A stretch of 64,000 nt of DNA from NCBI RefSeq assembly GCF_016907535.1, contig NZ_JAFBCF010000001.1, positions 434,001-498,000 of the forward strand, given 5' to 3'. Below, in pieces: positions 1 through 64,000 of this stretch. The number at the start of each line of letters is the position of its first letter. Position 1 is the stretch's first letter. The stretch is from Microlunatus panaciterrae (lineage in GTDB: Bacteria > Actinomycetota > Actinomycetes > Propionibacteriales > Propionibacteriaceae). A program made the position numbers and the translations under genes. Below the pieces are notes generated by a model that saw only the letters and a program-made list of their open reading frames with translations, searched no databases and was not told the origin of the DNA.

Positions 1-2015
1 CCTGGCGCGGCCTGGTCGAGCCCGTGTCCGGCACCAGCTGGTTCCACTGGGTCGTGATCGTCGAGTCGGCCGGGTTCCCCATCGGAACAAGCGGTGCCGT
101 CGAGCCGCAGATCGCCCTCGACCTGGGGCCGCTGCCTCCGTACGAGCGTGGTGACCATGTCTGGTTCAAGACCCTGGTGCAGAACCCCACCCAGTGGAAC
201 AACGAGGGTCGGGGCAACGATTTCCCGGCGCTGTACTACTACGACCCCTATCTCAAGGCGAAGTTCCAGATGTTCTTCGATATGAGCCCGATGAGCTGGA
301 TGGGGCCCGAGACGATCAAGCGGTTCCAGGGGTACCGCTGCGGGCTGCGGCGGCTCGACCATGGTCATCCCGCGGCGGAGATCGGTTTGCTGGCGGAGGC
401 GCAGGGCGGTCAGCGGTTCCCCGCCGGCAGCCAGGTCTTCTCCTGGTACGTCTCCGTGCAGCACCTCTCCGACGAACCGACCCCACCGCGTGAGCAGGAC
501 GCCCTGACAGCGCTGGTGTCCGACTGCCTTGCCCTGCTGCCGCCCATCAACGGGTACTGGCCCGAGCGGGCCACCAGCTGGCGGGAGCTGGCCGACGGCT
601 GCGCCGTGGATCTGATGGACGACGAGCACTGCTGGGGAAGAGATGATACGGGTGAGTACCTGCGCTCCTACGTGGATGGTCACTCCGATGCCTGGGCCGT
701 GACCGTCGCCGCACGCGGTCGGACGTACGACGGCGACGGACCCTGTCTGGAGGCAGCCCTGTGGGCTCTCGATCCGTTGGATGACCTCGCCCGATCGTTG
801 GCCGGCGACCCGTATCCCGAGCTCCGCAGCCGGCTGCGGGCCTTCATCACCGCCGAGGTGCGCAGACCACACTGTGCGATTCTCAGCGGTCGCACCGACC
901 AGCCGCTCTTCATGGGCACCTGGCAGTACGTCTATCTGCTGGCGGAGGTGTGGCGGCTGTTCGAGGGCACGGAGGACGACGAGCTGCAGAAGCTCATCCA
1001 GAACGAGATCGACACGGTACTGGTGCCGATGGCCCACACCGTGGCCTACCTGTTTCCGCTGCAGTTCGACAAGGCGTCGCTGACCGCGGTGGGCCCGGGA
1101 CCGGCCTATCCGGTGGCGGGCACGTTCGCCCTGCTGATGCTCGACGTCGCCGCGGCGACCGGCGAGCGCAGCTATCAGCACGAGGCCGAGCGGGCGCTTC
1201 GTGCCCTCGCGCACGTCCCGATCGACGCGGCGCTGCAGGAGGTCTTCCTGGTCGCCCACGCACTGGATGCGGCCGACCGGCTCTGCACCTTGACCGGTGA
1301 TCAGGAGTGGGAGCGGGCACGAGAGTACTTCCGGGCCCAGACGCTGCGGATGATGTACTGGTACAACGACAACACCTCCCCGCGGACGGCGCTCTCGCGC
1401 CACCTCGGCATGTTCCTGGCCTGCGCCAACATCGGCTACCCGGCCTTCTTCGAGAACATCGAGGTGGCTGCCCGACTGGCGACCGCTGCCGGCACCGAGG
1501 ACGACCCGTCCGACAGCCTGCGCATCCTCGATTACGCTCGCCGCACCAACCAGTCGTTCATGCCGGTGTGCTCGCCCGACATGTACGGGCCGATGCCGGT
1601 CGGCTACATCCCGTTCGAGGACGTCCCCATCCTGGAGGGGCCGAACGACGCGGGCTTCCTCGGGCAGGAGATCTATGGCGCCGGCTTCACCTTCCGTGCC
1701 CACCTGTTGTGGGACGCGCTCGCCGGGGCCGACCACAGTGAGGTGATGGTGGTCAACACCGACTCCTACCGCGGCGGCACCACGTCGGCACCCACCCGGC
1801 TCACCTTCCTTGCCTACAACAGCACTGCCGCAGCGGTGAGCAGTGAGATCAACTTCCCGTGCCTCGCCGACGGCAGAACGGGGACGCTCGAGGTGTCACC
1901 TCCCGGAGAGAGTGCAGTCCGCCGCCGAGTCGACGAGGGCCACGGGATCCGGCTGAGCCTGCCGGGGGGTGGTTGGGCCAGGCTGACCCTCACCCTCGAT
2001 CGTGATCATGACTGA
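1..2015 (+). CDS. Large conserved protein of unknown function, 5' partial
   Basis: The reading frame is open from the left window edge through at least 670 codons to TGA at 2013-2015. A GTG at 24 could start it, but the frame stays open upstream, so the gene is probably cut by the window. I do not recognise the family. There is no signal peptide or membrane segment in the visible part. The middle is helical and rich in aromatic residues (WQYVYLLAEVWRLF, MMYWYNDNTS, FFENIEVAARL), reminiscent of alpha/alpha-barrel carbohydrate-active proteins, and the last 90 residues look like beta strands. That resemblance is only an impression. The 3' end overlaps the start of the acetyltransferase gene by about 8 bases, suggesting translational coupling. 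Confidence 0.7.
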   Translation, partial: WRGLVEPVSGTSWFHWVVIVESAGFPIGTSGAVEPQIALDLGPLPPYERGDHVWFKTLVQNPTQWNNEGRGNDFPALYYYDPYLKAKFQMFFDMSPMSWMGPETIKRFQGYRCGLRRLDHGHPAAEIGLLAEAQGGQRFPAGSQVFSWYVSVQHLSDEPTPPREQDALTALVSDCLALLPPINGYWPERATSWRELADGCAVDLMDDEHCWGRDDTGEYLRSYVDGHSDAWAVTVAARGRTYDGDGPCLEAALWALDPLDDLARSLAGDPYPELRSRLRAFITAEVRRPHCAILSGRTDQPLFMGTWQYVYLLAEVWRLFEGTEDDELQKLIQNEIDTVLVPMAHTVAYLFPLQFDKASLTAVGPGPAYPVAGTFALLMLDVAAATGERSYQHEAERALRALAHVPIDAALQEVFLVAHALDAADRLCTLTGDQEWERAREYFRAQTLRMMYWYNDNTSPRTALSRHLGMFLACANIGYPAFFENIEVAARLATAAGTEDDPSDSLRILDYARRTNQSFMPVCSPDMYGPMPVGYIPFEDVPILEGPNDAGFLGQEIYGAGFTFRAHLLWDALAGADHSEVMVVNTDSYRGGTTSAPTRLTFLAYNSTAAAVSSEINFPCLADGRTGTLEVSPPGESAVRRRVDEGHGIRLSLPGGGWARLTLTLDRDHD

Positions 2016-3297
2016 GGTCTCGCTGCGTCGCTTCAGTGCGGGCTGCAACCCGGATGGATCCGCTGATGCCCAGACCCTGGCCTGGCTGCAGTCCAAGGCG
2101 CTCGGCTTCCTCGCTGACCCGCCCAGCCCCGAGCATGCCGCCAGAACCGTCGAGTCGTTTCGCCAGGACGCCCGGGTGTTGACCGCCATCCATGATCATT
2201 CGGCACACCCGCCGGGCTGGGGGCCGGACCGGCCCGTGGCGACGTACGCCACGCTGCGCAAGTCCTTGAACGTCGGCGCGGGGCGGACCGTTCCTGCCCA
2301 GCTGGTCGCCGATGTGACGGTGCTGCCGACCCATCGTGGACAGGGTCTGCTGCGCCGGATGGTGCTGGAGGACCTGAGGCAGGCGGCCGCGGACGGCGTG
2401 CCGGTGGCGGCACTGTATGCAGCCGATGCCGGTCTCTATGGACGGTACGGGTTCGGCCCGGCGACGCGCACCCTCCAGGTCGAGGTGGACGTGCGACGGG
2501 TGACGTTCACCAGCCCACCGACGGGCACTGTGGCGGTGGCAGATCCAGATGTCCTCTGCGAGCTGGTTCCGCTGGTGTACGACGAGTTCCACCGAGCCAC
2601 CATCGGCTCGGTGCAGCGGCTCTGGTCGCATGCCCCCAAGGTCTGCGGCCTGTGGGCCGAGGACGCGCCGGATCGTGACCCAGCGGTGCGCGGCGCGGTG
2701 CATTTCGGCGAGAACGGCGATCCGGACGGCTACGTCACCTTCAAGTTCCTGGGCTGGCAACAGCGTCCGCTCAAGATCGAGATCGTCGACATCGTGGCTC
2801 TGTCCACCGACGCCCACCTCGGACTGTGGGGCTTCCTCACCTCGCACACCCAGGCCGACCTCATCCGACACGGGCACCTGGCGCCGGACGACCCGCTCCC
2901 GTGGGCGCTGACCGACCGGCGCGCGGTCCGGGTCGTCGGCGAGCAGGACGGCCTCTGGCTGCGGGTTCTCGATCCGGAGGTCTGCCTGCGCGAGCGCCTG
3001 CAGGACGTGACCGGCGATCCGATCACGCTGCGAGTGCGCGACGAGCTGGAGTTCTGCGACGGCGCCTACCGCATCGTCCCGGGCGGCGACGGCGTGCAGG
3101 TCACCAGAGTGGACCCGGACGGGCCGGTCGACGCAACGCTGGATGTCAGCGCCCTGGCATCGGCGTTCCTGGGCGGATATCCCGCTGCCACCCTGGAGCG
3201 GGCAGGGAGGATCCAGTGCACCTCACCGGCGGTCGCGGCCCGGCTGGGCCTGCTCTTCGGCTCCATTCGGGCCCCGTACAACGACACGCATTTCTGA
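2008..3297 (+). CDS. Eis-like GNAT N-acetyltransferase
   Basis: Acetyl-CoA-dependent N-acetyltransferase of the Eis type, about 429 residues, close to the usual 400-430. The acetyl-CoA loop VTVLPTHRGQG lies at about 103-113 and LYGRYGFG at about 143-150, where Eis carries its catalytic tyrosine. A second GNAT-like domain and an SCP2-like C-terminal domain follow. The chain ends in Phe; in Eis proteins the C-terminal carboxylate is the catalytic base, so this end is meaningful. Mycobacterial Eis acetylates aminoglycosides and other amines; the substrate here cannot be read. ATG at 2008 is chosen, with in-frame GTG 2002 as alternative; no good ribosome site is visible, consistent with coupling to the overlapping upstream gene. 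It converges on the next gene. Confidence 0.88.
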   Translation: MTEVSLRRFSAGCNPDGSADAQTLAWLQSKALGFLADPPSPEHAARTVESFRQDARVLTAIHDHSAHPPGWGPDRPVATYATLRKSLNVGAGRTVPAQLVADVTVLPTHRGQGLLRRMVLEDLRQAAADGVPVAALYAADAGLYGRYGFGPATRTLQVEVDVRRVTFTSPPTGTVAVADPDVLCELVPLVYDEFHRATIGSVQRLWSHAPKVCGLWAEDAPDRDPAVRGAVHFGENGDPDGYVTFKFLGWQQRPLKIEIVDIVALSTDAHLGLWGFLTSHTQADLIRHGHLAPDDPLPWALTDRRAVRVVGEQDGLWLRVLDPEVCLRERLQDVTGDPITLRVRDELEFCDGAYRIVPGGDGVQVTRVDPDGPVDATLDVSALASAFLGGYPAATLERAGRIQCTSPAVAARLGLLFGSIRAPYNDTHF

Positions 3298-3447
3298 CTC
3301 GATGATCGGCTCGGCCAGCGCATCCAGAGCCACCACCGCCGTCAATGGGGAAAACCCCCAGACCGTCGTCGGAGACGCCAGGTATCCACTGCACCACGAG
3401 GCTCTACCCGGGGGCCCGTGCGCCGGGGCACCTCCGCGAGGGTGTTC

Positions 3448-4452
3448 CTAGCGCAACGGCAATCCGAAGGCATCGGACATCGAGGCGGCCCCCTCTGCAT
3501 TCTTCAGGTGGGGCGCCTGCACGACGTCCTCGTACAGCCGGGTCAGCGCATAGTGGTCCAGCCTCGTGCCGACGACATGGCCGTGCTGACTCGGATGGAT
3601 GACCACCGTCAGCACCTTGTTGTCGGCGGAGCGGTCGTCCTCGTCCGCGGTCAGGATGACGGCGAGATGACCGGACTGCCAGTCAGGACCGGCGAAGATC
3701 TTCTCCAGGTAGCACCTGAACCAGTCGTCCGCGACCGAGAGGTCGCAGTCATGGGCGTCATGACAGGTGTCGGGGACCACCATTCCGGCGTTCGGCAGGG
3801 TGCCGGCTGAGATCGCCGCATCGAGGTCGCTGACCGGGACATCGAACGTCCGGCAGAGATCAGCCTCATCCGCGAAGTACGCCCACGGGTTGTGCTTGAC
3901 CGCATACCGTTCGCCCCCGTTCGTCGTCGCACAGTGGCTCGGCATCCCTTCGGCGAAGACGGCGGCGGTCCGACCGCTGGCGATGGCCTGCCCGAAGACC
4001 GAGGTTCCAGGCACTGGGTGGGCCGACGGCGGCCCGTCGTCGGTGATGCCGTGAGAATCCCCACCGGCGATCGCGATGTAGTTGGGCAGCGACGGGTGCA
4101 GCAGGGCGTGGTAGTCGGTGGCGTAGCCGAACCGCTGGGCGATGCCGAAGGTGTAGGGCATCCGGTCCTGCATCTGCTGCAGGGTGTGGTTCTCCTCGAC
4201 GAAGACCAGCAGCTTGGTCACGTTGCCGGCAGGCGAGGCGCCGGCGGCCGACGGTGATGCCGACACGCTGGCAGTTGACGACGGGGTCGAGGGGACCGAC
4301 GAACTCGTGGCGGAGGCAGTGGACCGGGCCGACGCGGACGGTGTGGTCGTGTCACCGGACGACGGGCCTGCGCAGGCGGACACCAGCAACAGCGCCAGTG
4401 CGGCGAGGGTCACGGGCCGGCCGGGCGAGCAACGCAGGGTGTCCACCTCCAC
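3448..4452 (-). CDS. Secreted lipoprotein phosphoesterase (PF04185-like)
   Basis: 334 residues. The N-terminus has a hydrophobic segment ending in the lipobox LVSAC (Cys27), then a 50-residue Ser/Thr/Ala linker typical of actinobacterial exported lipoproteins. The catalytic part carries VFVEENHT (about 85-91), HPSLPNYIAIAGGD (about 118-131) and a late ADEDD segment, as in the acid-phosphatase / phospholipase C phosphoesterase family. It probably removes phosphate from extracellular organic phosphates; whether the substrate is a monoester or a phospholipid cannot be told. The gene lies 42 bp downstream of the nickel/cobalt permease on the same strand, so co-transcription is possible. The 150 bp between its stop and the convergent acetyltransferase stop hold no convincing terminator. 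Confidence 0.8.
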   Translation of the reverse strand: MEVDTLRCSPGRPVTLAALALLLVSACAGPSSGDTTTPSASARSTASATSSSVPSTPSSTASVSASPSAAGASPAGNVTKLLVFVEENHTLQQMQDRMPYTFGIAQRFGYATDYHALLHPSLPNYIAIAGGDSHGITDDGPPSAHPVPGTSVFGQAIASGRTAAVFAEGMPSHCATTNGGERYAVKHNPWAYFADEADLCRTFDVPVSDLDAAISAGTLPNAGMVVPDTCHDAHDCDLSVADDWFRCYLEKIFAGPDWQSGHLAVILTADEDDRSADNKVLTVVIHPSQHGHVVGTRLDHYALTRLYEDVVQAPHLKNAEGAASMSDAFGLPLR

Positions 4453-4494
4453 TCATCCGGGTCGGCTGTAGGTCATCCCAGTATGCCGACCGAC

Positions 4495-5625
4495 CTAGTC
4501 CGCGAGCGCAGTCGGCACGTCCTGCCTCCACTTCTCCTCGATTCGCGCGTACTTCCAGACTGCGAGGGCCAACCCCCAGGTGAGCACGAACAGGGCGACG
4601 ATCCCGTAGCCGACGTAGCTGAGGTCCAGGTTGCCGATCAGCGCGAGCGGGCCGGAGCTGATCCCTGCTCTGTCGGTGACGATGGAGGTGAGCTCGATGG
4701 TGCCGACAATCAAGGCGACGGCGACGGAGAGGCCGGTGATGGTGATGTTGTAGTACACCTTGCGGACCGGGGTGGAGAAGGCCCAGCCGTAGGCGACGTT
4801 CATGAAACAGCCGTCAATGGTGTCGAGCAGGCTCATGCCGGCCGCGAAGAGGATAGGCAGCGTCAGGACGGCGTACCAGGGCAGGCTGAAGGCGGCGGCG
4901 CCGCCGGCCAGGACGAGCAGGCCGACCTCGGTGGCGGTGTCGAACCCCAGGCCGAAGAGCAGCCCGATCCCATACATCTGCCCGGGCCGGGTGACGGCCC
5001 TGGTCGCCCCTGACAGGATCCGGTTGATCAGGCCTCGACGGTTCAACTGGTCCTCGAGAGCGTCCTCGTCGAAGCTGCCACGCCGCATCGACCGGAACAC
5101 CTTGACGATGCCGATCAGGATGATCAGGTTAATGATGCCCAGGACGTACAGGAAGGTGCCGGAGATCGCCGTGCCGACCAGGCCCGTCACCTGCTGCAAC
5201 CTGGACGAGCCGTTCTCCAGCTGCCCGGCGAGTGCCCGCATTCCCAGCGCCAGCAGCAGAACGAGCCCGAAGACGATGCTGGAGTGGCCGAGAGAGAACC
5301 AGTACCCGACCGACAGCGGACGCCTGCCCTCAGACATCAGCTTGCGCGTCGTGGTGTCGATGGCGGCGATGTGGTCGGCATCGAACGCATGGCGCATGCC
5401 GAGGGTGTACGCGGTCAGGCCGAGGCCCACGCCGAAGACCTGGGCCGATCCGACCTGGTAGTGCTGCGGCGCCACGATGCCGGCAAGGACGCCCCAACCC
5501 ACCACATGCAGCAGCAGGATGAAGCCGGCCATCCCGGCCAGGGAGCGCCACTCGGTCGCAGTCAGTGCGAGTCGAAGGCGGCGCCAGCGCGCCCCGTCTC
5601 GGCTGACCAGCTCGGTTACGGCCAT
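4495..5625 (-). CDS. Nickel/cobalt permease, NiCoT family
   Basis: Integral membrane transporter of 376 residues with about eight helices. The family signature RHAFDADHI is at 78-86 and supplies the metal-binding His/Asp residues. The further NiCoT motifs LGFDTATE (about 225) and GMSLLDTIDGCFM (about 262) are intact. It imports Ni2+ and/or Co2+ at high affinity; which ion cannot be decided from sequence. No urease, hydrogenase or cobalamin gene is in the window. It is transcribed divergently from a Fur-family gene, and the intervening region holds an inverted repeat matching a Nur-type operator, so nickel-dependent repression is likely. Confidence 0.93.
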   Translation of the reverse strand: MAVTELVSRDGARWRRLRLALTATEWRSLAGMAGFILLLHVVGWGVLAGIVAPQHYQVGSAQVFGVGLGLTAYTLGMRHAFDADHIAAIDTTTRKLMSEGRRPLSVGYWFSLGHSSIVFGLVLLLALGMRALAGQLENGSSRLQQVTGLVGTAISGTFLYVLGIINLIILIGIVKVFRSMRRGSFDEDALEDQLNRRGLINRILSGATRAVTRPGQMYGIGLLFGLGFDTATEVGLLVLAGGAAAFSLPWYAVLTLPILFAAGMSLLDTIDGCFMNVAYGWAFSTPVRKVYYNITITGLSVAVALIVGTIELTSIVTDRAGISSGPLALIGNLDLSYVGYGIVALFVLTWGLALAVWKYARIEEKWRQDVPTALAD

Positions 5626-5670
5626 GACTCCCCTGCTCGGCTGGTGATCGGGGCTCCCGCTGGGGATCCA

Positions 5671-5695
5671 CCAGATGCGACGTTATCGCATCTGG
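5671..5695. promoter_or_regulatory. Nur/Fur-type operator, perfect inverted repeat
   Basis: Ten-base perfect arms CCAGATGCGA (5671-5680) and TCGCATCTGG (5686-5695) are separated by five bases. The core, TGCGA-N5-TCGCA, has the hexamer-N5-hexamer geometry and the TGC/GCA positions of the Streptomyces Nur box (tTGCaa-N5-ttGCAA). It lies 46 bp upstream of the nickel/cobalt permease start and 49 bp upstream of the Fur-family start, where it could control both. Confidence 0.75.
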
Positions 5696-5743
5696 ACCCG
5701 GCCCGCGCGGCCGGGTCACCGCCGGTGACGGCACAATGGACGG

Positions 5744-6232
5744 GTGAGCACACCACACGCTCGATCGAGTCTGCGGGTCGAGGCTGCTCTGGGTCTGCTG
5801 CGCGGACGCGGCGAGCGCGTCACCCGGGCCCGCCAGGCGGTGCTGGAGGTCCTCGACGGGACCGACGACCATCTCACCGCCGATGAGATCGTGCATCTCG
5901 CCTCGGCCCGCGCTCCGGGCGTCCATCGCGCCACGGTCTACCGTGCCCTGGCCACCCTCGGAGACCTGGAGATCGTCAGCCATACTCACATCGGCGGCTC
6001 AGCCGCCGTCTATCACCTGACCGTATCGGGGCAGCATCTCGACCCGGCCGCCACCGGCCATGCTCATGTGCAGTGCAGCACCTGCGGCGCGGTGATCGAC
6101 ATCCCGGCCGAACTGCTCCAGCCCCTGGTCGCGAAGCTCAGCGCCGACCTCGACTTCCAGCTGGCACCCCGCCATGCCGCCCTCCTCGGGACCTGCGCCA
6201 CCTGCCGCCGCTCCCCTGACTACGTGCCCTGA
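5744..6232 (+). CDS. Fur-family metal-dependent regulator, probably Nur
   Basis: 162 residues, standard Fur length. The winged-helix domain occupies about 10-85 with recognition helix HRATVYRAL (61-69). The C-terminal metal and dimerisation domain has the structural-zinc pairs CSTC (111-114) and CATC (151-154) and the GHAHVQC segment. Position opposite a nickel/cobalt transporter and the Nur-like site between them point to Nur rather than Fur or Zur, but sequence alone does not prove the metal. The GTG start at 5744 has no ribosome site; a CACAAT element at 5732-5737 may be a -10 box giving a near-leaderless mRNA. The stop codon lies inside the first unit of the following repeat block. Confidence 0.88.
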   Translation: MSTPHARSSLRVEAALGLLRGRGERVTRARQAVLEVLDGTDDHLTADEIVHLASARAPGVHRATVYRALATLGDLEIVSHTHIGGSAAVYHLTVSGQHLDPAATGHAHVQCSTCGAVIDIPAELLQPLVAKLSADLDFQLAPRHAALLGTCATCRRSPDYVP

Positions 6233-6408
6233 GCCTGTCGAAGGGCCACCGCCCGCGCCCTGAGCCTGTCGAAGGGCCACCGCCCGCGCCCTGAGCCTGT
6301 CGAAGGGCCACCGCCCGCGCCCTGAGCCTGACTACGCGCCCTGAGCCTGTCGAAGGGCAAGGACCCTGCCGGAAGGCCCCTCACCCGCGCCCTGAGCCTG
6401 TCGAAGGG
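6226..6408. repeat. Block of CCCTGAGCCTGTCGAAGGG repeats
   Basis: Three exact tandem units of 31 bp occupy 6226-6256, 6257-6287 and 6288-6318. Each consists of the 19-mer CCCTGAGCCTGTCGAAGGG, preceded by G and followed by a CCACCGCCCGC spacer. A truncated copy (6319), another full copy (6338) and one more (6389-6408) follow with diverged spacers. GCCCT and AGGGC at the ends can pair. The first unit supplies the stop codon of the Fur-family gene. The same 19-mer recurs at 30.24-30.34 kb. Confidence 0.92.
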
Positions 6409-6429
6409 CTACCGATCGTGCCCTGAGCT

Positions 6430-6845
6430 TGGTGAGCATCCAGTCGCGGAGTGAAAAGTCGCGTACTGATGACAGCTGAACGCGAATCGGGCCGATCCGG
6501 CCTCGAAGACTCGCGTTCTGTCGAGTTCTCGGCCCCATCAGACGATCCAGTCCCGAAAAGTCGCGTACTGATGAGTTCTCAACGGCAATCGGGCCGATCC
6601 GGCCTCGAAAACTCGCGTTCTGTCGAGTTCTCGCCCCATCAGACGATCCAGTCCCGAAAAGTCGCGTACTGATGACTTCTCAACGGCAATCGGGCCGATC
6701 CGGCCTCGAAAACTCGCGTTCTGTCGAGTTCTCGCCCCATCAGACGATCCAGTCCCGAAAAGTCGCGTTCTGATGAGTTCTGAAGGCGAATCGGGCCGAT
6801 CCGGGCTGGAAAAGTCGCGTTCTGATGAGTTTTCGACACGGCGAG
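6430..6845. repeat. About 101-bp composite tandem repeat, 3.5-4 copies
   Basis: AAAAGTCGCG recurs at 6454, 6556, 6657, 6758 and 6810, giving units of 102, 101 and 101 bp and a final half unit. Each unit comprises two related halves. Half A runs from AAAAGTCGCG to CCGATCCGGCCTC. Half B contains AACTCG-cgttctgt-CGAGTT, a 6-bp inverted repeat, and ends in GACGATCCAGTCCC. The period is not a multiple of three and frames shift between copies, so the block is not coding. Confidence 0.9.
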
Positions 6846-6854
6846 AGAGGTGCC

Positions 6855-6884
6855 GGGGCGGGAGAGGGGCCGGGGCGGGGCGGG
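6855..6884 (+). other. G-quadruplex motif
   Basis: Six runs of at least three G lie within 30 bases on the plus strand (6855-6858, 6860-6862, 6866-6869, 6872-6875, 6877-6880, 6882-6884), separated by 1-3 bases. More G runs follow to about 6945. It lies some 110 bp upstream of the DNA glycosylase start. Folding is an inference from the pattern. Confidence 0.6.
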
Positions 6885-6991
6885 CGGCTTCGGCCGGGGG
6901 TGGGCAGGGTCGGGCAGGAAGGCGGGGAGGGCGGAGTGGGGCCGCGGGGAGTTGAGGAGCACCGGCCGCGACGTCGAGGAGGTCGCATACG

Positions 6992-7609
6992 ATGCCGTAC
7001 GGCCGCACCGACCGCAGAGACAGGACGTCGCCGACGATGGGATTCACCCGAGCCGAGCTCGAGAGCTACCGCGGTGCGTCGGTGCCCGATCTGCTGGGGC
7101 CGGGGCTGCGGCTGCTCTTCGTCGGCATCAACCCCGGCCTGTGGACGGCCGCGACCCAGACCCACTTCGCCCACCCCGGCAACCGGTTCTACCCGGCGCT
7201 GCGGATGGCGGGGATCACCGACCATGATCTCGACCGCGCCTGCGGGATGACCGACGAGGACCGCCGCTATCTGGTCTCGAGGGGGATCGGGATCACCAAC
7301 CTGGTGCACCGGGCCACCGCCCGCGCCGACGAGCTGACCACCGCTGAGTTGCGCGAGGGCCGGACGCGGCTCGAACAGCTCGTCGCCGAACAGTCCCCTC
7401 GGGTGGTCGCCGTCGCCGGCATCACGGCGTACCGGACGGCGTTCGGCGCCCGGTCCGCAACCCAGGGTCGCCAGCCTGAGGACCTGGCCGGGGCCGAGGT
7501 CTGGGTGGTCCCCAACCCGAGCGGTCTCAATGCGCACGAGACGACCCAGACGCTGGCCGCCGCCTACGCGGCCCCGGCCCTGGCAGCCGGGTTGACGCTG
7601 TCACCCTGA
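6992..7609 (+). CDS. mug: Mismatch-specific DNA glycosylase, Mug/TDG type
   Basis: 205 residues. It removes uracil or thymine opposite guanine in double-stranded DNA to start base-excision repair of deaminated cytosine. The Mug active-site motif GINPGL is at 45-50 with THFAHPGNRFYPAL following, and the second motif NPSGLNAHE lies near 172-180, all matching the family. ATG at 6992 is chosen because AGGAGG (6977-6982) stands nine bases upstream; ATG 7037 is a weaker alternative. The upstream sequence is the G-rich end of a long repeat block. The gene is probably monocistronic, since 146 bp separate it from the permease. Confidence 0.9.
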   Translation: MPYGRTDRRDRTSPTMGFTRAELESYRGASVPDLLGPGLRLLFVGINPGLWTAATQTHFAHPGNRFYPALRMAGITDHDLDRACGMTDEDRRYLVSRGIGITNLVHRATARADELTTAELREGRTRLEQLVAEQSPRVVAVAGITAYRTAFGARSATQGRQPEDLAGAEVWVVPNPSGLNAHETTQTLAAAYAAPALAAGLTLSP

Positions 7610-7755
7610 CCCGTCAGCCGCGACACCGTTGGTGGGTGATCAGCCGCGACGGGTTCCGGCCACGGGGCCGGTCCGCGGTACCCTCGTCGCGGCCCGGCCG
7701 TCCCCAGGGCGGGTCGTGCTCGTTGGCCCCCACCCCTTGCGGAGACGGAGAAGTC

Positions 7756-9048
7756 ATGTCCATGTTCGGTTGGCGGTTGCACGGCGACGGCCGCAGCCTG
7801 AGCGCCTCGGAGATCGTCGCACCGGACGAGCGGCTGAGCTGGCCCAACACCATCGGCCTGGGAATGCAGCACGTGGTCGCCATGTTCGGCGCCACCTTCC
7901 TGGTGCCGCTGATCACCGGATTCCCACCCAGCACCACCTTGTTCTTCTCCGGCATCGGGACGCTGCTGTTCCTGCTCATCACCGGCAACCGGCTGCCGTC
8001 CTACCTCGGCTCGTCCTTCGCCTTCCTGGCACCGATCGGCGCTGCCAGCTCGCCGGGTGGCGCCCTCGGCGGCGTCATCGTCGTCGGCGCACTGCTCGCC
8101 CTGGTGGGTGTCGTCGTCCATCTCGCCGGCACCCGCTGGATCGACGTACTGATGCCGCCGGTGGTGAGCGGCGCGATCGTCGCCCTGATCGGCTTCAGCC
8201 TGGCACCGGCGGCCAAGACCAACTTCACGGCACAACCCTGGATCGCGACCATCACCCTGTTGGCGGTGATCATCTGCAGCGTGCTGTTCAGGCGGCTGCT
8301 CGGCCGGCTGTCGATCGTGCTCGGGGTACTGGTGGGCTACCTGGCGGCGGTGCTGACCGGCCAGGTCGACTTCTCCCGGGTGGCCGACGCGGCCTGGGTG
8401 GGACTGCCCCAGTTCACCGCGCCGAGCCTGGACCTCTCGGTGATCCCGATCTTCCTCCCGGTGGTTGTCGTACTGATCGCCGAGAACGTCGGCCACGTCA
8501 AGGGCGTGGCCCAGCTGACCGGCAAGAACCTTGACCCGTTGACCGGTCGGGCATTGTTCGCCGACGGGATCGCCACCGTGATCGCCGGCATCGGAGGCGG
8601 CTCCCCCACCACGACGTACGGCGAGAACATCGGCGTGATGGCGGCGACCCGGGTCTACTCCACCGCCGCGTACTGGGTCGCCGGTGGCTTCGCCATCCTG
8701 CTCGGTCTCTCACCCAAGGTGGGCGCGGTGATCAACACCGTCCCGGTGGGCGTGATCGGAGGCGTCACGACGGTGCTCTACGGATTGATCGGCATCATCG
8801 GGGTGCGGATCTGGCTCGACAACAAGGTGGACTTCTCCCGGCCGGCCAACCAGATCACGGCAGCAACGGCGTTGATCATGGGCATCGCCGACTTCACCCT
8901 CAAGCTGGGCGGCCTCACCTTCGCCGGCATCGCGCTCGGCTCGATCGCCGCCATCGTCGTCTACCACCTGATGACCGGCATCGGCCGGCTGCGGGGAACC
9001 GAACCCGCACCCACCGCCGATTCGGCCGCAACGACTGTGTTGAGATAG
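7756..9048 (+). CDS. Uracil/xanthine permease, NCS2 family
   Basis: 430 residues with about 12-14 membrane segments. QHVVAMFGATFLVPL near the N-terminus, ENVGHVKGV in the middle and GGSPTTTYGENIGV after it are typical of UraA/PyrP proton-coupled uracil importers. The second and third include the conserved Glu and Asn residues of the substrate site. I place the start at ATG 7756, five bases after GGAG (7747-7750). The frame is open further upstream, but that extension is Arg/Pro rich and unlike the family. No pyrimidine biosynthesis gene is adjacent. The following M16 peptidase gene begins four bases after the stop. Confidence 0.92.
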   Translation: MSMFGWRLHGDGRSLSASEIVAPDERLSWPNTIGLGMQHVVAMFGATFLVPLITGFPPSTTLFFSGIGTLLFLLITGNRLPSYLGSSFAFLAPIGAASSPGGALGGVIVVGALLALVGVVVHLAGTRWIDVLMPPVVSGAIVALIGFSLAPAAKTNFTAQPWIATITLLAVIICSVLFRRLLGRLSIVLGVLVGYLAAVLTGQVDFSRVADAAWVGLPQFTAPSLDLSVIPIFLPVVVVLIAENVGHVKGVAQLTGKNLDPLTGRALFADGIATVIAGIGGGSPTTTYGENIGVMAATRVYSTAAYWVAGGFAILLGLSPKVGAVINTVPVGVIGGVTTVLYGLIGIIGVRIWLDNKVDFSRPANQITAATALIMGIADFTLKLGGLTFAGIALGSIAAIVVYHLMTGIGRLRGTEPAPTADSAATTVLR

Positions 9049-9052
9049 CACT

Positions 9053-10342
9053 ATGAGCTCGGACAGCCAGCAGTCTCTCGCCTACCCCCTCACTCAGCAC
9101 ACGCTGGACAATGGACTCCGGGTCGTCATCTCCCCCGACCACGCGGCCCCGTCGGTGGCCGTGAACCTCTGGTACGACGTGGGCTCGCGACACGAGCAGC
9201 CGGGGCGTACCGGCTTCGCACACCTCTTCGAGCACGTCATGTTCCAGGGGTCGGCCAATGTCGCCTCCGGACAACACATCGCGTTGATGCAGTCAGCCGG
9301 AGCAGCGGTCAATGCGACCACCTGGTTCGACCGCACGAACTACTTCGAGGCACTCCCCACCGGAGGTCTCGACCTGGCCCTGTGGCTGGAGGCGGACCGG
9401 ATGGGAACCCTGCTCACCGCACTGACCCAGGAGAACCTCGACACCCAGCGCGAGGTGGTCAAGGAGGAGAAGCGGCAGCGGTACGACAACGTGCCGTACG
9501 GCGACGTGATGGAACGGCTGATCGGCCTGACCTTCCCAACGGACCATCCCTACGGGCACACCACCATCGGATCGATGGACGACCTCAACGCCGCCACCCT
9601 GGAGGATGTGCACTCCTTCTTCACGCAGCACTACATGCCCAACAATGCGGTGCTGTCGATCGTCGGCGACGTCGACGTGCCGACCGGGCTGGCGAAGGCG
9701 GCCACCTACTTCGGCCCAGTTCCCGCCGGCACACCGCCGCCGGAGCCGCCCACCCACGTCCTGCCGCCGATGGCGGACCTGCCCAGGGCCGAGACGGCGG
9801 CGGAGGTGCCGGCCGAGGCCGTCTACCTCACCTGGCGGCTGCCGGCCCGCGGCAGCACCACCTTCGACGCGCTCGACCTGGCCTTCACCGTGCTGGGCCA
9901 CGGCCAGACCTCTCGGCTGCACAAGGCCCTGGTCCGCCAGCAGGAGATCGCCGAGGCATCCTCGGCCAGCACCATGGGCCTGATCGGCGGCAACTCGTTC
10001 GGCTTCGCCCAGGCGAGGGCCCGCGACGGCGTCAGCCTCGAGCGGCTGGAGGAGGCGCTGCTGGTGGAGGTCGACCGGCTCGCCGCCGACGGTCCGAGCG
10101 AGACCGAGCTCCGCCGGGCCAAGGCACAGTTCGAGCGGCACTGGCTGCACGAGCTGGCCCGAGTCGACTCGCGCGCCGACGAGATCAGCGCGCACACCCT
10201 GCTGCACAACGACCCGACCTTGATCAACACCCGAATCGCCGAGATCGACGCCATCGATCCCGCAGCCATAGCCGAGGCGACCCGCGAGTGGTTCGACACC
10301 GGCACGCGCGCAACACTGATCTATCGACAGGTGAGCCGATGA
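9053..10342 (+). CDS. M16 zinc metallopeptidase, catalytic subunit
   Basis: 429 residues. The inverted zinc motif HLFEH is at 57-61 and the distal Glu ligand is expected within REVVKEE (133-139), giving a complete M16 site. The N-terminal half holds the catalytic alpha/beta domain and the C-terminal half the structural one. The next gene encodes a second M16 protein without the motif and starts within this stop codon (ATGA), the familiar catalytic/non-catalytic pair that together encloses a peptide substrate. There is no signal peptide, so it acts in the cytoplasm or an unrecognised location. Confidence 0.92.
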   Translation: MSSDSQQSLAYPLTQHTLDNGLRVVISPDHAAPSVAVNLWYDVGSRHEQPGRTGFAHLFEHVMFQGSANVASGQHIALMQSAGAAVNATTWFDRTNYFEALPTGGLDLALWLEADRMGTLLTALTQENLDTQREVVKEEKRQRYDNVPYGDVMERLIGLTFPTDHPYGHTTIGSMDDLNAATLEDVHSFFTQHYMPNNAVLSIVGDVDVPTGLAKAATYFGPVPAGTPPPEPPTHVLPPMADLPRAETAAEVPAEAVYLTWRLPARGSTTFDALDLAFTVLGHGQTSRLHKALVRQQEIAEASSASTMGLIGGNSFGFAQARARDGVSLERLEEALLVEVDRLAADGPSETELRRAKAQFERHWLHELARVDSRADEISAHTLLHNDPTLINTRIAEIDAIDPAAIAEATREWFDTGTRATLIYRQVSR

Positions 10343-11709
10343 ACACCGAGAAGACGATCTTCCCGCCCCGGCCGCCGATCGGCGCTCCCGGTGACTGGCA
10401 CTTCCCCACCCCGACGCGCAGCTATCTCGACAATGGGCTCGAGGTGGTCAGCTATCACCTGCCGGGTCAGCACGTCATCGCCGCGCACCTCGTGCTGGAC
10501 ATCCCGTTGAGCGCGGAGAACCGCGACCTGGAGGGCGTGGCGACCATCTGCGCCCGCACGCTGGACGAGGGCAGCCTGCGTCACGGCGGCGAGGAGTACG
10601 CCGAGCTGCTGGAGAACGAGGGCGCCGGCTTCGGCATCGACGTCTCGCTCTCCGGCCTGCAGGCGATCCTCGATGTGCCGGCCTCCCGCCTGGAGGCCGC
10701 ACTGGCACTGTTCGCCGAAGCGGTGGTCGAGCCGGCTCTGGCCGACGACGACGTGAACAGGCACGTGCAGCTCCGGCTCGCCGAGATCGAGCAGGCCCAG
10801 GCGAACTCCGCCCAGCAGGCCAGCATCGCCTTCCGCAGCACGATCTTCGACCCGGAGTCGCGCACCTCACGGATGAACGGCGGCGAGCCGGAGACGGTGG
10901 CCAAGATCACCGGCGCTGCCGTACGGCGCTTCCACCTGGAGCATTTCGGTCCGGTCGGCACCAAGCTGATCATGGCCGGCGATCTTCCGGCCGACCCGCT
11001 GGCCCTGGCCGAGAGGTATCTCGGCTCCTGGGCGCTGCCCGACCAGCAGACCCCCCAGCATCTGACCGCGCAGCCCGCACCGCGTCAGGTCAAGATCATC
11101 CACCGGCCCGGGGCGGTCCAGGCGGACATCAGGTTCGGCGGGTTCGGCATCGACCGCAACGACGAGCGATGGGCACCGATCTCGGTGGCGAGCTATGCGA
11201 TGGGTGGGGCGTTCCTGTCCCGGCTGAACGCGGTGCTCCGCGAGGAGAAGGGCTACACCTACGGCGTCGGTCTCAACTTCTCGCCGATGCGCACCGGTGG
11301 CAGCTTCGCCGTCCAGGGCTCGTTCCGCACCGACGTGGTGGCCGACGCCATCGAAGAAGCGCGGCAGCTGCTGGACATCACCGGCAGGCCCTTCACCCCA
11401 CAGGAGGTGGACGACGCGATCACCTTCTTCACCGGAGTCTCCCCGCTGCGCTTCGCGACCGCCGACGGCGTGGCCGACCAGGCCGCAACCCAGTTCCTGG
11501 CCGCCCTGCCCGAGGACTACATCGACCGCAGCCTCGCCGCCCAGCGAGCCGTCACCTCCGAGTCGGCGTCAGCCGCGTACGCCTCGCTGGTCCGGCCGGA
11601 CGAGCTGAGCCTGGTCGTCGTCGGCGACGCGGACCAGATCACCGAGCCTCTCCGCGCCGCCGGGTTCACCGACCTGGTGGTGGAGACGCCGGACGGCAGC
11701 CGCGGGTAG
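10339..11709 (+). CDS. M16-family peptidase-like partner subunit
   Basis: 456 residues starting at the ATG that overlaps the upstream TGA. It has the M16 fold (SYLDNGLEVVSYHLPG at the start; REEKGYTYGVGLNF in the C-terminal half, a conserved M16 substrate-binding segment with Arg and Tyr). Where HxxEH should be it has TLDEG, so it cannot bind catalytic zinc. By analogy with M16B heterodimers it forms the second half of the peptidase chamber. The gene ends three bases before the convergent stop of the UPF0182 gene. Confidence 0.88.
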   Translation: MNTEKTIFPPRPPIGAPGDWHFPTPTRSYLDNGLEVVSYHLPGQHVIAAHLVLDIPLSAENRDLEGVATICARTLDEGSLRHGGEEYAELLENEGAGFGIDVSLSGLQAILDVPASRLEAALALFAEAVVEPALADDDVNRHVQLRLAEIEQAQANSAQQASIAFRSTIFDPESRTSRMNGGEPETVAKITGAAVRRFHLEHFGPVGTKLIMAGDLPADPLALAERYLGSWALPDQQTPQHLTAQPAPRQVKIIHRPGAVQADIRFGGFGIDRNDERWAPISVASYAMGGAFLSRLNAVLREEKGYTYGVGLNFSPMRTGGSFAVQGSFRTDVVADAIEEARQLLDITGRPFTPQEVDDAITFFTGVSPLRFATADGVADQAATQFLAALPEDYIDRSLAAQRAVTSESASAAYASLVRPDELSLVVVGDADQITEPLRAAGFTDLVVETPDGSRG

Positions 11710-11712
11710 CGA

Positions 11713-14556
11713 CTAGCCGCCCATAGCCTTCAGGGCCCGCTCGACCGCGGCCTGCGCCTCCTTGATCTTGGCCTGGTACTGGGCCAGGTCGCCGGTGCTC
11801 AGCGCCTTGTCCGCAGCAGCGAAGGCGCTCTGCGCCTCCTTCAGCGCCTTCGTGGCGGCCGGGTTGTCGACCTTGCCGTCGCCCGTCGGGGGCGTACCGC
11901 CCCCACCGCTCGACTGCTCACCGGTGCTGGCTCCCGAGTCACCCTTGAAGACCTGGTCAAGCGCCTGCTGCAGAGTGTCGCCGATCCCGACCTCCTGGCC
12001 GAAGCGGACCATCACGAAGCGCAGTGCGGGATAGGAACCGTCACTGCCCTGGCGCTGGGTGTAGACCGGCTGGACGTAGAGCAGACCACCGCCGATCGGC
12101 AGCGTCAGCAGGTTGCCGAACTGGGCGTTCGCCGAACCCTGGTTGAGGAACGGCCTCAGCCGGTCGGCGACCTTCTCATTGGTCACCATCGCGTTCGCGG
12201 TCTGGCCCGGACCGTCGATCTGGCTGGTGTCGGACATCCGGAGGATCCGCAGCTCCCCGTAGTCGGGGCTGCTGGCGTCGGCGTTCACGGCCATATAGGC
12301 CGACAGGTTCTGCCGTTGGTTCGGGACGAAGACGGAGGTCAGCGAGAAGATCGCCTTCTCGTCACCCGGCCACTTGATCGACAGGAAGTGCGGGGCCTCC
12401 TTGCGGCCGGTGCCGGCGACCGGGTCGGTGGGGATCTGCCACAGGTCGGTCTGCTGGTACCAGTTGCTCGGGTTGGTCATGTGGTACTTGGCCAGGATCT
12501 CGCGCTGGACCTTGAACAGGTCCTCCGGGTAACGCAGGTGGCTGAGCAGATCCTTGGAGATCTTCGACTTGTCCAGCACCACGCCCGGGAAGGCCTTCTT
12601 CCAGGTCTTCAACACCGGGTCCTGCTCGTCCCAAGCGTAGAGCTTGACGCTCCCGTCGTAGGCGTCCACCACAGCCTTCACCGAGTTGCGCATGTAGTTG
12701 ACCATGGTGTCGGGCTGGGCGGCGATGGTGCCGACGCTGGTCTGGGCGTCCGAGGTGGACCGCTCCAGCGACACCCGCTGGCTGTTCGGGTAGGAGTTGG
12801 AGGTGGTGTAGCCGTCCACGATCCAGACGATCCTGCCCTCCACCACGGCCGGGTACGCGTTGGTGTCGACCTTCAGCCACGGAGCCGCCTTCATCACCCG
12901 CTCCCGCGGGGTCCGGTCGTAGATGATCTTGGATGCCGAGTTCACCCGGTCCGACAGCAGCAGGTTGACGTCGGCGAACTTCGCGGCATAGAGCAACCGC
13001 CGCCAGGCGGATCCGATCGGCACCCCGCCCTGGCCGGTGTAGGTGTACATCTTCGGGTTGCCACCCTGACCGCCGCCGGGGGTGTCCAGCTCGATCGGGC
13101 GCGACCCGGCCGGCGACCCGACGACGGAGTAGTCGGTCTGCAGCTCACCGAAGTAGACCCTCGACTCGTGCTCGGCGATCGCACCGGTCGGCGGGATGTC
13201 GCGTGCGATCCACTCCGGCTCACCGCCGGACTGGCGCCGGTTCCCATAGGCGGCAACCAACCCATAGCCGTGGGTGTAGACGGTGTGCAGGTTGTTCCAG
13301 TTCTGGCCCTCGACACCGCGGTGGTCCATCTCCCGGACCGCCACCACCGCGTCGGTCTCGGTGCCGTTGATCGTGTAGCGGTCCACGTCCAGTACCGCTG
13401 GGAACGAGTAGTAGCCGCGCACCTGCTGCAGCTGCTCGTAGGCCGGCCCGACGACGGCGGGGTCGATGAGCCGGATGCCGGGCAGCGCCTCGGCATCGGA
13501 GCGGAGCTGGCCGGCGGTGGCGGTCGTCTTGGCCGAGTAGTCCTCGATCTTGACGCCCTCGACGGCGTAGGCCGCCCGGGTCGCGGCGATGTTCCGCTCG
13601 ATGTAGGGCCGCTCCTTGTCCGGCTCGTCCGGCTTCACGCTGAAGTTCTGCACCGCACCGGGATAGGCGACGCCGAGCAGGATGGCCGACACGATCAGCA
13701 ACACCAGACCGATCATGGGCACCATCCAGCGCCGGAGCACCGCATTGGCGAAGAACATCACCGCACACAGCAGGGCGATCACGGCCAGGATCGTCCTGGC
13801 GTTCACCTGGGCGTGGTCGGCGGTGTAGTTCAGGCCCGTGAAGATCGGGGTGCTGGCGACCTCCAGCCCGTACCGGTCGAACCAGTAGCTCGCAGCCTTC
13901 ACCAGCACCGCCAGGCCTACCAGGATCGACAGGTGCGCCTGCGCTGCGGCGGTGCCGCCCCGACGCGGCGCCGACAGCCGCAGCCCACCCATCACGTAGT
14001 GCACGATCGCCGCTGCGACGGCACTGAACAGCAGTGCGGTGAACAGGAATGACAGCGTGAACCGCCACCAGGGGTAGTCGAAGACGAAGAAGGAGATGTC
14101 GAGACCGAACTTGGGGTCCACCTGCCCGAACGGGGTCGAGTTGCGCCAGGCCAGATAGGTGGAGACCTGACCGGCCGCAGCGCCGCCGGCGAACAGCCCG
14201 ACGACCACGCCGAGGGCGATCATCACCCAGACGAACCGGGACTCGAGCACCTCGCGGTACCGCTCCAGCAGCGGGCTGGTGGGACCGCCGAGCCGGAAGC
14301 TGGGCCGCAGCCGATAGGCGATGGCGGTGTTGGCTGCGACCGCGGTCGCCATCAGCAGCCCGAACCCGACGAACAGGCCCACCCGGGTCCAGAGCATCTT
14401 GGAGAACACCGACCCGTAACCCATCGAGGCGAACCAGAGTCGGTCGGTCCACAGGTTGGTGAAGACCGCGAAGATCACCACGGCGATCGCGGCGATCACC
14501 AAGGTAGGCAATATCGCGCCGCGCCGTCGGACTGCGCGGACGGTATTTCCACTCAC
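11713..14556 (-). CDS. UPF0182 family membrane protein
   Basis: 947 residues, in the 900-1000 range of this actinobacterial family (M. tuberculosis Rv3193c). About seven hydrophobic helices lie in the first 330 residues (for example around 18-34, 60-80, 110-130, 165-190, 255-280). A long extracytoplasmic domain follows with family blocks such as LLYAAKFADVNLLLS and WLKVDTNAYPAVV. The last 80 residues are a Gly/Ser/Pro linker and an Ala/Lys-rich coiled-coil-like tail (KEAQSAFAAADKAL). Function is unknown; the family is conserved next to the PDZ protease encoded just upstream. Confidence 0.92.
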   Translation of the reverse strand: MSGNTVRAVRRRGAILPTLVIAAIAVVIFAVFTNLWTDRLWFASMGYGSVFSKMLWTRVGLFVGFGLLMATAVAANTAIAYRLRPSFRLGGPTSPLLERYREVLESRFVWVMIALGVVVGLFAGGAAAGQVSTYLAWRNSTPFGQVDPKFGLDISFFVFDYPWWRFTLSFLFTALLFSAVAAAIVHYVMGGLRLSAPRRGGTAAAQAHLSILVGLAVLVKAASYWFDRYGLEVASTPIFTGLNYTADHAQVNARTILAVIALLCAVMFFANAVLRRWMVPMIGLVLLIVSAILLGVAYPGAVQNFSVKPDEPDKERPYIERNIAATRAAYAVEGVKIEDYSAKTTATAGQLRSDAEALPGIRLIDPAVVGPAYEQLQQVRGYYSFPAVLDVDRYTINGTETDAVVAVREMDHRGVEGQNWNNLHTVYTHGYGLVAAYGNRRQSGGEPEWIARDIPPTGAIAEHESRVYFGELQTDYSVVGSPAGSRPIELDTPGGGQGGNPKMYTYTGQGGVPIGSAWRRLLYAAKFADVNLLLSDRVNSASKIIYDRTPRERVMKAAPWLKVDTNAYPAVVEGRIVWIVDGYTTSNSYPNSQRVSLERSTSDAQTSVGTIAAQPDTMVNYMRNSVKAVVDAYDGSVKLYAWDEQDPVLKTWKKAFPGVVLDKSKISKDLLSHLRYPEDLFKVQREILAKYHMTNPSNWYQQTDLWQIPTDPVAGTGRKEAPHFLSIKWPGDEKAIFSLTSVFVPNQRQNLSAYMAVNADASSPDYGELRILRMSDTSQIDGPGQTANAMVTNEKVADRLRPFLNQGSANAQFGNLLTLPIGGGLLYVQPVYTQRQGSDGSYPALRFVMVRFGQEVGIGDTLQQALDQVFKGDSGASTGEQSSGGGGTPPTGDGKVDNPAATKALKEAQSAFAAADKALSTGDLAQYQAKIKEAQAAVERALKAMGG

Positions 14557-14623
14557 GTCGTTGTTCTCCTCAAGTCGGGCGGCCCCTCAGTTGCGCTTCA
14601 GCTCGGCCTGGGGGGCCCGGTCG

Positions 14624-15214
14624 TCATGCAAGCGTATGCGCCAGTACCTCGGCGAGCCCGGGCACCAGGTCCTCGGCTCCCAGAAGTTCACCGGGTTGTG
14701 ACACAAGGCGCGCCACCCCGTGGCGATGGTCGGCCCGGTCGACACCGACCACCACCCGGATCTCCTCACGCTTCTCGTGCCCGGCCACATAGGCCGCGGC
14801 AGCCGTCGCGTCCTCGGGGATGTCGGCCTCGAAACCGGTCGGCAGGAAGGTGCGGACGAAGGACACCGCGCAGCCGAAGACGCTCTCCGGCCAGGCGATC
14901 CCGGCCAGGTCTCCGACCAGATCGGCACCGCCGCTGAAGTCGTCCTGTTCGACCGCCGTCAGCGCACCCGGCAGACCAGTGTCGGCGGAGCTCCGCAGCC
15001 CCAGGCTCTCGGCCAGCTGCGGCTCGGCGGCGATCAGGCTGTCGGTGTCCACCAGGGCGAACAACCGGGGTGGCTGGTCCCAGCCACGCTGGTCGATGTG
15101 GCGCTCCAGGTCGATCAGCGCGGCGATCAGGGCGTCCTTGCCGGCACTGTCCGGGCTCCTGCCCGGGTCGGCGGTCGTCGGGTCAGCCATGGCTGGTGGT
15201 GTGTCGTCGGTCAT
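14624..15214 (-). CDS. PPA1309-family conserved actinobacterial protein
   Basis: 196 residues, soluble, acidic. It resembles the conserved protein described from Cutibacterium as PPA1309: ALIDLERHIDQRGWDQPPRLFALVD near the N-terminus, WPESVFGCAVSFVR in the middle and VVVGVDRADHRHGVARLV near the end. No catalytic motif is visible and the function is not known. Its ATG overlaps the stop of the upstream PDZ protease gene (TGATG) and it precedes the UPF0182 gene by 67 bp, so the three probably form one operon. Confidence 0.85.
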   Translation of the reverse strand: MTDDTPPAMADPTTADPGRSPDSAGKDALIAALIDLERHIDQRGWDQPPRLFALVDTDSLIAAEPQLAESLGLRSSADTGLPGALTAVEQDDFSGGADLVGDLAGIAWPESVFGCAVSFVRTFLPTGFEADIPEDATAAAAYVAGHEKREEIRVVVGVDRADHRHGVARLVSQPGELLGAEDLVPGLAEVLAHTLA

Positions 15215-16260
15215 CAGCAGTGCGGGATCCTGTCGGCTCCGTTGGGTGTGTCCAGCTCGGTCAGTGCGGTAATGCCCTGGTCCAGCGTGGCCACCTTGAC
15301 CAGGGTGAGGTCGGTGTCCAGGCCGGCCAGGTCCTTGCAGTTGTCCGCGGGCACCAGGAAGACGGTCGCGCCGGCCTGCTCCGCTCCACCGATCTTCTCC
15401 TGGATGCCCCCGATCGGCCCGACCTTGCCCTCCGGGGTGATCGAACCCGTACCGGCGACGTGCCGATCGCCGAGCAGCGCACCGGGGGTGATCTTGTCGT
15501 AGATGGCCAGCGAGAAGATCAGACCCGCGCTGGGACCGCCGATCCGCTGGCCGAGGTCGAAGGAGATGTCGGGGGCGTAGGAGTAGCCCATCCCGACCGT
15601 GATGCCCACCATCACCTGACCCGGCCTGCTGTTCGAGGCCACCGTCGGCACCGACACCGTGATCCGCTGACGGTTCCGCTCCACCAGGAACCTCACCTGC
15701 TCGGCGGTCTTGTGGCTGCGCACCCGCTGCCCGACCTGGTCTGGCTTGGTCACCGGGGTGCCGTCGACGGCGACGATCAGGTCACCGGGCTTCAGGCGTC
15801 CATGGGCCGGCCCGGCGACAGTCACCGACGACACCACCGGCATCTCCGTCACCGGCTGGTGGGCGGCTCGCAAGGCGGCCACGACGGCATCGCTCTGCGC
15901 CGTCTCCATCATCTCCGCCTCCTCGCTCTCCACCTGTTCGGCGGACTTGCCGGGCGCGTAGACGGAGTCTCGGGGCAGGGTGTCGCGGTGCGGCAGCCAG
16001 TAGGCCAGGATCGCCTGGGGAAGGGTGAGCCGGGAGTCGGCGGAGGTCCCCGACACCGTCGTCAGGTCGAGCTGTCCGCTGGTCGGGAAGGTGCGGATCC
16101 CCTTGATCCGGATCATCGGCTGACTGCCGGTCAGGCCGAGCGTGTCGTGGGTCTGGCCTGGGCTCCAGGTGACGAACGGAACCGGCAGCGCCACCATCAG
16201 CGACGCAAGCCCGACGAACATCAGCGCCGAGACGAACGCCACCCAGGTCTGTCTGGTCAT
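15214..16260 (-). CDS. Membrane-anchored PDZ / Lon-like S16 protease
   Basis: 348 residues. One N-terminal membrane helix (about 7-28), a PDZ domain (about 120-215, with KPGDLIVAVDGTPV) and a C-terminal Lon-type proteolytic domain. The Ser/Lys dyad is visible: Ser244 in RIGGPSAGLIF and Lys279 in GSITPEGKVGPIGG. The lack of an AAA+ module and the single anchor match the YlbL / Rv3194c group. It faces the outside of the membrane; substrates are unknown. It heads the operon with the PPA1309-type protein and UPF0182 and lies 46 bp downstream of moaE. Confidence 0.92.
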   Translation of the reverse strand: MTRQTWVAFVSALMFVGLASLMVALPVPFVTWSPGQTHDTLGLTGSQPMIRIKGIRTFPTSGQLDLTTVSGTSADSRLTLPQAILAYWLPHRDTLPRDSVYAPGKSAEQVESEEAEMMETAQSDAVVAALRAAHQPVTEMPVVSSVTVAGPAHGRLKPGDLIVAVDGTPVTKPDQVGQRVRSHKTAEQVRFLVERNRQRITVSVPTVASNSRPGQVMVGITVGMGYSYAPDISFDLGQRIGGPSAGLIFSLAIYDKITPGALLGDRHVAGTGSITPEGKVGPIGGIQEKIGGAEQAGATVFLVPADNCKDLAGLDTDLTLVKVATLDQGITALTELDTPNGADRIPHC

Positions 16261-16306
16261 GACAACGGTGCCCTGGTGAACCAGGAGCTGCCGCCGACGG
16301 CTGCCG

Positions 16307-16732
16307 TCACCCGAGTCCCACCCACTGCGCCTCTCCGGAGGTGAACTGCTGCTCTTTCCAGATCGGCACCTCGGCCTTCAGGTCATCGATCAGCTGGCGG
16401 CAGCAGGCCAGCGCCTCGGCTCGGTGGACCGCACCGACCGCCACCACCACGGCCAGGTCACCCACCGTCAGGTGTCCGACCCGATGCTCGACCGCCACCG
16501 TCTGCACGTCGTGCCCCGCGGCGACGCGCTCGGCACAGGCACGCAACCTCTGCTCCGCGGTGGGGTGCTGGCTGTAGTCGAGCGACACCACGTCCTGTCC
16601 CTCGTCGTGGTCGCGGACCACCCCGACGAACAGGGCGATGCCGCCCACAGCATCCGTACGGACCAGGTCGAGCAGCCGATCGAGGCTCAAGGGGGCGTCG
16701 ATCACCTGCGCGTGACGTACCGGCGATGACAT
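16307..16732 (-). CDS. moaE: Molybdopterin synthase catalytic subunit MoaE
   Basis: 141 residues, standard length. With MoaD it inserts two sulfurs into cyclic pyranopterin monophosphate to make molybdopterin in the cytoplasm. FVGVVRDHDEGQDV and EHRVGHLTVGD match family blocks, and VPIWKEQ (about 122-128) carries the catalytic Lys126. No moaD or other moa genes are adjacent; MoeZ, which activates MoaD, is encoded at 54.8 kb. It is divergent from the DUF2342 gene with 172 bp between starts. Confidence 0.93.
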   Translation of the reverse strand: MSSPVRHAQVIDAPLSLDRLLDLVRTDAVGGIALFVGVVRDHDEGQDVVSLDYSQHPTAEQRLRACAERVAAGHDVQTVAVEHRVGHLTVGDLAVVVAVGAVHRAEALACCRQLIDDLKAEVPIWKEQQFTSGEAQWVGLG

Positions 16733-16904
16733 GAGTCGACCCTAACCCAGCCGACCAATCCGCGCCGCCCAACCCGTCAGGGACGCGGCCGGACCGTCGG
16801 GTTACGCGTTCAGCGGAGAAACCGCGCGGGGCTGCTCGACAACCCCTGCCGGGCGCGTACGGTTGAATGGAAGTCAGCATCTCGACCCCCGTACAGGAGT
16901 ACTC

Positions 16905-18569
16905 ATGGCCGACGAACGGCAGCCCGGTCCCGAGGACGTTCCCGACGACGAGTCGGGCACCGACGAGGACGCGAGCACCTCGGAGCGGGGCTCGGCGGAG
17001 CCCCCGCGACGGCCCGAGTCCGACCAACCGCCCTACCGGCTCGGCCCCAAGGGCCCGGGCGGCTCATCCACCCCACCGTCGGCCGGATCGGGTCCGTCGT
17101 CCGGCTTCGGCGGCCAGCCCGGCAACCCGTTCGAGGCGCTGTTCTCACAGTTCGGGGGTGGTCAGCTCGGGGGCGGGACCGGCGGTGACATGAACGCGCT
17201 GATGCAGCAGCTCCAGAACGCCTTCGCCATGCTCGGCGGCGGCGGACCCCTCTTCGGCGGCCAGGCCGCGCAGACCGGCTCAGGCGTCAACTGGGAGGTC
17301 ACCAAGGACACGGCCCGCAAGACGGTCGCCTCCCTGGGCAAGGACCCTTCGCCGACTGACCCGCAACGGCGGGCCATCGCCGAGGCGGTGTCGATCGCCG
17401 AGGTCTGGCTGGACGAGGCGACCGGCTTCCCGCGGGTCTCCAGCACCGTGGCCGCCTGGAGCAGGGCCGAATGGATCGAGAAGACGATGCCGGTCTGGCA
17501 GCGGCTGGTCGAGCCGGTGGCCGCGCACATCGCCGACGCGATGGAGGGCGCGCTCAGCTTCGGTGAAGGGGACGAGTCGGCCGCGATCCCCGGGATGGCG
17601 GGCATGGAGCAGATGCTCCGACCGATGCTGCGCAGCTCCGGCGCCAGCATGTTCGGGCTCCAGCTCGGACAGGGGCTGGGCCGGCTGGCGACCGAAGTGG
17701 TCGGCGCCACCGACATCGGTCTTCCGCTCAGCGAACCCGGCCATGTGGCGCTGCTGCCGACCAACATCGAGCAGTTCGGCGAAGGCCTCGACCAGCCGAC
17801 CTCCGACGTGACGCTCTACCTGGCTCTGCGCGAGGCGGCCCGCCAACGGCTGTTCGCCCACGCTGGCTGGGTCCGCGAGCAGATCCTGGCGCTGGTCGAG
17901 GAGTATGCCCGCGGCATCACCATCGACACCTCCGCACTCGAGCAGGCGGTCGGTCAGATCGACCCCAACAACCTCGAGGAGCTGAGCCAGACCCTTGAGG
18001 GCGGCCTCTTCGAACCGCAGAAGACGCCGCAGCAGCAGGCGACCCTGGAACGACTCGAGACCATGCTGGCACTGGTGGAGGGCTGGGTCGACGACGTCGT
18101 CAGCCAGGCCACCCGGCAGTGGATGCCGTCGGCGGTCGCGTTGGCCGAGGCGGTCCGGCGTCACCGTGCCACCGGTGGTCCGGCCGAGGCCACCTTCGCC
18201 ACCCTGGTCGGGCTCGAGCTGCGACCTCGGCGGATGCGCGACGCGGCTAACCTGTGGGCTGCCGTCCGCGACCGGCGCGGGGTGGAGGGGCGCGACGCGG
18301 TCTGGGCGCACCCGGACCTGGTGCCGACCTCGGCCGACCTGGACGACCCGCTGGGCTTCGTCGCGGGTGAGGCGAGGACCGGTGAGGAGGACGACTTCGA
18401 CGCCGCTCTGGCGCAACTGCTCGACGAGGCCGGGCCGGGACCCGAAGGCCACGGCTCGGACGAGGGTCACGGGCCGGAGGGGGATCACGGGCCGGAGGGG
18501 GATCACGGGCCGGAGGGGGATCACGGGCCGGAGGGGAAAGCAGGACCGGACGAAACCGGGAAGGGTTGA
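16905..18569 (+). CDS. DUF2342 / zincin-like putative hydrolase (Rv3195 type)
   Basis: 554 residues. ATG 16905 is supported by AGGAG at 16894-16898. The first 130 residues are low complexity, acidic and then Gly-rich (GGGQLGGGTGG). The helical core, about 135-480, matches the actinobacterial DUF2342 family found beside the UPF0182-PDZ genes (WLDEATGFPRVSS, LPTNIEQFGEGLDQP, LREAARQRLFAHAGW). The segment LREAARQRLF lies where a zincin helix would be, but I do not see an HExxH, so peptidase activity is doubtful. The C-terminus carries a GPEGDH hexapeptide repeat. The stop overlaps the TTG start of the Nudix gene. Confidence 0.82.
   Translation: MADERQPGPEDVPDDESGTDEDASTSERGSAEPPRRPESDQPPYRLGPKGPGGSSTPPSAGSGPSSGFGGQPGNPFEALFSQFGGGQLGGGTGGDMNALMQQLQNAFAMLGGGGPLFGGQAAQTGSGVNWEVTKDTARKTVASLGKDPSPTDPQRRAIAEAVSIAEVWLDEATGFPRVSSTVAAWSRAEWIEKTMPVWQRLVEPVAAHIADAMEGALSFGEGDESAAIPGMAGMEQMLRPMLRSSGASMFGLQLGQGLGRLATEVVGATDIGLPLSEPGHVALLPTNIEQFGEGLDQPTSDVTLYLALREAARQRLFAHAGWVREQILALVEEYARGITIDTSALEQAVGQIDPNNLEELSQTLEGGLFEPQKTPQQQATLERLETMLALVEGWVDDVVSQATRQWMPSAVALAEAVRRHRATGGPAEATFATLVGLELRPRRMRDAANLWAAVRDRRGVEGRDAVWAHPDLVPTSADLDDPLGFVAGEARTGEEDDFDAALAQLLDEAGPGPEGHGSDEGHGPEGDHGPEGDHGPEGDHGPEGKAGPDETGKG
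18471..18537 (+). repeat. 18-bp in-frame tandem repeat (GPEGDH)
   Basis: Three perfect 18-bp units of GGGCCGGAGGGGGATCAC occupy 18471-18488, 18489-18506 and 18507-18524, with a partial fourth to 18537. They encode GPEGDH repeats in the acidic C-terminal tail of the DUF2342 protein. Identity at DNA level implies recent slippage. Confidence 0.92.
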
Positions 18570-19129
18570 GCGCCGTCGCCGACGGCAGCTCCCTGCAGGT
18601 GTCCTGCCTGAACGTGCTGACCCGATGGCAGCCACCCGGTCCGGAGCAGGCGGAGCTGCGCCGTGACTACCTGGCCCATCTGGAGGCACGTCCGGCCGGT
18701 TGGTCCCGCGAGTGCGCCGGCGCCCACCTGACGGCGAGCTCGCTGATCTGCTCGCTCGACGTCTCCCAGGTGCTGCTGACGCTGCACGCCCGACTGGGCC
18801 GCTGGCTGCAGACCGGTGGGCACCTCGAGTCGACCGACCGGAGCCTCGAGGACGCCGCCCTGCGGGAGGCGCGAGAGGAGAGCGGCCTCCACAACCTGCA
18901 GCTCGACCCCCGTCCGCTGCTGCTGTCCCGGCATGAGGTGCCCTGCGGGCTGGTCCGCCCCACCTTCCACCTCGACGTCCAGTTCCTCGTCGTCGCCGAC
19001 CCGGCGCTGACACCCAGTGTCAGCGCCGAGTCGACGGACGTGCGCTGGTTCTCGCGGGAGGAGCTGCCGCCGATCGACGATTCCGTCGCCCAGCTGATCC
19101 AGGCCGCCAGCACCCGGCTGGCGGCCTAG
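18566..19129 (+). CDS. Nudix hydrolase
   Basis: 187 residues. A Nudix-like box occupies about 84-108 (GGHLES, then LREAREESGL with the metal-binding REAREE core); the usual first Glu of the box is not in its consensus place, as in several actinobacterial GGHxE-type members. The protein should cleave a nucleoside diphosphate linked to another group; the substrate cannot be read. The TTG start overlaps the upstream TGA and no strong ribosome site is present, so translation is likely coupled. It ends six bases before the convergent alpha-glucosidase stop. Confidence 0.85.
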   Translation: MSAVADGSSLQVSCLNVLTRWQPPGPEQAELRRDYLAHLEARPAGWSRECAGAHLTASSLICSLDVSQVLLTLHARLGRWLQTGGHLESTDRSLEDAALREAREESGLHNLQLDPRPLLLSRHEVPCGLVRPTFHLDVQFLVVADPALTPSVSAESTDVRWFSREELPPIDDSVAQLIQAASTRLAA

Positions 19130-19135
19130 TCGGGA

Positions 19136-20791
19136 CTACGCCCGGAGCCAGGCGGTCGTCTCGCCGGGCAGCTTGCCCTCCACCAGCGGGCTGCTGGAGA
19201 GGATGAGCTCGCCGGCGGGGAGTTCCACCGGCTCGGTCCCGAAATTGGTCACCGAGACCCAGCCGCCCGGGCGTACGAACTGCACCAGCTCCGGGTTGTC
19301 CCCGGCCACCCAGTCCAGCTTCTCCGCCGTCTCCAGCCGGCGCCGGTGGGCCAGCGCCTGCCGGTAGAAGGCCAGTGTCGACGTGGGGTCCTGCTCCTGC
19401 GCCTCGACCGAGAACGCCCCGAAGTCCGCCGGCTGTGGCAGGTGGGCCGGGCCTGATCCGAACCCGAAGGACTCCCCCGTCCCGGTCCACGGCAGCGGCA
19501 CGCGGCACCCGTCGCGCCCCTTGATGGTGTGACCGGACCGCACCCAGGTCGGGTCGGCCAGCACCTCCGCAGGCAGGTCAGCGACCTCGTACAGGCCGAG
19601 CTCCTCGCCCTGGTACAGGTAGGCCGAGCCCGGCAGGGCGAGGGCCAGCAGCGTCGCCGCGCGAGCCCGACGCAGACCGGTGGCCAGGTCGAGCTCGGGG
19701 TCCTTACCGTCGGTCATCAGCCAGGCCTGCAGGTCGGTACCGTTGGGCAGGCCGTAGCGGGTCGGGTGGCGGACCACGTCATGGTTGGAGAAGACCCAGG
19801 TGGAGGACCCGCCGGTGGTGGTCGCCTCCTCCAGGTTCTTGGTGATGATGTCGCGGAACTGCTCGGCATCCCACTCGGCTTCGAGCAGGTCGAAGTTGAA
19901 CGCCTGGCCGAGGCCTTCCGGGCTGGCGTAGCGACCGCGCCGCTCGGCCGGCACCCAGGCCTCGGCGACAGCGATCCGCGGCGGGTCATAGCTGTTGAAC
20001 AGCTGACGCCATTCGGCATAGATCTCATGCACCTCGTCCCGGTCGAACAACCGGTGGCTGCCGTCCACCGGGAACTCCTGGGACAGCTCCAGGTGGGTCG
20101 GCAGCGGACCGGTCAGGTCCTTGGCCAGCGCATGGGCGACGTCGACCCGGAAGCCGTCGACACCGCGGTCGGCCCAGAACTTCAGCGTCTTGAGGAAGTC
20201 AGCCCGCACCTCAGGGTTGTCCCAGTTCCAGTCGGGCTGCTCCGGCGCGAACAGGTGGAGGTACCACTGCCCGTCCGGGACGCGCTCCCAGGCGCTGCCA
20301 CCGAACATGGCCTGCCAGTCCGACGGCGGTTCGGACCCGTCCGGGCCCTCACCGTCACGGAAGATGTAGCGGTCCCGGGCAGCCGAACCCTTCTCCGCTG
20401 CCAGCGCCTCCTGGAACCAGACGTGCCGGTTCGAGGAATGGTTCGGCACGATGTCGACGATGAGCTTGATGCCGGCCCGGTGCAGAGCCGTGGACATGGC
20501 GTCGAAATCGGCGAGGGTGCCGATCTTGGGGTCGACGTCGCGGTAGTCGTCGACGTCATAGCCTCCGTCGGCCAGTGCCGACGGGTAGAACGGGCTCAGC
20601 CAGACGGCGTCGACGCCGAGCTCGGCAAGGTAGTCCACCTTCTCGGTGATGCCCTGCAGATCTCCGATGCCGTCGCCGTTCGCATCGGCGAAGCTCCGCG
20701 GGTAGATCTGATAGACGGTGGCCTGGCGCCACCAGTCCGGGTCCGTCAGGGACTCGGCGGCGACGGTGCGGGTTTCGGGCGTAGCGGTCAA
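19136..20791 (-). CDS. GH13 alpha-glucosidase / oligo-1,6-glucosidase
   Basis: 551 residues, the usual length for GH13 subfamily exo-alpha-glucosidases acting on malto- or isomalto-oligosaccharides, sucrose or trehalose derivatives. The four conserved regions are complete: DIVPNH (113-118), GFRVDVAH with nucleophile Asp217, EAWV with acid/base Glu277, and FSNHD with Asp338. It has no signal peptide, so it acts on imported sugars. The start is a TTG at 20791 behind GAGGAC. It is divergent from a ROK regulator across an AT-rich 93-bp region with a tandem operator-like repeat, suggesting that this regulator controls it. Confidence 0.93.
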   Translation of the reverse strand: MTATPETRTVAAESLTDPDWWRQATVYQIYPRSFADANGDGIGDLQGITEKVDYLAELGVDAVWLSPFYPSALADGGYDVDDYRDVDPKIGTLADFDAMSTALHRAGIKLIVDIVPNHSSNRHVWFQEALAAEKGSAARDRYIFRDGEGPDGSEPPSDWQAMFGGSAWERVPDGQWYLHLFAPEQPDWNWDNPEVRADFLKTLKFWADRGVDGFRVDVAHALAKDLTGPLPTHLELSQEFPVDGSHRLFDRDEVHEIYAEWRQLFNSYDPPRIAVAEAWVPAERRGRYASPEGLGQAFNFDLLEAEWDAEQFRDIITKNLEEATTTGGSSTWVFSNHDVVRHPTRYGLPNGTDLQAWLMTDGKDPELDLATGLRRARAATLLALALPGSAYLYQGEELGLYEVADLPAEVLADPTWVRSGHTIKGRDGCRVPLPWTGTGESFGFGSGPAHLPQPADFGAFSVEAQEQDPTSTLAFYRQALAHRRRLETAEKLDWVAGDNPELVQFVRPGGWVSVTNFGTEPVELPAGELILSSSPLVEGKLPGETTAWLRA

Positions 20792-20822
20792 GGCGTCCTC
20801 GCTCGGTTCGACAGGGATTTTA

Positions 20823-20848
20823 TTTATGGCCTAAATTTATTGCCTGAA
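20823..20848. promoter_or_regulatory. Tandem 13-mer in the GH13/ROK divergent promoter
   Basis: Two adjacent 13-mers, TTTATGGCCTAAA (20823-20835) and TTTATTGCCTGAA (20836-20848), differ at two positions and sit in the only AT-rich tract for several kilobases, between two divergent starts. The centre also forms AAATTT flanked by GGC and GCC. Likely binding site of the adjacent ROK regulator. Confidence 0.55.
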
Positions 20849-20884
20849 GAATTATGGTCAGTCTGGGACAGGGGGTCAAGCGCG

Positions 20885-22156
20885 ATGAGTGACGGATCGG
20901 TCTCAGCCACACCTCAACTGCTGCGGCGGGTCAACGCGACCGCCGTACTCACCTGCCTGCGCTCCTCCCCAGCGATGACCGGAACCGACCTGATCCGGGC
21001 GACCGGCCTGACCCGGGCGACGATCCACGGCGTCTGCAACGACCTGATCTCGATGGGGTGGATCCGTGAGGTGCAGCCGGGACGGCGCCCTGGCGAGCCG
21101 CTGAAGGGTCGGCCCGCCCGGCTGTACGAGTTCGACCAGCGCGCCGGCCATGTGGTGGGCATCGACATGGGCGCTCACCGGGTGACGGCCCTGCTCGCGG
21201 ATCTGCGGGGCCACGTGCTGGGCCGGGCGACCATGCGGTTCCCCGGGGTGGAGATCGCTCCCGAGGAACGCATCCAGGTGGTCGACGACACCGCACTGCG
21301 GGCGCTCGAGCAGGCCGGCGTCGACCCGTCGTCGATCCTGGCGGTCGGCATCGGGGTCGCCGCACCGGTGGACCGAGCCGGTCGGGTCATCTCCGGTGAG
21401 GGTCTGTGGGATCTCATCGACGTCGACCTACCGGGGACGCTGCAGCGCCGGCACGGCTGGACGGTACTGATGGACAACGACGCCAATCTCGCCGCAGTGG
21501 CCGAACGGTGGCGCGGCGTCGCCGGCGGGGTCGACCACCTGGCCGTGGTGCTGGCCGGTGAACGGCTCGGTGCCGGGCTGATCGACAGCGGCCGGATCCT
21601 GCGCGGCCATACCGGTGCCGCCGGCGAGATGGGCTTTCTGTCGATGATCGACGGTGTCCAGGGCGCCGAAGGCCTGGCACTGTTGGCTCGCAGTTGGGGG
21701 GTCGAGGCTCTCACCAGCGGCGCCGACGGCGAGCTGAGGTCGCGCACCGGCGGAGACACCCAGGCGGTGACGGCCGAGCTCGTCTTCGCCGCCGCCCGAG
21801 CGGGTGACCGGGCGGCCCTCGACATCCTGGACCGGATCGCCACCCGGCTGGCCCGGGTGATCGCCACTCTCGCCAGTCTGCTGAACCCCGAGCTGGTGGT
21901 GCTGGCCGGCGCAGTCGCCGATGCGAGCGCCGCGATCCTGCCCCTGGTGGAGCGCGACCTGCCTGGTTTCACTGCCACGCCGCCCAGAGTGGCCGCGTCG
22001 ACGCTCGGCGCTGACGTGGTGGCGCTCGGTGGCCTCCGGCGAGCTCTGGACCGGGTGGAGGACACCGCCCTGGAGCTTCCCCCGCGCAGGCTCACCCGAT
22101 CGACACGTTCGGCCGCCGGCTCAGGGGCCGCCGGCGAGGAGGTACGGGTGACCTGA
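20885..22156 (+). CDS. ROK-family transcriptional regulator
   Basis: 423 residues from ATG 20885. An N-terminal winged-helix domain (about 10-70; TGTDLIRATGLTRATIHGVC) is followed by a sugar-kinase-like ROK domain (HVVGIDMGAHRVTALLADL, GIGVAAPVD, DNDANLAAVAE, GHTGAAGEMGF). The ROK zinc motif CxCGxxGC, normally just after the last segment, is replaced by GVQGAEGLALL without cysteine, so it should not bind the structural zinc and is unlikely to be a kinase. It probably senses a sugar or sugar phosphate and represses the divergent alpha-glucosidase. The 3' end overlaps the convergent next gene by 36 bp. Confidence 0.88.
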   Translation: MSDGSVSATPQLLRRVNATAVLTCLRSSPAMTGTDLIRATGLTRATIHGVCNDLISMGWIREVQPGRRPGEPLKGRPARLYEFDQRAGHVVGIDMGAHRVTALLADLRGHVLGRATMRFPGVEIAPEERIQVVDDTALRALEQAGVDPSSILAVGIGVAAPVDRAGRVISGEGLWDLIDVDLPGTLQRRHGWTVLMDNDANLAAVAERWRGVAGGVDHLAVVLAGERLGAGLIDSGRILRGHTGAAGEMGFLSMIDGVQGAEGLALLARSWGVEALTSGADGELRSRTGGDTQAVTAELVFAAARAGDRAALDILDRIATRLARVIATLASLLNPELVVLAGAVADASAAILPLVERDLPGFTATPPRVAASTLGADVVALGGLRRALDRVEDTALELPPRRLTRSTRSAAGSGAAGEEVRVT

Positions 22157-22747
22157 CAGCAGGGCCCGGGTCGACTCCCAGCCCTCCAGGCGTGGGTCGA
22201 GACGGTTCACCGCGGTAGCCGAGCACATCCGGTGCCAGTCCGGCCCGATGGCGACGCGGCCGCGACCGGGCTGCAGCCGACGCAGCTCGTCCGCCGGGTC
22301 GGTGTCCAGGTCGAGCTCGACGGTGATCCAGTCCGGCCACGGCAATCGGAGGCCGATCGCCACGCAGCCGGATGTGTTGCGTGCCGGGGCGATGCACACA
22401 TCTGCCCGGTTCAGCGCCTTGAACACCTTCGCCAGCACCAGGCCGGGCAGGTCAGGCACGTCTGCCGGGATCATCACCAGCTCGTCTGCACCGGCCCCGA
22501 CCTGCTCGGCGACGCTGCGTATCGATGCTGCGGGGTCTGGCACCTGCAGGTCGGCGGGCCAGAGCAGGTCGGCGACCGCCGGTCCGGCACCGACGATGCC
22601 GGCCCGGACCTCCTCGAGATCGGCCAGCACCTCGTAGCTGTCGGACAGGCAGGCGGAGCTGAACGCGGCCCGGTCGATCCCCGGCGGGGCTCCGGTGGCG
22701 GTATGGGCGGCATGGACCAGGGCCAGCCGTCGCCGTTCGGTGGTCAC
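22121..22747 (-). CDS. DUF2064-like / nucleotidyltransferase-fold protein
   Basis: 208 residues from GTG 22747, which overlaps the upstream stop (GTGA). The core shows the A-type glycosyltransferase / nucleotidyltransferase pattern: MIPADVPDLPGLVLAKVFKA followed by DVCIAPA and GCVAIGL, resembling DUF2064 (TIGR04282-like) and CofC-type proteins. The N-terminal GGxxxR-type nucleotide loop is not recognisable, so activity is uncertain. It forms a two-gene unit with the YgjP-type metallopeptidase. The 3' end runs 36 bp into the ROK gene on the other strand. Confidence 0.65.
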   Translation of the reverse strand: MTTERRRLALVHAAHTATGAPPGIDRAAFSSACLSDSYEVLADLEEVRAGIVGAGPAVADLLWPADLQVPDPAASIRSVAEQVGAGADELVMIPADVPDLPGLVLAKVFKALNRADVCIAPARNTSGCVAIGLRLPWPDWITVELDLDTDPADELRRLQPGRGRVAIGPDWHRMCSATAVNRLDPRLEGWESTRALLSGHPYLLAGGP

Positions 22748-23361
22748 GCTTGGTCCGCGGCGAGGACGTCGTCCTGCGGATCGGCGGCGACCCCGCGGGC
22801 GGCTTGCCATCCCTCCAGGAAGCCTTTGGCTCGCTGCGCCTCGGGGTAGTTCTCCACCAACCGCCAGAAGGCGGCGCAATGGGTCGGCTCCACCAGGTGG
22901 GCCAGTTCATGCAGCAGCACGTAGTCACTGACCCAGGCCGGCATCGACTGGAGCCGGTGTGACAACCGGATGACGCCGGTGGCCGGCGTACACGACCCCC
23001 AGCGTTGGCTCTGATTGGTGACCCAGACGACGTCCGCCGGCTCCGGCCGGTGGCCGAGCCGGGGGGCCAGAAAACGGTCCGCCAGCAGGCGAGCGCGTTC
23101 GGCCAGCTCGACGTCACCCCGCGGCGGCCGCGTCCGGGCCTCCCGCGCCAGCACCTTGGCCACCATGTCGTCGACAAAGAACTGCTCGTCCCGCTTGGAC
23201 ATCCGCTGAGGGATCAGCACAACGATGGTGTCCTGCTCCCGGTAGGCCGTCACCGTTCGCTTCCGCCGTGCGCTGCGGCGCACCTCCACTCGCGGCTCGG
23301 CCTTCGCCGCGCCGGCGTCGGTAGCGGTGGTGTCCTCCCCACCCGGTCTGGTGCGTTGCAT
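22744..23361 (-). CDS. YgjP-like zinc metallopeptidase (DUF45/M48)
   Basis: 205 residues. The zinc site is HELAH (151-155) with a third ligand at His161 (EPTHCAAFW). The preceding segment NQSQRWGSC (116-124) is the hallmark of the YgjP/DUF45 group, which relates to wss1-type metalloproteases. ATG 23361 has AGGAGT eight bases upstream. It is cytoplasmic and its substrate is unknown. It is the first gene of a pair with the DUF2064-like gene. Confidence 0.9.
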   Translation of the reverse strand: MQRTRPGGEDTTATDAGAAKAEPRVEVRRSARRKRTVTAYREQDTIVVLIPQRMSKRDEQFFVDDMVAKVLAREARTRPPRGDVELAERARLLADRFLAPRLGHRPEPADVVWVTNQSQRWGSCTPATGVIRLSHRLQSMPAWVSDYVLLHELAHLVEPTHCAAFWRLVENYPEAQRAKGFLEGWQAARGVAADPQDDVLAADQA

Positions 23362-23391
23362 CGCGTCACTCCTGGTTGCCAGCAGGTGACC

Positions 23392-23471
23392 ATTCTTTCA
23401 CCGACAGACCCGTTCACCGACCCACCCGTTCGCCGACCGACCCATTCGCCGACCGGCCCGTCCACCGACCC
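23392..23471. repeat. 16-bp tandem repeat, five copies
   Basis: Five diverged 16-mers start at 23392, 23408, 23424, 23440 and 23456; the second, third and fourth are ACCCGTTCACCGACCC, ACCCGTTCGCCGACCG and ACCCATTCGCCGACCG. They lie 30 bp upstream of the YgjP-type gene start. Confidence 0.85.
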
Positions 23472-23631
23472 GGGCGCTGCGGGTCTTCCTCGGCCGGGAC
23501 CCGTCTCACTGAGCGGATGCCTCTCCTCGGCCCGCTCGGTGGCGATGAAGAGAGGATGTTCACAGCGGAACACGGAGGTGTACGAGGACCCGGCGACCAG
23601 CCTCCACAAGGCAGCGGCCCGGTACACACAC

Positions 23632-23652
23632 CCATCCACATGGTTATCCACA
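23632..23652 (+). promoter_or_regulatory. DnaA-box pair
   Basis: A perfect consensus DnaA box TTATCCACA lies at 23644-23652 and a two-mismatch copy CCATCCACA at 23632-23640. Another consensus actinobacterial box, TTGTCCACA, is at 24237-24245. Spacing and number are too low for a replication origin. Confidence 0.4.
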
Positions 23653-23681
23653 GGCGGTGGACATCCGCAGCCTGACGAGGT

Positions 23682-23711
23682 TTGACGCGACGAGGGTGGA
23701 GCCAATAGCGT
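23682..23711 (+). promoter_or_regulatory. Promoter-like element upstream of an inverted repeat
   Basis: TTGACG (23682-23687) and TAGCGT (23706-23711) are separated by 18 bases, a plausible vegetative promoter. The predicted transcription start, near 23718, falls on the first base of a long inverted repeat. Confidence 0.45.
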
Positions 23712-23718
23712 TCCTGAC

Positions 23719-23788
23719 ACGAAAGCTCCAGACGGTCGGCACGCTCGCAGGGGAAGGCAAGCGGAACCGATGTTCCTGGAGCTTTCGT
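23719..23788 (+). ncRNA. Candidate structured RNA closed by a 13-bp stem
   Basis: ACGAAAGCTCCAG (23719-23731) pairs perfectly with CTGGAGCTTTCGT (23776-23788). Inside the 44-base loop, TCGG/CCGA and CGCT/AGCG can form two inner helices around a GCAGGGGAAGGCA stretch. A 70-nt element with its ends paired just after a promoter-like sequence resembles a riboswitch P1 stem or a small RNA. It lies 187 bp upstream of the DUF5679 gene. I do not recognise a known class; a small inverted-repeat element (MITE-like) is an alternative. Confidence 0.35.
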
Positions 23789-23975
23789 CTTCCCCGGCCT
23801 CGTGCCCAGTGCGACGGCCGGTCGTGCCCCGACACCCATGGCTCGGTCGAGAAGCCCGGGATTCTGGTTGTTTCCGGCCGTTCTCGCGTAAAGTTACCGG
23901 CGACCAAGCGCTGCAGCGTGCAACGCTGTCCCGTGCCAACGACCAGTCACGGACACACAGAAGCGAGGAGAGAAC

Positions 23976-24137
23976 ATGGCTGCAGAGACCTACAGCGGTG
24001 AGTTTTACTGCGTGAAGTGCAAGGCCAAGCGTGAGGCCAGCGGCGACGTACACGTCAACGAGAAGGGCACCCGGATGGCCAAGGCCAAGTGCCCCGAGTG
24101 CGGCACCAACCTGAACCGGATCCTCGGCAAGGCCTGA
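23976..24137 (+). CDS. DUF5679 small zinc-ribbon protein
   Basis: 53 residues. Two CxxC pairs, CVKC (12-15) and CPEC (39-42), flank a basic middle, forming a zinc ribbon; the tail NLNRILGKA is typical of DUF5679, a small actinobacterial family. No function is established; nucleic-acid or ribosome association is plausible from fold and charge. GAGGAG stands a few bases before the ATG. A strong hairpin terminator follows 41 bases after the stop, so it is monocistronic. Confidence 0.88.
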   Translation: MAAETYSGEFYCVKCKAKREASGDVHVNEKGTRMAKAKCPECGTNLNRILGKA

Positions 24138-24178
24138 TCCTTCAGCCACCAAGAAGAGTCGGCGCGAGTGAGCGTCGC

Positions 24179-24205
24179 GGGGGCGGTCCGGCTCGGACCG
24201 CCCCC
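24179..24205 (+). terminator. Intrinsic terminator after the DUF5679 gene
   Basis: Perfect 12-bp arms GGGGGCGGTCCG (24179-24190) and CGGACCGCCCCC (24194-24205) with a 3-base loop, followed by TTCTGCCTCTC. Confidence 0.85.
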
Positions 24206-24297
24206 TTCTGCCTCTCGGGCCTTTCCCGCTGCTGCGTTGTCCACAGACCGCCGCTGCTGCCCTGTCCACCAGCCGCGCGGCGTCGCACACTGGGCAG

Positions 24298-25281
24298 GTG
24301 GACTCGATCGAGGCACCATTCCGCTATCCGCGTGTCCGGCCCGACGCGCCGGTGCTGCGACGCAACGACGACGAGGTGCAGATCGGACTGCCGGGCCAAC
24401 CGGCACTGATCCTGCTGGCCAGGGCGCCGATCGAGAAGCTGCTCGTACTCGCCGACGGCTGCCATCACCTCCACGAGATCCGTCGCCGAGCGCCGCAGCT
24501 CGGCGTCGAGACCCGGCTGCTCGACTCCTCCCTGAGGCTGCTGCAGCAGGCTGGGCTGGTGGCAGAGGCCGAGCTGGAACGGCCTGCCCTGGCCGAGCGT
24601 CGCCTTCGCCTGGTCGGCGCCGGGTCGATGGCCCGCCCGCTGGCCGAGCTGCTCGTGGCCGCCGGCATCGGCGTTCTCCACATCAGCGACGAACAGCCGG
24701 TGGACCCGGCCGTCTACCCGAGCGCAGGTGTCGCGGCCTCGATGGCCGAGGCGCTGCGCGGGCTGCTGGCCCGGTCAGCGTCGACTCCTGAGCCGAGGAC
24801 TGCGGTACGGGTGGCCGACCACTGGTCCAAGCCTGAGCATCTGCAGACGGACCTGACCGTTGTCGCCTGCGATGCGCCGGAGCCGGACCGGGTGGTCGCA
24901 GCCCACCTGATGCGGCTGGACCGGCCCCACCTGTTCCTGCGCGTGAACGGTGCCGGGGCCGTGGTCGGACCCCTGGTCGTACCGGGCCAGACGGCGTGCC
25001 TGAACTGCACCGATCTGGTCCGCAGAGACCATGACCGGGCTTGGCCGACGCTGCTGGGCCAGCTGTCCCGGATCCGGATGACCCCGGACCCGGTGTCGGC
25101 GCAGTGGGCCGCCTCGGTGGCGGCGACCCAGGTGCTAGCGTTCCTGTACGGCGCCCGTCCGCAGACCCTCGGGGCGACGCTGGAGGTCAGGCCGCCAGGC
25201 TTCGCTCTCGAGGTTCGTCGTTGGCCACAGCATCCCGGGTGCGGCTGCGCTTGGGGGTTCACGGCACAATGGTCCCCATGA
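24298..25281 (+). CDS. ThiF-like / cyclodehydratase-type protein (Rv3196 type)
   Basis: 327 residues from GTG 24298. The first 90 residues look like a winged-helix or leader-binding module (LHEIRRRAPQLGVETRLLD). A degenerate Rossmann segment, RRLRLVGAGSMARPLAELL, follows near 101-119. Zinc-type cysteine pairs CLNC (about 237-240) and CGC (near the end) correspond to the E1/ThiF zinc site. It matches orphan actinobacterial proteins next to DUF2342 and ABC1 kinases. The ThiF GxGxxG and catalytic Arg/Asp set are incomplete, so adenylation is unlikely; no precursor peptide or YcaO is nearby. The stop overlaps the ABC1 kinase start. Confidence 0.75.
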   Translation: MDSIEAPFRYPRVRPDAPVLRRNDDEVQIGLPGQPALILLARAPIEKLLVLADGCHHLHEIRRRAPQLGVETRLLDSSLRLLQQAGLVAEAELERPALAERRLRLVGAGSMARPLAELLVAAGIGVLHISDEQPVDPAVYPSAGVAASMAEALRGLLARSASTPEPRTAVRVADHWSKPEHLQTDLTVVACDAPEPDRVVAAHLMRLDRPHLFLRVNGAGAVVGPLVVPGQTACLNCTDLVRRDHDRAWPTLLGQLSRIRMTPDPVSAQWAASVAATQVLAFLYGARPQTLGATLEVRPPGFALEVRRWPQHPGCGCAWGFTAQWSP

Positions 25282-26681
25282 CCAGCGACGAGCCGACCCA
25301 GGTCAGCTCCCGGTCCGACGATGACAGCCAGCCTCCCCGGCCGACCGAGCAGTCCGGAACGCTGGCCCGGTCGGCCTTCCGGCGGGGGGCGCGACTCGCC
25401 TCCCTCCCTCTCGGCTTCGCGGGTCGGGCCACCCTCGGCCTGGGCAAGCGGATCGGCGGCGCACCTGCCGAGGCGGTCACCGAGCAGATGCAGCAGCGGG
25501 CGGCCGAGCAGCTCTTCCGGGTGTTGGGCGATCTGAAGGGCGGCGCGATGAAGTTCGGCCAGGCGTTGAGCCTGTTCGAGGCGGTGATGCCCGAAGACGT
25601 CGCCGCGCCCTATCGGGCCCAGCTGGCCCGGCTGCAGGACTCTGCTCCACCGATGCCGACCTCGCGTGTGCACGCCGTCCTGGCTCGGGAGCTGGGTCCC
25701 GGCTGGCGGGCCGATTTCGTCGAGTTCGATCCGTTGCCCGCAGCGGCAGCGTCGATCGGCCAGGTGCACCGGGCCGTCTGGAAGGATGGCCGGCAGGTGG
25801 CGGTCAAGGTGCAGTATCCCGGCGCTGACGAGGCGCTGCGTTCGGACCTGCGCCAGATCGGCAGGCTCTCGAAGGTGTTCGCTCCGCTGGCCGGCGGGAT
25901 GGATGTCAAAGCGCTGGTCGACGAGCTGACTGAGCGGGTCAACGAGGAGCTGGACTACCGGCTCGAGGCCAAGCACCAGCAGGCTGCCGCACTCGGGTTC
26001 GCCGACCACGCGGAGTTCGCCGTGCCGAACGTACTGGCCAACACCGCTCGGGTGCTGGTGAGCGAGTGGGTCGAGGGCGTCCCGCTGTCGACGGCAGTCG
26101 ATCTGCCCGACAACGAACGCAACGAGATCGCGCTGCGCTATGTGCGGTTCCTCTTCGCCGGACCCAGCACGGTCGGTCTGCTGCACGCCGACCCGCACCC
26201 CGGCAACTACAAGATCACCCCGGACGGGAGGCTGGGAGTGATCGACTTCGGCCTGGTGGCCCGGCTCCCCGACGGTCTGCCGCCGGCGATGGGACGCATC
26301 CTGAGGATCGCGAAGGCCGGCGACGCCGAGCAGATGCTGGCCGGGCTGGCCCGGGAGGGGTTCATCACCGAGGACGTCGACCCCAACGACCTTTTCGACT
26401 ACCTGGCTCCCTTCGTCGAACCGGCTGCGGTGGCGGAGTTCCAGTTCGATCGCGACTGGATGCGGGCACAGTTCAACAGGGTGCGCGACCCGAACGCCTC
26501 CGGCGGCGTTGCCTTCAAGCTCAACCTCCCGCCGAGCTATCTGCTCATCCACCGGGTCTGGTTGGGTGGGCTGGCGGTGCTGTCCCAGCTGAACGCGAAG
26601 GCCGGTTTCGCCGGGGTACTGGAGGAGTACCTCCCCGGGTACGCCGAGGACAGCGACGAGGACGGTCTGGAGGTCGAGTGA
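25278..26681 (+). CDS. ABC1/UbiB-family atypical kinase
   Basis: 467 residues from ATG 25278 (ATGA overlap with the upstream stop; ATG 25269 also in frame). The ABC1 marks are complete: KGGAMKFGQ (87-95, the KxGQ motif), the Ala-rich loop AAAASIGQ (155-162) that replaces the Gly loop, VAVK with Lys177, HADPHPGN (303-310) and DFG (323-325). UbiB/ADCK proteins bind ATP and support quinone or lipid metabolism; substrate unknown. Matches Rv3197 in position, between the ThiF-like gene and whiB7. The next zinc-ribbon gene starts within its stop codon. Confidence 0.92.
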   Translation: MTSDEPTQVSSRSDDDSQPPRPTEQSGTLARSAFRRGARLASLPLGFAGRATLGLGKRIGGAPAEAVTEQMQQRAAEQLFRVLGDLKGGAMKFGQALSLFEAVMPEDVAAPYRAQLARLQDSAPPMPTSRVHAVLARELGPGWRADFVEFDPLPAAAASIGQVHRAVWKDGRQVAVKVQYPGADEALRSDLRQIGRLSKVFAPLAGGMDVKALVDELTERVNEELDYRLEAKHQQAAALGFADHAEFAVPNVLANTARVLVSEWVEGVPLSTAVDLPDNERNEIALRYVRFLFAGPSTVGLLHADPHPGNYKITPDGRLGVIDFGLVARLPDGLPPAMGRILRIAKAGDAEQMLAGLAREGFITEDVDPNDLFDYLAPFVEPAAVAEFQFDRDWMRAQFNRVRDPNASGGVAFKLNLPPSYLLIHRVWLGGLAVLSQLNAKAGFAGVLEEYLPGYAEDSDEDGLEVE

Positions 26682-26878
26682 CCTCACCAGTCCGCTGCGC
26701 CGGCTGCGGCCGGGAACCCTCGACCGACGAGCTCGGCCGCGACCCTGGCCAGCCGACGCCTGTCCCGTGGACCTGGAGTGTGGGCTCCGAGGAGGGCCGC
26801 CGGACGGTGCTGTGCGATGGATGTACCCGGAATCATGCTCGCAGCATCGAGGCCAAGCTCGACGACGAGTGGTGGTAG
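26678..26878 (+). CDS. Small zinc-ribbon protein
   Basis: 66 residues from GTG 26678, overlapping the ABC1 kinase stop (GTGA). Two zinc-type pairs are visible, CAGC (7-10) and CDGC (47-50), with WTWSVGSEEGRRTVL between and an acidic DDEWW end. I know no function. The tight coupling and good codon bias support it as a real gene. A strong bidirectional hairpin follows. Confidence 0.78.
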   Translation: MTSPVRCAGCGREPSTDELGRDPGQPTPVPWTWSVGSEEGRRTVLCDGCTRNHARSIEAKLDDEWW

Positions 26879-26923
26879 CTGCTACCTGCCGGAGGCGTGG
26901 GGCGAGGCGCCCAGCAGACGCAA

Positions 26924-26956
26924 GAGTCCCCAGCTGCCGGCAGCAGCTGGGGACTC
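26924..26956. terminator. Bidirectional terminator hairpin
   Basis: Perfect 14-bp arms GAGTCCCCAGCTGC (26924-26937) and GCAGCTGGGGACTC (26943-26956) with a 5-base loop stand between the convergent zinc-ribbon and whiB7 genes. There is no long T tract on either side. The rest of 26879-27103 shows nothing else. Confidence 0.75.
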
Positions 26957-27103
26957 GTGTGGGTGCTGGTCGCGCTCGGCACGACGGGGATCGGCCTGAC
27001 CCGATCGGCCCTACGCGTCACGACAGGGCCCTGCTGAGCCAGAGTCGGACCGCATGAAACACCCGGCCGCCGAGGCCGACCCTGGTCAGCTGGTCCTCTC
27101 GCG

Positions 27104-27442
27104 TCATGCCGCCGCCTCCTGACCGCGTCGTGCGCTCGCCGCCGGTGCGTACGGCTCGGCGACCGGGTACTTCCGCGGACGGCCACGAGGACGCTTGCGT
27201 GCCACGACCTCGCCCTGGACGAACAGCTCCCCGCCCCAGACGCCCCACGGCTCGCGCCGTTCGAGCGCACCGGCCAGGCAGGCCGTCTTCAGCGGGCAGC
27301 TCTGGCACAACGCCTTCGCGTGCTCGACGTCGAGCGGCGACTCGGCGAAGAACACCTCGGGGTCGACCAGACGACATGGCAACTCGTCCAGCTCTGCTTG
27401 TCTCTCTAGCGACTCGGGTGCCCCCAACGCTGGGTTTGCCAC
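27104..27442 (-). CDS. whiB7: WhiB7 antibiotic-response regulator
   Basis: 112 residues from GTG 27442, which has AGGAGG seven bases upstream; an in-frame start at 27475 lacks this. The 4Fe-4S cysteines are Cys23, Cys46, Cys49 and Cys55, followed by GVWGG (67-71) and the AT-hook RGRPRKY (86-92) that marks WhiB7. WhiB7 binds SigA and AT-rich DNA upstream of -35 boxes and activates intrinsic ribosome-antibiotic resistance genes, including its own. Position between the ABC1 kinase and uvrD2 matches Rv3197A. The leader contains a promoter with AT tract, an upstream ORF and an attenuator-like hairpin. Confidence 0.95.
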   Translation of the reverse strand: MANPALGAPESLERQAELDELPCRLVDPEVFFAESPLDVEHAKALCQSCPLKTACLAGALERREPWGVWGGELFVQGEVVARKRPRGRPRKYPVAEPYAPAASARRGQEAAA

Positions 27443-27487
27443 GAGCACACCTCCTACGTCGTTCATTTCGGCCAACTTCTCTTGCTG

Positions 27488-27511
27488 GAGCAGCTGGGGG
27501 TCCAGCTGCTC
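27488..27511 (-). promoter_or_regulatory. Second whiB7 leader hairpin
   Basis: Perfect 10-bp arms GAGCAGCTGG (27488-27497) and CCAGCTGCTC (27502-27511) with a 4-base loop, 45 bases upstream of the whiB7 start and without a following U tract. It may be part of the switching structure or shield the ribosome site. Confidence 0.6.
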
Positions 27512-27532
27512 TCGATCGGCCGGGAAACACGA

Positions 27533-27568
27533 AGGCCGTGAATCCCGGTTGTCTGGGTTTCACGGCCT
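27533..27568 (-). terminator. whiB7 attenuator hairpin
   Basis: Arms at 27533-27546 and 27555-27568 pair in 13 of 14 positions (AGGCCGTGA and TCACGGCCT outermost) around an 8-base loop. Read on the minus strand, the stem is followed by TTCGTGTTT. It begins 20 bases after the upstream-ORF stop, the geometry expected for translation-coupled attenuation. Confidence 0.65.
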
Positions 27569-27588
27569 GGAGGCGGCTCTGTCGGTGG

Positions 27589-27888
27589 TTAGACCGGCGG
27601 TGGAGTCCAGGTTGTCAGTCCCAAACGGGTCGCAAACTTGCCATCGGTGGCGTCATCTCCATGCTTGACGGCACCAAACTCGGGGGTGGTGTCCGCGTCG
27701 ACCGCGGTGCGGACGTTCCGGTAGGCCGGGCCGTCGAGGCAGGCGGACGTCGGGCGGATACCGGCGACGGCCAGCATGGACGGCTGCATGCGCATCGTCA
27801 GCCAGGCAGACACGTCGGCGGGGTTGGGCCGACGCACAGAGGCCTGGGTTGCGGTGCTCATGCAGCCCATGGTGATGATGCTCTCCAT
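27589..27888 (-). CDS. whiB7 upstream ORF (leader protein)
   Basis: 99 codons from ATG 27888 to TAA at 27589, with AGGAGG eight bases before the ATG (27897-27902). Third positions are strongly G/C, so it looks translated, unlike the upstream extension of the frame. The protein begins MESIITMGCMSTATQ and has no recognised domain. It sits between the whiB7 promoter and the attenuator hairpin. In mycobacteria and Streptomyces, stalled translation of a whiB7 uORF prevents termination and induces whiB7; the same role is inferred here. Its length is large for a pure sensing ORF, so a separate function is possible. Confidence 0.7.
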   Translation of the reverse strand: MESIITMGCMSTATQASVRRPNPADVSAWLTMRMQPSMLAVAGIRPTSACLDGPAYRNVRTAVDADTTPEFGAVKHGDDATDGKFATRLGLTTWTPPPV

Positions 27889-27997
27889 GTCGTTGCCCTC
27901 CTCTCGTCCGACGGGCGGTCCGGACAGGTGACCTGTTCGATTCGCAGCTGATCCTGGGGTGTCCTCGACTTCAATGGCTGAAGCAAAGTTCTCGATC

Positions 27998-28060
27998 AGA
28001 CTAGGCAGTATCGCGGTACGGCGCAAATGATTTATCGGGCTTTTCCGGAACTTTTTTCGA
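27998..28060 (-). promoter_or_regulatory. whiB7 promoter with AT-rich activator tract
   Basis: On the minus strand, -35 TTGCGC (28021-28026) and -10 TAGTCT (27998-28003) are separated by exactly 17 bases. Directly upstream of the -35, 28027-28060 is AT-rich (with AAAAAAG and ATAAATCAT), unusual in this GC-rich genome and where a WhiB7-SigA complex places its AT-hook. The promoter is therefore likely autoregulated. Confidence 0.7.
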
Positions 28061-28090
28061 CCACGCCTGCTGAGCCGCAATTCCTACCGC

Positions 28091-30193
28091 TCAGGGTGCT
28101 GATTTCTCGGCCGCCGCGATGATGGCCAGCAGGTGTTCGCCATACCGCGTCGCCTTCGTCTGCCCAAGCCCATGAACCTTGATCAGCTCACGCTGGCTGC
28201 GCGGCTTGGTCTCGGCGATGGCCATCAGAGTGGCGTCGGTGAAGATGCAGTAGGCGGGCAGGCTCTGCTCGGCCGCCTCCTGCTTGCGCCACTCCTTGAG
28301 GACAACGAGCGTCTCCTCGTCGAAGGTGGCCGGACAGTCCTCGTGCCGACCCAGCTTGCGTTCCGCCCCGGTGTTCAGGGCGTGCCCGCAGCTGCGACAA
28401 CTGGCCGACAGCACGGAGCCGCGCTGACGACCCTGTCGTCGCCCGCTGGACCGCTGAGCTGTCGACGTCTGCGGGCGGACACCATCGAGGAACCTTGACG
28501 GGTTGCGCGAGTTACCGTTGCCGCTGCGGCTGCGCGACCAGGAGACCCGCAGATGCTGCCGCGCCCTGGTGACCCCTACGTACAGAAGTCGGCGCTCCTC
28601 CTCGATCTCGGCCGGTGACGTCGCCAGCACGAACGGCAGTGATCCTTCGTGCGCACCGACGACGGCGACCGCGTCCCACTCGAGACCCTTGGCCGAGTGG
28701 AGTGTCGAAACCGTCACGCCGTGCGCGCTGGGCACGTGCTGAGCCTCTGCGCGTCGGTCCAGCTCGGCCGACACCGCAGCCAGGTCGGCCCCTCCCGTTG
28801 CCCCGACCAGGTCCTCGGCGACGCTGAGCAGGGCGGCCAACGACTCCCACCGCTCCCGGATCGCCCCGCCGCCGTTCGGCGGCTCGGGTGTCCAGCCAAG
28901 CGCGCCGAACACCGCCTTGACCTGCTCGAGGGTGCCGGCCGGTGCCGGGTCGTCGCCGGTGGTGCGAGCCTCGGTGCGCAAGGTCAGTAACGCCTGCCGC
29001 ACCTCTGGACGCTCATAGAACCGCTCGCCGCCACGCACCAGATAGGGAATGCCGCGGTCCGCCAGAGCGGCCTCGTAGGCAGGTGACTGCGCGTTGATCC
29101 TGAACAGCACCGCCATCTCGCGGTAGTCGACGTGCTGGGCGGCCAGGCCGGCAAGCCAGTCGGCCACCGCGCGCGCCTCGGCCGCCTCGTCGGAGGCCTC
29201 CGCGAAGACGACGTCGGGTCCCGGCTCACGCTGCGCCTGCAGGGTCACCGCCCCGAGGCTGTCGCCGGCCACCCGTGCCGTGGCCATGATCTTGTTCGCG
29301 ACCCCCACCACCTGCGGGGTGGACCGGTAGTCGCGAACCAGACGCACCACCCGCGCCCCGGTCGTACGGCGGGCGAACTCGGTCAGGTAAGTCGCCTGCG
29401 CGCCGGCGAAGGAGTGGATCGTCTGGGCCGGATCGCCCACCACGCACAGATCGGTGCGGTCCCCGCGCCAGAGGTTCAGCAGCGCCTCCTGCAACGGGCT
29501 GACGTCCTGGTATTCGTCCACCACCAGGTGCCGGTAGGTGCGCCGCACCTGGTCGGCCACCTGCGGATGCTCCGAGATCAGCGCGGCGGCGCAGAGCAGG
29601 ATGTCCTCGAAGTCGATCCGCTGCCGGTCGCGCTTGGCCGTCTCATAGCCGGCGAAGACGCGGGCCACGGTCTCCGGGTCGAACGACGCCAGTTGCCGGC
29701 CTTGGGTGGCGGCGATACCCGGGTAGGACTCGGCGGTCACATTGCTGACCTTCGACCATGAGATCTCCCCCACCAGGTCGCGGAGCCTGCCGGTGTCGAC
29801 CTGGAGCCGGAGCCTGGACGCGGCCTCGGCCACCAGCGACATCCTGTTGTCCAGCACCTGCGGCAGGTCGCCCCCGTACACCCTGGGCCAGAAGTACTGC
29901 GCCTGGCGCAGGGCAGCCGAGTGGAACGTCCTGGCCTGAACGCCGAGGACACCCAGCTGCTGCAGCCGGCCACGCATCTCGCCTGCGGCCCGCTGGGTGA
30001 AGGTGACCGCCAGCACCGCGGTCGGGTTGTAGACACCGGAGGCGACGCCGTAGGCGATCCGGTGGGTGATGGCCCGGGTCTTGCCCGTCCCCGCACCGGC
30101 GATGACGACGACCGGACCGCCAAGTGAGGTGGCCACTTCCCGCTGCTCGGGGTCCAGAGCTTCCAGCAGCTGGTCGGGATGCGGGCGAATCAC
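28091..30193 (-). CDS. uvrD2: UvrD2-type SF1 DNA helicase with HRDC domain
   Basis: 700 residues, the size of mycobacterial UvrD2. Walker A GAGTGKT (33-39), the DEYQDV motif II and the late VTRARQHLRVSW are all present, so the 3'-5' helicase is intact. The C-terminus holds the cysteine linker CRSC...RKLGRHEDC and an HRDC domain (VLKEWRKQEA to HGLGQTKATRYGEHLL). Mycobacterial UvrD2 carries a tetracysteine here; one position is His in this protein. Start GTG 30193; ATG is absent nearby. Same synteny as Rv3198c beside whiB7 and mycoredoxin. Confidence 0.94.
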   Translation of the reverse strand: MIRPHPDQLLEALDPEQREVATSLGGPVVVIAGAGTGKTRAITHRIAYGVASGVYNPTAVLAVTFTQRAAGEMRGRLQQLGVLGVQARTFHSAALRQAQYFWPRVYGGDLPQVLDNRMSLVAEAASRLRLQVDTGRLRDLVGEISWSKVSNVTAESYPGIAATQGRQLASFDPETVARVFAGYETAKRDRQRIDFEDILLCAAALISEHPQVADQVRRTYRHLVVDEYQDVSPLQEALLNLWRGDRTDLCVVGDPAQTIHSFAGAQATYLTEFARRTTGARVVRLVRDYRSTPQVVGVANKIMATARVAGDSLGAVTLQAQREPGPDVVFAEASDEAAEARAVADWLAGLAAQHVDYREMAVLFRINAQSPAYEAALADRGIPYLVRGGERFYERPEVRQALLTLRTEARTTGDDPAPAGTLEQVKAVFGALGWTPEPPNGGGAIRERWESLAALLSVAEDLVGATGGADLAAVSAELDRRAEAQHVPSAHGVTVSTLHSAKGLEWDAVAVVGAHEGSLPFVLATSPAEIEEERRLLYVGVTRARQHLRVSWSRSRSGNGNSRNPSRFLDGVRPQTSTAQRSSGRRQGRQRGSVLSASCRSCGHALNTGAERKLGRHEDCPATFDEETLVVLKEWRKQEAAEQSLPAYCIFTDATLMAIAETKPRSQRELIKVHGLGQTKATRYGEHLLAIIAAAEKSAP

Positions 30194-30243
30194 TGCCCCA
30201 GCCTAACTTCGGCCGCCGACAGAAGCCGCATCGACGTTCCGCA

Positions 30244-30343
30244 CCCTGAGCCTGTCGAGGGCCGACCGACCACGCGGCCTGAGCCCGCCGAAGGCCGACC
30301 GACCACGCGGCCTGAGCCCACGGGCCCTTCGACAGGCTCAGGG
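30244..30343. repeat. Second block of the CCCTGAGCCTGTCGAAGGG family
   Basis: A forward copy CCCTGAGCCTGTCGAGGG begins at 30244 within two 33-bp tandem units. An inverted copy, CCCTTCGACAGGCTCAGGG, closes the block at 30325-30343 and merges into the 19-bp array. Confidence 0.85.
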
Positions 30344-30620
30344 CGCGGTGGCGAGCTCAGGGCGCGGTGGCGAGCTCAGGGCGCGGTGGCGAGCTCAGGG
30401 CGCGGTGGCGAGCTCAGGGCGCGGTGGCGAGCTCAGGGCGCGGTGGCGAGCTCAGGGCGCGGTGGCGAGCTCAGGGCGCGGTGGCGAGCTCAGGGCGCGG
30501 TGGCGAGCTCAGGGCGCGGTGGCGAGCTCAGGGCGCGGTGGCGAGCTCAGGGCGCGGTGGCGAGCTCAGGGCGCGGTGGCGAGTTCAGGGCGCGGTGGCG
30601 GGCTCCGGGCGCGGAGGTGC
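30336..30620. repeat. 19-bp tandem array, 14 copies
   Basis: The unit GCTCAGGGCGCGGTGGCGA repeats with exact 19-bp spacing from 30336 to 30601; a degenerate fifteenth unit runs to 30620. Only the penultimate copy carries a substitution. The unit's GCTCAGGGC is the end of the dispersed 19-mer element at 30325-30343. There are no unique spacers, so it is not a CRISPR. It lies between the divergent uvrD2 and mycoredoxin starts. Confidence 0.95.
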
Positions 30621-30660
30621 GCGGTGGAATAGCAGGCAGGGCCGCAGAGTTGAATAGGCT

Positions 30661-30906
30661 ATGAATAAGTTCACCATCTACACCACTCAGTGGTGCGGCT
30701 ACTGTCGGCGGCTCAAGTCCCAGCTGGGGCGCGAGGGCATCGCATTCAGCGAGGTCGACATCGAGCGCGAGCCGGAGGCGGCCGAGGTGGTGATGAAGAT
30801 CAACAGTGGCAACCGCACGGTCCCGACGGTGGTCTTCTCCGACGGTTCTGCAATGACGAACCCCTCGGTGCACCAGGTCAGCAGCAAGCTCGACACCCTG
30901 GCCTGA
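30661..30906 (+). CDS. mrx1: Mycoredoxin (glutaredoxin-like)
   Basis: 81 residues with thioredoxin fold. Active site CGYC at 12-15 and cis-Pro loop TVPT at 53-56. It resembles mycobacterial mycoredoxin-1 (Rv3198A) in length, motif and position next to uvrD2. It should reduce mycothiol mixed disulfides on cytoplasmic proteins. The ATG is 41 bases after the 19-bp array, which therefore occupies its promoter region. A GC hairpin (GCTGAGG/CCTCAGC, 30924-30940) follows the stop as a weak terminator candidate. Confidence 0.93.
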   Translation: MNKFTIYTTQWCGYCRRLKSQLGREGIAFSEVDIEREPEAAEVVMKINSGNRTVPTVVFSDGSAMTNPSVHQVSSKLDTLA

Positions 30907-30985
30907 CCCGGTGACCACCGGCAGCTGAGGCGTCCTCAGCCGGCCCCAGCGGAGTTGTCCGACCCGCGCTCTATGGTTAGCCGCA

Positions 30986-33900
30986 ATGACTCTGCACATC
31001 CATCGAGCCGAACGCGCCGACCGGCTGGCCCGGGCCCTCGGTGAGCTGCTGGCTCACCCGCTGGCGGACCCGTTCCGGCCGGAGGTCGTCAGCGTGCCGA
31101 CTCCCGGCGTCGAGCGGTGGCTGTCACAGGCGCTGTCGCACCAGCTCGGCACCGGCGAAGGCGATGACGGGGTGTGTGCGGGCATCGACTTCTCGGCCCC
31201 TCGCCGGGTGGTGCAGCGGGCGACCTCAGCCGCCGGTGCGGACCCCGATACCGACCCCTGGCAACCCGCGAGATCGGTGTGGCCGCTGCTCGCTGTCATT
31301 GACCGGTCGCGAGGTGAGCCCTGGGCCGCTCTGCTCTGGTCCTACCTGGGTGTGCGCGACAGCTCCGACGCAGCCGAGGACCCGGCCCGGATCGGCCGGC
31401 GTTACGCGACCGCCCGCCATCTGGCCGAGCTGTTCTCCAGCTACGCCGCCAACCGGCCGGAGATGACGCTCGCCTGGGCGGCCGGCCGGGACGTGGACGG
31501 GGCTGGCGCTCCGTTGGGTCCCGACTACGCCTGGCAGGCGGAGCTGTGGCGCCGGCTGCGAACCGAGCTCGGCGGCCCCGGCCCCGCCGAACGGATCCGG
31601 GATGCGTGTCACGCTCTGCACGTCGACCCCACACTGACCGACCTGCCGGAGCGACTCTCGGTGTTCGGGGCGACCCGGCTCTCCACCGAACAGCAGTTGG
31701 TGTTGACCGCGCTGGCCGCCCATCGCGACGTCCACCTGTGGCTGCCGCACCCCTCGCCGGAGCTGTGGCTGCGCGTACGCGAGCGGGTGGGGGCCCACCC
31801 GCTGCCGGCCGCAGCCGCCCCGCGACGCGGTGACAGCACCGTCGACCTGCCCCGGCACCGCCTGCTGGCCTATCTCGGACGCGACTCCCGCGAGCTCCAG
31901 TTGCGGCTCTCCTCGGCTACCGTCGCGACGCAGGACCACCACTATGCCCCCCTCGAGACACCAGCCGGGCCGGCCCAGCACCCGCCGTCCCTGCTGACCC
32001 GACTGCAGGACGACATCGCCGCCGACCGGTCACCGGTCCCCCCAGCCGACCGGCCGCTGCTGGACCCGGCCGACCGCAGCATCCAGCTGCACTCCTCGCA
32101 CGGCCCCGACCGCCAGGTCGAGGTGCTGCGCGAGGTTCTGGTCGGACTGTTGGCCTCCGACGCCACCCTCGAACCCCGCGACATCCTGGTGATGTGTCCC
32201 GACATCGAGTCGTTCGCGCCGCTCATCTCCGCCTCGTTCGGACTCGACACCGAGGAACACGAGAGCGACCACCCGGGTCACCGGCTACGGGTCAGGTTGG
32301 CTGACCGGTCGGTGCGGCAGCTCAACCCGCTGCTGGCCACGCTGGCACAGCTGCTCGAGATGACCGAGGCCAGGGTGGAGGCCTCAACTCTGCTGGACCT
32401 GCTGGCCGCCGCTCCGGTGGCGCGCAAGTTCAGGTTCTCCGAGGACGACCTGCTGCGCATCTCCGACCTGGTCGCGCGCTCCGGGGTCCGCTGGGGACTG
32501 GATCAGGAGCATCGGGGGAAGTTCCAGATGGGTCGGTTCGGGCAGAACACCTGGTCTGCTGGTCTGGACCGGCTGCTGCTCGGCGTGACCATGGCCGAGG
32601 ACGACGAGTATTTCATCGGTACCACGCTGCCGCTCGACGATGTCGACTCCTCCGACGTGGATCTGGTCGGCCGGCTGGCCGAGTGTGTCGACCGGGTCCG
32701 GACCGCGCTGGTGTCGTTCGGCCGCCGGCAGCCGCTCGCGGCCTGGGTCGCGGCGTGCAGGGCCGCCCTGGACGCGCTCACCTCGGTGTCGGCGACGGAC
32801 GCATGGCAGCTGGGCCACGCCTATGCCGAGCTCGGCCGGCTGGCCGAGTCGGCCGGCGCCCTGGGGACGCAGGTGGAGCTGTCACTGGCCGATCTCCGCT
32901 CGCTGTTGGCCGGCACCTTCCGTGGCCGGGCCAGCAGAGCCAACTTCCGGACCGGCACCCTGACCATGTCGACCATGCTGCCGATGCGCTCGGTTCCACA
33001 CCGAGTTGTCTGCCTGCTCGGTGTCGACGACGGCGTCTACCCGCGGATCGGCGCCACCGACGGTGACGACATCCTGGCCGCCGACCCCTGCGTCGGAGAC
33101 CGGGACCCGCGCAGCGAGGATCGTCAGCTGCTGCTCGATGCCGTGATGGCCGCCACCGAGCATCTGGTGGTCATCTACTCCGGAGCCGACCCGCGCACCA
33201 ACGCACACCGGCCGCCGGCGGTTCCGATCGGCGAGCTGCTCGACACCCTCGACCTCACGGTGCGGAACGCCGACGGGAGCCGCGTGCAGGACGTCATCAC
33301 CGTCAGCCACCCGCTCCAGCCGTTCGACCCGGCGAACTTCACGCCGCAGGCCCTCACCGCCGAGCCGCGACCGTTCAGCTTCGACCGGGCGTCGATGGCC
33401 GGAGCCAGGGCGGCAGCAGGTGCCCGACGCGATCCCGCGCCGACCTTCGACCTGACTCCCCTCCCCCCGGTCCAGCTCGACCGGCTCATCGCCCTGGAGG
33501 ACCTGATCCGGTTCTTCGACCACCCGGTGAAGGCCTTCCTGAGGACGCGGGCCGGGCTCAGCCTGTTCGTCGAGGATCCGCTGCCGGACGAGATGGCAGT
33601 CGCCCTGGACGGCCTGCAGTCGTGGGCCGTCGGCGACCGGCTGCTGCGGCTCCGGCTGCGCGGCGTCGACCTGGAGCGGAGCGCGGCAGCCGAGTGGCGG
33701 CGCGGTGAGCTGCCACCGCAGCAGTTCGGGGAACGGGCGCTCCGCCCGGTCGTCTCCCAACTGGACGAGGTGATCGCGAGCGCCGCGCCCTATCTGGCGC
33801 AGCCGCGCACCAGTGTCGACGCGGTGGCGACGTTGCCCGACCACACCGTCAGTGGCACCCTGACCGGCCTGCACGGCACAGACCTGGTCGCCGTCGGCTA

Positions 33901-34372
33901 CTCGACTCTGGCCTCCAAGCACCGTTTCCAGTCCTGGCTCAGGTTGCTGGCTCTGACGGTGCACGATCCGGCCGTCCCGTGGCGCAGTATCGCCATCGGC
34001 CGACGCCACACCTCGGTCCTCGGCCCGGTCACGGCGGAGTATGCCCGGACCGTGCTGGCCGACCTGGTGCAGCTGTACGCCACCGGGCTGTCGGAGCCGC
34101 TGCCGCTGGCCGCCAAGGCCTCCTGCGAGTACGCCCGGCTGCGCGGCCGCGGACAGCCGGTGGAGGCGGCCATCGAAGCCGCCGAACACTACTGGCGACA
34201 GGACGCCGACGAGGCCTACGGACTGTTCTTCGGCGCCGGCGCCGGGCTTGACGTGCTGCTGGCTCAACCGTCCCGCCAGGCTGAGGAGCGCGGAGCGCTG
34301 GCCGAACCCTCCCGGTTCGGCACCCTGTCCCGCCGGGTGTGGAACCCACTGCTCGAACGGGAGGCGCTGTGA
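30986..34372 (+). CDS. recC: Exodeoxyribonuclease V subunit RecC
   Basis: 1128 residues, normal RecC length. N-terminal IHRAERADRLARALGELL and LSVFGATRLSTEQQLVL, and the central IQLHSSHGPDRQVEVLREVL, match RecC, an inactivated SF1 helicase fold that scans for Chi and splits the DNA strands. No Walker A is present, as expected. It heads the recC-recB-recD operon; the recB GTG overlaps its stop. The 79-bp gap from mycoredoxin holds a TTGTCC/TATGGT promoter-like pair with a short spacer. Confidence 0.94.
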   Translation: MTLHIHRAERADRLARALGELLAHPLADPFRPEVVSVPTPGVERWLSQALSHQLGTGEGDDGVCAGIDFSAPRRVVQRATSAAGADPDTDPWQPARSVWPLLAVIDRSRGEPWAALLWSYLGVRDSSDAAEDPARIGRRYATARHLAELFSSYAANRPEMTLAWAAGRDVDGAGAPLGPDYAWQAELWRRLRTELGGPGPAERIRDACHALHVDPTLTDLPERLSVFGATRLSTEQQLVLTALAAHRDVHLWLPHPSPELWLRVRERVGAHPLPAAAAPRRGDSTVDLPRHRLLAYLGRDSRELQLRLSSATVATQDHHYAPLETPAGPAQHPPSLLTRLQDDIAADRSPVPPADRPLLDPADRSIQLHSSHGPDRQVEVLREVLVGLLASDATLEPRDILVMCPDIESFAPLISASFGLDTEEHESDHPGHRLRVRLADRSVRQLNPLLATLAQLLEMTEARVEASTLLDLLAAAPVARKFRFSEDDLLRISDLVARSGVRWGLDQEHRGKFQMGRFGQNTWSAGLDRLLLGVTMAEDDEYFIGTTLPLDDVDSSDVDLVGRLAECVDRVRTALVSFGRRQPLAAWVAACRAALDALTSVSATDAWQLGHAYAELGRLAESAGALGTQVELSLADLRSLLAGTFRGRASRANFRTGTLTMSTMLPMRSVPHRVVCLLGVDDGVYPRIGATDGDDILAADPCVGDRDPRSEDRQLLLDAVMAATEHLVVIYSGADPRTNAHRPPAVPIGELLDTLDLTVRNADGSRVQDVITVSHPLQPFDPANFTPQALTAEPRPFSFDRASMAGARAAAGARRDPAPTFDLTPLPPVQLDRLIALEDLIRFFDHPVKAFLRTRAGLSLFVEDPLPDEMAVALDGLQSWAVGDRLLRLRLRGVDLERSAAAEWRRGELPPQQFGERALRPVVSQLDEVIASAAPYLAQPRTSVDAVATLPDHTVSGTLTGLHGTDLVAVGYSTLASKHRFQSWLRLLALTVHDPAVPWRSIAIGRRHTSVLGPVTAEYARTVLADLVQLYATGLSEPLPLAAKASCEYARLRGRGQPVEAAIEAAEHYWRQDADEAYGLFFGAGAGLDVLLAQPSRQAEERGALAEPSRFGTLSRRVWNPLLEREAL

Positions 34373-37300
34373 GCGCGCCCAGCGCGAGTCCGCGGCCGGC
34401 CACCCCGTTCGATGTCTGCGGTCCGCTGCCCCACGGCACCACTGTGCTCGAGGCCAGTGCGGGAACCGGCAAGACCTACACCATCGCCGCCCTCGCTGCG
34501 CGCTACATCGCCGAGGGCAGGGTGCGGCTCGACCAGCTGATGCTGATCACGTTCGGCCGGATGGCGACCAACGAATTGCGGATGCGGGTCCGCGAGCGGT
34601 TGGTCCGGGTGGACACTGACCTCGCCCCCGGCCGGCCGCCCGCCGATGACCCGGTCTCGCGGCTGCTCGCCGACGGCACCCCGGCCGAGGTGGCCGAACG
34701 CCGGGCCAACATCGCACGGGCGCTGGCCGACTTCGACGCTGCGACGATCGCCACCACCCACGAGTTCTGCCAGCAGATGCTGGCCGGTCTCGGCGTATTG
34801 GGTGACCGTGAGCCGGACGCCGTATTCGTGGACAACCTGACCGACCTCACCCGCGAGGTCGCCTCCGACACCTACCTGCGCGGCTTCGCCAGTGACACCC
34901 GGGTGCCGCCGTTCACCTTCGACCAGGCACTGACGATTGCCGAGCGGGCGGTGGGTGCGCCGCACGCCGAGCTCGTTCCGCAGGACGACCAGGGGGTCGC
35001 AGGCGTACGGGTGCGGTTCGGCCAGGCGGTCCGCGCGGAGGTCCGACGACGCAAGGAGCGGGCCCGCCTCTTCACCTACGACGACATGCTGACCCGGCTG
35101 CAGCAGGTGCTGGCCGAGCCGAGGCACGGTGCCGCCGCGGCCCAGCGGCTGCGCGACCGGTACCGCATCGTCCTAGTGGACGAGTTCCAGGACACCGACC
35201 CGATCCAGTGGGACATCCTGCGTCGCGCCTTCCATGGCCACTCGACCCTGATCCTGATCGGTGACCCCAAGCAGGCGATCTACGCGTTCCGTGGCGCAGA
35301 CGTGTTCAGCTATCTCGATGCGGTCCGCGAAGCCGGCACACTGGCGACGCTGGACACCAACTGGCGCAGCGACGCCGCGTTGGTGGACGCCTTCGACGTG
35401 CTGCTGGGCGAGGCAGCCCTCGGCGATGCCGCCATCACGGTACGGCCGGTGCAGGCGGCCAACGTGCACCGCCGGCTGGTCCTCCCCCGGTCCGATCCGA
35501 GCCCCGGGGCTGGTGACCCGGGCGACCAGGGCACGCTCAGCCCGGCGCCGGTCCGGATCCGGGTGCTGTCCCGCGACCGGGCAGCCCGCAAGCTGCCTTC
35601 GGTGGGTTCCGTTCGCCCCCGGATCGCCGCCGACCTGGTTGCCGACGTCAGCAGGCTGCTGTCGGCGGGCGCCGTCCTCGAGCTGCCCAACATCGACCGG
35701 CGGTCCGGTCGCGCCCACCCGGCCGGCAGCCGGCCGCTGAACCCCTCCGACATTGCCGTGCTGGTGCGCAGGAACAGCAGCGGGGAGCAGATCCGGGCCG
35801 CACTGGCCGCGGCCGGCATCCCGGCCGTCCTGATGGGTGCGGGCAGCGTGTTCAGCTCCACCCTCGCCCAGGAGTGGCTGACATTGCTGACAGCCCTCGA
35901 ACAGCCCCGGCAGGCCAACGTCCGCAAGGCCTCGCTCACCTGCTTCTTCGGCTGGTCGTTCGCCCGGCTCGCCGAGGCCGACGATGAGGAGCTCACCGAG
36001 CTGAGCCAGACCATCCGGCTCTGGGCGAAGATCCTGAGCCGCCACGGAGTAGCGGCGCTGCTGGAGGCCATCACGAGCCACACCCGACTGGCCGAACGGC
36101 TGCTCGGCGAGGTCGGCGGTGAGCGTCGGCTCACCGACCTACGGCACATCGGTCAGAGCCTGCATGCAGCGATGGTCTCGACCTCGCTCGGCGTCAACGC
36201 CCTGGTGGCCTGGCTCCGGCAACGGATGGAGGAGGCCCAGGTCAACTCGCTCAACGACCGGACCCGTCGGCTCGAGACCGACGCCGACGCGGTCCAGATC
36301 CTGACAGTGCACCGCAGCAAGGGGCTCGAGTTCCCGGTCGTCTATCTGCCCGAGGCCTGGGATCGGCATGTCGGCGACGACGACGGCCAGCCGCTGTCCC
36401 TGCACCAGCCGGTCACCGCCACGGCGACAGCGCCGGCCGGCGCCGAACGCTGTGTCCTCGACCTGGGCGGTCGGAGCGGTCCTGGCCGCTCGGAGCGGCT
36501 CGGCCGTTACCGGCACGAGGATGCCGGCGAGGAGCTGCGGCTGCTGTATGTGGCCCTGACCCGAGCGCAGTGCCAGGTGGTCACCTGGTGGGCGCCCACC
36601 AGGAACACGCCCAGCTCCTCACTGCAGCGGTTCCTATTCGGGCCGCGGCGGGCCGGCGTCGAGCCGGCGCTGACGTACGAGGTCGACGACGAGCCGTTCA
36701 CGCTGCGCCACCTGGCACCCCCGCTCTTCTCGGTCGAGGAGCTGGTGCCACGCGACCCGGTGACCTGGCAGCCGCCGGTCGACGGCACCCTGCGGTTGCA
36801 GGCCAGGCGGCTGACACGACAGCTCGATGTCGACTGGAGACGCACGTCGTACTCGGCCCTGACCGCAGCAGCGCACGGCGTCGACCTGAGCATCGCCGGC
36901 GTCGGCAGCGAGGCAGAGGCCGCCAAGGAGGACGACGAGTCGCCGGTCGCCGAGGTGCTGGCGGAGGGCCTGGGCCTGGCGCCACAACCTTCCCCTGCAT
37001 CCCCGGGCGCCTCCCCGTTCGCCGTCGTGTCGCCGATGAACGACCTGCCGAGCGGTGCCCAGTTCGGCACCGTGGTGCATGCCGTGCTGGAACGCATCGA
37101 CCCGACCAGTCCGGACCTGTCGGCCGAGGTCGCCACGGCCGTGGCCGAACAGCTCGGCCGTGGACCGTCCGGGCCACTCACCGTCGAGGCCCTCACCGAG
37201 GCGCTGCTGCCGTCGCTGCGGACGCCGCTGGGGCCGCTCGCCGACGGCCTCAGGCTCTGCGACATCGCCACCACCGACCGGTTGGCCGAGCTCGACTTCG

Positions 37301-37878
37301 AGTTCCCGCTCGCCGGCGGCGAACACCCGACCACCGAGCTGAGACTCGGGCAGATCGTCCCGCTGCTGCGCCGCCACCTCGGTTCCACCGACCCGCTGGC
37401 CGACTATCCCGACCGGATCGCGCACCCGCTGCTCGCCGACCAGTCGCTGCGCGGCTACCTCAACGGCAGCATCGATGCGGTGCTGCGGCTCGGCCAGACG
37501 CAGCAGGCGCCGCGCTATGTCGTCGTGGACTACAAGACGAACTGGCTGGGCGACTTCGGTGCTGAGCCGCTGACCCTGGGGCACTACGCGCCGCCACTGC
37601 TCTCGCAGGCCATGATGCAGGCCCACTACCCGCTGCAGGCGCTGCTCTACTCGGTCGCGGTGCACCGCTTCCTGCGCTGGCGGCAGCCTGGGTACGACCC
37701 GGCCGTGCATCTCGGCGGAGTGCTCTACCTCTTCCTGCGCGGCATGGGCGGCCCTGACACCCCGATGGTCGACGCGGTGCCCTGCGGAGTGTTCAGCTGG
37801 CTGCCGCCACCGGCCCTGGTGACCGAGCTGTCGGATCTGCTGGATCGGGGCGCACCCCAGCCGGAGGTGCACCGATGA
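34369..37878 (+). CDS. recB: Exodeoxyribonuclease V subunit RecB
   Basis: 1169 residues from GTG 34369 (GTGA overlap with recC). Walker A ASAGTGKT at 29-36, motif II DEFQDT near 273, and VHRSKGLEFPVV then VALTRAQ in the second helicase domain show an intact 3'-5' motor. The C-terminal nuclease has FGTVVHAVLERID, the GSIDAVLR Asp and the DYKTNW Asp/Lys, the complete RecB catalytic set. It unwinds and degrades DNA from double-strand ends with RecC and RecD. recD starts at the overlapping ATGA. Confidence 0.96.
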   Translation: MSAPSASPRPATPFDVCGPLPHGTTVLEASAGTGKTYTIAALAARYIAEGRVRLDQLMLITFGRMATNELRMRVRERLVRVDTDLAPGRPPADDPVSRLLADGTPAEVAERRANIARALADFDAATIATTHEFCQQMLAGLGVLGDREPDAVFVDNLTDLTREVASDTYLRGFASDTRVPPFTFDQALTIAERAVGAPHAELVPQDDQGVAGVRVRFGQAVRAEVRRRKERARLFTYDDMLTRLQQVLAEPRHGAAAAQRLRDRYRIVLVDEFQDTDPIQWDILRRAFHGHSTLILIGDPKQAIYAFRGADVFSYLDAVREAGTLATLDTNWRSDAALVDAFDVLLGEAALGDAAITVRPVQAANVHRRLVLPRSDPSPGAGDPGDQGTLSPAPVRIRVLSRDRAARKLPSVGSVRPRIAADLVADVSRLLSAGAVLELPNIDRRSGRAHPAGSRPLNPSDIAVLVRRNSSGEQIRAALAAAGIPAVLMGAGSVFSSTLAQEWLTLLTALEQPRQANVRKASLTCFFGWSFARLAEADDEELTELSQTIRLWAKILSRHGVAALLEAITSHTRLAERLLGEVGGERRLTDLRHIGQSLHAAMVSTSLGVNALVAWLRQRMEEAQVNSLNDRTRRLETDADAVQILTVHRSKGLEFPVVYLPEAWDRHVGDDDGQPLSLHQPVTATATAPAGAERCVLDLGGRSGPGRSERLGRYRHEDAGEELRLLYVALTRAQCQVVTWWAPTRNTPSSSLQRFLFGPRRAGVEPALTYEVDDEPFTLRHLAPPLFSVEELVPRDPVTWQPPVDGTLRLQARRLTRQLDVDWRRTSYSALTAAAHGVDLSIAGVGSEAEAAKEDDESPVAEVLAEGLGLAPQPSPASPGASPFAVVSPMNDLPSGAQFGTVVHAVLERIDPTSPDLSAEVATAVAEQLGRGPSGPLTVEALTEALLPSLRTPLGPLADGLRLCDIATTDRLAELDFEFPLAGGEHPTTELRLGQIVPLLRRHLGSTDPLADYPDRIAHPLLADQSLRGYLNGSIDAVLRLGQTQQAPRYVVVDYKTNWLGDFGAEPLTLGHYAPPLLSQAMMQAHYPLQALLYSVAVHRFLRWRQPGYDPAVHLGGVLYLFLRGMGGPDTPMVDAVPCGVFSWLPPPALVTELSDLLDRGAPQPEVHR

Positions 37879-39779
37879 CGCTTCCCCTGGTCGAAGACAC
37901 CGATGCCGGCCTGGTCCGGAGCTGCACCGGCCTGCTGCGGCTGTTCAACGCCGCCGGAGTGCTCGGGCCGGCCGATGTCCACACCGCTACCGCGGTCGCC
38001 CGGATCGGTGGTGAGTCCGACGAGGCCGTGATGCTCGCCCTGGCACTGACCGTACGGGCACTGCGGACGGGGTCGGTGTGCATCGACCTGCGCACGATCT
38101 CCGAGACGGTCTATGACGACTCCGAACAGCAGGTGGACGTCAGCGACCTGCCGTGGCCTGCCGTCGAGGACTGGAGAGCCGCCTGCGAGCGCAGCCCACT
38201 GGTATCGGTCGGGCCCTACCGGGCCGGTGATCGGCCACTGCGGCTGGCCTTCGGCCTGCTCTACCTGGAGCGGTACTGGCAGCAGGAGGAGACGGTCCGG
38301 ATCGAGCTGCAGCGGCGATTGGCGACCCCTCCTCCGGTCGTCGACGCGGAGCTGTTGGCTGGCGGGCTGGCGCGGATCTTCTCTCGGCGGGGCTTGTCCG
38401 AGACAGAGCCGGACCGTCAGCGACTGGCAGCCGCCGTCAGCGCACTGCGCTGGCTGCTGGTGCTGGCCGGAGGTCCCGGCACCGGAAAGACGACGACCGT
38501 CGCCAAGCTGCTCGCCCTGCTGGGCGACCAGCGGGGCAGCCGGCCCCGGATAGCGCTGGCGGCTCCGACCGGCAAGGCGGCCGCCAGGCTGGAGGAGGCC
38601 GTTCGGGCAGCGAGCGGCACCCTCCCGCCGGCCGACCGGGAGCGGCTGGGCGAGCTGAACGCGTCGACGCTGCATCGCCTGCTCGGTTGGCAGCCGGGTA
38701 ACCGCGGTCGGTTCAGGCACGACCGCGAGAACCACCTGCCCTATGACGTGATCGTCGTGGACGAGATGTCGATGGTGTCGTTGACGATGATGGCGCGGCT
38801 GCTCGAGGCGGTCCGGCCGGATGCCCGGCTGGTCCTGGTCGGGGATCCGGACCAGCTGTCCTCGGTCGAGGCCGGGGCGGTGATGGCCGATGTGGTGAAC
38901 GCTCCGGGTGAGATCGACCGCGAGCTGGGCTCCGCTGTTGCCGGAATTCCCGATCCCGGGTCGAGCGTGCCGGCCCCCACAGACCTCCGCCACGGGGTGG
39001 TCCAGCTGACCCACACCTGGCGGTTCGGCGCGGCCATCGACGAGCTGGCCAGGGCGATCCGCGCCGGTGACCCCGACTGGACGATGCAGGTGCTCCGCTC
39101 GGACCGGGAGGGGCTGGTGTTCGCAGAGGTGGACCTGGAACAGCCTCGACCGGAGGGCCTGGGGCCGCTGGCCGAGCGCGTCCGGCGGGCAGGGCGACGG
39201 GTGGATGAGGCCGCTCGGGCCGGGTTGGCCTTCGAGGCGTTGGCCGCCCTGGACCTGCACCGGCTGCTGTGCGCGCATCGCAGCGGCCCCTTCGGGGTGG
39301 CCCGCTGGGGACTGGAGGCGGAGCGCTGGCTGGCCGAGGCGATCGAGGCATATGGCGCTGGCGGGGAGTGGTATGTCGGACGTCCCCTGCTGGTCACCGC
39401 CAACGACTACGACATGGGGCTCTACAACGGCGACACCGGGGTGGTGCTGCAGACCGAGCAGGGACTGCGCGCGGCCTTCGCCCGCGGCGGTGAGCCGCTG
39501 CTCTATTCGCCCGTACGGCTGGACTCCGTCCAGACGGTGCATGCGATGACCGTGCACCGGGCCCAGGGCAGTCAGTTCGAGGCGGTGTCGTTCATCGTGC
39601 CGCCGGAGGACTCGCCGCTGCTGACCCGCGAGCTGCTGTACACCGCTGTCACCAGGGCGACCCGTCAGGTGCAGATCTTCGGCAGCGAGGCGTCCGTCCG
39701 CAAGGCCGTGCAACGACCGGCCAACCGGGCCAGCGGGCTGCGGGACCGGCTCGGAGCCCCGAGTCAGAGGTCGAGCTGA
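37875..39779 (+). CDS. recD: Exodeoxyribonuclease V subunit RecD
   Basis: 634 residues. Walker A GGPGTGKT at 199-206, VVDEMSMVS as motif II, GDPDQLSSVEAGAV and the C-terminal TVHRAQGSQFEAVS identify the 5'-3' SF1B helicase RecD. The ATG overlaps the recB stop. The 3' end overlaps the convergent nudC stop by 16 bp. The downstream limit of the recCBD insertion relative to the mycobacterial order lies here. Confidence 0.95.
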   Translation: MTLPLVEDTDAGLVRSCTGLLRLFNAAGVLGPADVHTATAVARIGGESDEAVMLALALTVRALRTGSVCIDLRTISETVYDDSEQQVDVSDLPWPAVEDWRAACERSPLVSVGPYRAGDRPLRLAFGLLYLERYWQQEETVRIELQRRLATPPPVVDAELLAGGLARIFSRRGLSETEPDRQRLAAAVSALRWLLVLAGGPGTGKTTTVAKLLALLGDQRGSRPRIALAAPTGKAAARLEEAVRAASGTLPPADRERLGELNASTLHRLLGWQPGNRGRFRHDRENHLPYDVIVVDEMSMVSLTMMARLLEAVRPDARLVLVGDPDQLSSVEAGAVMADVVNAPGEIDRELGSAVAGIPDPGSSVPAPTDLRHGVVQLTHTWRFGAAIDELARAIRAGDPDWTMQVLRSDREGLVFAEVDLEQPRPEGLGPLAERVRRAGRRVDEAARAGLAFEALAALDLHRLLCAHRSGPFGVARWGLEAERWLAEAIEAYGAGGEWYVGRPLLVTANDYDMGLYNGDTGVVLQTEQGLRAAFARGGEPLLYSPVRLDSVQTVHAMTVHRAQGSQFEAVSFIVPPEDSPLLTRELLYTAVTRATRQVQIFGSEASVRKAVQRPANRASGLRDRLGAPSQRSS

Positions 39780-40630
39780 CCTTCCAACCAGGCGTCGATC
39801 AGTCGGGAGGCGATGGAGGCCTTGCCGGGCAGGCTCAGCTCACCCGACGCCAGCTCGGCCCGTACCCGGTCGCGGGTGAACCAGTCTGCGAACTCGATCT
39901 CATGGCCGTCGACTGCGATCTCGGTGGTCTTGGCCCGGGCCGCGAAGCCGACCATCAGCGACCGCGGAAACGGCCATGGCTGGCTGCCGAAGTAGCGGAC
40001 CTCCGACAGGGCGACGTCGACCTCTTCTGCGATCTCGCGGTGGATCGCCTGCTCCATCGACTCGCCAGCCTCGACGAAGCCGGCCAGCACCGAGACCCGC
40101 CGGTTGGGCCAGTTCGTCTGGCCGGCGAGCAACAGCCGGTCCCAGTCGTCGACAACTGCCACGATCACGGCCGGGTCGGTACGCGGGAAGAACTGCACCT
40201 CGTCGGCGCTGCAGTAGCGGGAGAAGCCGCCGTTGATCACCGTGCTCGGGTTGCCGCAGCGGCCGCACCGCGGTTCGGACCGATGCCAGTTGGTGATCGC
40301 GGCCGCCGCCGACGCGATGTCACGTTCCACGTCGGTCAGCTGGTGGCCCACCTCCCGCAACGAATGCACCGGACCCTCGGTCAGCGCCTCGACCACGAAG
40401 ACGGGTGAACCGTCGAGCAGGCCCAGCAGGATGTGCCGCTGGCTGTCGAACTCGACGAAGGGTCGCGTCATCCGCAGCTGGTCGCCGGTCTCGTTGGTCG
40501 TGAACCGGGCGTCCTTGTCGATCTTGAGCAGCCGGGCATCCTCTGAACGCCACAGGTTCCCCACCCACTCGGTTGAGGATCGGTGCTGGTCCACCCGATC
40601 GAGCTCGCTCGGCAGTACCCAGTTCATCAC
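39764..40630 (-). CDS. nudC: NAD(H) pyrophosphatase NudC
   Basis: 288 residues (GTG 40630 or ATG 40627). It hydrolyses NAD(H) to NMN(H) and AMP and may remove NAD caps from RNA. Zinc-ribbon cysteines are Cys122, Cys125 and Cys140; the fourth expected Cys is replaced in SADEV. The Nudix box spans 184-206 (G-x5-E-x7-REIAEE), and SQPWPFPRS (216-224) is the NADH-pyrophosphatase signature. It lies 57 bp after adnB on the same strand, as Rv3199c lies near adnAB. Confidence 0.94.
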   Translation of the reverse strand: MMNWVLPSELDRVDQHRSSTEWVGNLWRSEDARLLKIDKDARFTTNETGDQLRMTRPFVEFDSQRHILLGLLDGSPVFVVEALTEGPVHSLREVGHQLTDVERDIASAAAAITNWHRSEPRCGRCGNPSTVINGGFSRYCSADEVQFFPRTDPAVIVAVVDDWDRLLLAGQTNWPNRRVSVLAGFVEAGESMEQAIHREIAEEVDVALSEVRYFGSQPWPFPRSLMVGFAARAKTTEIAVDGHEIEFADWFTRDRVRAELASGELSLPGKASIASRLIDAWLEGQLDL

Positions 40631-40687
40631 CAGGCCAGCCTATCCATAGCACCCTCGCCAGGCTGCGCTGCGGTGCAGCCAGCCCGG

Positions 40688-43600
40688 TCACGCAGGCGGC
40701 AGCGAGCGCAGCAGCTGCTCGATCCCGGCGCGGTCCGGGAGCGCCGGCGGCCGGACGACCGAGTCGGTCCGCACGTAGTAGAAGACAGCGTCCACCCGCT
40801 CGAGCGGGACCTGGGTGAGCTCGGCCCACGCCATCCGGTAGATCGCCAGCTGCAGCGGGTCGGCCTCGCCGCCGATCTGAGTCTTCCAGTCCACCACCTG
40901 GTAGCGGAACGGTCCGTCCTCACCGAGGTCGTAGACGGCGTCGATCCGACCGCGGATCACGCTGCCGGCCGCCAGCACCGTGAACGGTGCCTCCAGGGCC
41001 CGCGGCACGATGCCGCCGAACGCGCCCGACGCGAACCGCTCACACAGCTCCCGCAGCTCCGTCTCCTCACCGACCCCGGCGTCGGCCCGGTCGGCCAGGT
41101 CGTCCGGGTCGATCAGCTGCTGCTGACCGAAATGGCGCTCCACCCAGCTGTGGAACCTGGTGCCGAACCGGGCCGCCCGGGACGGCGCCCGCGGCATCGG
41201 CCGGGCCAGCTCCGCCGCAAACCCCTCCGGGTCGGCGTTCAGCCGCATCATCGCGGTCGCCGACAGGGTTGACGGCAGCCGGACGATCCGGGTCTCCGAC
41301 CTCGACTCGGCGATCTCGGTCAGCAGCCGGTCAAGGTCGGCATCCCAGCCCGCGACGATCTCCTCCTGGTCGAGCAGCAGGTGCTGGTCGGTCCCTCCCG
41401 GTACCTCATAGCTGCCGGTCCGGGCGAACCTCTCCCGGGCGCCGGCCACCATCGCCGCCGCAGTCTGTCGGCGGGACCAGCCATCGGGGTCGAACGGCCG
41501 CGGCCACGGCTGTGGCACCAGCTCCGCCACCAGCGGGTTCGCATCCCCCGGCGGCGGCGCCTCGTGCTCGACCCGGCCCTGCCGCTGCGCCTCGGCCAGG
41601 ATCGCCGTGAGATAGCTGGAGGCAAGTCTCGGTCGGGTCAGCTCGGGACGCCAGGTGTGTCCCGACCCGTACAGCCGTTGGCGCGCCCGGGTGGCTGCGA
41701 CATAGGCCAGCCGGTCCTCCGAGAGCAGCTGCTGCTCGGTCAGCCGAGTCTTGTACTCGGCCATCGCCGCGTTGGTCGCCTCCGCCAGCTGCGGGATGGC
41801 ACCAGCATCTCCGCGCAGCTCGGCCGGCAGCACGGCCGGGTTGCTCACCCAGTTGTCGGTGACCCGGTCGCTCGGGAAGACCCCCTTGACCAGCCCCGGC
41901 AGGAAGACCACCTCCCACTCCAGGCCCTTCGCCCGGTGCACGGTGAGCAGCTTGACCGCGTCGGTGTCCGACGGCACCGCCTGGTCCAGCCCAGCACCCT
42001 GCTCGACCTCCGCCTGCAGATAGGCCAGCAAGCCGGTCAACGAGGCCGAGCCGTCCACGTCGACGTAGTCGGCCACCGCGTCCAGGAAGGTGCCCATCTG
42101 GTTGCGTCGAGATGTCCGGGCGAACTCCGGGGTCGACATCAGCTCCACGTCCAGACCGAGCGTGCTGATCACCCGCCGGGTCAGGTCGATCAGCGGCTCG
42201 TCACCGTGCCGGCGCAGGTAGGACAGCTCTGCCGCCAGCTGCTGGAACCGGGCCAGCGCCTCGCGGGAGTAGCCGGCGTCGCCCGGGCTCTCCAGCGCGT
42301 CGAGCAGGCAGACCACCTCGGTCGGGTCGACGTCGGCGACGGCCTCCTCCAGCGCACGTAGCAAGCCGCCGGTCCGCTCGTCCGCCGACTCCGGGTCGTG
42401 CCGCCGGGCCAGCTCACGCGCCCGCCGGCCGAGCAGCGCCAGGTCGCGAGGGCCGATGTTCCAGCGCGGCCCGCCCAGCAGCCTGACCAGCTCCGGGTTG
42501 GCCGTCACGTCGTCGACCAGCCGCAGGGTCGACACCACGTCCATGATCTCCGGCAGCTGCAGCAGCCCGCCCAGGCCGACGATCTCGACCGGGATGTCCC
42601 GGCCGGTCAGCTCGGCGTACAGCGGACCGATGTCGGCGTTGCGCCGGCTCAGGACGGCGATGTCGGACCACTGTCGGGCGGCTCCGTCGGAGCGGGCTGC
42701 CAGCACCTGGTCGGCGATCCAGGTCACCTCCTCCGGCCACGTCTCGAAGGTCGCCGCCCGCACCTGCCCCGGCCCGGACCCGGCCGGAGCGTGCAGCAGT
42801 CCCAACCCGCCGGTGCTGGCTCCGCCCGCGTCGTCCCCGACCAGGCTCGCGGTCGCCTTCCGCAGCGGCCTGGACAGCACGTTGGCCACATCGAGGATGG
42901 TCTGTCCGCTGCGCCTGTTGACGGTCAGCGCGAACCGCCGGCTGGGCGCTCCCGAGGCGGTCCGGAACTCGTCGGAGAACTGCAGGATGTTGCTGGCAGC
43001 CGCACCCCGCCAGCCGTAGATGGCCTGGAACGGGTCGCCGACCGCGGTCACCGGGTGCCCGAGCCCGGCGTACGGTGTGGCCCCGGAGAACAGTCCGCGG
43101 AGCATGATCGCCTGGGCCGCCGAGGTGTCCTGGTACTCGTCCAGCAACACCACCCGGAAGGCCGACCGCAGCGCGACCGACACTGCTGGCACCTCCACCG
43201 CCAGCCTGGCGGCGATGGCCATCTGGTCGGCGAACTCGACCAGGCCCAGCCGCTGCTTGAGCGCCTGGTAGTCCCGGACCAGGCTGGCCAGCTCCAGCCG
43301 CTCCTCCACCGCCACCAGTGCCTTCTTCACCTCGGCAAAGACGTTGCCGCGGTTGTTCAGCGGTGCTGAGCCCAGTGCCACCCGGTAGCCGCGGGCGTGC
43401 CGGTCCAGGTCGCCGGGGTCCACCAGATGCTGCTGCAGGTCGGAGTCCAGCTTCAGCACCCGCTCGGTGACGCTGATCGGCTTCAGCCTCGAGATGTACT
43501 CGAACGGACCGGCCGCGTTCTTCACCACTCGGGAGGCCAGCCGGAAGCGGGTCGCGCCGGTGATCATGGTCGGGTCGGCCTCGAAGCCGATCCGGAGCCC

Positions 43601-43990
43601 GTGCTCAGCCACCAGTCGGGCCGCGAAGGCGTCATAGGTCATGATCAGCTGCTCCCCCGACTCGTCCACCCCGTCGGACGCGATCACCCCGGCACGGAGC
43701 AGCGCCGTCCGCACCCGGGCGGAGAGCTCGGCGGCCGCCTTGCGGGTGAAGGTCAGTCCCAGCACCTCCTCCGCACGCACCTGGCCGGTGCCGACCAGCC
43801 AGACCACCCGGGCGGCCATCACAGTGGTCTTGCCCGACCCGGCACCGGCGATGATCACGCCGGGCTCCAGCGGAGCGGTGATCGCGGCCAGCTGCTCGTC
43901 GGAGAACTCGATCCCGAGGGCGTCGACCAGGTCCGCGGCGGTGTCGAGTCGCCGGGTGGAGCTCTGCGGGACCAACCGGGTGATGGTCAC
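40688..43990 (-). CDS. adnB: AdnB helicase-nuclease
   Basis: 1100 residues from GTG 43990 (GTGA overlap with adnA); mycobacterial AdnB has about 1100. Walker A AGAGSGKT near 49-56, LLDEYQDTS as motif II and VHRAKGLEWEVV show a UvrD-like motor. The C-terminal nuclease has GRIDAVYD and VVDWKTQ with the catalytic Asp/Asp/Lys. AdnAB resects double-strand breaks for homologous recombination in actinobacteria. The frame stays open another 882 bases upstream, inside adnA, but that part is a GC artefact. Confidence 0.94.
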   Translation of the reverse strand: MTITRLVPQSSTRRLDTAADLVDALGIEFSDEQLAAITAPLEPGVIIAGAGSGKTTVMAARVVWLVGTGQVRAEEVLGLTFTRKAAAELSARVRTALLRAGVIASDGVDESGEQLIMTYDAFAARLVAEHGLRIGFEADPTMITGATRFRLASRVVKNAAGPFEYISRLKPISVTERVLKLDSDLQQHLVDPGDLDRHARGYRVALGSAPLNNRGNVFAEVKKALVAVEERLELASLVRDYQALKQRLGLVEFADQMAIAARLAVEVPAVSVALRSAFRVVLLDEYQDTSAAQAIMLRGLFSGATPYAGLGHPVTAVGDPFQAIYGWRGAAASNILQFSDEFRTASGAPSRRFALTVNRRSGQTILDVANVLSRPLRKATASLVGDDAGGASTGGLGLLHAPAGSGPGQVRAATFETWPEEVTWIADQVLAARSDGAARQWSDIAVLSRRNADIGPLYAELTGRDIPVEIVGLGGLLQLPEIMDVVSTLRLVDDVTANPELVRLLGGPRWNIGPRDLALLGRRARELARRHDPESADERTGGLLRALEEAVADVDPTEVVCLLDALESPGDAGYSREALARFQQLAAELSYLRRHGDEPLIDLTRRVISTLGLDVELMSTPEFARTSRRNQMGTFLDAVADYVDVDGSASLTGLLAYLQAEVEQGAGLDQAVPSDTDAVKLLTVHRAKGLEWEVVFLPGLVKGVFPSDRVTDNWVSNPAVLPAELRGDAGAIPQLAEATNAAMAEYKTRLTEQQLLSEDRLAYVAATRARQRLYGSGHTWRPELTRPRLASSYLTAILAEAQRQGRVEHEAPPPGDANPLVAELVPQPWPRPFDPDGWSRRQTAAAMVAGARERFARTGSYEVPGGTDQHLLLDQEEIVAGWDADLDRLLTEIAESRSETRIVRLPSTLSATAMMRLNADPEGFAAELARPMPRAPSRAARFGTRFHSWVERHFGQQQLIDPDDLADRADAGVGEETELRELCERFASGAFGGIVPRALEAPFTVLAAGSVIRGRIDAVYDLGEDGPFRYQVVDWKTQIGGEADPLQLAIYRMAWAELTQVPLERVDAVFYYVRTDSVVRPPALPDRAGIEQLLRSLPPA

Positions 43991-46900
43991 TGCACCACCT
44001 GTCGCCCGCTCGACTGGGTCGGGCAGCTGCTCTTGAACGGACAGTATCGGCAGCTGTTCCCGGCACGGGCCTCGAAGGTCTCGTTCCGGATCAGCTGCGC
44101 CGCGTCGGCCAGCCGCTGGTGCACCCAGGTCGGCAGGTCGCCCGTCCGGTCGGACCCCGGGTCGGCCGGCACCGGGAACGGGACGTCGTCCAGCGACGGC
44201 TGCTCGAACACCTTCGGCCAGCTGGTCTGCCCGTCGGCCAGCCGGAGGTACACCAGCTCGGCCCCGCCGGGACGGGCATCGGGACCGGTGACGTGGGCGA
44301 ACGCGCCGGCCTGGACCGCCAGCTGGTAGACCCCCAGCTGGTCCTGCTGCGCCACCTCTCCGCTCGACGGCTGCGCCCTGGACGTCTTGAAGTCCACGAT
44401 CCTGATCCGGCCGTCCGGGTCGCGCTCCACCCGGTCGGCGGTCCCGGTCAGATGCACCCGCTCGCTGCCGAGGTCGACCTCGGTGCTGAACGACACCTCG
44501 GTGCCGAGCAGCTCGCGTCCGGTCCGCGCCTCCTGCCACGCCACGAACCGTTCCAGCGCCGACTCGGCCTCGATCCGTTCCACCGCGGACAGCCAGTTGG
44601 CATCGAAGTCGAGCTGATCCCAGACCGACTCGAGGTGGTCGGAGAACGCCTCCGGGTCGATCTCGGCATTGGCGGCGTGCTCGGCCAGCACGTGCACCAC
44701 CGAGCCGAAGCTGGCGGCACTGCCTCGGGTCGTCTCGGCCTGCGCCTTGCGGGCCAGGAACCACTGTCGGGGACACGACAGCACCGCGGCCAGCTGGCTG
44801 CCGGACAGCTGCACCGGCGAGCCGGGGCGCACCACCGGGTTCTCCGCGGTGGACACCCCCCGCATCCCCCACCAGCGCTGCGGATCCGCGGCAGTCGCCA
44901 GCCGCCGCCCGTCGCCGTCGACGGCGTCGGCCAGCCGGGCCAGCCGGATGGCCGCCGCCTCCCGCAGCGCCGGTGGCTGTTCGGGGTCGACACTGACGGT
45001 GCGGAGCTCACCGATCAGGGAGGCCAACGACAGCGGTCGGGCCGGCCGGCCGGCCAGCTGCCGGATCGGCACACCGAGCTCGGCCAGGAATCGCGACGGC
45101 TGGTCCCCCTCCCCCTCGGTGCCCTCCACCGCCGTCACCACCAGTCGCGACCGGGCGCGGGTGCAGGCGACGTAGAACAACCGGCGCTCCTCGGCGATCC
45201 GGCTGGCGGTGGGCACCGCGTCGGCGAGGCCGTGGCGGCTCAGCCGGTCGGCCTCCAGCAGCGACCCCCGCCGGCGGACGTCCGGCCAGGTGCCCTCCTG
45301 GACGCCGGCCACCACCACCAGCTGCCATTCCAGTCCCTTCGAGCGGTGCGCGGTCAGCACCCGGACCGCGGAGCCCCGAAGATCACCCTCGCGGAGCGTG
45401 TCGGCCGGAATCTGCTGGGACTCCACCTCGGCCAGGAAACCCGTGACGCCGCGCAGCCCGGACACCTCCTCAGACCGGGCGGCGATGTCGAACAGAGCAC
45501 AGACGGCGTCGAGGTCCCGGTGGGCGCGGCGTCCCACGTCACCACTCTGGCTCGCCTCGGCGCGCAACCGTTGCGGCCATGACGTCGACGTCCAGAGCGC
45601 CCAGAGAGCCTCCTCCGCGGTGCCGTTGGCCCGGATCAGCCTCTCCACCTCGACCAGGGTCGAGGCCAGGGCTCGGGCCCCTCGCAGCTCGGCGCTGTCC
45701 GGGCAGTCGTCCAGCAGGCCAGGGTCCATCAGGGCGCGGAAGATCAGGTCGCTGGACAGCCTGGGCAGCCCGCTGCCGGCCAGCTCGGCCCGTTCCGCCT
45801 GGCGCAGGGCACGGCCCAGCCGCCTGATCGCCATGCTGTCCAGCCCGGCCAAGGGTGACATCAGCAGCTGCTGAGCCTCGTCGGCGTTCAGGCTGCGGCC
45901 CCGGGCTGCGACCCGCAGAGCGAGAAGCAGCGGCCGCACGGCCAGCTCGGCCGACAGCGGGATCTCGTCGCCGGCCACCTCGACCGGCACACCGACCCCG
46001 ATCAGGGCGCGGGCGAGACCCGGGATGGACTGCCGGCCGGACCGCACCAGCACGGCCATCTCCGACCAGGCCAGCCCGTCTCTGAGATGGGCGCTGCGCA
46101 GCAGGTCGGCGATGTGCTCGGCCTCCGCGCCGGCCGAGACGCAGGTGAACACCTCGACCCGACCCTTCGGCAGCCCGGGTGCGGCCCTGGGATGCCTGAA
46201 GACGTCGAACGCCTCGCCCGGGAGCGGCCGGGCGACGGCCAGTCTGGAGGCGATGTTCCGGCTGGCCGCGAGCAGGTTGACCCCGAACCGCCTGGTCTGG
46301 CCGAGCGCGATCACCGGCGCCGGCTGGCCGGCCGCGGTGCGGAACCGGTCGGGGAAGTCCAGGATGCCCCTGGCCTCGGCGCCCCGGAACGCATAGATGG
46401 ACTGGTCCGGGTCTCCCACCACCACCACGTCACGGCCGCCGCCGGTGATCGCCCGCAGCAGGCTCACCTGAGACGGGTCGGTGTCCTGGTACTCGTCGAC
46501 GAACACCGCGTCGATCTCGCCGCGCAGGGTCCGCACCACCTCCGGATCGGTCATCAAGATCCGGCAGCGGTGCACCAGCTCGGCGTAGTCCAGCACCTGC
46601 TCGGCGTCCAGCACGTCGAGGTACTCGTCGAAGAAGGCGCCGACACTGACCCACTCCGGACGTTCGGCCGCCTCGCCGACGGCCATCAGGTCCTCCGGGT
46701 CCATCCCGAGCTGGCGCGCCTTGGCCAGCACCGCCCGGACCTCGGCTGCGAACGCGCGGGTGGGGAAGGCCCGCTGCAGCGACTCCGGCCAGGTCGTGGT
46801 GCCCACCTCGGCACCGCCCTCCAGAGTCTCGCGGACCCGGAACTCCTGCTCCGGCGCGGTCAGCAGCCGCACCCCCGACCCGTACGCGTCCTGCTCGCCG

Positions 46901-47253
46901 AAGCGCCGCACCAGCGCATAGCAGAAAGCATGGAACGTCATCGCCATCGGCGTCACCACCGAACGCCCCAGTCGGGCGGTGATCCTGGTCCGCAGCTCGG
47001 CCGCGGCCTTGCGCGAGAAGGTCAGCACCAGCAGGCTGTCCGGCCGCTGGCCCCGTCGGACGATCCGGTCGACCACCGACTCCACCAGGGTGGTGGTCTT
47101 GCCGGTGCCGGGACCGGCGAGAACCAGCAACGGGCCGCCGGCATGGTTGACGACCGCCTGCTGGGACGCGTCCAGGTCGGGCGGTTCGGCGCGTACCTCG
47201 TCGGCACGGACGAGGCGGATGGTCGACACGTCCCCTATTGGAACAGAGCCCAC
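43987..47253 (-). CDS. adnA: AdnA helicase-nuclease
   Basis: 1088 residues from GTG 47253; GTG 47229 is an alternative behind AGGGG. Walker A AGPGTGKT, FVDEYQDTDPS as motif II and a C-terminal nuclease with IVDFKTSR. An AddB-type iron-sulfur arrangement is visible: CPRQWF at the domain start and CRYCPFKSSC near the end. It pairs with AdnB, encoded by the overlapping next gene. The operon probably also includes the serB-to-membrane-protein genes upstream on the same strand, with gaps of at most about 70 bp. Confidence 0.95.
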   Translation of the reverse strand: MGSVPIGDVSTIRLVRADEVRAEPPDLDASQQAVVNHAGGPLLVLAGPGTGKTTTLVESVVDRIVRRGQRPDSLLVLTFSRKAAAELRTRITARLGRSVVTPMAMTFHAFCYALVRRFGEQDAYGSGVRLLTAPEQEFRVRETLEGGAEVGTTTWPESLQRAFPTRAFAAEVRAVLAKARQLGMDPEDLMAVGEAAERPEWVSVGAFFDEYLDVLDAEQVLDYAELVHRCRILMTDPEVVRTLRGEIDAVFVDEYQDTDPSQVSLLRAITGGGRDVVVVGDPDQSIYAFRGAEARGILDFPDRFRTAAGQPAPVIALGQTRRFGVNLLAASRNIASRLAVARPLPGEAFDVFRHPRAAPGLPKGRVEVFTCVSAGAEAEHIADLLRSAHLRDGLAWSEMAVLVRSGRQSIPGLARALIGVGVPVEVAGDEIPLSAELAVRPLLLALRVAARGRSLNADEAQQLLMSPLAGLDSMAIRRLGRALRQAERAELAGSGLPRLSSDLIFRALMDPGLLDDCPDSAELRGARALASTLVEVERLIRANGTAEEALWALWTSTSWPQRLRAEASQSGDVGRRAHRDLDAVCALFDIAARSEEVSGLRGVTGFLAEVESQQIPADTLREGDLRGSAVRVLTAHRSKGLEWQLVVVAGVQEGTWPDVRRRGSLLEADRLSRHGLADAVPTASRIAEERRLFYVACTRARSRLVVTAVEGTEGEGDQPSRFLAELGVPIRQLAGRPARPLSLASLIGELRTVSVDPEQPPALREAAAIRLARLADAVDGDGRRLATAADPQRWWGMRGVSTAENPVVRPGSPVQLSGSQLAAVLSCPRQWFLARKAQAETTRGSAASFGSVVHVLAEHAANAEIDPEAFSDHLESVWDQLDFDANWLSAVERIEAESALERFVAWQEARTGRELLGTEVSFSTEVDLGSERVHLTGTADRVERDPDGRIRIVDFKTSRAQPSSGEVAQQDQLGVYQLAVQAGAFAHVTGPDARPGGAELVYLRLADGQTSWPKVFEQPSLDDVPFPVPADPGSDRTGDLPTWVHQRLADAAQLIRNETFEARAGNSCRYCPFKSSCPTQSSGRQVVQ

Positions 47254-47283
47254 CGACAGCGGCGACCCGACCCGGCCGCCCGG

Positions 47284-49125
47284 TCAGCCGACCTCGGTAT
47301 CCGCGGCGGTGGCGGCCAGGACGCAGACGAAGGCACTCACCAGCAGGGCGGTGCCGAGCACGAAGTCGCCCAGGTCCGCGATCTTGTCCAGGTTGAGCGC
47401 TGCGCCGGGGTCGCGGACGAGCGCACCGTAGGCCACGATGGTGATCGCCAGCACGAAGTTCGCCAACGCCAGCATCACCCTGGTCGGGACTTGGAACCGC
47501 CGCCCGTCATGGTTGGCGAAGTCACACTCGGTCAACAGGCCCCAGGTCAGCCCGAACATCACCAGTGCCGCGCCGGAGAAGCCGAGCAGGGCACCCAGAG
47601 GATCGGAGATGAAGTCGCGGTAGGAGAACAGTCCGGACAGGATCAGCAGGCCGCCCAGCCCGACCGCTCGGATCCGGGTCAGCGAGCCGCGGATCGCGAA
47701 CCAGCCCAACGCGACGACCACGACCAGGGTGGCCAGCAGGTTCAGCAGGTCCGAGTCGGGTGTGATGGCGACCCGGCCGCCGGTGAACCAGGTCAGCGGC
47801 ACCGGGAGCAGCATCACCGCGACCAGGGCGAACAGCAGGGCGATGCCGGTGCCACCTCGTCGCGCCTGACGGACGGCCAGCACCAGCAGGATCAGCGCCA
47901 GCAGCAACCGGGCCACGCCGACCGCTGCCGTCGAGCCGAACAGCCCGACCGGGTCGAACGCCATTCCGGCGAACGTGCCGGTGGGGTCCAGCGAGATGAC
48001 GGCCTGCAGACCCAGCAGCCCGATAGACACCGGCAGCAGCAACCCGGTCATCGCCACCCCGATCGGGAAGGCGATCCGGCCCAGCGTCTCCGGCAGCTCC
48101 GACGCTGCCACAGCCGCCGCCCGACGGCGGGACAGTCGGAACACCGCCAGCCCGACCAGCGCCATCACCACGGCGTACCCGGCCGTCACCAGGCGGGCCC
48201 GCCAGCCCTGCGTGATCGGGTCCAGCGAGGCGAACTCGAAGACACCCTGGCCCAGCCGCAACACCAGCAGCACCGCCAGCAGCAGGTAGGCGGCATTGCG
48301 GCGCAGCAGCAGGTAGGCGGCATTGCGGCGCGGCCACCCGGCGGCCGGGGCGCTGCCTCCGGCACTCCTGCCGGCAGGGTCGGTCGGCAGCAGCCGACCG
48401 ACCAGCCGAGTGGCCCAGACGGTGGCCCGTACGGTGATCTCGGCCAGCGCGACTCCGGCGGCCAGCGAGATCGGGATCGCCAGCTGCCCGAGGACGGTGA
48501 TCGTCTGCTGCAGCAGCACCGGGGCGAAGTCGAAACCGAGCGGACGGCTGCCGATGCCGAAGCCCGTCAGGGCGACGGAGACCACCACCGCGTCCAGCAG
48601 CAGGATCAACGGCGGCTCCCACCAGGCGAACGGCCTGCGGCCGCGGACCACCAGCAGCAGCACCAGGCACAGCAGCGGCGCCAGCACCACGCCCAGCAGC
48701 AGCGGTGAGCCGAGGTTCTGCGCACCGAGGATGCCCCAGATGGCGAGCAACCCGATCGAGATCACCAGCCCCAGAGCACGGAACCACCACGGCCCCCGGA
48801 GGGTCGCGGCCTGGAACAGCGCCAACGTGAACATGATCATGAACAACAGCAGCCAGACGATCCCACGGGGAACCGCCGGGCCCAGGTCGGGGGCGACCGA
48901 CAGCTCGAGCCCGCGCCGGATCAGCGGGGAGAAGACCACCAGCAGGGCGCCGATGAGATAGACCAGGACGGCACTGCCGACGATGGCGCGCAGCCCGTGC
49001 GGCCAGCCGACGTCGCGAAGCCGGCCCGCGTCGATCGGGTCGCGGACCACCCGCCGCCAGAACAGCGTCCCGGCTCTCGCCGGCAGCGCGGTCCGCTGCC
49101 GGGTCATCGACTGGTCAAGAGCCAT
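47284..49125 (-). CDS. Polytopic membrane protein of unknown function
   Basis: 613 residues from ATG 49125, which overlaps the upstream stop by 11 bp and has AAGGA upstream. About 14-16 hydrophobic helices cover nearly the whole chain, separated by Arg-rich cytoplasmic loops. I recognise no transporter signature. A 27-bp perfect tandem duplication encodes the nine residues RRNAAYLLL twice (about 266-283). It is coupled to the PQQ-propeller gene, so the pair may work together at the membrane. Confidence 0.8.
   Translation of the reverse strand: MALDQSMTRQRTALPARAGTLFWRRVVRDPIDAGRLRDVGWPHGLRAIVGSAVLVYLIGALLVVFSPLIRRGLELSVAPDLGPAVPRGIVWLLLFMIMFTLALFQAATLRGPWWFRALGLVISIGLLAIWGILGAQNLGSPLLLGVVLAPLLCLVLLLVVRGRRPFAWWEPPLILLLDAVVVSVALTGFGIGSRPLGFDFAPVLLQQTITVLGQLAIPISLAAGVALAEITVRATVWATRLVGRLLPTDPAGRSAGGSAPAAGWPRRNAAYLLLRRNAAYLLLAVLLVLRLGQGVFEFASLDPITQGWRARLVTAGYAVVMALVGLAVFRLSRRRAAAVAASELPETLGRIAFPIGVAMTGLLLPVSIGLLGLQAVISLDPTGTFAGMAFDPVGLFGSTAAVGVARLLLALILLVLAVRQARRGGTGIALLFALVAVMLLPVPLTWFTGGRVAITPDSDLLNLLATLVVVVALGWFAIRGSLTRIRAVGLGGLLILSGLFSYRDFISDPLGALLGFSGAALVMFGLTWGLLTECDFANHDGRRFQVPTRVMLALANFVLAITIVAYGALVRDPGAALNLDKIADLGDFVLGTALLVSAFVCVLAATAADTEVG
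48277..48330 (-). repeat. 27-bp perfect in-frame duplication
   Basis: 48277-48303 and 48304-48330 are identical and duplicate nine codons (RRNAAYLLL) at a cytoplasmic-loop/helix boundary of the membrane protein. Confidence 0.9.
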
Positions 49126-51058
49126 TGCTGTAGTCCTTGAACGGCCAGCCGCCGGAGAACAGCCACAGCCCCTGCGGGTGGACCAGCGCATGCCGGGCGG
49201 ACACGGCGGTGTAGCGCGGAATGGCGAAGCTGGACCGCAGGGCCCCGCCCCGGCTGAGTACGTCGGCCCGGTCCCCCGTCAGGCCGACCAGGTCGGTGCC
49301 ATCACTGACCATGTCCAGATACCCCTGACGCCGCCACCGCACCCGTCCGGACCCGTCGATGGCGAGAGTGCCCTCCTTGCCGACGACGACGACCAGGCCC
49401 TGGAGCGTGATCACGTCGCCCACCAGCGAGGGGTAGACCGCACGCCAGCGGCGCTCCCCCGACCTCCGGTCGAAGCCGTTCACGTAGTTGTCGTCCAGCA
49501 CGACGACGGTGTCGCCGAGGACGGCGGCATGGCTCGGGTCGGTCAGCGCCACCCGCCACAGCTCGTGTCCGTCGGCCGCGCGGAGAGCCACCGCGTCGCC
49601 GTTGCGGCTCAGCACCACCACGGTGCCGGCGCCGGCGCTGACCCGGGCCCCGACGTCGGAACCGATCGAGGCTCGCCAGCCCGTCCGTCCGGTGGCCAGG
49701 TCGATGGTCAGCACCTCACCGCCCACACTGGTGGCGACTATCGCACCGGTCGAGACCCGTTGCGGTGCGGTCAGCACCAGCTCGTCCAGCTCGACCCGCC
49801 AGAGTCGGACACCGGAGGCGCTGTAGCCGACCAGGGTGCGTTCGGAGGTGGTGGCGACGACCACGTCGCCGAAGGCGGTCAGTGACAGGACCGTCCCGCC
49901 GGGGTGCATCCGCCACAGCGCCATCCAGTCGTCGCGAGTCTTCGGGGTGAAGGCGATCAGATCCTGCCCGGCGGTGCTGGTCCTGATCTGCAGCCCGGAT
50001 GCCGTGAGGACAGGCGGCATCGAGGCCGGCGTCGACACCATCGGGCCCTGGCCGAAGTACGGGTCGACGGTGATCACCCCATGATCATGGGCGACCCACT
50101 GCTGCGACGCCGGCCAGGTCCAGGGCTCCGCCGTGGTCTGCAGCGTCGCCATCTCGCCCGGACCCGTTCGGCGCTGCTCGGTGACTCGGACGCCCGGTTG
50201 TTCCTCGCTGGAGCTGACCACTCCCTGGTTCTCGCACCAGGTCCTGGCGAGTCGACGGAGCAGGCCCGGCTGTCCGGACAGGCTGGTGTAGGCGATGGTT
50301 CCGGTGACGGTGATGCAGCCGGCGTCCGCTGCCGAGGCCGTGAAGGATGCCGCGTAGTTGAGCTGGTCGGTGGCCGAGCCCCGGGTGGACCAGCTGCTGC
50401 CCGCTGTCACCCGGGCCGGCAGCTCGACCAGGGCGGGACGGTAGACGTAGGTGGACGAAGGTCCGGACTCGGCCACCAGCTCGACCGCGTCGCTGACCGC
50501 GTAGACCTGCACCCTCTGATGGGTGCTGTCGAGGGTGCCCACCTGAGTCGTCGTGGTCCGCCAGAACTGGACCGCGTTCAGGCCGGCCGAGCCGCCCACC
50601 GCACCCAGCACCCGGCTGCCCAGCGTGAAGTCCAGACTGCTGACGCCCTCCGGGCCGACGTAGCGGGCCGACTCGGTCACCTGGCGCGTGGTGATGGCCC
50701 GGCCACCGGCGAGTGACCGCTGCTCGGAGTACCAGGCGGCTCCGTCCTCCGGTACGAAGACCGCCGACCCCTGCGCCGGGGCCGCGGAGCCGACCAGGTC
50801 GGTGAGGAAGAGGCTGGAACCGACCATCAGCAGGCAGAGTGCCATCACCACGGTGGGCAGCCACGCCCGTCGGCGGCCGGGCGGAGCCCAGCTCGGGTCC
50901 GGAAACCACCCCGGCTCCGGCGTCGGCTCGCCGCCGGGGACCCGAAGTTGATCATCGTCGGGCCGGCCTGCCGGCGGCATCGTCGACCAGTCCTGGACAG
51001 GAAACGGCGACCACGGCAGCTGCGCAGGCAGGCGCCCCTGCCCATCCCCCTGGACCAC
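49115..51058 (-). CDS. Membrane-anchored PQQ-like beta-propeller protein
   Basis: 647 residues from GTG 51058. A Pro-rich cytoplasmic head (EPGWFPDPSWAPPG near 48-61) precedes one membrane helix (about 67-90), so the rest is outside. The C-terminal half has PQQ-propeller repeats: VLTIDLATGRTGWRASI, AVALRAADGHELWRVAL, VNGFDRRSGERRWRAVY and TLAIDGSGRVRWRR. No PQQ ligands are evident, so it is more likely a binding scaffold than a dehydrogenase. The polytopic protein gene overlaps its 3' end. Confidence 0.82.
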   Translation of the reverse strand: MVQGDGQGRLPAQLPWSPFPVQDWSTMPPAGRPDDDQLRVPGGEPTPEPGWFPDPSWAPPGRRRAWLPTVVMALCLLMVGSSLFLTDLVGSAAPAQGSAVFVPEDGAAWYSEQRSLAGGRAITTRQVTESARYVGPEGVSSLDFTLGSRVLGAVGGSAGLNAVQFWRTTTTQVGTLDSTHQRVQVYAVSDAVELVAESGPSSTYVYRPALVELPARVTAGSSWSTRGSATDQLNYAASFTASAADAGCITVTGTIAYTSLSGQPGLLRRLARTWCENQGVVSSSEEQPGVRVTEQRRTGPGEMATLQTTAEPWTWPASQQWVAHDHGVITVDPYFGQGPMVSTPASMPPVLTASGLQIRTSTAGQDLIAFTPKTRDDWMALWRMHPGGTVLSLTAFGDVVVATTSERTLVGYSASGVRLWRVELDELVLTAPQRVSTGAIVATSVGGEVLTIDLATGRTGWRASIGSDVGARVSAGAGTVVVLSRNGDAVALRAADGHELWRVALTDPSHAAVLGDTVVVLDDNYVNGFDRRSGERRWRAVYPSLVGDVITLQGLVVVVGKEGTLAIDGSGRVRWRRQGYLDMVSDGTDLVGLTGDRADVLSRGGALRSSFAIPRYTAVSARHALVHPQGLWLFSGGWPFKDYSNGS

Positions 51059-51126
51059 GGGGCCATCCTGTCACGCGGTGCACACCGGTGCCGAGAAAAT
51101 CGGATCCGCTAGTTGCAGGTCGGTCT

Positions 51127-51918
51127 TCAGTAGCGCCGATTCGCCAGCACCGGCAGCATCCTGCGCACCTCGGCCACCCGGGCCGGGTCGATGTCGATCA
51201 CCAACAGCCCGGGTGCGGCCCCGAGCTCGGCCAGCACCGCGCCGTCCGGCGCAATGACCATGCTGTGCCCCACGCCGGTGGGGGCCGTGCCGGTGCGGTG
51301 GTCGCCCACCGTCTCGGGATCCGCCTGGCCGCAGGCGGCGACGAAGGTCGTGCTGTCCAGCGCCCGGGCGCGGGCGAGCAGGTTCCACTGCTCGACCTTT
51401 CCGGGTCCGGCGCCCCAGGAGGCGCAGACACAGATCAGCTCCGCGCCGGCGTCGGCGAGCGCGGTGAACAGCCCCGGGAACCGCACGTCGTAGCAGGTCG
51501 TCAGCCCGACCCTGACCCCGCCGACGTCGATCAGCACCGGCGCCTGCCCGGGTTGGACCGTGTCGGACTCGGCGAAGCCGAACGCATCGAACAGGTGGAT
51601 CTTGTCGTAGTGGGCGTCCACCTGCGGGCCGTACGCCACCAGGGTGTTCGTCACCCTGCCCTCGCTGCCGGGGGTGAACATGCCGGCCACCACGGTCACC
51701 TGGTGTCGGTCGGCAATGGCGCGCAGCCGGCCGGCCCAGGGGCCGTCCAGCGGCTCAGCGACGCCGCGCAGCGGACCTCCGAAGCAGCGCATGGTGGCCT
51801 CCGGGAAGATCACCAGCTCGGCGCCCTGGCCGGCGGCCACAGCCGTCTGCTCGGCCACCAACGCGAGGTTGGCCACCGGGTCGGCGGTGCTGACGATCTG
51901 GGCGAGGGCGACGCGCAT
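51127..51918 (-). CDS. Carbon-nitrogen hydrolase (nitrilase superfamily)
   Basis: 263 residues with the complete Glu40 (IFPEAT), Lys106 (YDKIHLFDAF) and Cys142 (TTCYDVRFPGLF) triad. The YDKIHLFD and CYDVRFP segments resemble Nit1/Nit2 and deaminated-glutathione amidases, so an amide of a small deaminated metabolite is the likely substrate. It begins 11 bp after serB on the same strand. Confidence 0.92.
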   Translation of the reverse strand: MRVALAQIVSTADPVANLALVAEQTAVAAGQGAELVIFPEATMRCFGGPLRGVAEPLDGPWAGRLRAIADRHQVTVVAGMFTPGSEGRVTNTLVAYGPQVDAHYDKIHLFDAFGFAESDTVQPGQAPVLIDVGGVRVGLTTCYDVRFPGLFTALADAGAELICVCASWGAGPGKVEQWNLLARARALDSTTFVAACGQADPETVGDHRTGTAPTGVGHSMVIAPDGAVLAELGAAPGLLVIDIDPARVAEVRRMLPVLANRRY

Positions 51919-51929
51919 CGGTACTCCTC

Positions 51930-53156
51930 CTACTCGGTTCCGCCGGCGTCGGCGCGGTCCACCTCGGCGCCACGGATCCCGAGCATGAACAGGATGGCGT
52001 CCAGGTAGGGCACCGAGACGGTCGTATCGGCCTGGGCCCGGACCACCGGCTTGGCATTGAAGGCGATCCCCAGACCGGCCGCGGTCAGCATGTCGAGGTC
52101 GTTGGCGCCGTCGCCGATCGCGACGACCTGGCTCAACGGGACCCCCTCGACGGCGGCGATCTCACGCAGCAGCTCGGCCTTGCGCGCCCGGTCGACGACC
52201 GGCCCCACCACCTCACCGGTCAGCACGCCGTCGATGATCTCCAGGGTGTTGGCATGGGCATGGTCCAGGCCCAGCTCGGCCTGCAGCGCGTCGGTGAACG
52301 GGGTGAACCCGCCGCTGACGACGGCCACCGCGAACCCGAGCCTTTTCAGCGTGCGGACCAGCGTACGAGCGCCGGGCGTCAGCCGGATCCTGGACCTGAC
52401 CCGTTCGATCGCGGCCTCGTCCAGACCTTTCAACAGCCGCACCCGTTCGCGCAACGACTGTTCGAAGTCGAGCTCGCCCGCCATCGCGCGGCGGGTGATC
52501 TCCACGACGGCAGGTCCGCAGTCCGCCTCGTCGGCGAGCAGCTCGATCACCTCGTCGCGGATCAGCGTCGAGTCGACATCCATCACCACCAGCCGTTTGG
52601 CCCGTCGCTCCAGCCCGGCCGCCTGGACGGCGATGTCGACGTTGTGCGCCTGGGCCACCTCCACCAGAGCGGCCCGGAGCTGGTCCTGACCGGCGATGAT
52701 CACCACCAGCTCGTAGGCGGTGACAGGTTCGGTCGCCAGTCGCACCATCCGGTCCACGTTGCCGCCAACCCGGGCGATCGCCTCGGCGACCGCGGCCAGC
52801 GCCGACGGCGCCAGTCGGCGTCCGAGCACGGACACCGCGAACCGCGGCAGCGCGGCGCGCTGCGACTGCGATTCGACCCGCTCGAAGTCGATCTTGAGGT
52901 CGTGGGTGAAACCCCAGTAGAGGATGTCGCGCACCAGGCCGTCAGCGGCGCCGGTCAGCCGGATCAGCACGTCCAGCGTGAGCCGCTCGCGGACGACGAG
53001 CTGTTCCATGTCCTCCAGCTCGGCTCCGGCCTGGGCCAGCAGCGTCAGGAGGTCGCGCACCAGGCTCGGGCGGTCCCGTCCGGACACCCTGATCAACAGC
53101 GGGTGTTCACCGCCGGGCTGCTGCCGGGCGTCGGGTGGGTTCTGCTGATCACTCAC
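51930..53156 (-). CDS. serB: Phosphoserine phosphatase SerB with ACT domain
   Basis: 408 residues, the long actinobacterial form. Two ACT-type modules occupy about 20-180 (SGRDRPSLVRDLLTLLAQAG; YELVVIIAGQDQLRAALV) and could sense serine. The HAD domain has the nucleophile motif DVDST at 193-197, VSGGFTPF (motif II) and GDGANDLDML (motif III). It makes L-serine from phosphoserine in the cytoplasm. GTG 53156 overlaps the pirin stop (GTGA). Confidence 0.95.
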   Translation of the reverse strand: MSDQQNPPDARQQPGGEHPLLIRVSGRDRPSLVRDLLTLLAQAGAELEDMEQLVVRERLTLDVLIRLTGAADGLVRDILYWGFTHDLKIDFERVESQSQRAALPRFAVSVLGRRLAPSALAAVAEAIARVGGNVDRMVRLATEPVTAYELVVIIAGQDQLRAALVEVAQAHNVDIAVQAAGLERRAKRLVVMDVDSTLIRDEVIELLADEADCGPAVVEITRRAMAGELDFEQSLRERVRLLKGLDEAAIERVRSRIRLTPGARTLVRTLKRLGFAVAVVSGGFTPFTDALQAELGLDHAHANTLEIIDGVLTGEVVGPVVDRARKAELLREIAAVEGVPLSQVVAIGDGANDLDMLTAAGLGIAFNAKPVVRAQADTTVSVPYLDAILFMLGIRGAEVDRADAGGTE

Positions 53157-53914
53157 CGGGCCATCTCCCAGACCAGCACCTCGGCGGGTTCGGACCCTGC
53201 CCGACCGGTGATCGACAGCGCGGTCCGGCCGGTGATCCGGACCGAGTCGCCGGTCCGCAACCGGCCGACCTCTTCACCATCGACCTCACCGGCGGCGACA
53301 TAGAGATGGACGGTGTCCCCGACCGGCAGCTCACGCCGGACATCCGCGCCGAGCCTGGTCACCCAGAGCGTCGAGCCTCTGCTGCCGATGCTGATCACTG
53401 CGTCGCTGTGCCGGCCTGAGGCGACCGGCAACCAGCCGCGCCGCAGGTCGGCCACCTCCAGCTCGCGCTGCTGGTACGACGGCGGGGTGCCCGGTTCGTC
53501 CGGACGTACCCACATCTGGACGAAATGCACCGGATCGGCGGCCCGGTCGGGATCGAGCCGGTAGGCGTCGTTCCGCTCGGAGTGCAGGATGCCCGCGCCG
53601 GCGCTCATCCGCTGCGCCAGGCCCGGATAGATCACGCCGTGGTTTCCCTGCGAGTCCTGGTGCACCAGCGATCCGGACAGCACCCAGGTCACGATCTCAG
53701 CGTCCGCATGCGGATGGGTGTCGAAGCCGGCGCCGGGCAGCACGATGTCGTCATTGCTGACCAGCAACCGACCATGGCCGGTGTTGGTGGGCTCGTAGTG
53801 AGCCCCGAAGGAGAAGCAGTGACGGGAGTCGAGCCAGCTCGTCCTGGTCGCGAAGCGATCCGCTCCGCGGTGCACCGTCAGCGCGTGGTCTCGGGTGGCG
53901 TTCTGGCCGATCAT
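53153..53914 (-). CDS. Pirin family protein
   Basis: 253 residues. The N-terminal cupin has the metal site His67 and His69 (THPHADAEIVTW), His111 and Glu113 (ILHSERN), as in pirins, which include quercetin dioxygenases and redox-sensing regulators. Role here unknown. ATG 53914 lies seven bases after a TAGTCT -10-like element, so the mRNA is probably leaderless; that element overlaps the -10 of the divergent ATL gene. Confidence 0.9.
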   Translation of the reverse strand: MIGQNATRDHALTVHRGADRFATRTSWLDSRHCFSFGAHYEPTNTGHGRLLVSNDDIVLPGAGFDTHPHADAEIVTWVLSGSLVHQDSQGNHGVIYPGLAQRMSAGAGILHSERNDAYRLDPDRAADPVHFVQMWVRPDEPGTPPSYQQRELEVADLRRGWLPVASGRHSDAVISIGSRGSTLWVTRLGADVRRELPVGDTVHLYVAAGEVDGEEVGRLRTGDSVRITGRTALSITGRAGSEPAEVLVWEMAR

Positions 53915-53921
53915 GGTGCCC

Positions 53922-53931
53922 AGACTAATCT
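53922..53931. promoter_or_regulatory. Overlapping divergent -10 boxes for two leaderless genes
   Basis: Plus-strand TAATCT (53926-53931) ends seven bases before the ATL gene GTG, and minus-strand TAGTCT (53922-53927) ends eight bases before the pirin ATG. The hexamers share two positions, so polymerase cannot open both at once. Confidence 0.5.
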
Positions 53932-53937
53932 GGCCAG

Positions 53938-54291
53938 GTGAGCCCGAGCGCCGGTCCTGATCCGCGAGAGGCGTCTGATGCCCGCGAGGTCCCTGATGCT
54001 CGCGACAATTATGTCGAGTCCGTTCTGGCCGCTGTGGAGCGGATCCCCGCCGGCCGGGTGGCCAGCTACGGCGACATCGCCGAGTACGTCGGAAGCGGCG
54101 GACCGCGTCAGGTGGGGCGGGTGATGGCCTTGTACGGCAGCTCCGTGCCGTGGTGGCGGGTGGTCCGCGCCGACGGTCAACCGGCCCGCTGCCACGAGCT
54201 GGAGGCGCTCGGTCGGCTGCGCGCGGAGGGCACCCCGCTGCGCGGCGATCGGGTGCAGATGTCACAGGCGCGGATGATCACCTGGGACTAG
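53938..54291 (+). CDS. Alkyltransferase-like protein (ATL)
   Basis: 117 residues with the O6-methylguanine methyltransferase C-terminal fold: helix-turn-helix [20 protein letters not shown] and the active-site loop PWWRVVR, where Trp72 replaces the acceptor Cys of PCHR. ATLs therefore cannot repair alkylation themselves but flip O6-alkylguanine and recruit nucleotide-excision repair. Matches Rv3204, also near adnAB and moeZ. GTG start at 53938 seems leaderless. Confidence 0.92.
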
Positions 54292-54362
54292 CCCGGGCGA
54301 CGCGCCAAAGTGCCGGATAGGGGTTCCATCACACGGGGGAATGTGCAACGCTTGGTGCGCTG

Positions 54363-54390
54363 TTGCAAGTGATCTGTGTCGTGGTAAGTG
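54363..54390 (+). promoter_or_regulatory. Probable promoter of the cold-shock gene
   Basis: TTGCAA (54363-54368) and TAAGTG (54385-54390) with a 16-base spacer, predicting a 5' untranslated region of about 97 nt, as is usual for cold-shock mRNAs. Confidence 0.4.
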
Positions 54391-54493
54391 CTACGCCCCC
54401 AGAACTTTTGCGTGGGCGTCGGTGGATCTGGCGTCCAGCAGCAGTCGGAGTCGTGAGGTGCGGCTTCGAATGCCAGATGCTAGGAGATGTTTC

Positions 54494-54697
54494 ATGGCGC
54501 AGGGAACCGTTAAGTGGTTCAATGCCGAAAAGGGCTACGGCTTCATTGCCGTGGACGGCGGCGGTCCGGACGTTTTCGTCCATTACAGCGCGATCGAGTC
54601 GACGGGTTTCCGGACCCTCGACGAGGGTCAGCGGGTCGAGTTTGAGACGACCCAGGGGCCGAAGGGTCCGCAGGCCGACCAGGTCCACGCGATCTGA
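54494..54697 (+). CDS. Cold-shock protein, CspA family
   Basis: 67 residues. One cold-shock domain with RNP1 KGYGFI (13-18) and RNP2 VFVHYSAI (27-34). It binds single-stranded RNA and DNA as a chaperone. AGGAGA precedes the ATG by six bases. A long strong terminator follows, so it is monocistronic. Confidence 0.96.
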
Positions 54698-54714
54698 GTC
54701 TTCGCCACGACAGC

Positions 54715-54751
54715 GATCAGCCCCCGTACGGACTCCGTACGGGGGCTGATC
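54715..54751. terminator. Strong bidirectional terminator
   Basis: A 17-bp perfect stem (GATCAGCCCCCGTACGG at 54715-54731 with its complement at 54735-54751) and a 3-base loop separate the convergent csp and moeZ genes; TGTTGCTG follows on the plus strand. Confidence 0.88.
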
Positions 54752-54766
54752 TGTTGCTGACGGCTG

Positions 54767-55957
54767 TCAGTAAGCCGGCTGGCTCGGGTCGATCTGGCTG
54801 ACCCAGGCGCTGACGCCACCGCCGACGTGCACCGCATTCTCCAGGCCGGCGCCGTGCACGATGGCCAGGCACTCGGCCGAGCGGGTGCCAGCCTTGCAGT
54901 ACAGCACCACCTGCTTGTCCTGCGGCAGCCGGCCCAATGCCTCCCCGGTCTGGAAGTCGCCCTTGGGGATCAGCACCGAGCCAGGGATCTGGTTGATCTC
55001 GCGCTCCACCTTCTCCCGGACGTCCACCAGCAGGAAGTCACGCTCGCCGCGCTCGCGTGCGGTCAGCCAGTCCTCGAGCTGACCGACTGAGATGGTGTTG
55101 CCGGCGACCGCCTCGGCGGCCTCGTCGGTGATCGCGCCACAGAAGCTGTCGTAGTCGATCAGCTCGGTCACTGTCGGGTTCTCACCGCAGACGGCGCAGT
55201 TCGGGTCCTTGCGGACGGCCAGCTGGCGCCAGCTCATCTCCAGCGCATCGTAGATCTGCAGCCGGCCGAGCAGCGGCTCGCCGATGCCGGTGAGCAGCTT
55301 GATCGCCTCGGTCGTCTGGGTGGCGCCGATGGAGGCGCAGAGCACCCCCAGCACCCCGCCCTCGGCGCAGCTGGGCACCATCCCCGGTGGCGGCGGCTCC
55401 GGGTAGAGGCAGCGGTAGCAGGGGCCGTTCTGGGCCCAGAAGACGCTGACCTGGCCGTCGAAGCGGAAGATCGACCCCCACACGTAGGGCTTCCCCAGCA
55501 GCACCGCCGCGTCATTGACGAGGTAGCGGGTGGCGAAGTTGTCGGTGCCGTCGACGATCAGGTCGTACTGGGAGAAGATCTCCATCACATTGTCGTTGTC
55601 CAGCCGGGTCTCATGCAGGACCACGTTCACGAACGGGTTGACCTCGGCAATGCTCTCCTTGGCCGACTGGGCCTTGGACTTGCCGATGTCGGACTGCCCG
55701 TGGATGACCTGGCGCTGCAGGTTGGACTCGTCCACCTCGTCGAACTCGACGATCCCAATGGTGCCGACACCGGCCGCAGCGGCGTACAGCAGGCCCGGGC
55801 TACCCAGACCACCGGCGCCGATGAACAGCAGCCGGGAGTTCTTGAGTCGCTTCTGACCGTCCATCCCCACCTCGGGGATGATCAGGTGCCGGCTGTATCG
55901 ATGGACCTCTTGGGGGGTCAGCTCGGCGGCCGGCTCGACAAGGGGCGGTAACGCCAC
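54767..55957 (-). CDS. moeZ: MoeZ adenylyltransferase/sulfurtransferase
   Basis: 396 residues from GTG 55957, behind AGGAGG. MoeB/ThiF domain with GAGGLGSP (47-54), the zinc pairs CYRC and CAVC, then a rhodanese domain (about 295-396) with active-site Cys in CKAGTRS. MoeZ adenylates and sulfurates the C-terminal Gly of MoaD/ThiS/CysO-type carriers for molybdopterin and other sulfur pathways. Mycobacterial MoeZ has about 392 residues and the same neighbourhood (Rv3206c). Confidence 0.95.
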   Translation of the reverse strand: MALPPLVEPAAELTPQEVHRYSRHLIIPEVGMDGQKRLKNSRLLFIGAGGLGSPGLLYAAAAGVGTIGIVEFDEVDESNLQRQVIHGQSDIGKSKAQSAKESIAEVNPFVNVVLHETRLDNDNVMEIFSQYDLIVDGTDNFATRYLVNDAAVLLGKPYVWGSIFRFDGQVSVFWAQNGPCYRCLYPEPPPPGMVPSCAEGGVLGVLCASIGATQTTEAIKLLTGIGEPLLGRLQIYDALEMSWRQLAVRKDPNCAVCGENPTVTELIDYDSFCGAITDEAAEAVAGNTISVGQLEDWLTARERGERDFLLVDVREKVEREINQIPGSVLIPKGDFQTGEALGRLPQDKQVVLYCKAGTRSAECLAIVHGAGLENAVHVGGGVSAWVSQIDPSQPAY

Positions 55958-56105
55958 GGTTCCTCCTGGGTACGGGGTGTGCGGTCTGGACCGCATTCCT
56001 GCGATCCTCTCGTGCAACGCCACGGGGTGGGGGCCTATTCCGGGATGTGGAACCCAACCGGGCGGGTGCGCACGAGCCGGTCCGGGGACCGGGCAGACTG
56101 GCCCG

Positions 56106-57071
56106 GTGGTCGAATCCAGTGATGTCCGGACCGTGGTCGGCGGCCGCCTGCTGACCCTGACCAACCTGGACAAGGTGCTCTACCCGCAGGTCGGCTACAC
56201 CAAGGCAGAGGTGATCCACTACTACCTCCAGGTCGCGCCCGTGCTGCTGCCGCATGTGAGTGACCGACCGATGACCCGGCTGCGCTTTCCTGACGGCGTC
56301 GGCGACGGCGCCTTCTCCTTCTACGAGAAGAACGCCCCGCAGGGCTGCCCCGACTGGGTGCGGACCCAGCCGGTGCGAGTGTCGGACGGCATCGTCGACT
56401 ATGTCGTGGCCGACGAGTCGGCCACGATCGTCTGGCTCGCCAATCTGGCTGCGCTGGAGATGCACGTGCCGCAATGGCGGATCTCCACCGCGACCGCAGA
56501 CGCCGACGGGGCCATCACGCTGCCGGAGGAGCTGCCCAGGCCGGGTGAGCCGTTGGCCGACCTGGTGGTCGTCGACCTCGACCCGGGCGACGGGGTCACC
56601 ATGATCGAGACCGCCAGGGCCGCTCTGCTGGTGGCCCACGAGCTGGCCGCTGACGGCCTGGTGCCCTGCGTCAAGACGTCCGGCAGCAAGGGACTGCAGG
56701 TCTACGCCGCGATCCAGCCGAGCCGCAGCGCCGAGGTGTCGGGCTACGTCCAGACGGTCGGCCGCACTCTGGTCCGACGGCACCCGGACCTGTTCGTGGT
56801 CACGATGGCCATCGCTGCCCGGGCCGGCCGGGTCTTCGTCGACTTCAGCCAGAACCATGCCGCCAAGAACACCATCGCCGCCTACTCGCTGCGCGGACGC
56901 GCGACCCCCTCGGTCGCCACCCCGGTGACCTGGGACGAGATCGGCGGCGTCTCCGGTCCGGACGACCTGCGGTTCTCCCCGCAGGCGGTGCTCGACCGGA
57001 TCGCCGAGCACGGAGACCTGATGGCCGAGCTGCTGGAGCCGGACCGGCCGCCGCTGCCGCAGCGGGAGTGA
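56106..57071 (+). CDS. Standalone LigD polymerase (PolDom/primase) domain
   Basis: 321 residues from GTG 56106, with only the archaeo-eukaryotic-primase-like domain of LigD: VDLDPGDG with metal Asp157/Asp159, KTSGSKGLQVY, and VFVDFSQNHAAKNTIAAYSLR-type segments. Such proteins fill gaps and add ribonucleotides in end joining. No ligase, nuclease or Ku is in the window. It is divergent from moeZ with 148 bp between starts. Confidence 0.92.
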   Translation: MVESSDVRTVVGGRLLTLTNLDKVLYPQVGYTKAEVIHYYLQVAPVLLPHVSDRPMTRLRFPDGVGDGAFSFYEKNAPQGCPDWVRTQPVRVSDGIVDYVVADESATIVWLANLAALEMHVPQWRISTATADADGAITLPEELPRPGEPLADLVVVDLDPGDGVTMIETARAALLVAHELAADGLVPCVKTSGSKGLQVYAAIQPSRSAEVSGYVQTVGRTLVRRHPDLFVVTMAIAARAGRVFVDFSQNHAAKNTIAAYSLRGRATPSVATPVTWDEIGGVSGPDDLRFSPQAVLDRIAEHGDLMAELLEPDRPPLPQRE

Positions 57072-57131
57072 CCCGCCGGCGACGCCTGTCCGCGCCCGTT
57101 CCGGCTGCGCTGGGCCCCAGGGCCCAGCGGG

Positions 57132-57137
57132 TAGCAT
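57132..57137 (+). promoter_or_regulatory. -10 box of the TetR gene
   Basis: TAGCAT stands six bases before the GTG start, leaving no room for a ribosome site and implying a leaderless transcript. Confidence 0.45.
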
Positions 57138-57143
57138 GCTTCG

Positions 57144-57785
57144 GTGGTCACACAACGCGTCGTACGGATGCCTCGCGACCAGCGACGAGCCCAGCTGCTC
57201 GACGCTGCCAGCGACGTGTTCACGTCCAAGGGCTACCACGCTGCCGCGATGGACGACATCGCCGACTCCGCCGGTGTGTCGAAGCCGGTGCTCTACCAGC
57301 ACTTCCCCTCCAAGCTCGATCTCTACCTCGCCGTGCTGGACCGCAGCTGCGACAAGCTGGTCGAGGTGGTCGAGGAGGCGCTCGACTCCACCGACAAGAA
57401 CGCCGACCGGGTGGTGGCCACCATGGACGCGTTCTATGACTTCGTGTCCCACTCCAGCGGCGAGTTCCGCTTCGTGTTCGAGTCCGACCTGACCGGCGAC
57501 GGCGAGGTGCAGAAGCGACTGTGGCGGGTCAACAACGAGATCGCTGACGCCATTGCCGAGGTGATCGCCGAGGACACGGCGCTGCCGCCGGATCAGGCCA
57601 AACTGCTGGCCATCTCCTTGGTGGGGAGCGCCCAGGTCAGCGCCCGCTACTGGGTGTCCGCCAAGGAAGCAGTCAGCCTGGGTGAGGCCAAGCAGCTGGT
57701 CAGCAACCTGGCCTGGCGTGGCATCAGCGGCTTCCCCCGGACCGACACCGGGCATCGGAGTGACGCCGAGCACCATCACGGGTGA
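57144..57785 (+). CDS. TetR-family transcriptional regulator
   Basis: 213 residues. N-terminal TetR helix-turn-helix at about 14-60 (AAMDDIADSAGVSKPVLYQHF), then a helical ligand domain without recognised family. The ligand and targets are unknown; no palindrome is obvious upstream. It follows the LigD-polymerase gene by 72 bp with its own -10 box. The end HRSDAEHHHG is unusually His-rich. Confidence 0.92.
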   Translation: MVTQRVVRMPRDQRRAQLLDAASDVFTSKGYHAAAMDDIADSAGVSKPVLYQHFPSKLDLYLAVLDRSCDKLVEVVEEALDSTDKNADRVVATMDAFYDFVSHSSGEFRFVFESDLTGDGEVQKRLWRVNNEIADAIAEVIAEDTALPPDQAKLLAISLVGSAQVSARYWVSAKEAVSLGEAKQLVSNLAWRGISGFPRTDTGHRSDAEHHHG

Positions 57786-57916
57786 CAAACGGGGGTCCCT
57801 TCCTGGTGCGAGCCGAGTAGATTGGCGCCTGAGTGGATCCATCGCCCGCTAGATTGACCGGTCCACGAACTCAGCTCCCGCCTGACCAGGGGATGCGCGA
57901 CGACGAGAGGCCGCTG

Positions 57917-59176
57917 ATGACCGATCCGACCCAGCAACCGTCCGCTGCGGCGGCACCCGCGCCGCTGGCGCCACCGACCGGCTCCGCGTTGACCCTGACC
58001 GCCCCCGCGCCGATCCAGCCGCTCGCCGCCACTGCGGCACCGGCGATGGCTCCCCAGGTCGACCCGGCCACGGTGCCGGCCCTGGACCAGAAGGTGGATG
58101 GTTTCATCGACGCCCTGCTGACCGCCCAGCCCCGCTCCCCCGAGTTCGCCGCCCAGGCCGACAACGTGCGCACGATGGGGGACGTGGACATCCGCAAGGC
58201 CGCAGAGTCCTCCAACCGGCTGCTGCAGACGCCGGTGAAGGCGCTGAAGGAGGGCGGCATCGCCGAGGGTTCGCACGTCGGCACCACCTTGCAGGAGCTC
58301 CGCCGCACGGTGGAGGAGCTCGACCCGAGCCAGGCCGCCGGCACCCGCAAGCTGTTCGGCATCATCCCGTTCGGTGACCGGATCGTCGACTACTTCCGCC
58401 GCTACCAGGATGCCCAGTCGCACCTGAACGCAATCCTGCACAGCCTCCGCAACGGTCAGGACGAGCTGACCAAGGACAACGTGTCGCTGACCATGGAGAA
58501 GCAGAACCTGTGGGTGAACATGGGTCGGCTCAACTCCTACGTCTACATCGCCGAGCGGCTGGATGCCCGGCTGTCGGCCCACATCGCCGAGGTGGAGATG
58601 GTCGAGCCGGAGAAGGCCAAGGCGCTCAACCAGGATGTGCTGTTCTATGTCCGGCAGAAGCATCAGGACCTGCTCACCCAGCTGGCGGTGTCCATCCAGT
58701 CCTACCTGGCGATCGACATCATCATCAAGAACAACATCGAGCTGATCAAGGGTGTCGACCGGGCGTCGACGACGACGGTGTCGGCGCTGCGGACGGCGGT
58801 GATCGTGGCTCAGGCGCTCGGCAACCAGAAGCTGGTACTGGACCAGATCACCGCGCTGAACACGACCACGTCCGACCTGATCCAGCGGACGTCGGAGATG
58901 ATGCGTGACAACTCGGCACAGATCCAGCAGCAGGCCGCCTCGGCCACTATCGGCCTGCCGCAGCTGCAGGCGGCCTTCCAGAACATCTACGCCACGATGG
59001 ACTCGATCGACACCTTCAAGGTGCAGGCACTGGACAGCATGGCGGCCACCATCGGGACGTTGGAGGCCGAGGTCGTCAAGTCGCGCGAATACCTGGACCG
59101 CGTCTCCTCGACCGACCAACGGGTGGTGACGGGCAGCCTCGACCTCGAGGGCCCGACCGGCCGTGGTCTGCGCTGA
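57917..59176 (+). CDS. TelA/KlaA-family toxic anion resistance protein
   Basis: 419 residues from ATG 57917, behind GAGAGG; GTG 57833 and ATG 57893 are in-frame alternatives. After a Pro/Ala-rich head the chain is almost all helix and coiled coil, with TelA blocks (LTKDNVSLTMEKQNLW, VLFYVRQKHQDLLTQL, IIIKNNIELIKGVDRA, NTTTSDLIQRTSEMM). TelA proteins are linked to tellurite and cell-envelope stress without a known reaction. First gene of the operon leading to GlnH; a TAGATT -10-like box lies at 57816-57821. Confidence 0.92.
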   Translation: MTDPTQQPSAAAAPAPLAPPTGSALTLTAPAPIQPLAATAAPAMAPQVDPATVPALDQKVDGFIDALLTAQPRSPEFAAQADNVRTMGDVDIRKAAESSNRLLQTPVKALKEGGIAEGSHVGTTLQELRRTVEELDPSQAAGTRKLFGIIPFGDRIVDYFRRYQDAQSHLNAILHSLRNGQDELTKDNVSLTMEKQNLWVNMGRLNSYVYIAERLDARLSAHIAEVEMVEPEKAKALNQDVLFYVRQKHQDLLTQLAVSIQSYLAIDIIIKNNIELIKGVDRASTTTVSALRTAVIVAQALGNQKLVLDQITALNTTTSDLIQRTSEMMRDNSAQIQQQAASATIGLPQLQAAFQNIYATMDSIDTFKVQALDSMAATIGTLEAEVVKSREYLDRVSSTDQRVVTGSLDLEGPTGRGLR

Positions 59177-59223
59177 GCTCCGCCTCGAACAGGTCGGTGC
59201 CGACCCAGAAAAGAACAGGACAG

Positions 59224-59784
59224 ATGTCACTCGAGAAGTGGTGGGCCAGGGTCACCGGTAGGCAGCAGCCGGCCCCGATCGTCAGCACGCCACCGGCCCC
59301 GACCGAGGCGGACATCATGGCCGCACTGGACCGGATCGAGTCCCTGGTCGTGCAGAGTGACGTGCCGGCACCGGTCGTGTCGCGGGTCAAGCGGGTCAGC
59401 GGCACCGTCCGGCAGACCATGCCCAGGCTCCGCAACCTCGGACTGGGCAGCCAGGAGGCGTACTCGGTGATGGCCACCGCCACCGACTACCTGCCGGAGG
59501 CGCTCGGCGGCTACCTGCGGCTGCCGCGCCAGTGGGCCGACTCCAGGCCCGTCGAGGGCGGCAAGACCTCGCTGATGCTGCTGATCGACCAGCTCGACCT
59601 GCTCGGGGCCACCATGGACAAGATCTTCGACGCCGTCTGCCGCACCGACGCCGACGCGCTGATCGCCCACGGCCGGTTCCTGCAGGAGAAGTTCGGTCAC
59701 GCCTCGACGGGCGGGCATCTCGATCTCGGGACTCCGACCCCGGCCGTGCCGCCGCAGAGCTCGCTCGACCTGGAGGGGCAGTGA
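59224..59784 (+). CDS. TelA-associated helical protein (XpaC-like)
   Basis: 186 residues from ATG 59224 with AGGA upstream. Helical; the middle TATDYLPEALGGYLRLPRQW and the end LLIDQLDLLGATMDKIFDA with DADALIAHGRFLQEKF resemble the XpaC-like proteins that accompany TelA. A short basic amphipathic N-terminus (EKWWARVTGR) could touch the membrane. No enzymatic motif. It overlaps the next gene (GTGA). Confidence 0.75.
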   Translation: MSLEKWWARVTGRQQPAPIVSTPPAPTEADIMAALDRIESLVVQSDVPAPVVSRVKRVSGTVRQTMPRLRNLGLGSQEAYSVMATATDYLPEALGGYLRLPRQWADSRPVEGGKTSLMLLIDQLDLLGATMDKIFDAVCRTDADALIAHGRFLQEKFGHASTGGHLDLGTPTPAVPPQSSLDLEGQ

Positions 59785-61430
59785 ACGGGTCGACGCCCGA
59801 CCCGGCCCGCCCGTTGGCCGAGTCACTGAGGGCACTCGAGAACGCCGCCCGCACTGCCGGCCTGCCCCTCGACCAGGCCCGCTCGGAGGGAGAGGCACTG
59901 GCCGCCACCGTGTCCGAGTCGTCCCGGCTGGCCTTCGTCGACTGGGGCCGGCAGACCGGACACACGACCAGCCAGGAGTTCTTCGACGCCGCCTCCCGCG
60001 GCCGCCGGTGGCGGGCCGCGCCGACCGTCCTGCTCGAGCAGCTGCGCGTGGCCGGCTCACCGCACACCGAGCTGTACGCTCGCGCCCTGGCCGGGGTCAG
60101 CGCCGCGGCCGGCAACCTCGGCGAACCGACAACCCGTGCTGTCGGCAACGCCGCTCTGGCGGCGTCGGCACAGCTCAATGCCGCCCGCACCTGGCGCCCC
60201 CCGCCGGTCGACCGGGCGGCGACCCCGGTGTCGGATCCGCTGCTGCCGACCAACCCCGTGCTGGCGGCCCTCAGGCTGACCCAGGACAACATCGCTGACC
60301 TGTCCCGGCTGGGTCTGGGCCATCTGCTCGAACCGCTGAACGGCGCGGCGCCACCGACGACGCTCCCCGACCAGCCGGCTCCGGGGCCGCAGCCCAACCC
60401 GGAGCAGCGGGAGGGCCCCGGCCAGCCCGGATCGTCGGCAGCCTCGGGCCCCACCCTGACGACCGGCGCAGCTGGCGCAGCCGGGAAGGCGGAGCCCGCC
60501 CGGCCGCTGGAGGAACTGCTGGCAGAGCTCGACTCCCTGATCGGCCTGCGGGACGTCAAGGCCGAGATCCACCGCCAGGTGGCGGTGCTGCGGGTCGAGG
60601 GGCTGCGCACCAAGGCGGGGCTCCGCTCGCCGACCATCACCCGGCACCTCATCTTCGTCGGCAACCCCGGCACCGGGAAGACCACCGTCGCCCGGCTGGT
60701 GGGCGGCATCTACCGGGCACTGGGCCTGCTGTCCAAGGGTCAGCTGATCGAGGTGGACAGGTCCGAGCTGGTGGCCGGCTACCTCGGGCAGACGGCCATG
60801 AAGACCGCCGACGTGGTCAAGTCGGCCGAAGGCGGGGTGCTCTTCATCGACGAGGCGTACAGCCTGGCCGGCGACCAGTACGGGCAGGAGGCGGTGGACA
60901 CCCTGGTCAAGGAGATGGAGGACAAGCGCGACGACCTGGTGCTGATCGTCGCCGGTTATCCCGACCCGATGGCCCTCTTCATCGCTCAGAACCCCGGGCT
61001 GTCCAGTCGGTTCCGGACGACGATCGAGTTCGACGACTACTCCGACCCGGAGCTGGTCGACATCTTCACCGCGATGGCCTCGGCCGCCGACTACGACGTC
61101 AGTCCCGACTGCCTGACCCGCTTCTCCTCGATCCTGGCGACGACACCCCGGGGCGGCACCTTCGGCAACGGCCGGTTCGCCCGCAACTGCCTGGAGGCAG
61201 CGATCGGCCACCACGCCTGGCGGCTGCGTGATGTGGCGGAGCCCACCCTCCGCCAACTGCGCGAGCTGTTGCCCGAGGACCTCGACCCCGACGAGCCCGC
61301 CCCCGAGGCCGGGGCCGGCGAGCCCATCACAGCGGCCGGACCTGCCGAGCCCACCAGAGCGGCCGGGTCCGTCGAGCCCATCACAGCGGCCGGATCGGCC
61401 GACCCGCCGGCACCGGAGGAGGCCCGATGA
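59781..61430 (+). CDS. CbbX/SpoVK-type AAA+ ATPase with long N-terminal extension
   Basis: 549 residues from GTG 59781. The AAA+ core, about 250-500, has Walker A GNPGTGKTT (294-302), Walker B VLFIDEAYSL (about 353-362), and NPGLSSRFRTTIEFDDY with the arginine finger, as in CbxX/CfxQ and ESX EccA ATPases. The first 240 residues are helical and then Pro/Gly-rich and specific to this context. The tail has imperfect EPITAAG repeats (about 515-545). A remodelling role on the neighbouring TelA or membrane protein is inferred. Confidence 0.9.
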   Translation: MNGSTPDPARPLAESLRALENAARTAGLPLDQARSEGEALAATVSESSRLAFVDWGRQTGHTTSQEFFDAASRGRRWRAAPTVLLEQLRVAGSPHTELYARALAGVSAAAGNLGEPTTRAVGNAALAASAQLNAARTWRPPPVDRAATPVSDPLLPTNPVLAALRLTQDNIADLSRLGLGHLLEPLNGAAPPTTLPDQPAPGPQPNPEQREGPGQPGSSAASGPTLTTGAAGAAGKAEPARPLEELLAELDSLIGLRDVKAEIHRQVAVLRVEGLRTKAGLRSPTITRHLIFVGNPGTGKTTVARLVGGIYRALGLLSKGQLIEVDRSELVAGYLGQTAMKTADVVKSAEGGVLFIDEAYSLAGDQYGQEAVDTLVKEMEDKRDDLVLIVAGYPDPMALFIAQNPGLSSRFRTTIEFDDYSDPELVDIFTAMASAADYDVSPDCLTRFSSILATTPRGGTFGNGRFARNCLEAAIGHHAWRLRDVAEPTLRQLRELLPEDLDPDEPAPEAGAGEPITAAGPAEPTRAAGSVEPITAAGSADPPAPEEAR

Positions 61431-62767
61431 GTTCATCCCAGCCGGCCGCAGCGCCGCCACCGCCGACCCCGGCAGCGGCACCGGCCGCGGCGACGTCGAC
61501 TTCGGCTCCGGTGACGGCCCGACCGGCCGCCGAGACCGCGCCTGCCGCGGCTGGCCCGGCAAAGCGCCGGGCCAGCACACCACAACGGCTCAGCCTGCTG
61601 GCAGCGATGCTGATCGCACTGTCACTGCTCTTCGCGGCGTTGAGCGCCTTCACTTTCGGCAACACCGCGAACGGGTTGAACCGCGCCAGGGACAACACCG
61701 ACCAGCTGATCCGGGTGCAGAAGATCCAGACCAACCTGCTCGAGGCCGATGCCACCGCCACCAACGCCTTCCTGGTCGGCGGCCTGGAGCCGCCCGCCCA
61801 GCGTGCCACCTACGACCGGGCACTGTCTCAGACCAGTGCGTTGATCGCCGAGGCCGCCGAGGCCCAGCCGGCCGATGCCGACGCGCTGGCAGCCCTCAAT
61901 GACGAGGTGGTCGGCTACGCCGCTTCGATGGCGCAGGCCCGAGCCAACAACCGCCAGGGCTTCCCGGTCGGCGCCCAGTACCTGCGCAACGCCAGCGCAG
62001 AGCTGCGCAGCACGGCTTTGCCGATCCTGGACAACCTGGTCGTGGCCAACACCGAGCGTGCCGCGGATGAGATGAGCCCAGGCCTGGGCTACCTGTTCAT
62101 CCTGTCGGGGCTGCTCGCCCTCGGCGGTCTGCTCTTCACCCAGTACTGGGTGGCCCGGCGGTTCCGGCGCACCTTCAACCTCGGCCTGCTGGCGGCGACC
62201 GTGCTGGTACTGGCCACCCTGATCGCGGGCTCGGTCGCGCTGAATGGGCTGGGCCAGCGGCTCGACGCAATCCAACAGGGCTCGTTCAGCGACGTCCGGG
62301 ACGCGGCCAGCGCCAGGATCGAGGCCAACAACGCCAAGTCCAACGAGAGCCTCACGCTCATCGCCCGCGGGTCGGGCGCGGCCTTCGAGAAGGCCTGGGC
62401 CACAGCGGCGGCCCAGGTCGACAGCCGGCTCGCTGCCCTGCCGTCGAGCGGGCAGGATCTCCAGCCGCTCTGGCAGAGCTACCGGACCACCCACCAGCAG
62501 CTCCGCAAGCTCGATGACGGCGGCAGCTGGGACGCCGCCGTCCAGGTGGCGACCGGGACCGGCGCCAAGTCGTCCAATGCGACCTTCGGCAGCTTCAACA
62601 GTGCGGTAGCCGAGTTTCTGGCCTCAGCGAGCTCCGACACGTCGGCAGCGCTCGGTCGGCCACTGGTCGGGCTCTGGCTCGGCGCGGTGCTCGCCGCCCT
62701 GGCCGCGTTGGCCGCCGGCTGGTTGTCCTGGGTCGGGATCGGCACCAGGCTGAAGGAGTACCGATGA
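61427..62767 (+). CDS. GlnX-like four-helix membrane sensor
   Basis: 446 residues from the ATG overlapping the upstream stop. An Ala/Pro-rich cytoplasmic head (1-50), membrane helices at about 54-77, 220-243, 251-271 and 412-435, and two extracytoplasmic helical domains (80-215, 275-405) resembling four-helix-bundle receptor sensors. Length, layout and the following GlnH-like gene match GlnX (Rv0412c), which passes amino-acid signals to PknG. No enzymatic domain is present. Confidence 0.82.
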   Translation: MSSSQPAAAPPPPTPAAAPAAATSTSAPVTARPAAETAPAAAGPAKRRASTPQRLSLLAAMLIALSLLFAALSAFTFGNTANGLNRARDNTDQLIRVQKIQTNLLEADATATNAFLVGGLEPPAQRATYDRALSQTSALIAEAAEAQPADADALAALNDEVVGYAASMAQARANNRQGFPVGAQYLRNASAELRSTALPILDNLVVANTERAADEMSPGLGYLFILSGLLALGGLLFTQYWVARRFRRTFNLGLLAATVLVLATLIAGSVALNGLGQRLDAIQQGSFSDVRDAASARIEANNAKSNESLTLIARGSGAAFEKAWATAAAQVDSRLAALPSSGQDLQPLWQSYRTTHQQLRKLDDGGSWDAAVQVATGTGAKSSNATFGSFNSAVAEFLASASSDTSAALGRPLVGLWLGAVLAALAALAAGWLSWVGIGTRLKEYR

Positions 62768-63750
62768 CCACTGGCCGATCGAGCCGACTGCGCCGGTTGC
62801 TCAGCGGCACCGTCCTGCTGGCAGCTCTGCTGAGCGGCTGCAGCGCCGGCTACGCCCCGACCCCGATCCCGAGGCCAACGCCCAGCAGCGAAGCGCCCTC
62901 GGGCGGTGGCGGTCAGGCACCGGTCAAGTGCAGCAACCCGCTCGTCTCATACCGGCCGGAGGGCACTCTGCCTGCACCCGGCAAGATGCCGGCCGGCTCG
63001 ACCATGCGCAAGATCCAACAGCGGGGACGGCTGATCGCCGGGGTCTCGGCCGACACGTACCTGCTCGGCTCACGGAACCCTCTCTCCGGCCGGATCGAGG
63101 GCTTCGACATCGACCTGGTGAAGGCCGTCGCCAAGGCGATCTTCGGGGACGAGAACGCCTATGAGCTGAAGGTGATCACGGCAGCCCAGCGGATCGGTGC
63201 GCTGCAGGACGGAACCGTGGACATCGTCGCCCGCAATATGACGATCAACTGCGACCGCTGGACCCAGATCGCCTTCTCCACCGAGTACTACCGGTCCGGT
63301 CAGAAGTTCCTGGTTCGCAGGGGATCCAAGGCCAAGTCGATCACCGACCTGTCCGGGCAGAAGGTCTGCGCGCCCAAGGGCACATCCAGTATGGACAACC
63401 TGATCAAGCTCGCCCCCAAGGCCATCCCGGTCGGCGCCGACACCCACACCGGCTGCCTGGTGATGTTCCAGCAGGGTGACGTGACGGCCATCACCGGGGA
63501 TGACACGGTGCTGGCCGGGCTGGCTGCGCAGGACCCGTACGCCGAGGTGCCCGCTCAGAAGGCGTTCACCGCGGAGCCGTACGGGATCGGCGTCAACAAG
63601 GAGCAGGTCGACCTGGTCCGCTTCATCAACCAGGTGCTGGAGCGGATGCGCACCGACGGCGAGTGGACCAGGATCTACAACACCTGGCTGAGCGGGCCGC
63701 TGGGCAAGGCGCCGAAGCCGCCCGCGGCGCAGTACGGTCGCACCCCATGA
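62764..63750 (+). CDS. GlnH-like amino-acid-binding lipoprotein
   Basis: 328 residues, the same length as Rv0411c GlnH. Signal peptide with lipobox LLSGC (Cys26), then a family 3 solute-binding domain (IEGFDIDLVKAVAKAIFG, DIVARNMTINCDRWTQIAFS, KVCAPKGTSSMDNL, YGIGVNKEQVDLVRFIN). It should bind Asp/Glu/Gln-type amino acids outside the membrane. No ABC permease or ATPase follows, which suits a sensor rather than a transporter. It overlaps both neighbours by 4 bp. Confidence 0.9.
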   Translation: MTTGRSSRLRRLLSGTVLLAALLSGCSAGYAPTPIPRPTPSSEAPSGGGGQAPVKCSNPLVSYRPEGTLPAPGKMPAGSTMRKIQQRGRLIAGVSADTYLLGSRNPLSGRIEGFDIDLVKAVAKAIFGDENAYELKVITAAQRIGALQDGTVDIVARNMTINCDRWTQIAFSTEYYRSGQKFLVRRGSKAKSITDLSGQKVCAPKGTSSMDNLIKLAPKAIPVGADTHTGCLVMFQQGDVTAITGDDTVLAGLAAQDPYAEVPAQKAFTAEPYGIGVNKEQVDLVRFINQVLERMRTDGEWTRIYNTWLSGPLGKAPKPPAAQYGRTP

Positions 63751-64000
63751 CGATTCCCGGGGTCCCACCCAGCAGCTCCGGCGTGGCCGGCACTGTCGCC
63801 CCCGCGGCCCCCGGGCGGCTCGGCGTCGCTGTCGAACCACGCGCCGCGCTGGAGTACCTCGACGCGCTCGGGCGGTGGCGAGACGACCGGCGGCGCGAGC
63901 TGGACCAGCTCGACCGGGCGGCGCTGCAGTCGGATCAGAAGGACGCCCTCACCCACGACCTGATGCTGTCCCTGGCGTTGTGGAAGGCGGTGAGTGACCG
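63747..64000 (+). CDS. Unknown helical protein, 3' partial
   Basis: ATG 63747 overlaps the upstream TGA, and the frame stays open for 84 codons to the window edge. After an Ala/Pro-rich start, the visible part is charged and helical (ALEYLDALGRWRDDRRREL, LDRAALQSDQKDALTHDL). It lacks the rubredoxin-type cysteines of PknG N-termini, so it is not an ordinary PknG start; pknG may follow outside the window. The coupling makes it a member of the telA-glnH operon. Confidence 0.6.
   Translation, partial: MTIPGVPPSSSGVAGTVAPAAPGRLGVAVEPRAALEYLDALGRWRDDRRRELDQLDRAALQSDQKDALTHDLMLSLALWKAVSD

Follow-up and report, generated by a model that had tools for sequence, protein, structure and literature searches.

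A putative lineage-specific TelA–P195–AAA+ extension of the GlnX–GlnH–PknG operon in actinobacteria

At the end of a 64,000-nucleotide stretch of a Microlunatus panaciterrae contig, referred to here as the window, a gene for a TelA protein stands close in front of genes for an AAA+ ATPase and an amino acid sensor, and this raises the question of how the three belong together. A sequence-only reading had proposed that five closely spaced or overlapping genes, extending from TelA to GlnH, encode a membrane sensing complex apart from the kinase PknG. All five genes are present, open and on the + strand, with four 4-base junctions when that between GlnH and CC is included. The same reading had advised looking for pknG past position 64000, where it was indeed found, and the window edge splits a longer operon of the order telA–P195–AAA+–glnX–glnH–CC–pknG–PP2C–VWA–FHA:

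57917..59176, + strand: 419-aa TelA protein of the toxic anion resistance family; PF05816 at 302.7 bits, cut-off 30
59224..59784, + strand: P195, predicted helical protein of 186 aa without a named family; ATG at 59224; signature ATATDYLPEA..YLRLPR
59781..61430, + strand: CbbX/SpoVK/EccA-type AAA+ ATPase that has an N-terminal part of its own; PF00004 and PF17866 above cut-off; GTG start
61427..62767, + strand: membrane protein of the GlnX family with four hydrophobic segments; NF058618 at 291.6 bits, cut-off 250
62764..63750, + strand: GlnH solute-binding protein, lipoprotein-type N-terminus (LLSGC, by eye); PF00497 above cut-off
63747..64000 in the window, continuing to G000:C1:498943, + strand: CC, 398 aa, without a named family
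G000:C1:498940-501342, past the window edge, same strand: PknG; PF16919, PF00069 and PF16918 above cut-offs
G000:C1:501339-502445, past the window edge, same strand: PP2C phosphatase
G000:C1:502582-503859, past the window edge, same strand: VWA protein with VWA_3_C domain
G000:C1:503903-504694, past the window edge, same strand: FHA protein

Overlaps of 4 bases occur at P195/AAA+, where the P195 stop is overlapped by the GTG start of the AAA+ gene, and at AAA+/GlnX, GlnX/GlnH, GlnH/CC, CC/PknG and PknG/PP2C. The pknG gene, encoding rubredoxin, kinase and TPR domains, lies two genes after that of GlnH, and a sensor complex separate from PknG is wrong because PknG is in the operon. A new GlnX–GlnH sensor working without PknG was therefore rejected and, as all 60 distinct full-length related loci also carry PknG, it retains practically no probability. 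No permease, transport ATPase or other transporter subunit occurs among the ORFs listed, as had been noticed earlier, and an ABC transport reading was dropped on this basis; TerD gave no match among the operon genes scanned.

Conservation of the arrangement was followed in 80 loci from named genomes, a set which is skewed to close relatives because it comprises the best 80 of 183 P195 candidates, and in which loss of P195 could not show. TelA, P195, AAA+, GlnX, CC, PknG and PP2C occur in the same order in all 60 distinct full-length loci, a count that leaves out 19 of the 80 shorter than 20.4 kb, and no gene is out of order or on the opposite strand in any of the 80. GlnH itself is carried by 53 of the 60 and is absent from 9 of 80 distinct loci having GlnX and CC. 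The gene order is not due to chance. One locus, L142, is the only one of the 80 titled Streptomyces, and the rest are from other genera.

Stop/start overlaps of 1–4 bases were counted over 88 distinct loci, after removal of five duplicates (one genome entered under two records, or duplicate contigs within a single MAG). They are found for AAA+ and GlnX in 80 of 81 loci, for GlnX and GlnH in 70 of 71, for GlnH and CC in 57 of 71, for CC and PknG in 71 of 78, for PknG and PP2C in 69 of 74 and for P195 and AAA+ in 57 of 84, while TelA and P195 overlap in just 1 of 88. The TelA and GlnX/GlnH halves are therefore coupled by the AAA+/GlnX overlap, and the earlier proposal that they are joined stands in the form of one conserved, translationally coupled unit. 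Separate promoters for the two halves were dropped as a candidate, with 0 sigma-70-like sites against 0.5 expected in L002 3000-17100, a scan that carries little weight in a GC-rich actinobacterium.

The possibility had been raised that the halves would prove separate in most genomes. Across the class this is so, with TelA in 71 of 393 genomes, PknG_TPR in 151 of 393 and the TelA-type cluster in only 13, but within the cluster lineage the halves occur together in 60 of 60 distinct full-length loci. Twelve of the 13 cluster genomes show PknG on the same fetched stretch; in the other, G497, only 4060 bases follow before the contig runs out. Of the 32 genomes of the order among the matches listed, the same 12 carry PknG, TelA, P195 and AAA+; the remaining 20 lack all four. 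At 80 hand-picked PknG loci, for which 79 neighbourhoods (L030-L108) were chosen by hand from listed places to cover families, GlnX–GlnH–PknG without TelA was found at 67 and TelA at 7, a share which, because of the hand-picking, is not a population rate. A tree of 107 PknG rows, consisting of 36 TelA-type sequences, of which 29 come from loci beyond L108, and 71 of 73 others, two having been dropped for length or odd letters, placed the PknGs of TelA operons in one clade (36/36, SH-aLRT 100). On this sequence evidence the TelA-type cluster is thus taken to be a lineage-specific extension of the known GlnX–GlnH–PknG pathway.

The pathway is known from Corynebacterium glutamicum and mycobacteria, where GlnX with four membrane segments, a GlnH-type lipoprotein and PknG are likewise encoded in one operon, and the mycobacterial PknG shares its rubredoxin part with the present one. 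The operon described here differs in that TelA, P195 and AAA+ precede GlnX, CC separates GlnH from PknG, and PP2C, VWA and FHA follow PknG; it also has an altered GlnH side-chain pocket and Zn-ribbons on PknG, PP2C, FHA and an OdhI relative encoded elsewhere in the genome. Clusters of other Actinomycetes come closer: most f3 and f69 loci fetched contain the same seven genes in the order glnX–glnH–CC–pknG–PP2C–VWA–FHA, and in f68 clusters this gene set is rearranged, but none of these has an adjoining TelA, P195 or AAA+ gene. No publications on this TelA–PknG cluster were found, as judged by literature listings for GlnX, GlnH and PknG and for TelA and PknG, which did not overlap among the matches listed, most subscription journals lying outside their scope.

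GlnX shows hydropathy peaks at 57-75, 219-237, 254-272 and 413-431 and does not reach the narrower PknG-activator equivalog NF041460 (101 of 780). The best solved match of GlnH is M. tuberculosis GlnH (6h2t, E 8.6e-62), relative to which the equivalents of R147, S164 (as T), R169 and D250 are kept in the Asp/Glu pocket, whereas T162 is changed to N and W232 to H. These changes recur in the TelA set where, duplicates included, 67 of 74 rows have N at 162 and 64 of 74 have H or D at 232.

The AAA+ protein was rightly assigned earlier to the CbbX/EccA type. It carries the AAA+ core and AAA_lid_6, its solved matches by sequence include CbbX (3syk, E 1.7e-56) and EccA1 (9lur), and the motifs GNPGTGKT, FxDEAY, GYxGQTA and NPGLxSRF are kept in 7/7 rows of alignment A2. 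It shares with CbbX, SpoVK and EccA the core, the lid and the GYLGQTA-type loop, and it differs in its own N-terminal part and in falling below all three NCBIfam equivalog cut-offs (213/459, 266/423 and 226/467 bits). In a survey scoring 3 candidates per genome with a limit of E 1e-100, relatives above 530 bits were found in 15 genomes, and all 15 adjoin TelA; 13 of these genomes have PknG, which in 12 is seen on one stretch.

Chaperones in which an AAA+ protein works with a VWA protein are well known, and the AAA+ protein and the VWA_3_C-bearing VWA protein share this operon. In the manner of a MoxR/VWA-type chaperone pair, the AAA+ protein might then act on clients of the PknG side (PknG, VWA or CC), with TelA–P195 as adaptor rather than substrate. 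We consider this distinctly unlikely, since the AAA+ gene adjoins TelA in G139 and G431, both lacking a PknG match, and some PknG clusters contain the operon VWA although they have no such AAA+.

TelA has one match in the whole G000 genome and no solved relative by sequence at E up to 0.1. P195 matches no family in Pfam or NCBIfam, and the P195 members scanned have no model in either. An AlphaFold2 model with four main helices and a mean pLDDT of 79.5 predicts a helical bundle; no similar fold was found for it at E <= 0.001, and a sequence search gave no solved relative at E up to 1. Its family alignment is A4. The description of P195 as XpaC-like gained no support: the XpaC model (PF10112) matched 0/7 A1 members and 0/7 distant P195 relatives at E up to 10, a range in which HMMER's own filtering removes most hits weaker than about 0.1, and XpaC homology was rejected. 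The XpaC–TelA(YaaN) pair of Firmicutes resembles the present pair in that a TelA gene adjoins a small-protein gene, and it differs in that P195 matches no XpaC model; the available part of PMC12791056 names no AAA+ or kinase with that pair.

The P195 family accompanies TelA in several phyla. TelA/P195 relatives flank VWA proteins in unrelated bacteria. Some of these VWA proteins have a solute-binding domain, which in Variovorax and L198 scores above the Pfam cut-off. Such modules (Sphaerotilus, Variovorax, L198, L200, L203) share TelA and P195 relatives and a VWA protein with the operon described here, and they differ in that neither a kinase nor an AAA+ gene is among the genes seen. In L195-L205 and L207, TelA is accompanied by a P195 relative or by the AAA+ but not by PknG, and of 14 non-cluster TelA loci fetched, 13 are without this AAA+ and PknG and the other one has the AAA+ but no PknG. 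TerD adjoins TelA–P195 in L197 and L207; 2012 work on Ter-dependent stress systems reportedly treated TelA neighbourhoods. Moreover, a Listeria telA mutant has raised sensitivity to nisin and tellurite (PMC12791056). These independent occurrences, the TerD neighbours and the mutant are what would be expected if TelA–P195–AAA+ were an envelope-stress module merely co-transcribed with the PknG operon, under shared regulation and with no shared complex, such that PknG reports nutrients and TelA/AAA+ guards against cell-wall or anion stress. We regard this as somewhat unlikely, given the near-constant AAA+/GlnX overlap, the trio in all distinct full-length loci (chosen by P195) and the identical presence or absence of PknG and the trio in the 32 listed genomes.

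We favour, tentatively and with a little less than even confidence, an enlarged GlnH–GlnX–PknG sensing operon in which a TelA/P195 scaffold, remodelled by the AAA+ protein, tunes PknG. The sensor–PknG part has good backing from homology: judging by the studied systems, lipoprotein GlnH would bind an amino acid outside the cell, GlnX would carry the state of GlnH across the membrane and PknG (rubredoxin-kinase-TPR) would be switched on in the cytoplasm. Gene content suggests that PP2C would reverse the phosphorylations made by PknG, with the FHA protein as their reader, the Zn-ribbons on PknG, PP2C and FHA being possible docking handles. TelA and P195 may form a cytoplasmic scaffold at the GlnX–GlnH sensor, and we infer ATP-driven remodelling, in which the CbbX-type AAA+ would thread or loosen TelA, its constant neighbour, and thereby assemble or reset the scaffold. 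Kinase output would then depend on ATP and envelope state. Several observations weigh against this reading: the TelA and P195 genes hardly ever overlap, GlnH has a changed side-chain pocket and is absent from some loci, TelA also occurs without this AAA+ and PknG, and the OdhI results given below do not assure the usual substrate. The operon welds an amino acid sensor and kinase to an ATP-driven remodeller and TelA, and offers a concrete route to TelA's molecular role; with GlnX, PknG, TelA, phosphatase and FHA reader together, GlnX-to-PknG signalling and TelA action could be tested jointly in harmless laboratory actinobacteria (Microlunatus, Nocardioides and Kribbella). It also points to P195 as a protein family going with TelA across several phyla.

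A broader version of this enlarged-operon reading, which we hold to be unlikely, would see in TelA and the P195 family a general means of cytoplasmic transduction for sensors built on solute-binding proteins; one actinobacterial lineage would have joined both, with a TelA-specific CbbX-type AAA+, to GlnH–GlnX–PknG, ATP-driven TelA–P195 cycling under GlnX would set the on-time of PknG, and the operon FHA protein, not OdhI, would be the main read-out.

In favour of the enlarged-operon reading itself, the genome encodes the N-domain of 2-oxoglutarate dehydrogenase and an OdhI relative (NF041660 158 of 200 bits, aligned 2-129/130). Against it, OdhI is present in all 20 listed genomes without PknG, the family cut-off being exceeded in 0/32, and at the position aligned with the usual PknG site the 11 readable PknG-carrying genomes have T (4), S (4) or A (3). 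The site was read in 27 of 30 loci by two patterns, in 3 PknG-less loci by neither, and in G497 partly. The usual PknG substrate is, therefore, not assured. The ETTSVF DNA pattern gave 2 one-mismatch matches in the genome itself, equal to the reversed control. The OdhI gene is flanked by two genes that were identified by eye as gcvH and MerR.

All five consecutive genes that the sequence-only reading had grouped in one unit, for TelA, a helical protein (here P195), an AAA+ protein, GlnX and GlnH, were confirmed as genuine by ORF and domain reading. The window (G000:C1:434001-498000, G000 being the source genome) lies within a single 4.07-Mb contig, and its extension past position 64000, where pknG was to be sought, revealed that gene two genes after glnH and therefore answered the question.

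Genes of the operon, in window positions or in positions of L002, the extended source locus (L002 position = window position minus 54000)
Window 57917-59176, +, TelA
Window 59224-59784, +, P195, 186 aa
Window 59781-61430, +, AAA+ protein, 549 aa
Window 61427-62767, +, GlnX
Window 62764-63750, +, GlnH
L002 9747-10943, same strand as telA–glnH, CC, 398 aa, without family
L002 10940-13342, same strand as telA–glnH, PknG
L002 13339-14445, same strand as telA–glnH, PP2C phosphatase
L002 14582-15859, same strand as telA–glnH, VWA protein
L002 15903-16694, same strand as telA–glnH, FHA protein

The rubredoxin, kinase and TPR domains of PknG all score above the Pfam cut-offs, and the protein aligns with M. 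tuberculosis PknG (2pzi) with an E value of 8e-136. A TetR regulator gene, with FasR as top NCBIfam match (238/330 bits), lies immediately upstream of telA (window 57144-57785), and the gap between the PP2C and VWA genes holds 3.2 copies of a 16-base tandem repeat (L002:14505-14556).

Stop and start codons overlap by 4 bases at P195/AAA+, AAA+/GlnX, GlnX/GlnH, GlnH/CC, CC/PknG and PknG/PP2C. Junctions were also counted in 88 distinct loci carrying TelA and P195, using a lenient test that accepted any in-frame start giving an overlap of 1-4 bases. Such overlaps were possible for AAA+>GlnX (80/81), GlnX>GlnH (70/71), GlnH>CC (57/71), CC>PknG (71/78), PknG>PP2C (69/74), VWA>FHA (43/51) and P195>AAA+ (57/84), in contrast to TelA>P195 (1/88) and PP2C>VWA (6/70), where they were rare. 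Thus the joint between the two halves whose coupling had been proposed, TelA–P195–AAA+ and GlnX–GlnH, is among the tightest in the operon.

Among 393 genomes of the class, PknG_TPR occurs in 151 (149 above cut-off), TelA in 71 and the P195 family in 53, while AAA+ relatives at E <= 1e-100 occur in 24, with 15 set apart at >530 bits and the next at 369. When 80 PknG neighbourhoods were compared, the source locus and 79 hand-picked ones, TelA–P195–AAA+ was present in seven, always as a complete trio, and GlnX and GlnH occurred without TelA in 67. In family f4, glnX-glnH-pknG stands alone in 15 of 19 loci; families f3 and f69 mostly show the order glnX-glnH-CC-pknG-PP2C-VWA-FHA, and in family f68 the pknG block mostly precedes glnX-glnH. 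One of four PknG copies in a family f4 genome (G514, locus L045) belongs to an extended cluster of the form GlnX-GlnH-CC-PknG-PP2C-VWA-FHA, which is thus also represented in that family.

The best 80 of 183 P195 relatives from a scan of named genomes came from Microlunatus, Kribbella, Nocardioides, Enemella, Pimelobacter and Granulicoccus, presumably Propionibacteriales, and from Mobilicoccus, Terrabacter, Intrasporangium, Pedococcus, Pengzhenrongella and others, which we take to be Micrococcales; in none of these 80 loci did a gene break the order or lie on the opposite strand. Sixty-one of them spanned at least 20.4 kb, and all 60 distinct ones carried TelA, P195, AAA+, GlnX, CC, PknG and PP2C, with VWA in 58, GlnH in 53 and FHA in 39, the stretch often stopping short of FHA. 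Among the 32 genomes of the order listed, PknG, TelA, P195 and the AAA+ protein occur in the same 12 and none of the four in the other 20. A record titled Streptomyces sp. SID13031 (L142) carries a TelA-type cluster whose P195 is 68% identical to that of the window, as in Kribbella records, so that its title or this spread is to be read with caution, and in a genome of the source genus (G552, L030) no VWA or FHA match was found after PP2C within the fetched stretch.

The TelA–AAA+ form is lineage-specific. All 36 PknGs from TelA operons fall in a single clade (SH-aLRT 100), the TelA-operon label requiring one change on the tree against about 30 in shuffles, and they again group together in a smaller tree (14/14). 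In the latter tree the G217 PknG, from a genome without a TelA match, falls outside this group, but on a very long branch and with an unsure position, and its contig ends inside the gene. By a home-made pattern requiring at least one ribbon per protein, Zn-ribbons occur on PknG in 79/81 TelA-set loci versus 34/73 loci counted without the TelA–PknG pair, on PP2C in 78/78 versus 43/45, and on FHA in 30/30 versus 37/43.

The core sensor–PknG pathway is already known, the GlnH-GlnX-PknG operon being described as widely conserved in PMC6069109; no publication on its TelA–AAA+ form was found in the literature searched. As in studied relatives (PMC6069109, PMC9769921, PMC8546545 and PMC10581250), the signal would pass from GlnH through GlnX to PknG and, judging from gene content, PP2C would dephosphorylate and the FHA protein would read the phosphorylation. 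We hypothesise that TelA, P195 and the AAA+ protein have a role in this sensor operon, TelA–P195 forming a scaffold beneath a sensor based on a solute-binding protein (SBP), remodelled by the AAA+ protein. The main rival is that the trio constitutes a stress module tied to the PknG operon by co-transcription alone.

Among 14 TelA loci taken from outside PknG neighbourhoods (L195-L208), a first profile detected a P195 relative in 11, the exceptions being L204, L206 and L208, and a broader profile added L206 and, weakly, L208; in L197 and L207 the TelA–P195 pair lies near TerD. In L198, L200 and L203, a gene with a VWA domain above cut-off sits between TelA and P195; its solute-binding domain passes the cut-off only in L198, scores too low in L200 and is not listed among the matches of L203. 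The order TelA, VWA protein, P195 recurs on a Variovorax plasmid (SBP_bac_11 and VWA both above cut-off) and a Sphaerotilus plasmid (VWA above cut-off, binding-protein-like front read by eye), and in Deinococcus an SBP_bac_11+VWA protein precedes P195, with no TelA match found in the stretch. TelA overlaps a close relative of the operon AAA+ gene in G139 (L204), and the two are adjacent by coordinates in G431; neither genome gave a PknG match. Since the AAA+ relatives above 530 bits are tied to TelA in 15/15 cases and to PknG in 13/15 (in 12 of them on a single stretch, the contig of G497 being cut short), TelA–AAA+ is the closer tie and PknG the wider one. In L217, L198 and L254 the gene ahead of TelA, and in L218 the one ahead of the VWA gene, gave no Pfam match; in L217, L218 and L198 its start combines a hydrophobic segment and 'GSEK..FF', a stretch that by eye resembles a further binding-protein-like domain. 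The TelA mechanism is still stated as unknown in PMC12791056, and the TelA–AAA+ form is therefore a useful handle on what TelA does.

For P195, neither a Pfam or NCBIfam family nor, by sequence, a solved relative was found; its AlphaFold2 model shows four main helices (mean pLDDT 79.5, pTM 0.63), and a fold search with it gave no significant match. The AAA+ protein falls under the equivalog cut-offs of CbbX, SpoVK and EccA alike. The motifs GNPGTGKT, FxDEAY, the GYxGQTA loop and NPGLxSRF are retained in it and conserved over seven relatives, and with these the protein should hydrolyse ATP. GlnX has four hydrophobic segments.

Judged by the residue roles given for M. tuberculosis GlnH in PMC6069109, residues holding the amino and alpha-carboxyl groups have equivalents in our GlnH (Ser164 as Thr) and Arg147 is kept, yet N replaces T162 and H replaces W232, which makes an amino acid, though not necessarily Asp or Glu, the probable ligand. 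Of 80 distinct loci that contain both GlnX and CC, nine lack GlnH (L115, L124, L137, L141, L150, L162, L176, L178 and L180), where GlnX ends 3-92 bases ahead of CC and may sense alone or via another binding protein.

An OdhI/GarA relative (L212:1219-1737; NF041660, 158/200 bits, below cut-off) is flanked, as read by eye, by gcvH and MerR genes, and the source genome encodes a 2-oxoglutarate dehydrogenase N-terminal domain. OdhI matches occur in 32/32 genomes tested, 12 with PknG and 20 without, none above the family cut-off. The PknG site on C. glutamicum OdhI is Thr14 (PMC2784874), and the residue aligned with it by eye in 11 readable PknG-positive genomes is T in four, S in four and A in three. 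With matches also in PknG-less genomes, all below cut-off, and a variable site, this usual substrate is a possible one here; a rival is a read-out through the operon's own FHA protein. An N-terminal Zn-ribbon was seen on OdhI/GarA in 11/11 readable PknG-positive and 9/15 read PknG-less genomes (L212, L223-L251), the six without it all belonging to genus g150, and OdhI of PknG-positive genomes carries a [DE][TSA]TxT[IM]-like motif where ETTS is usual.
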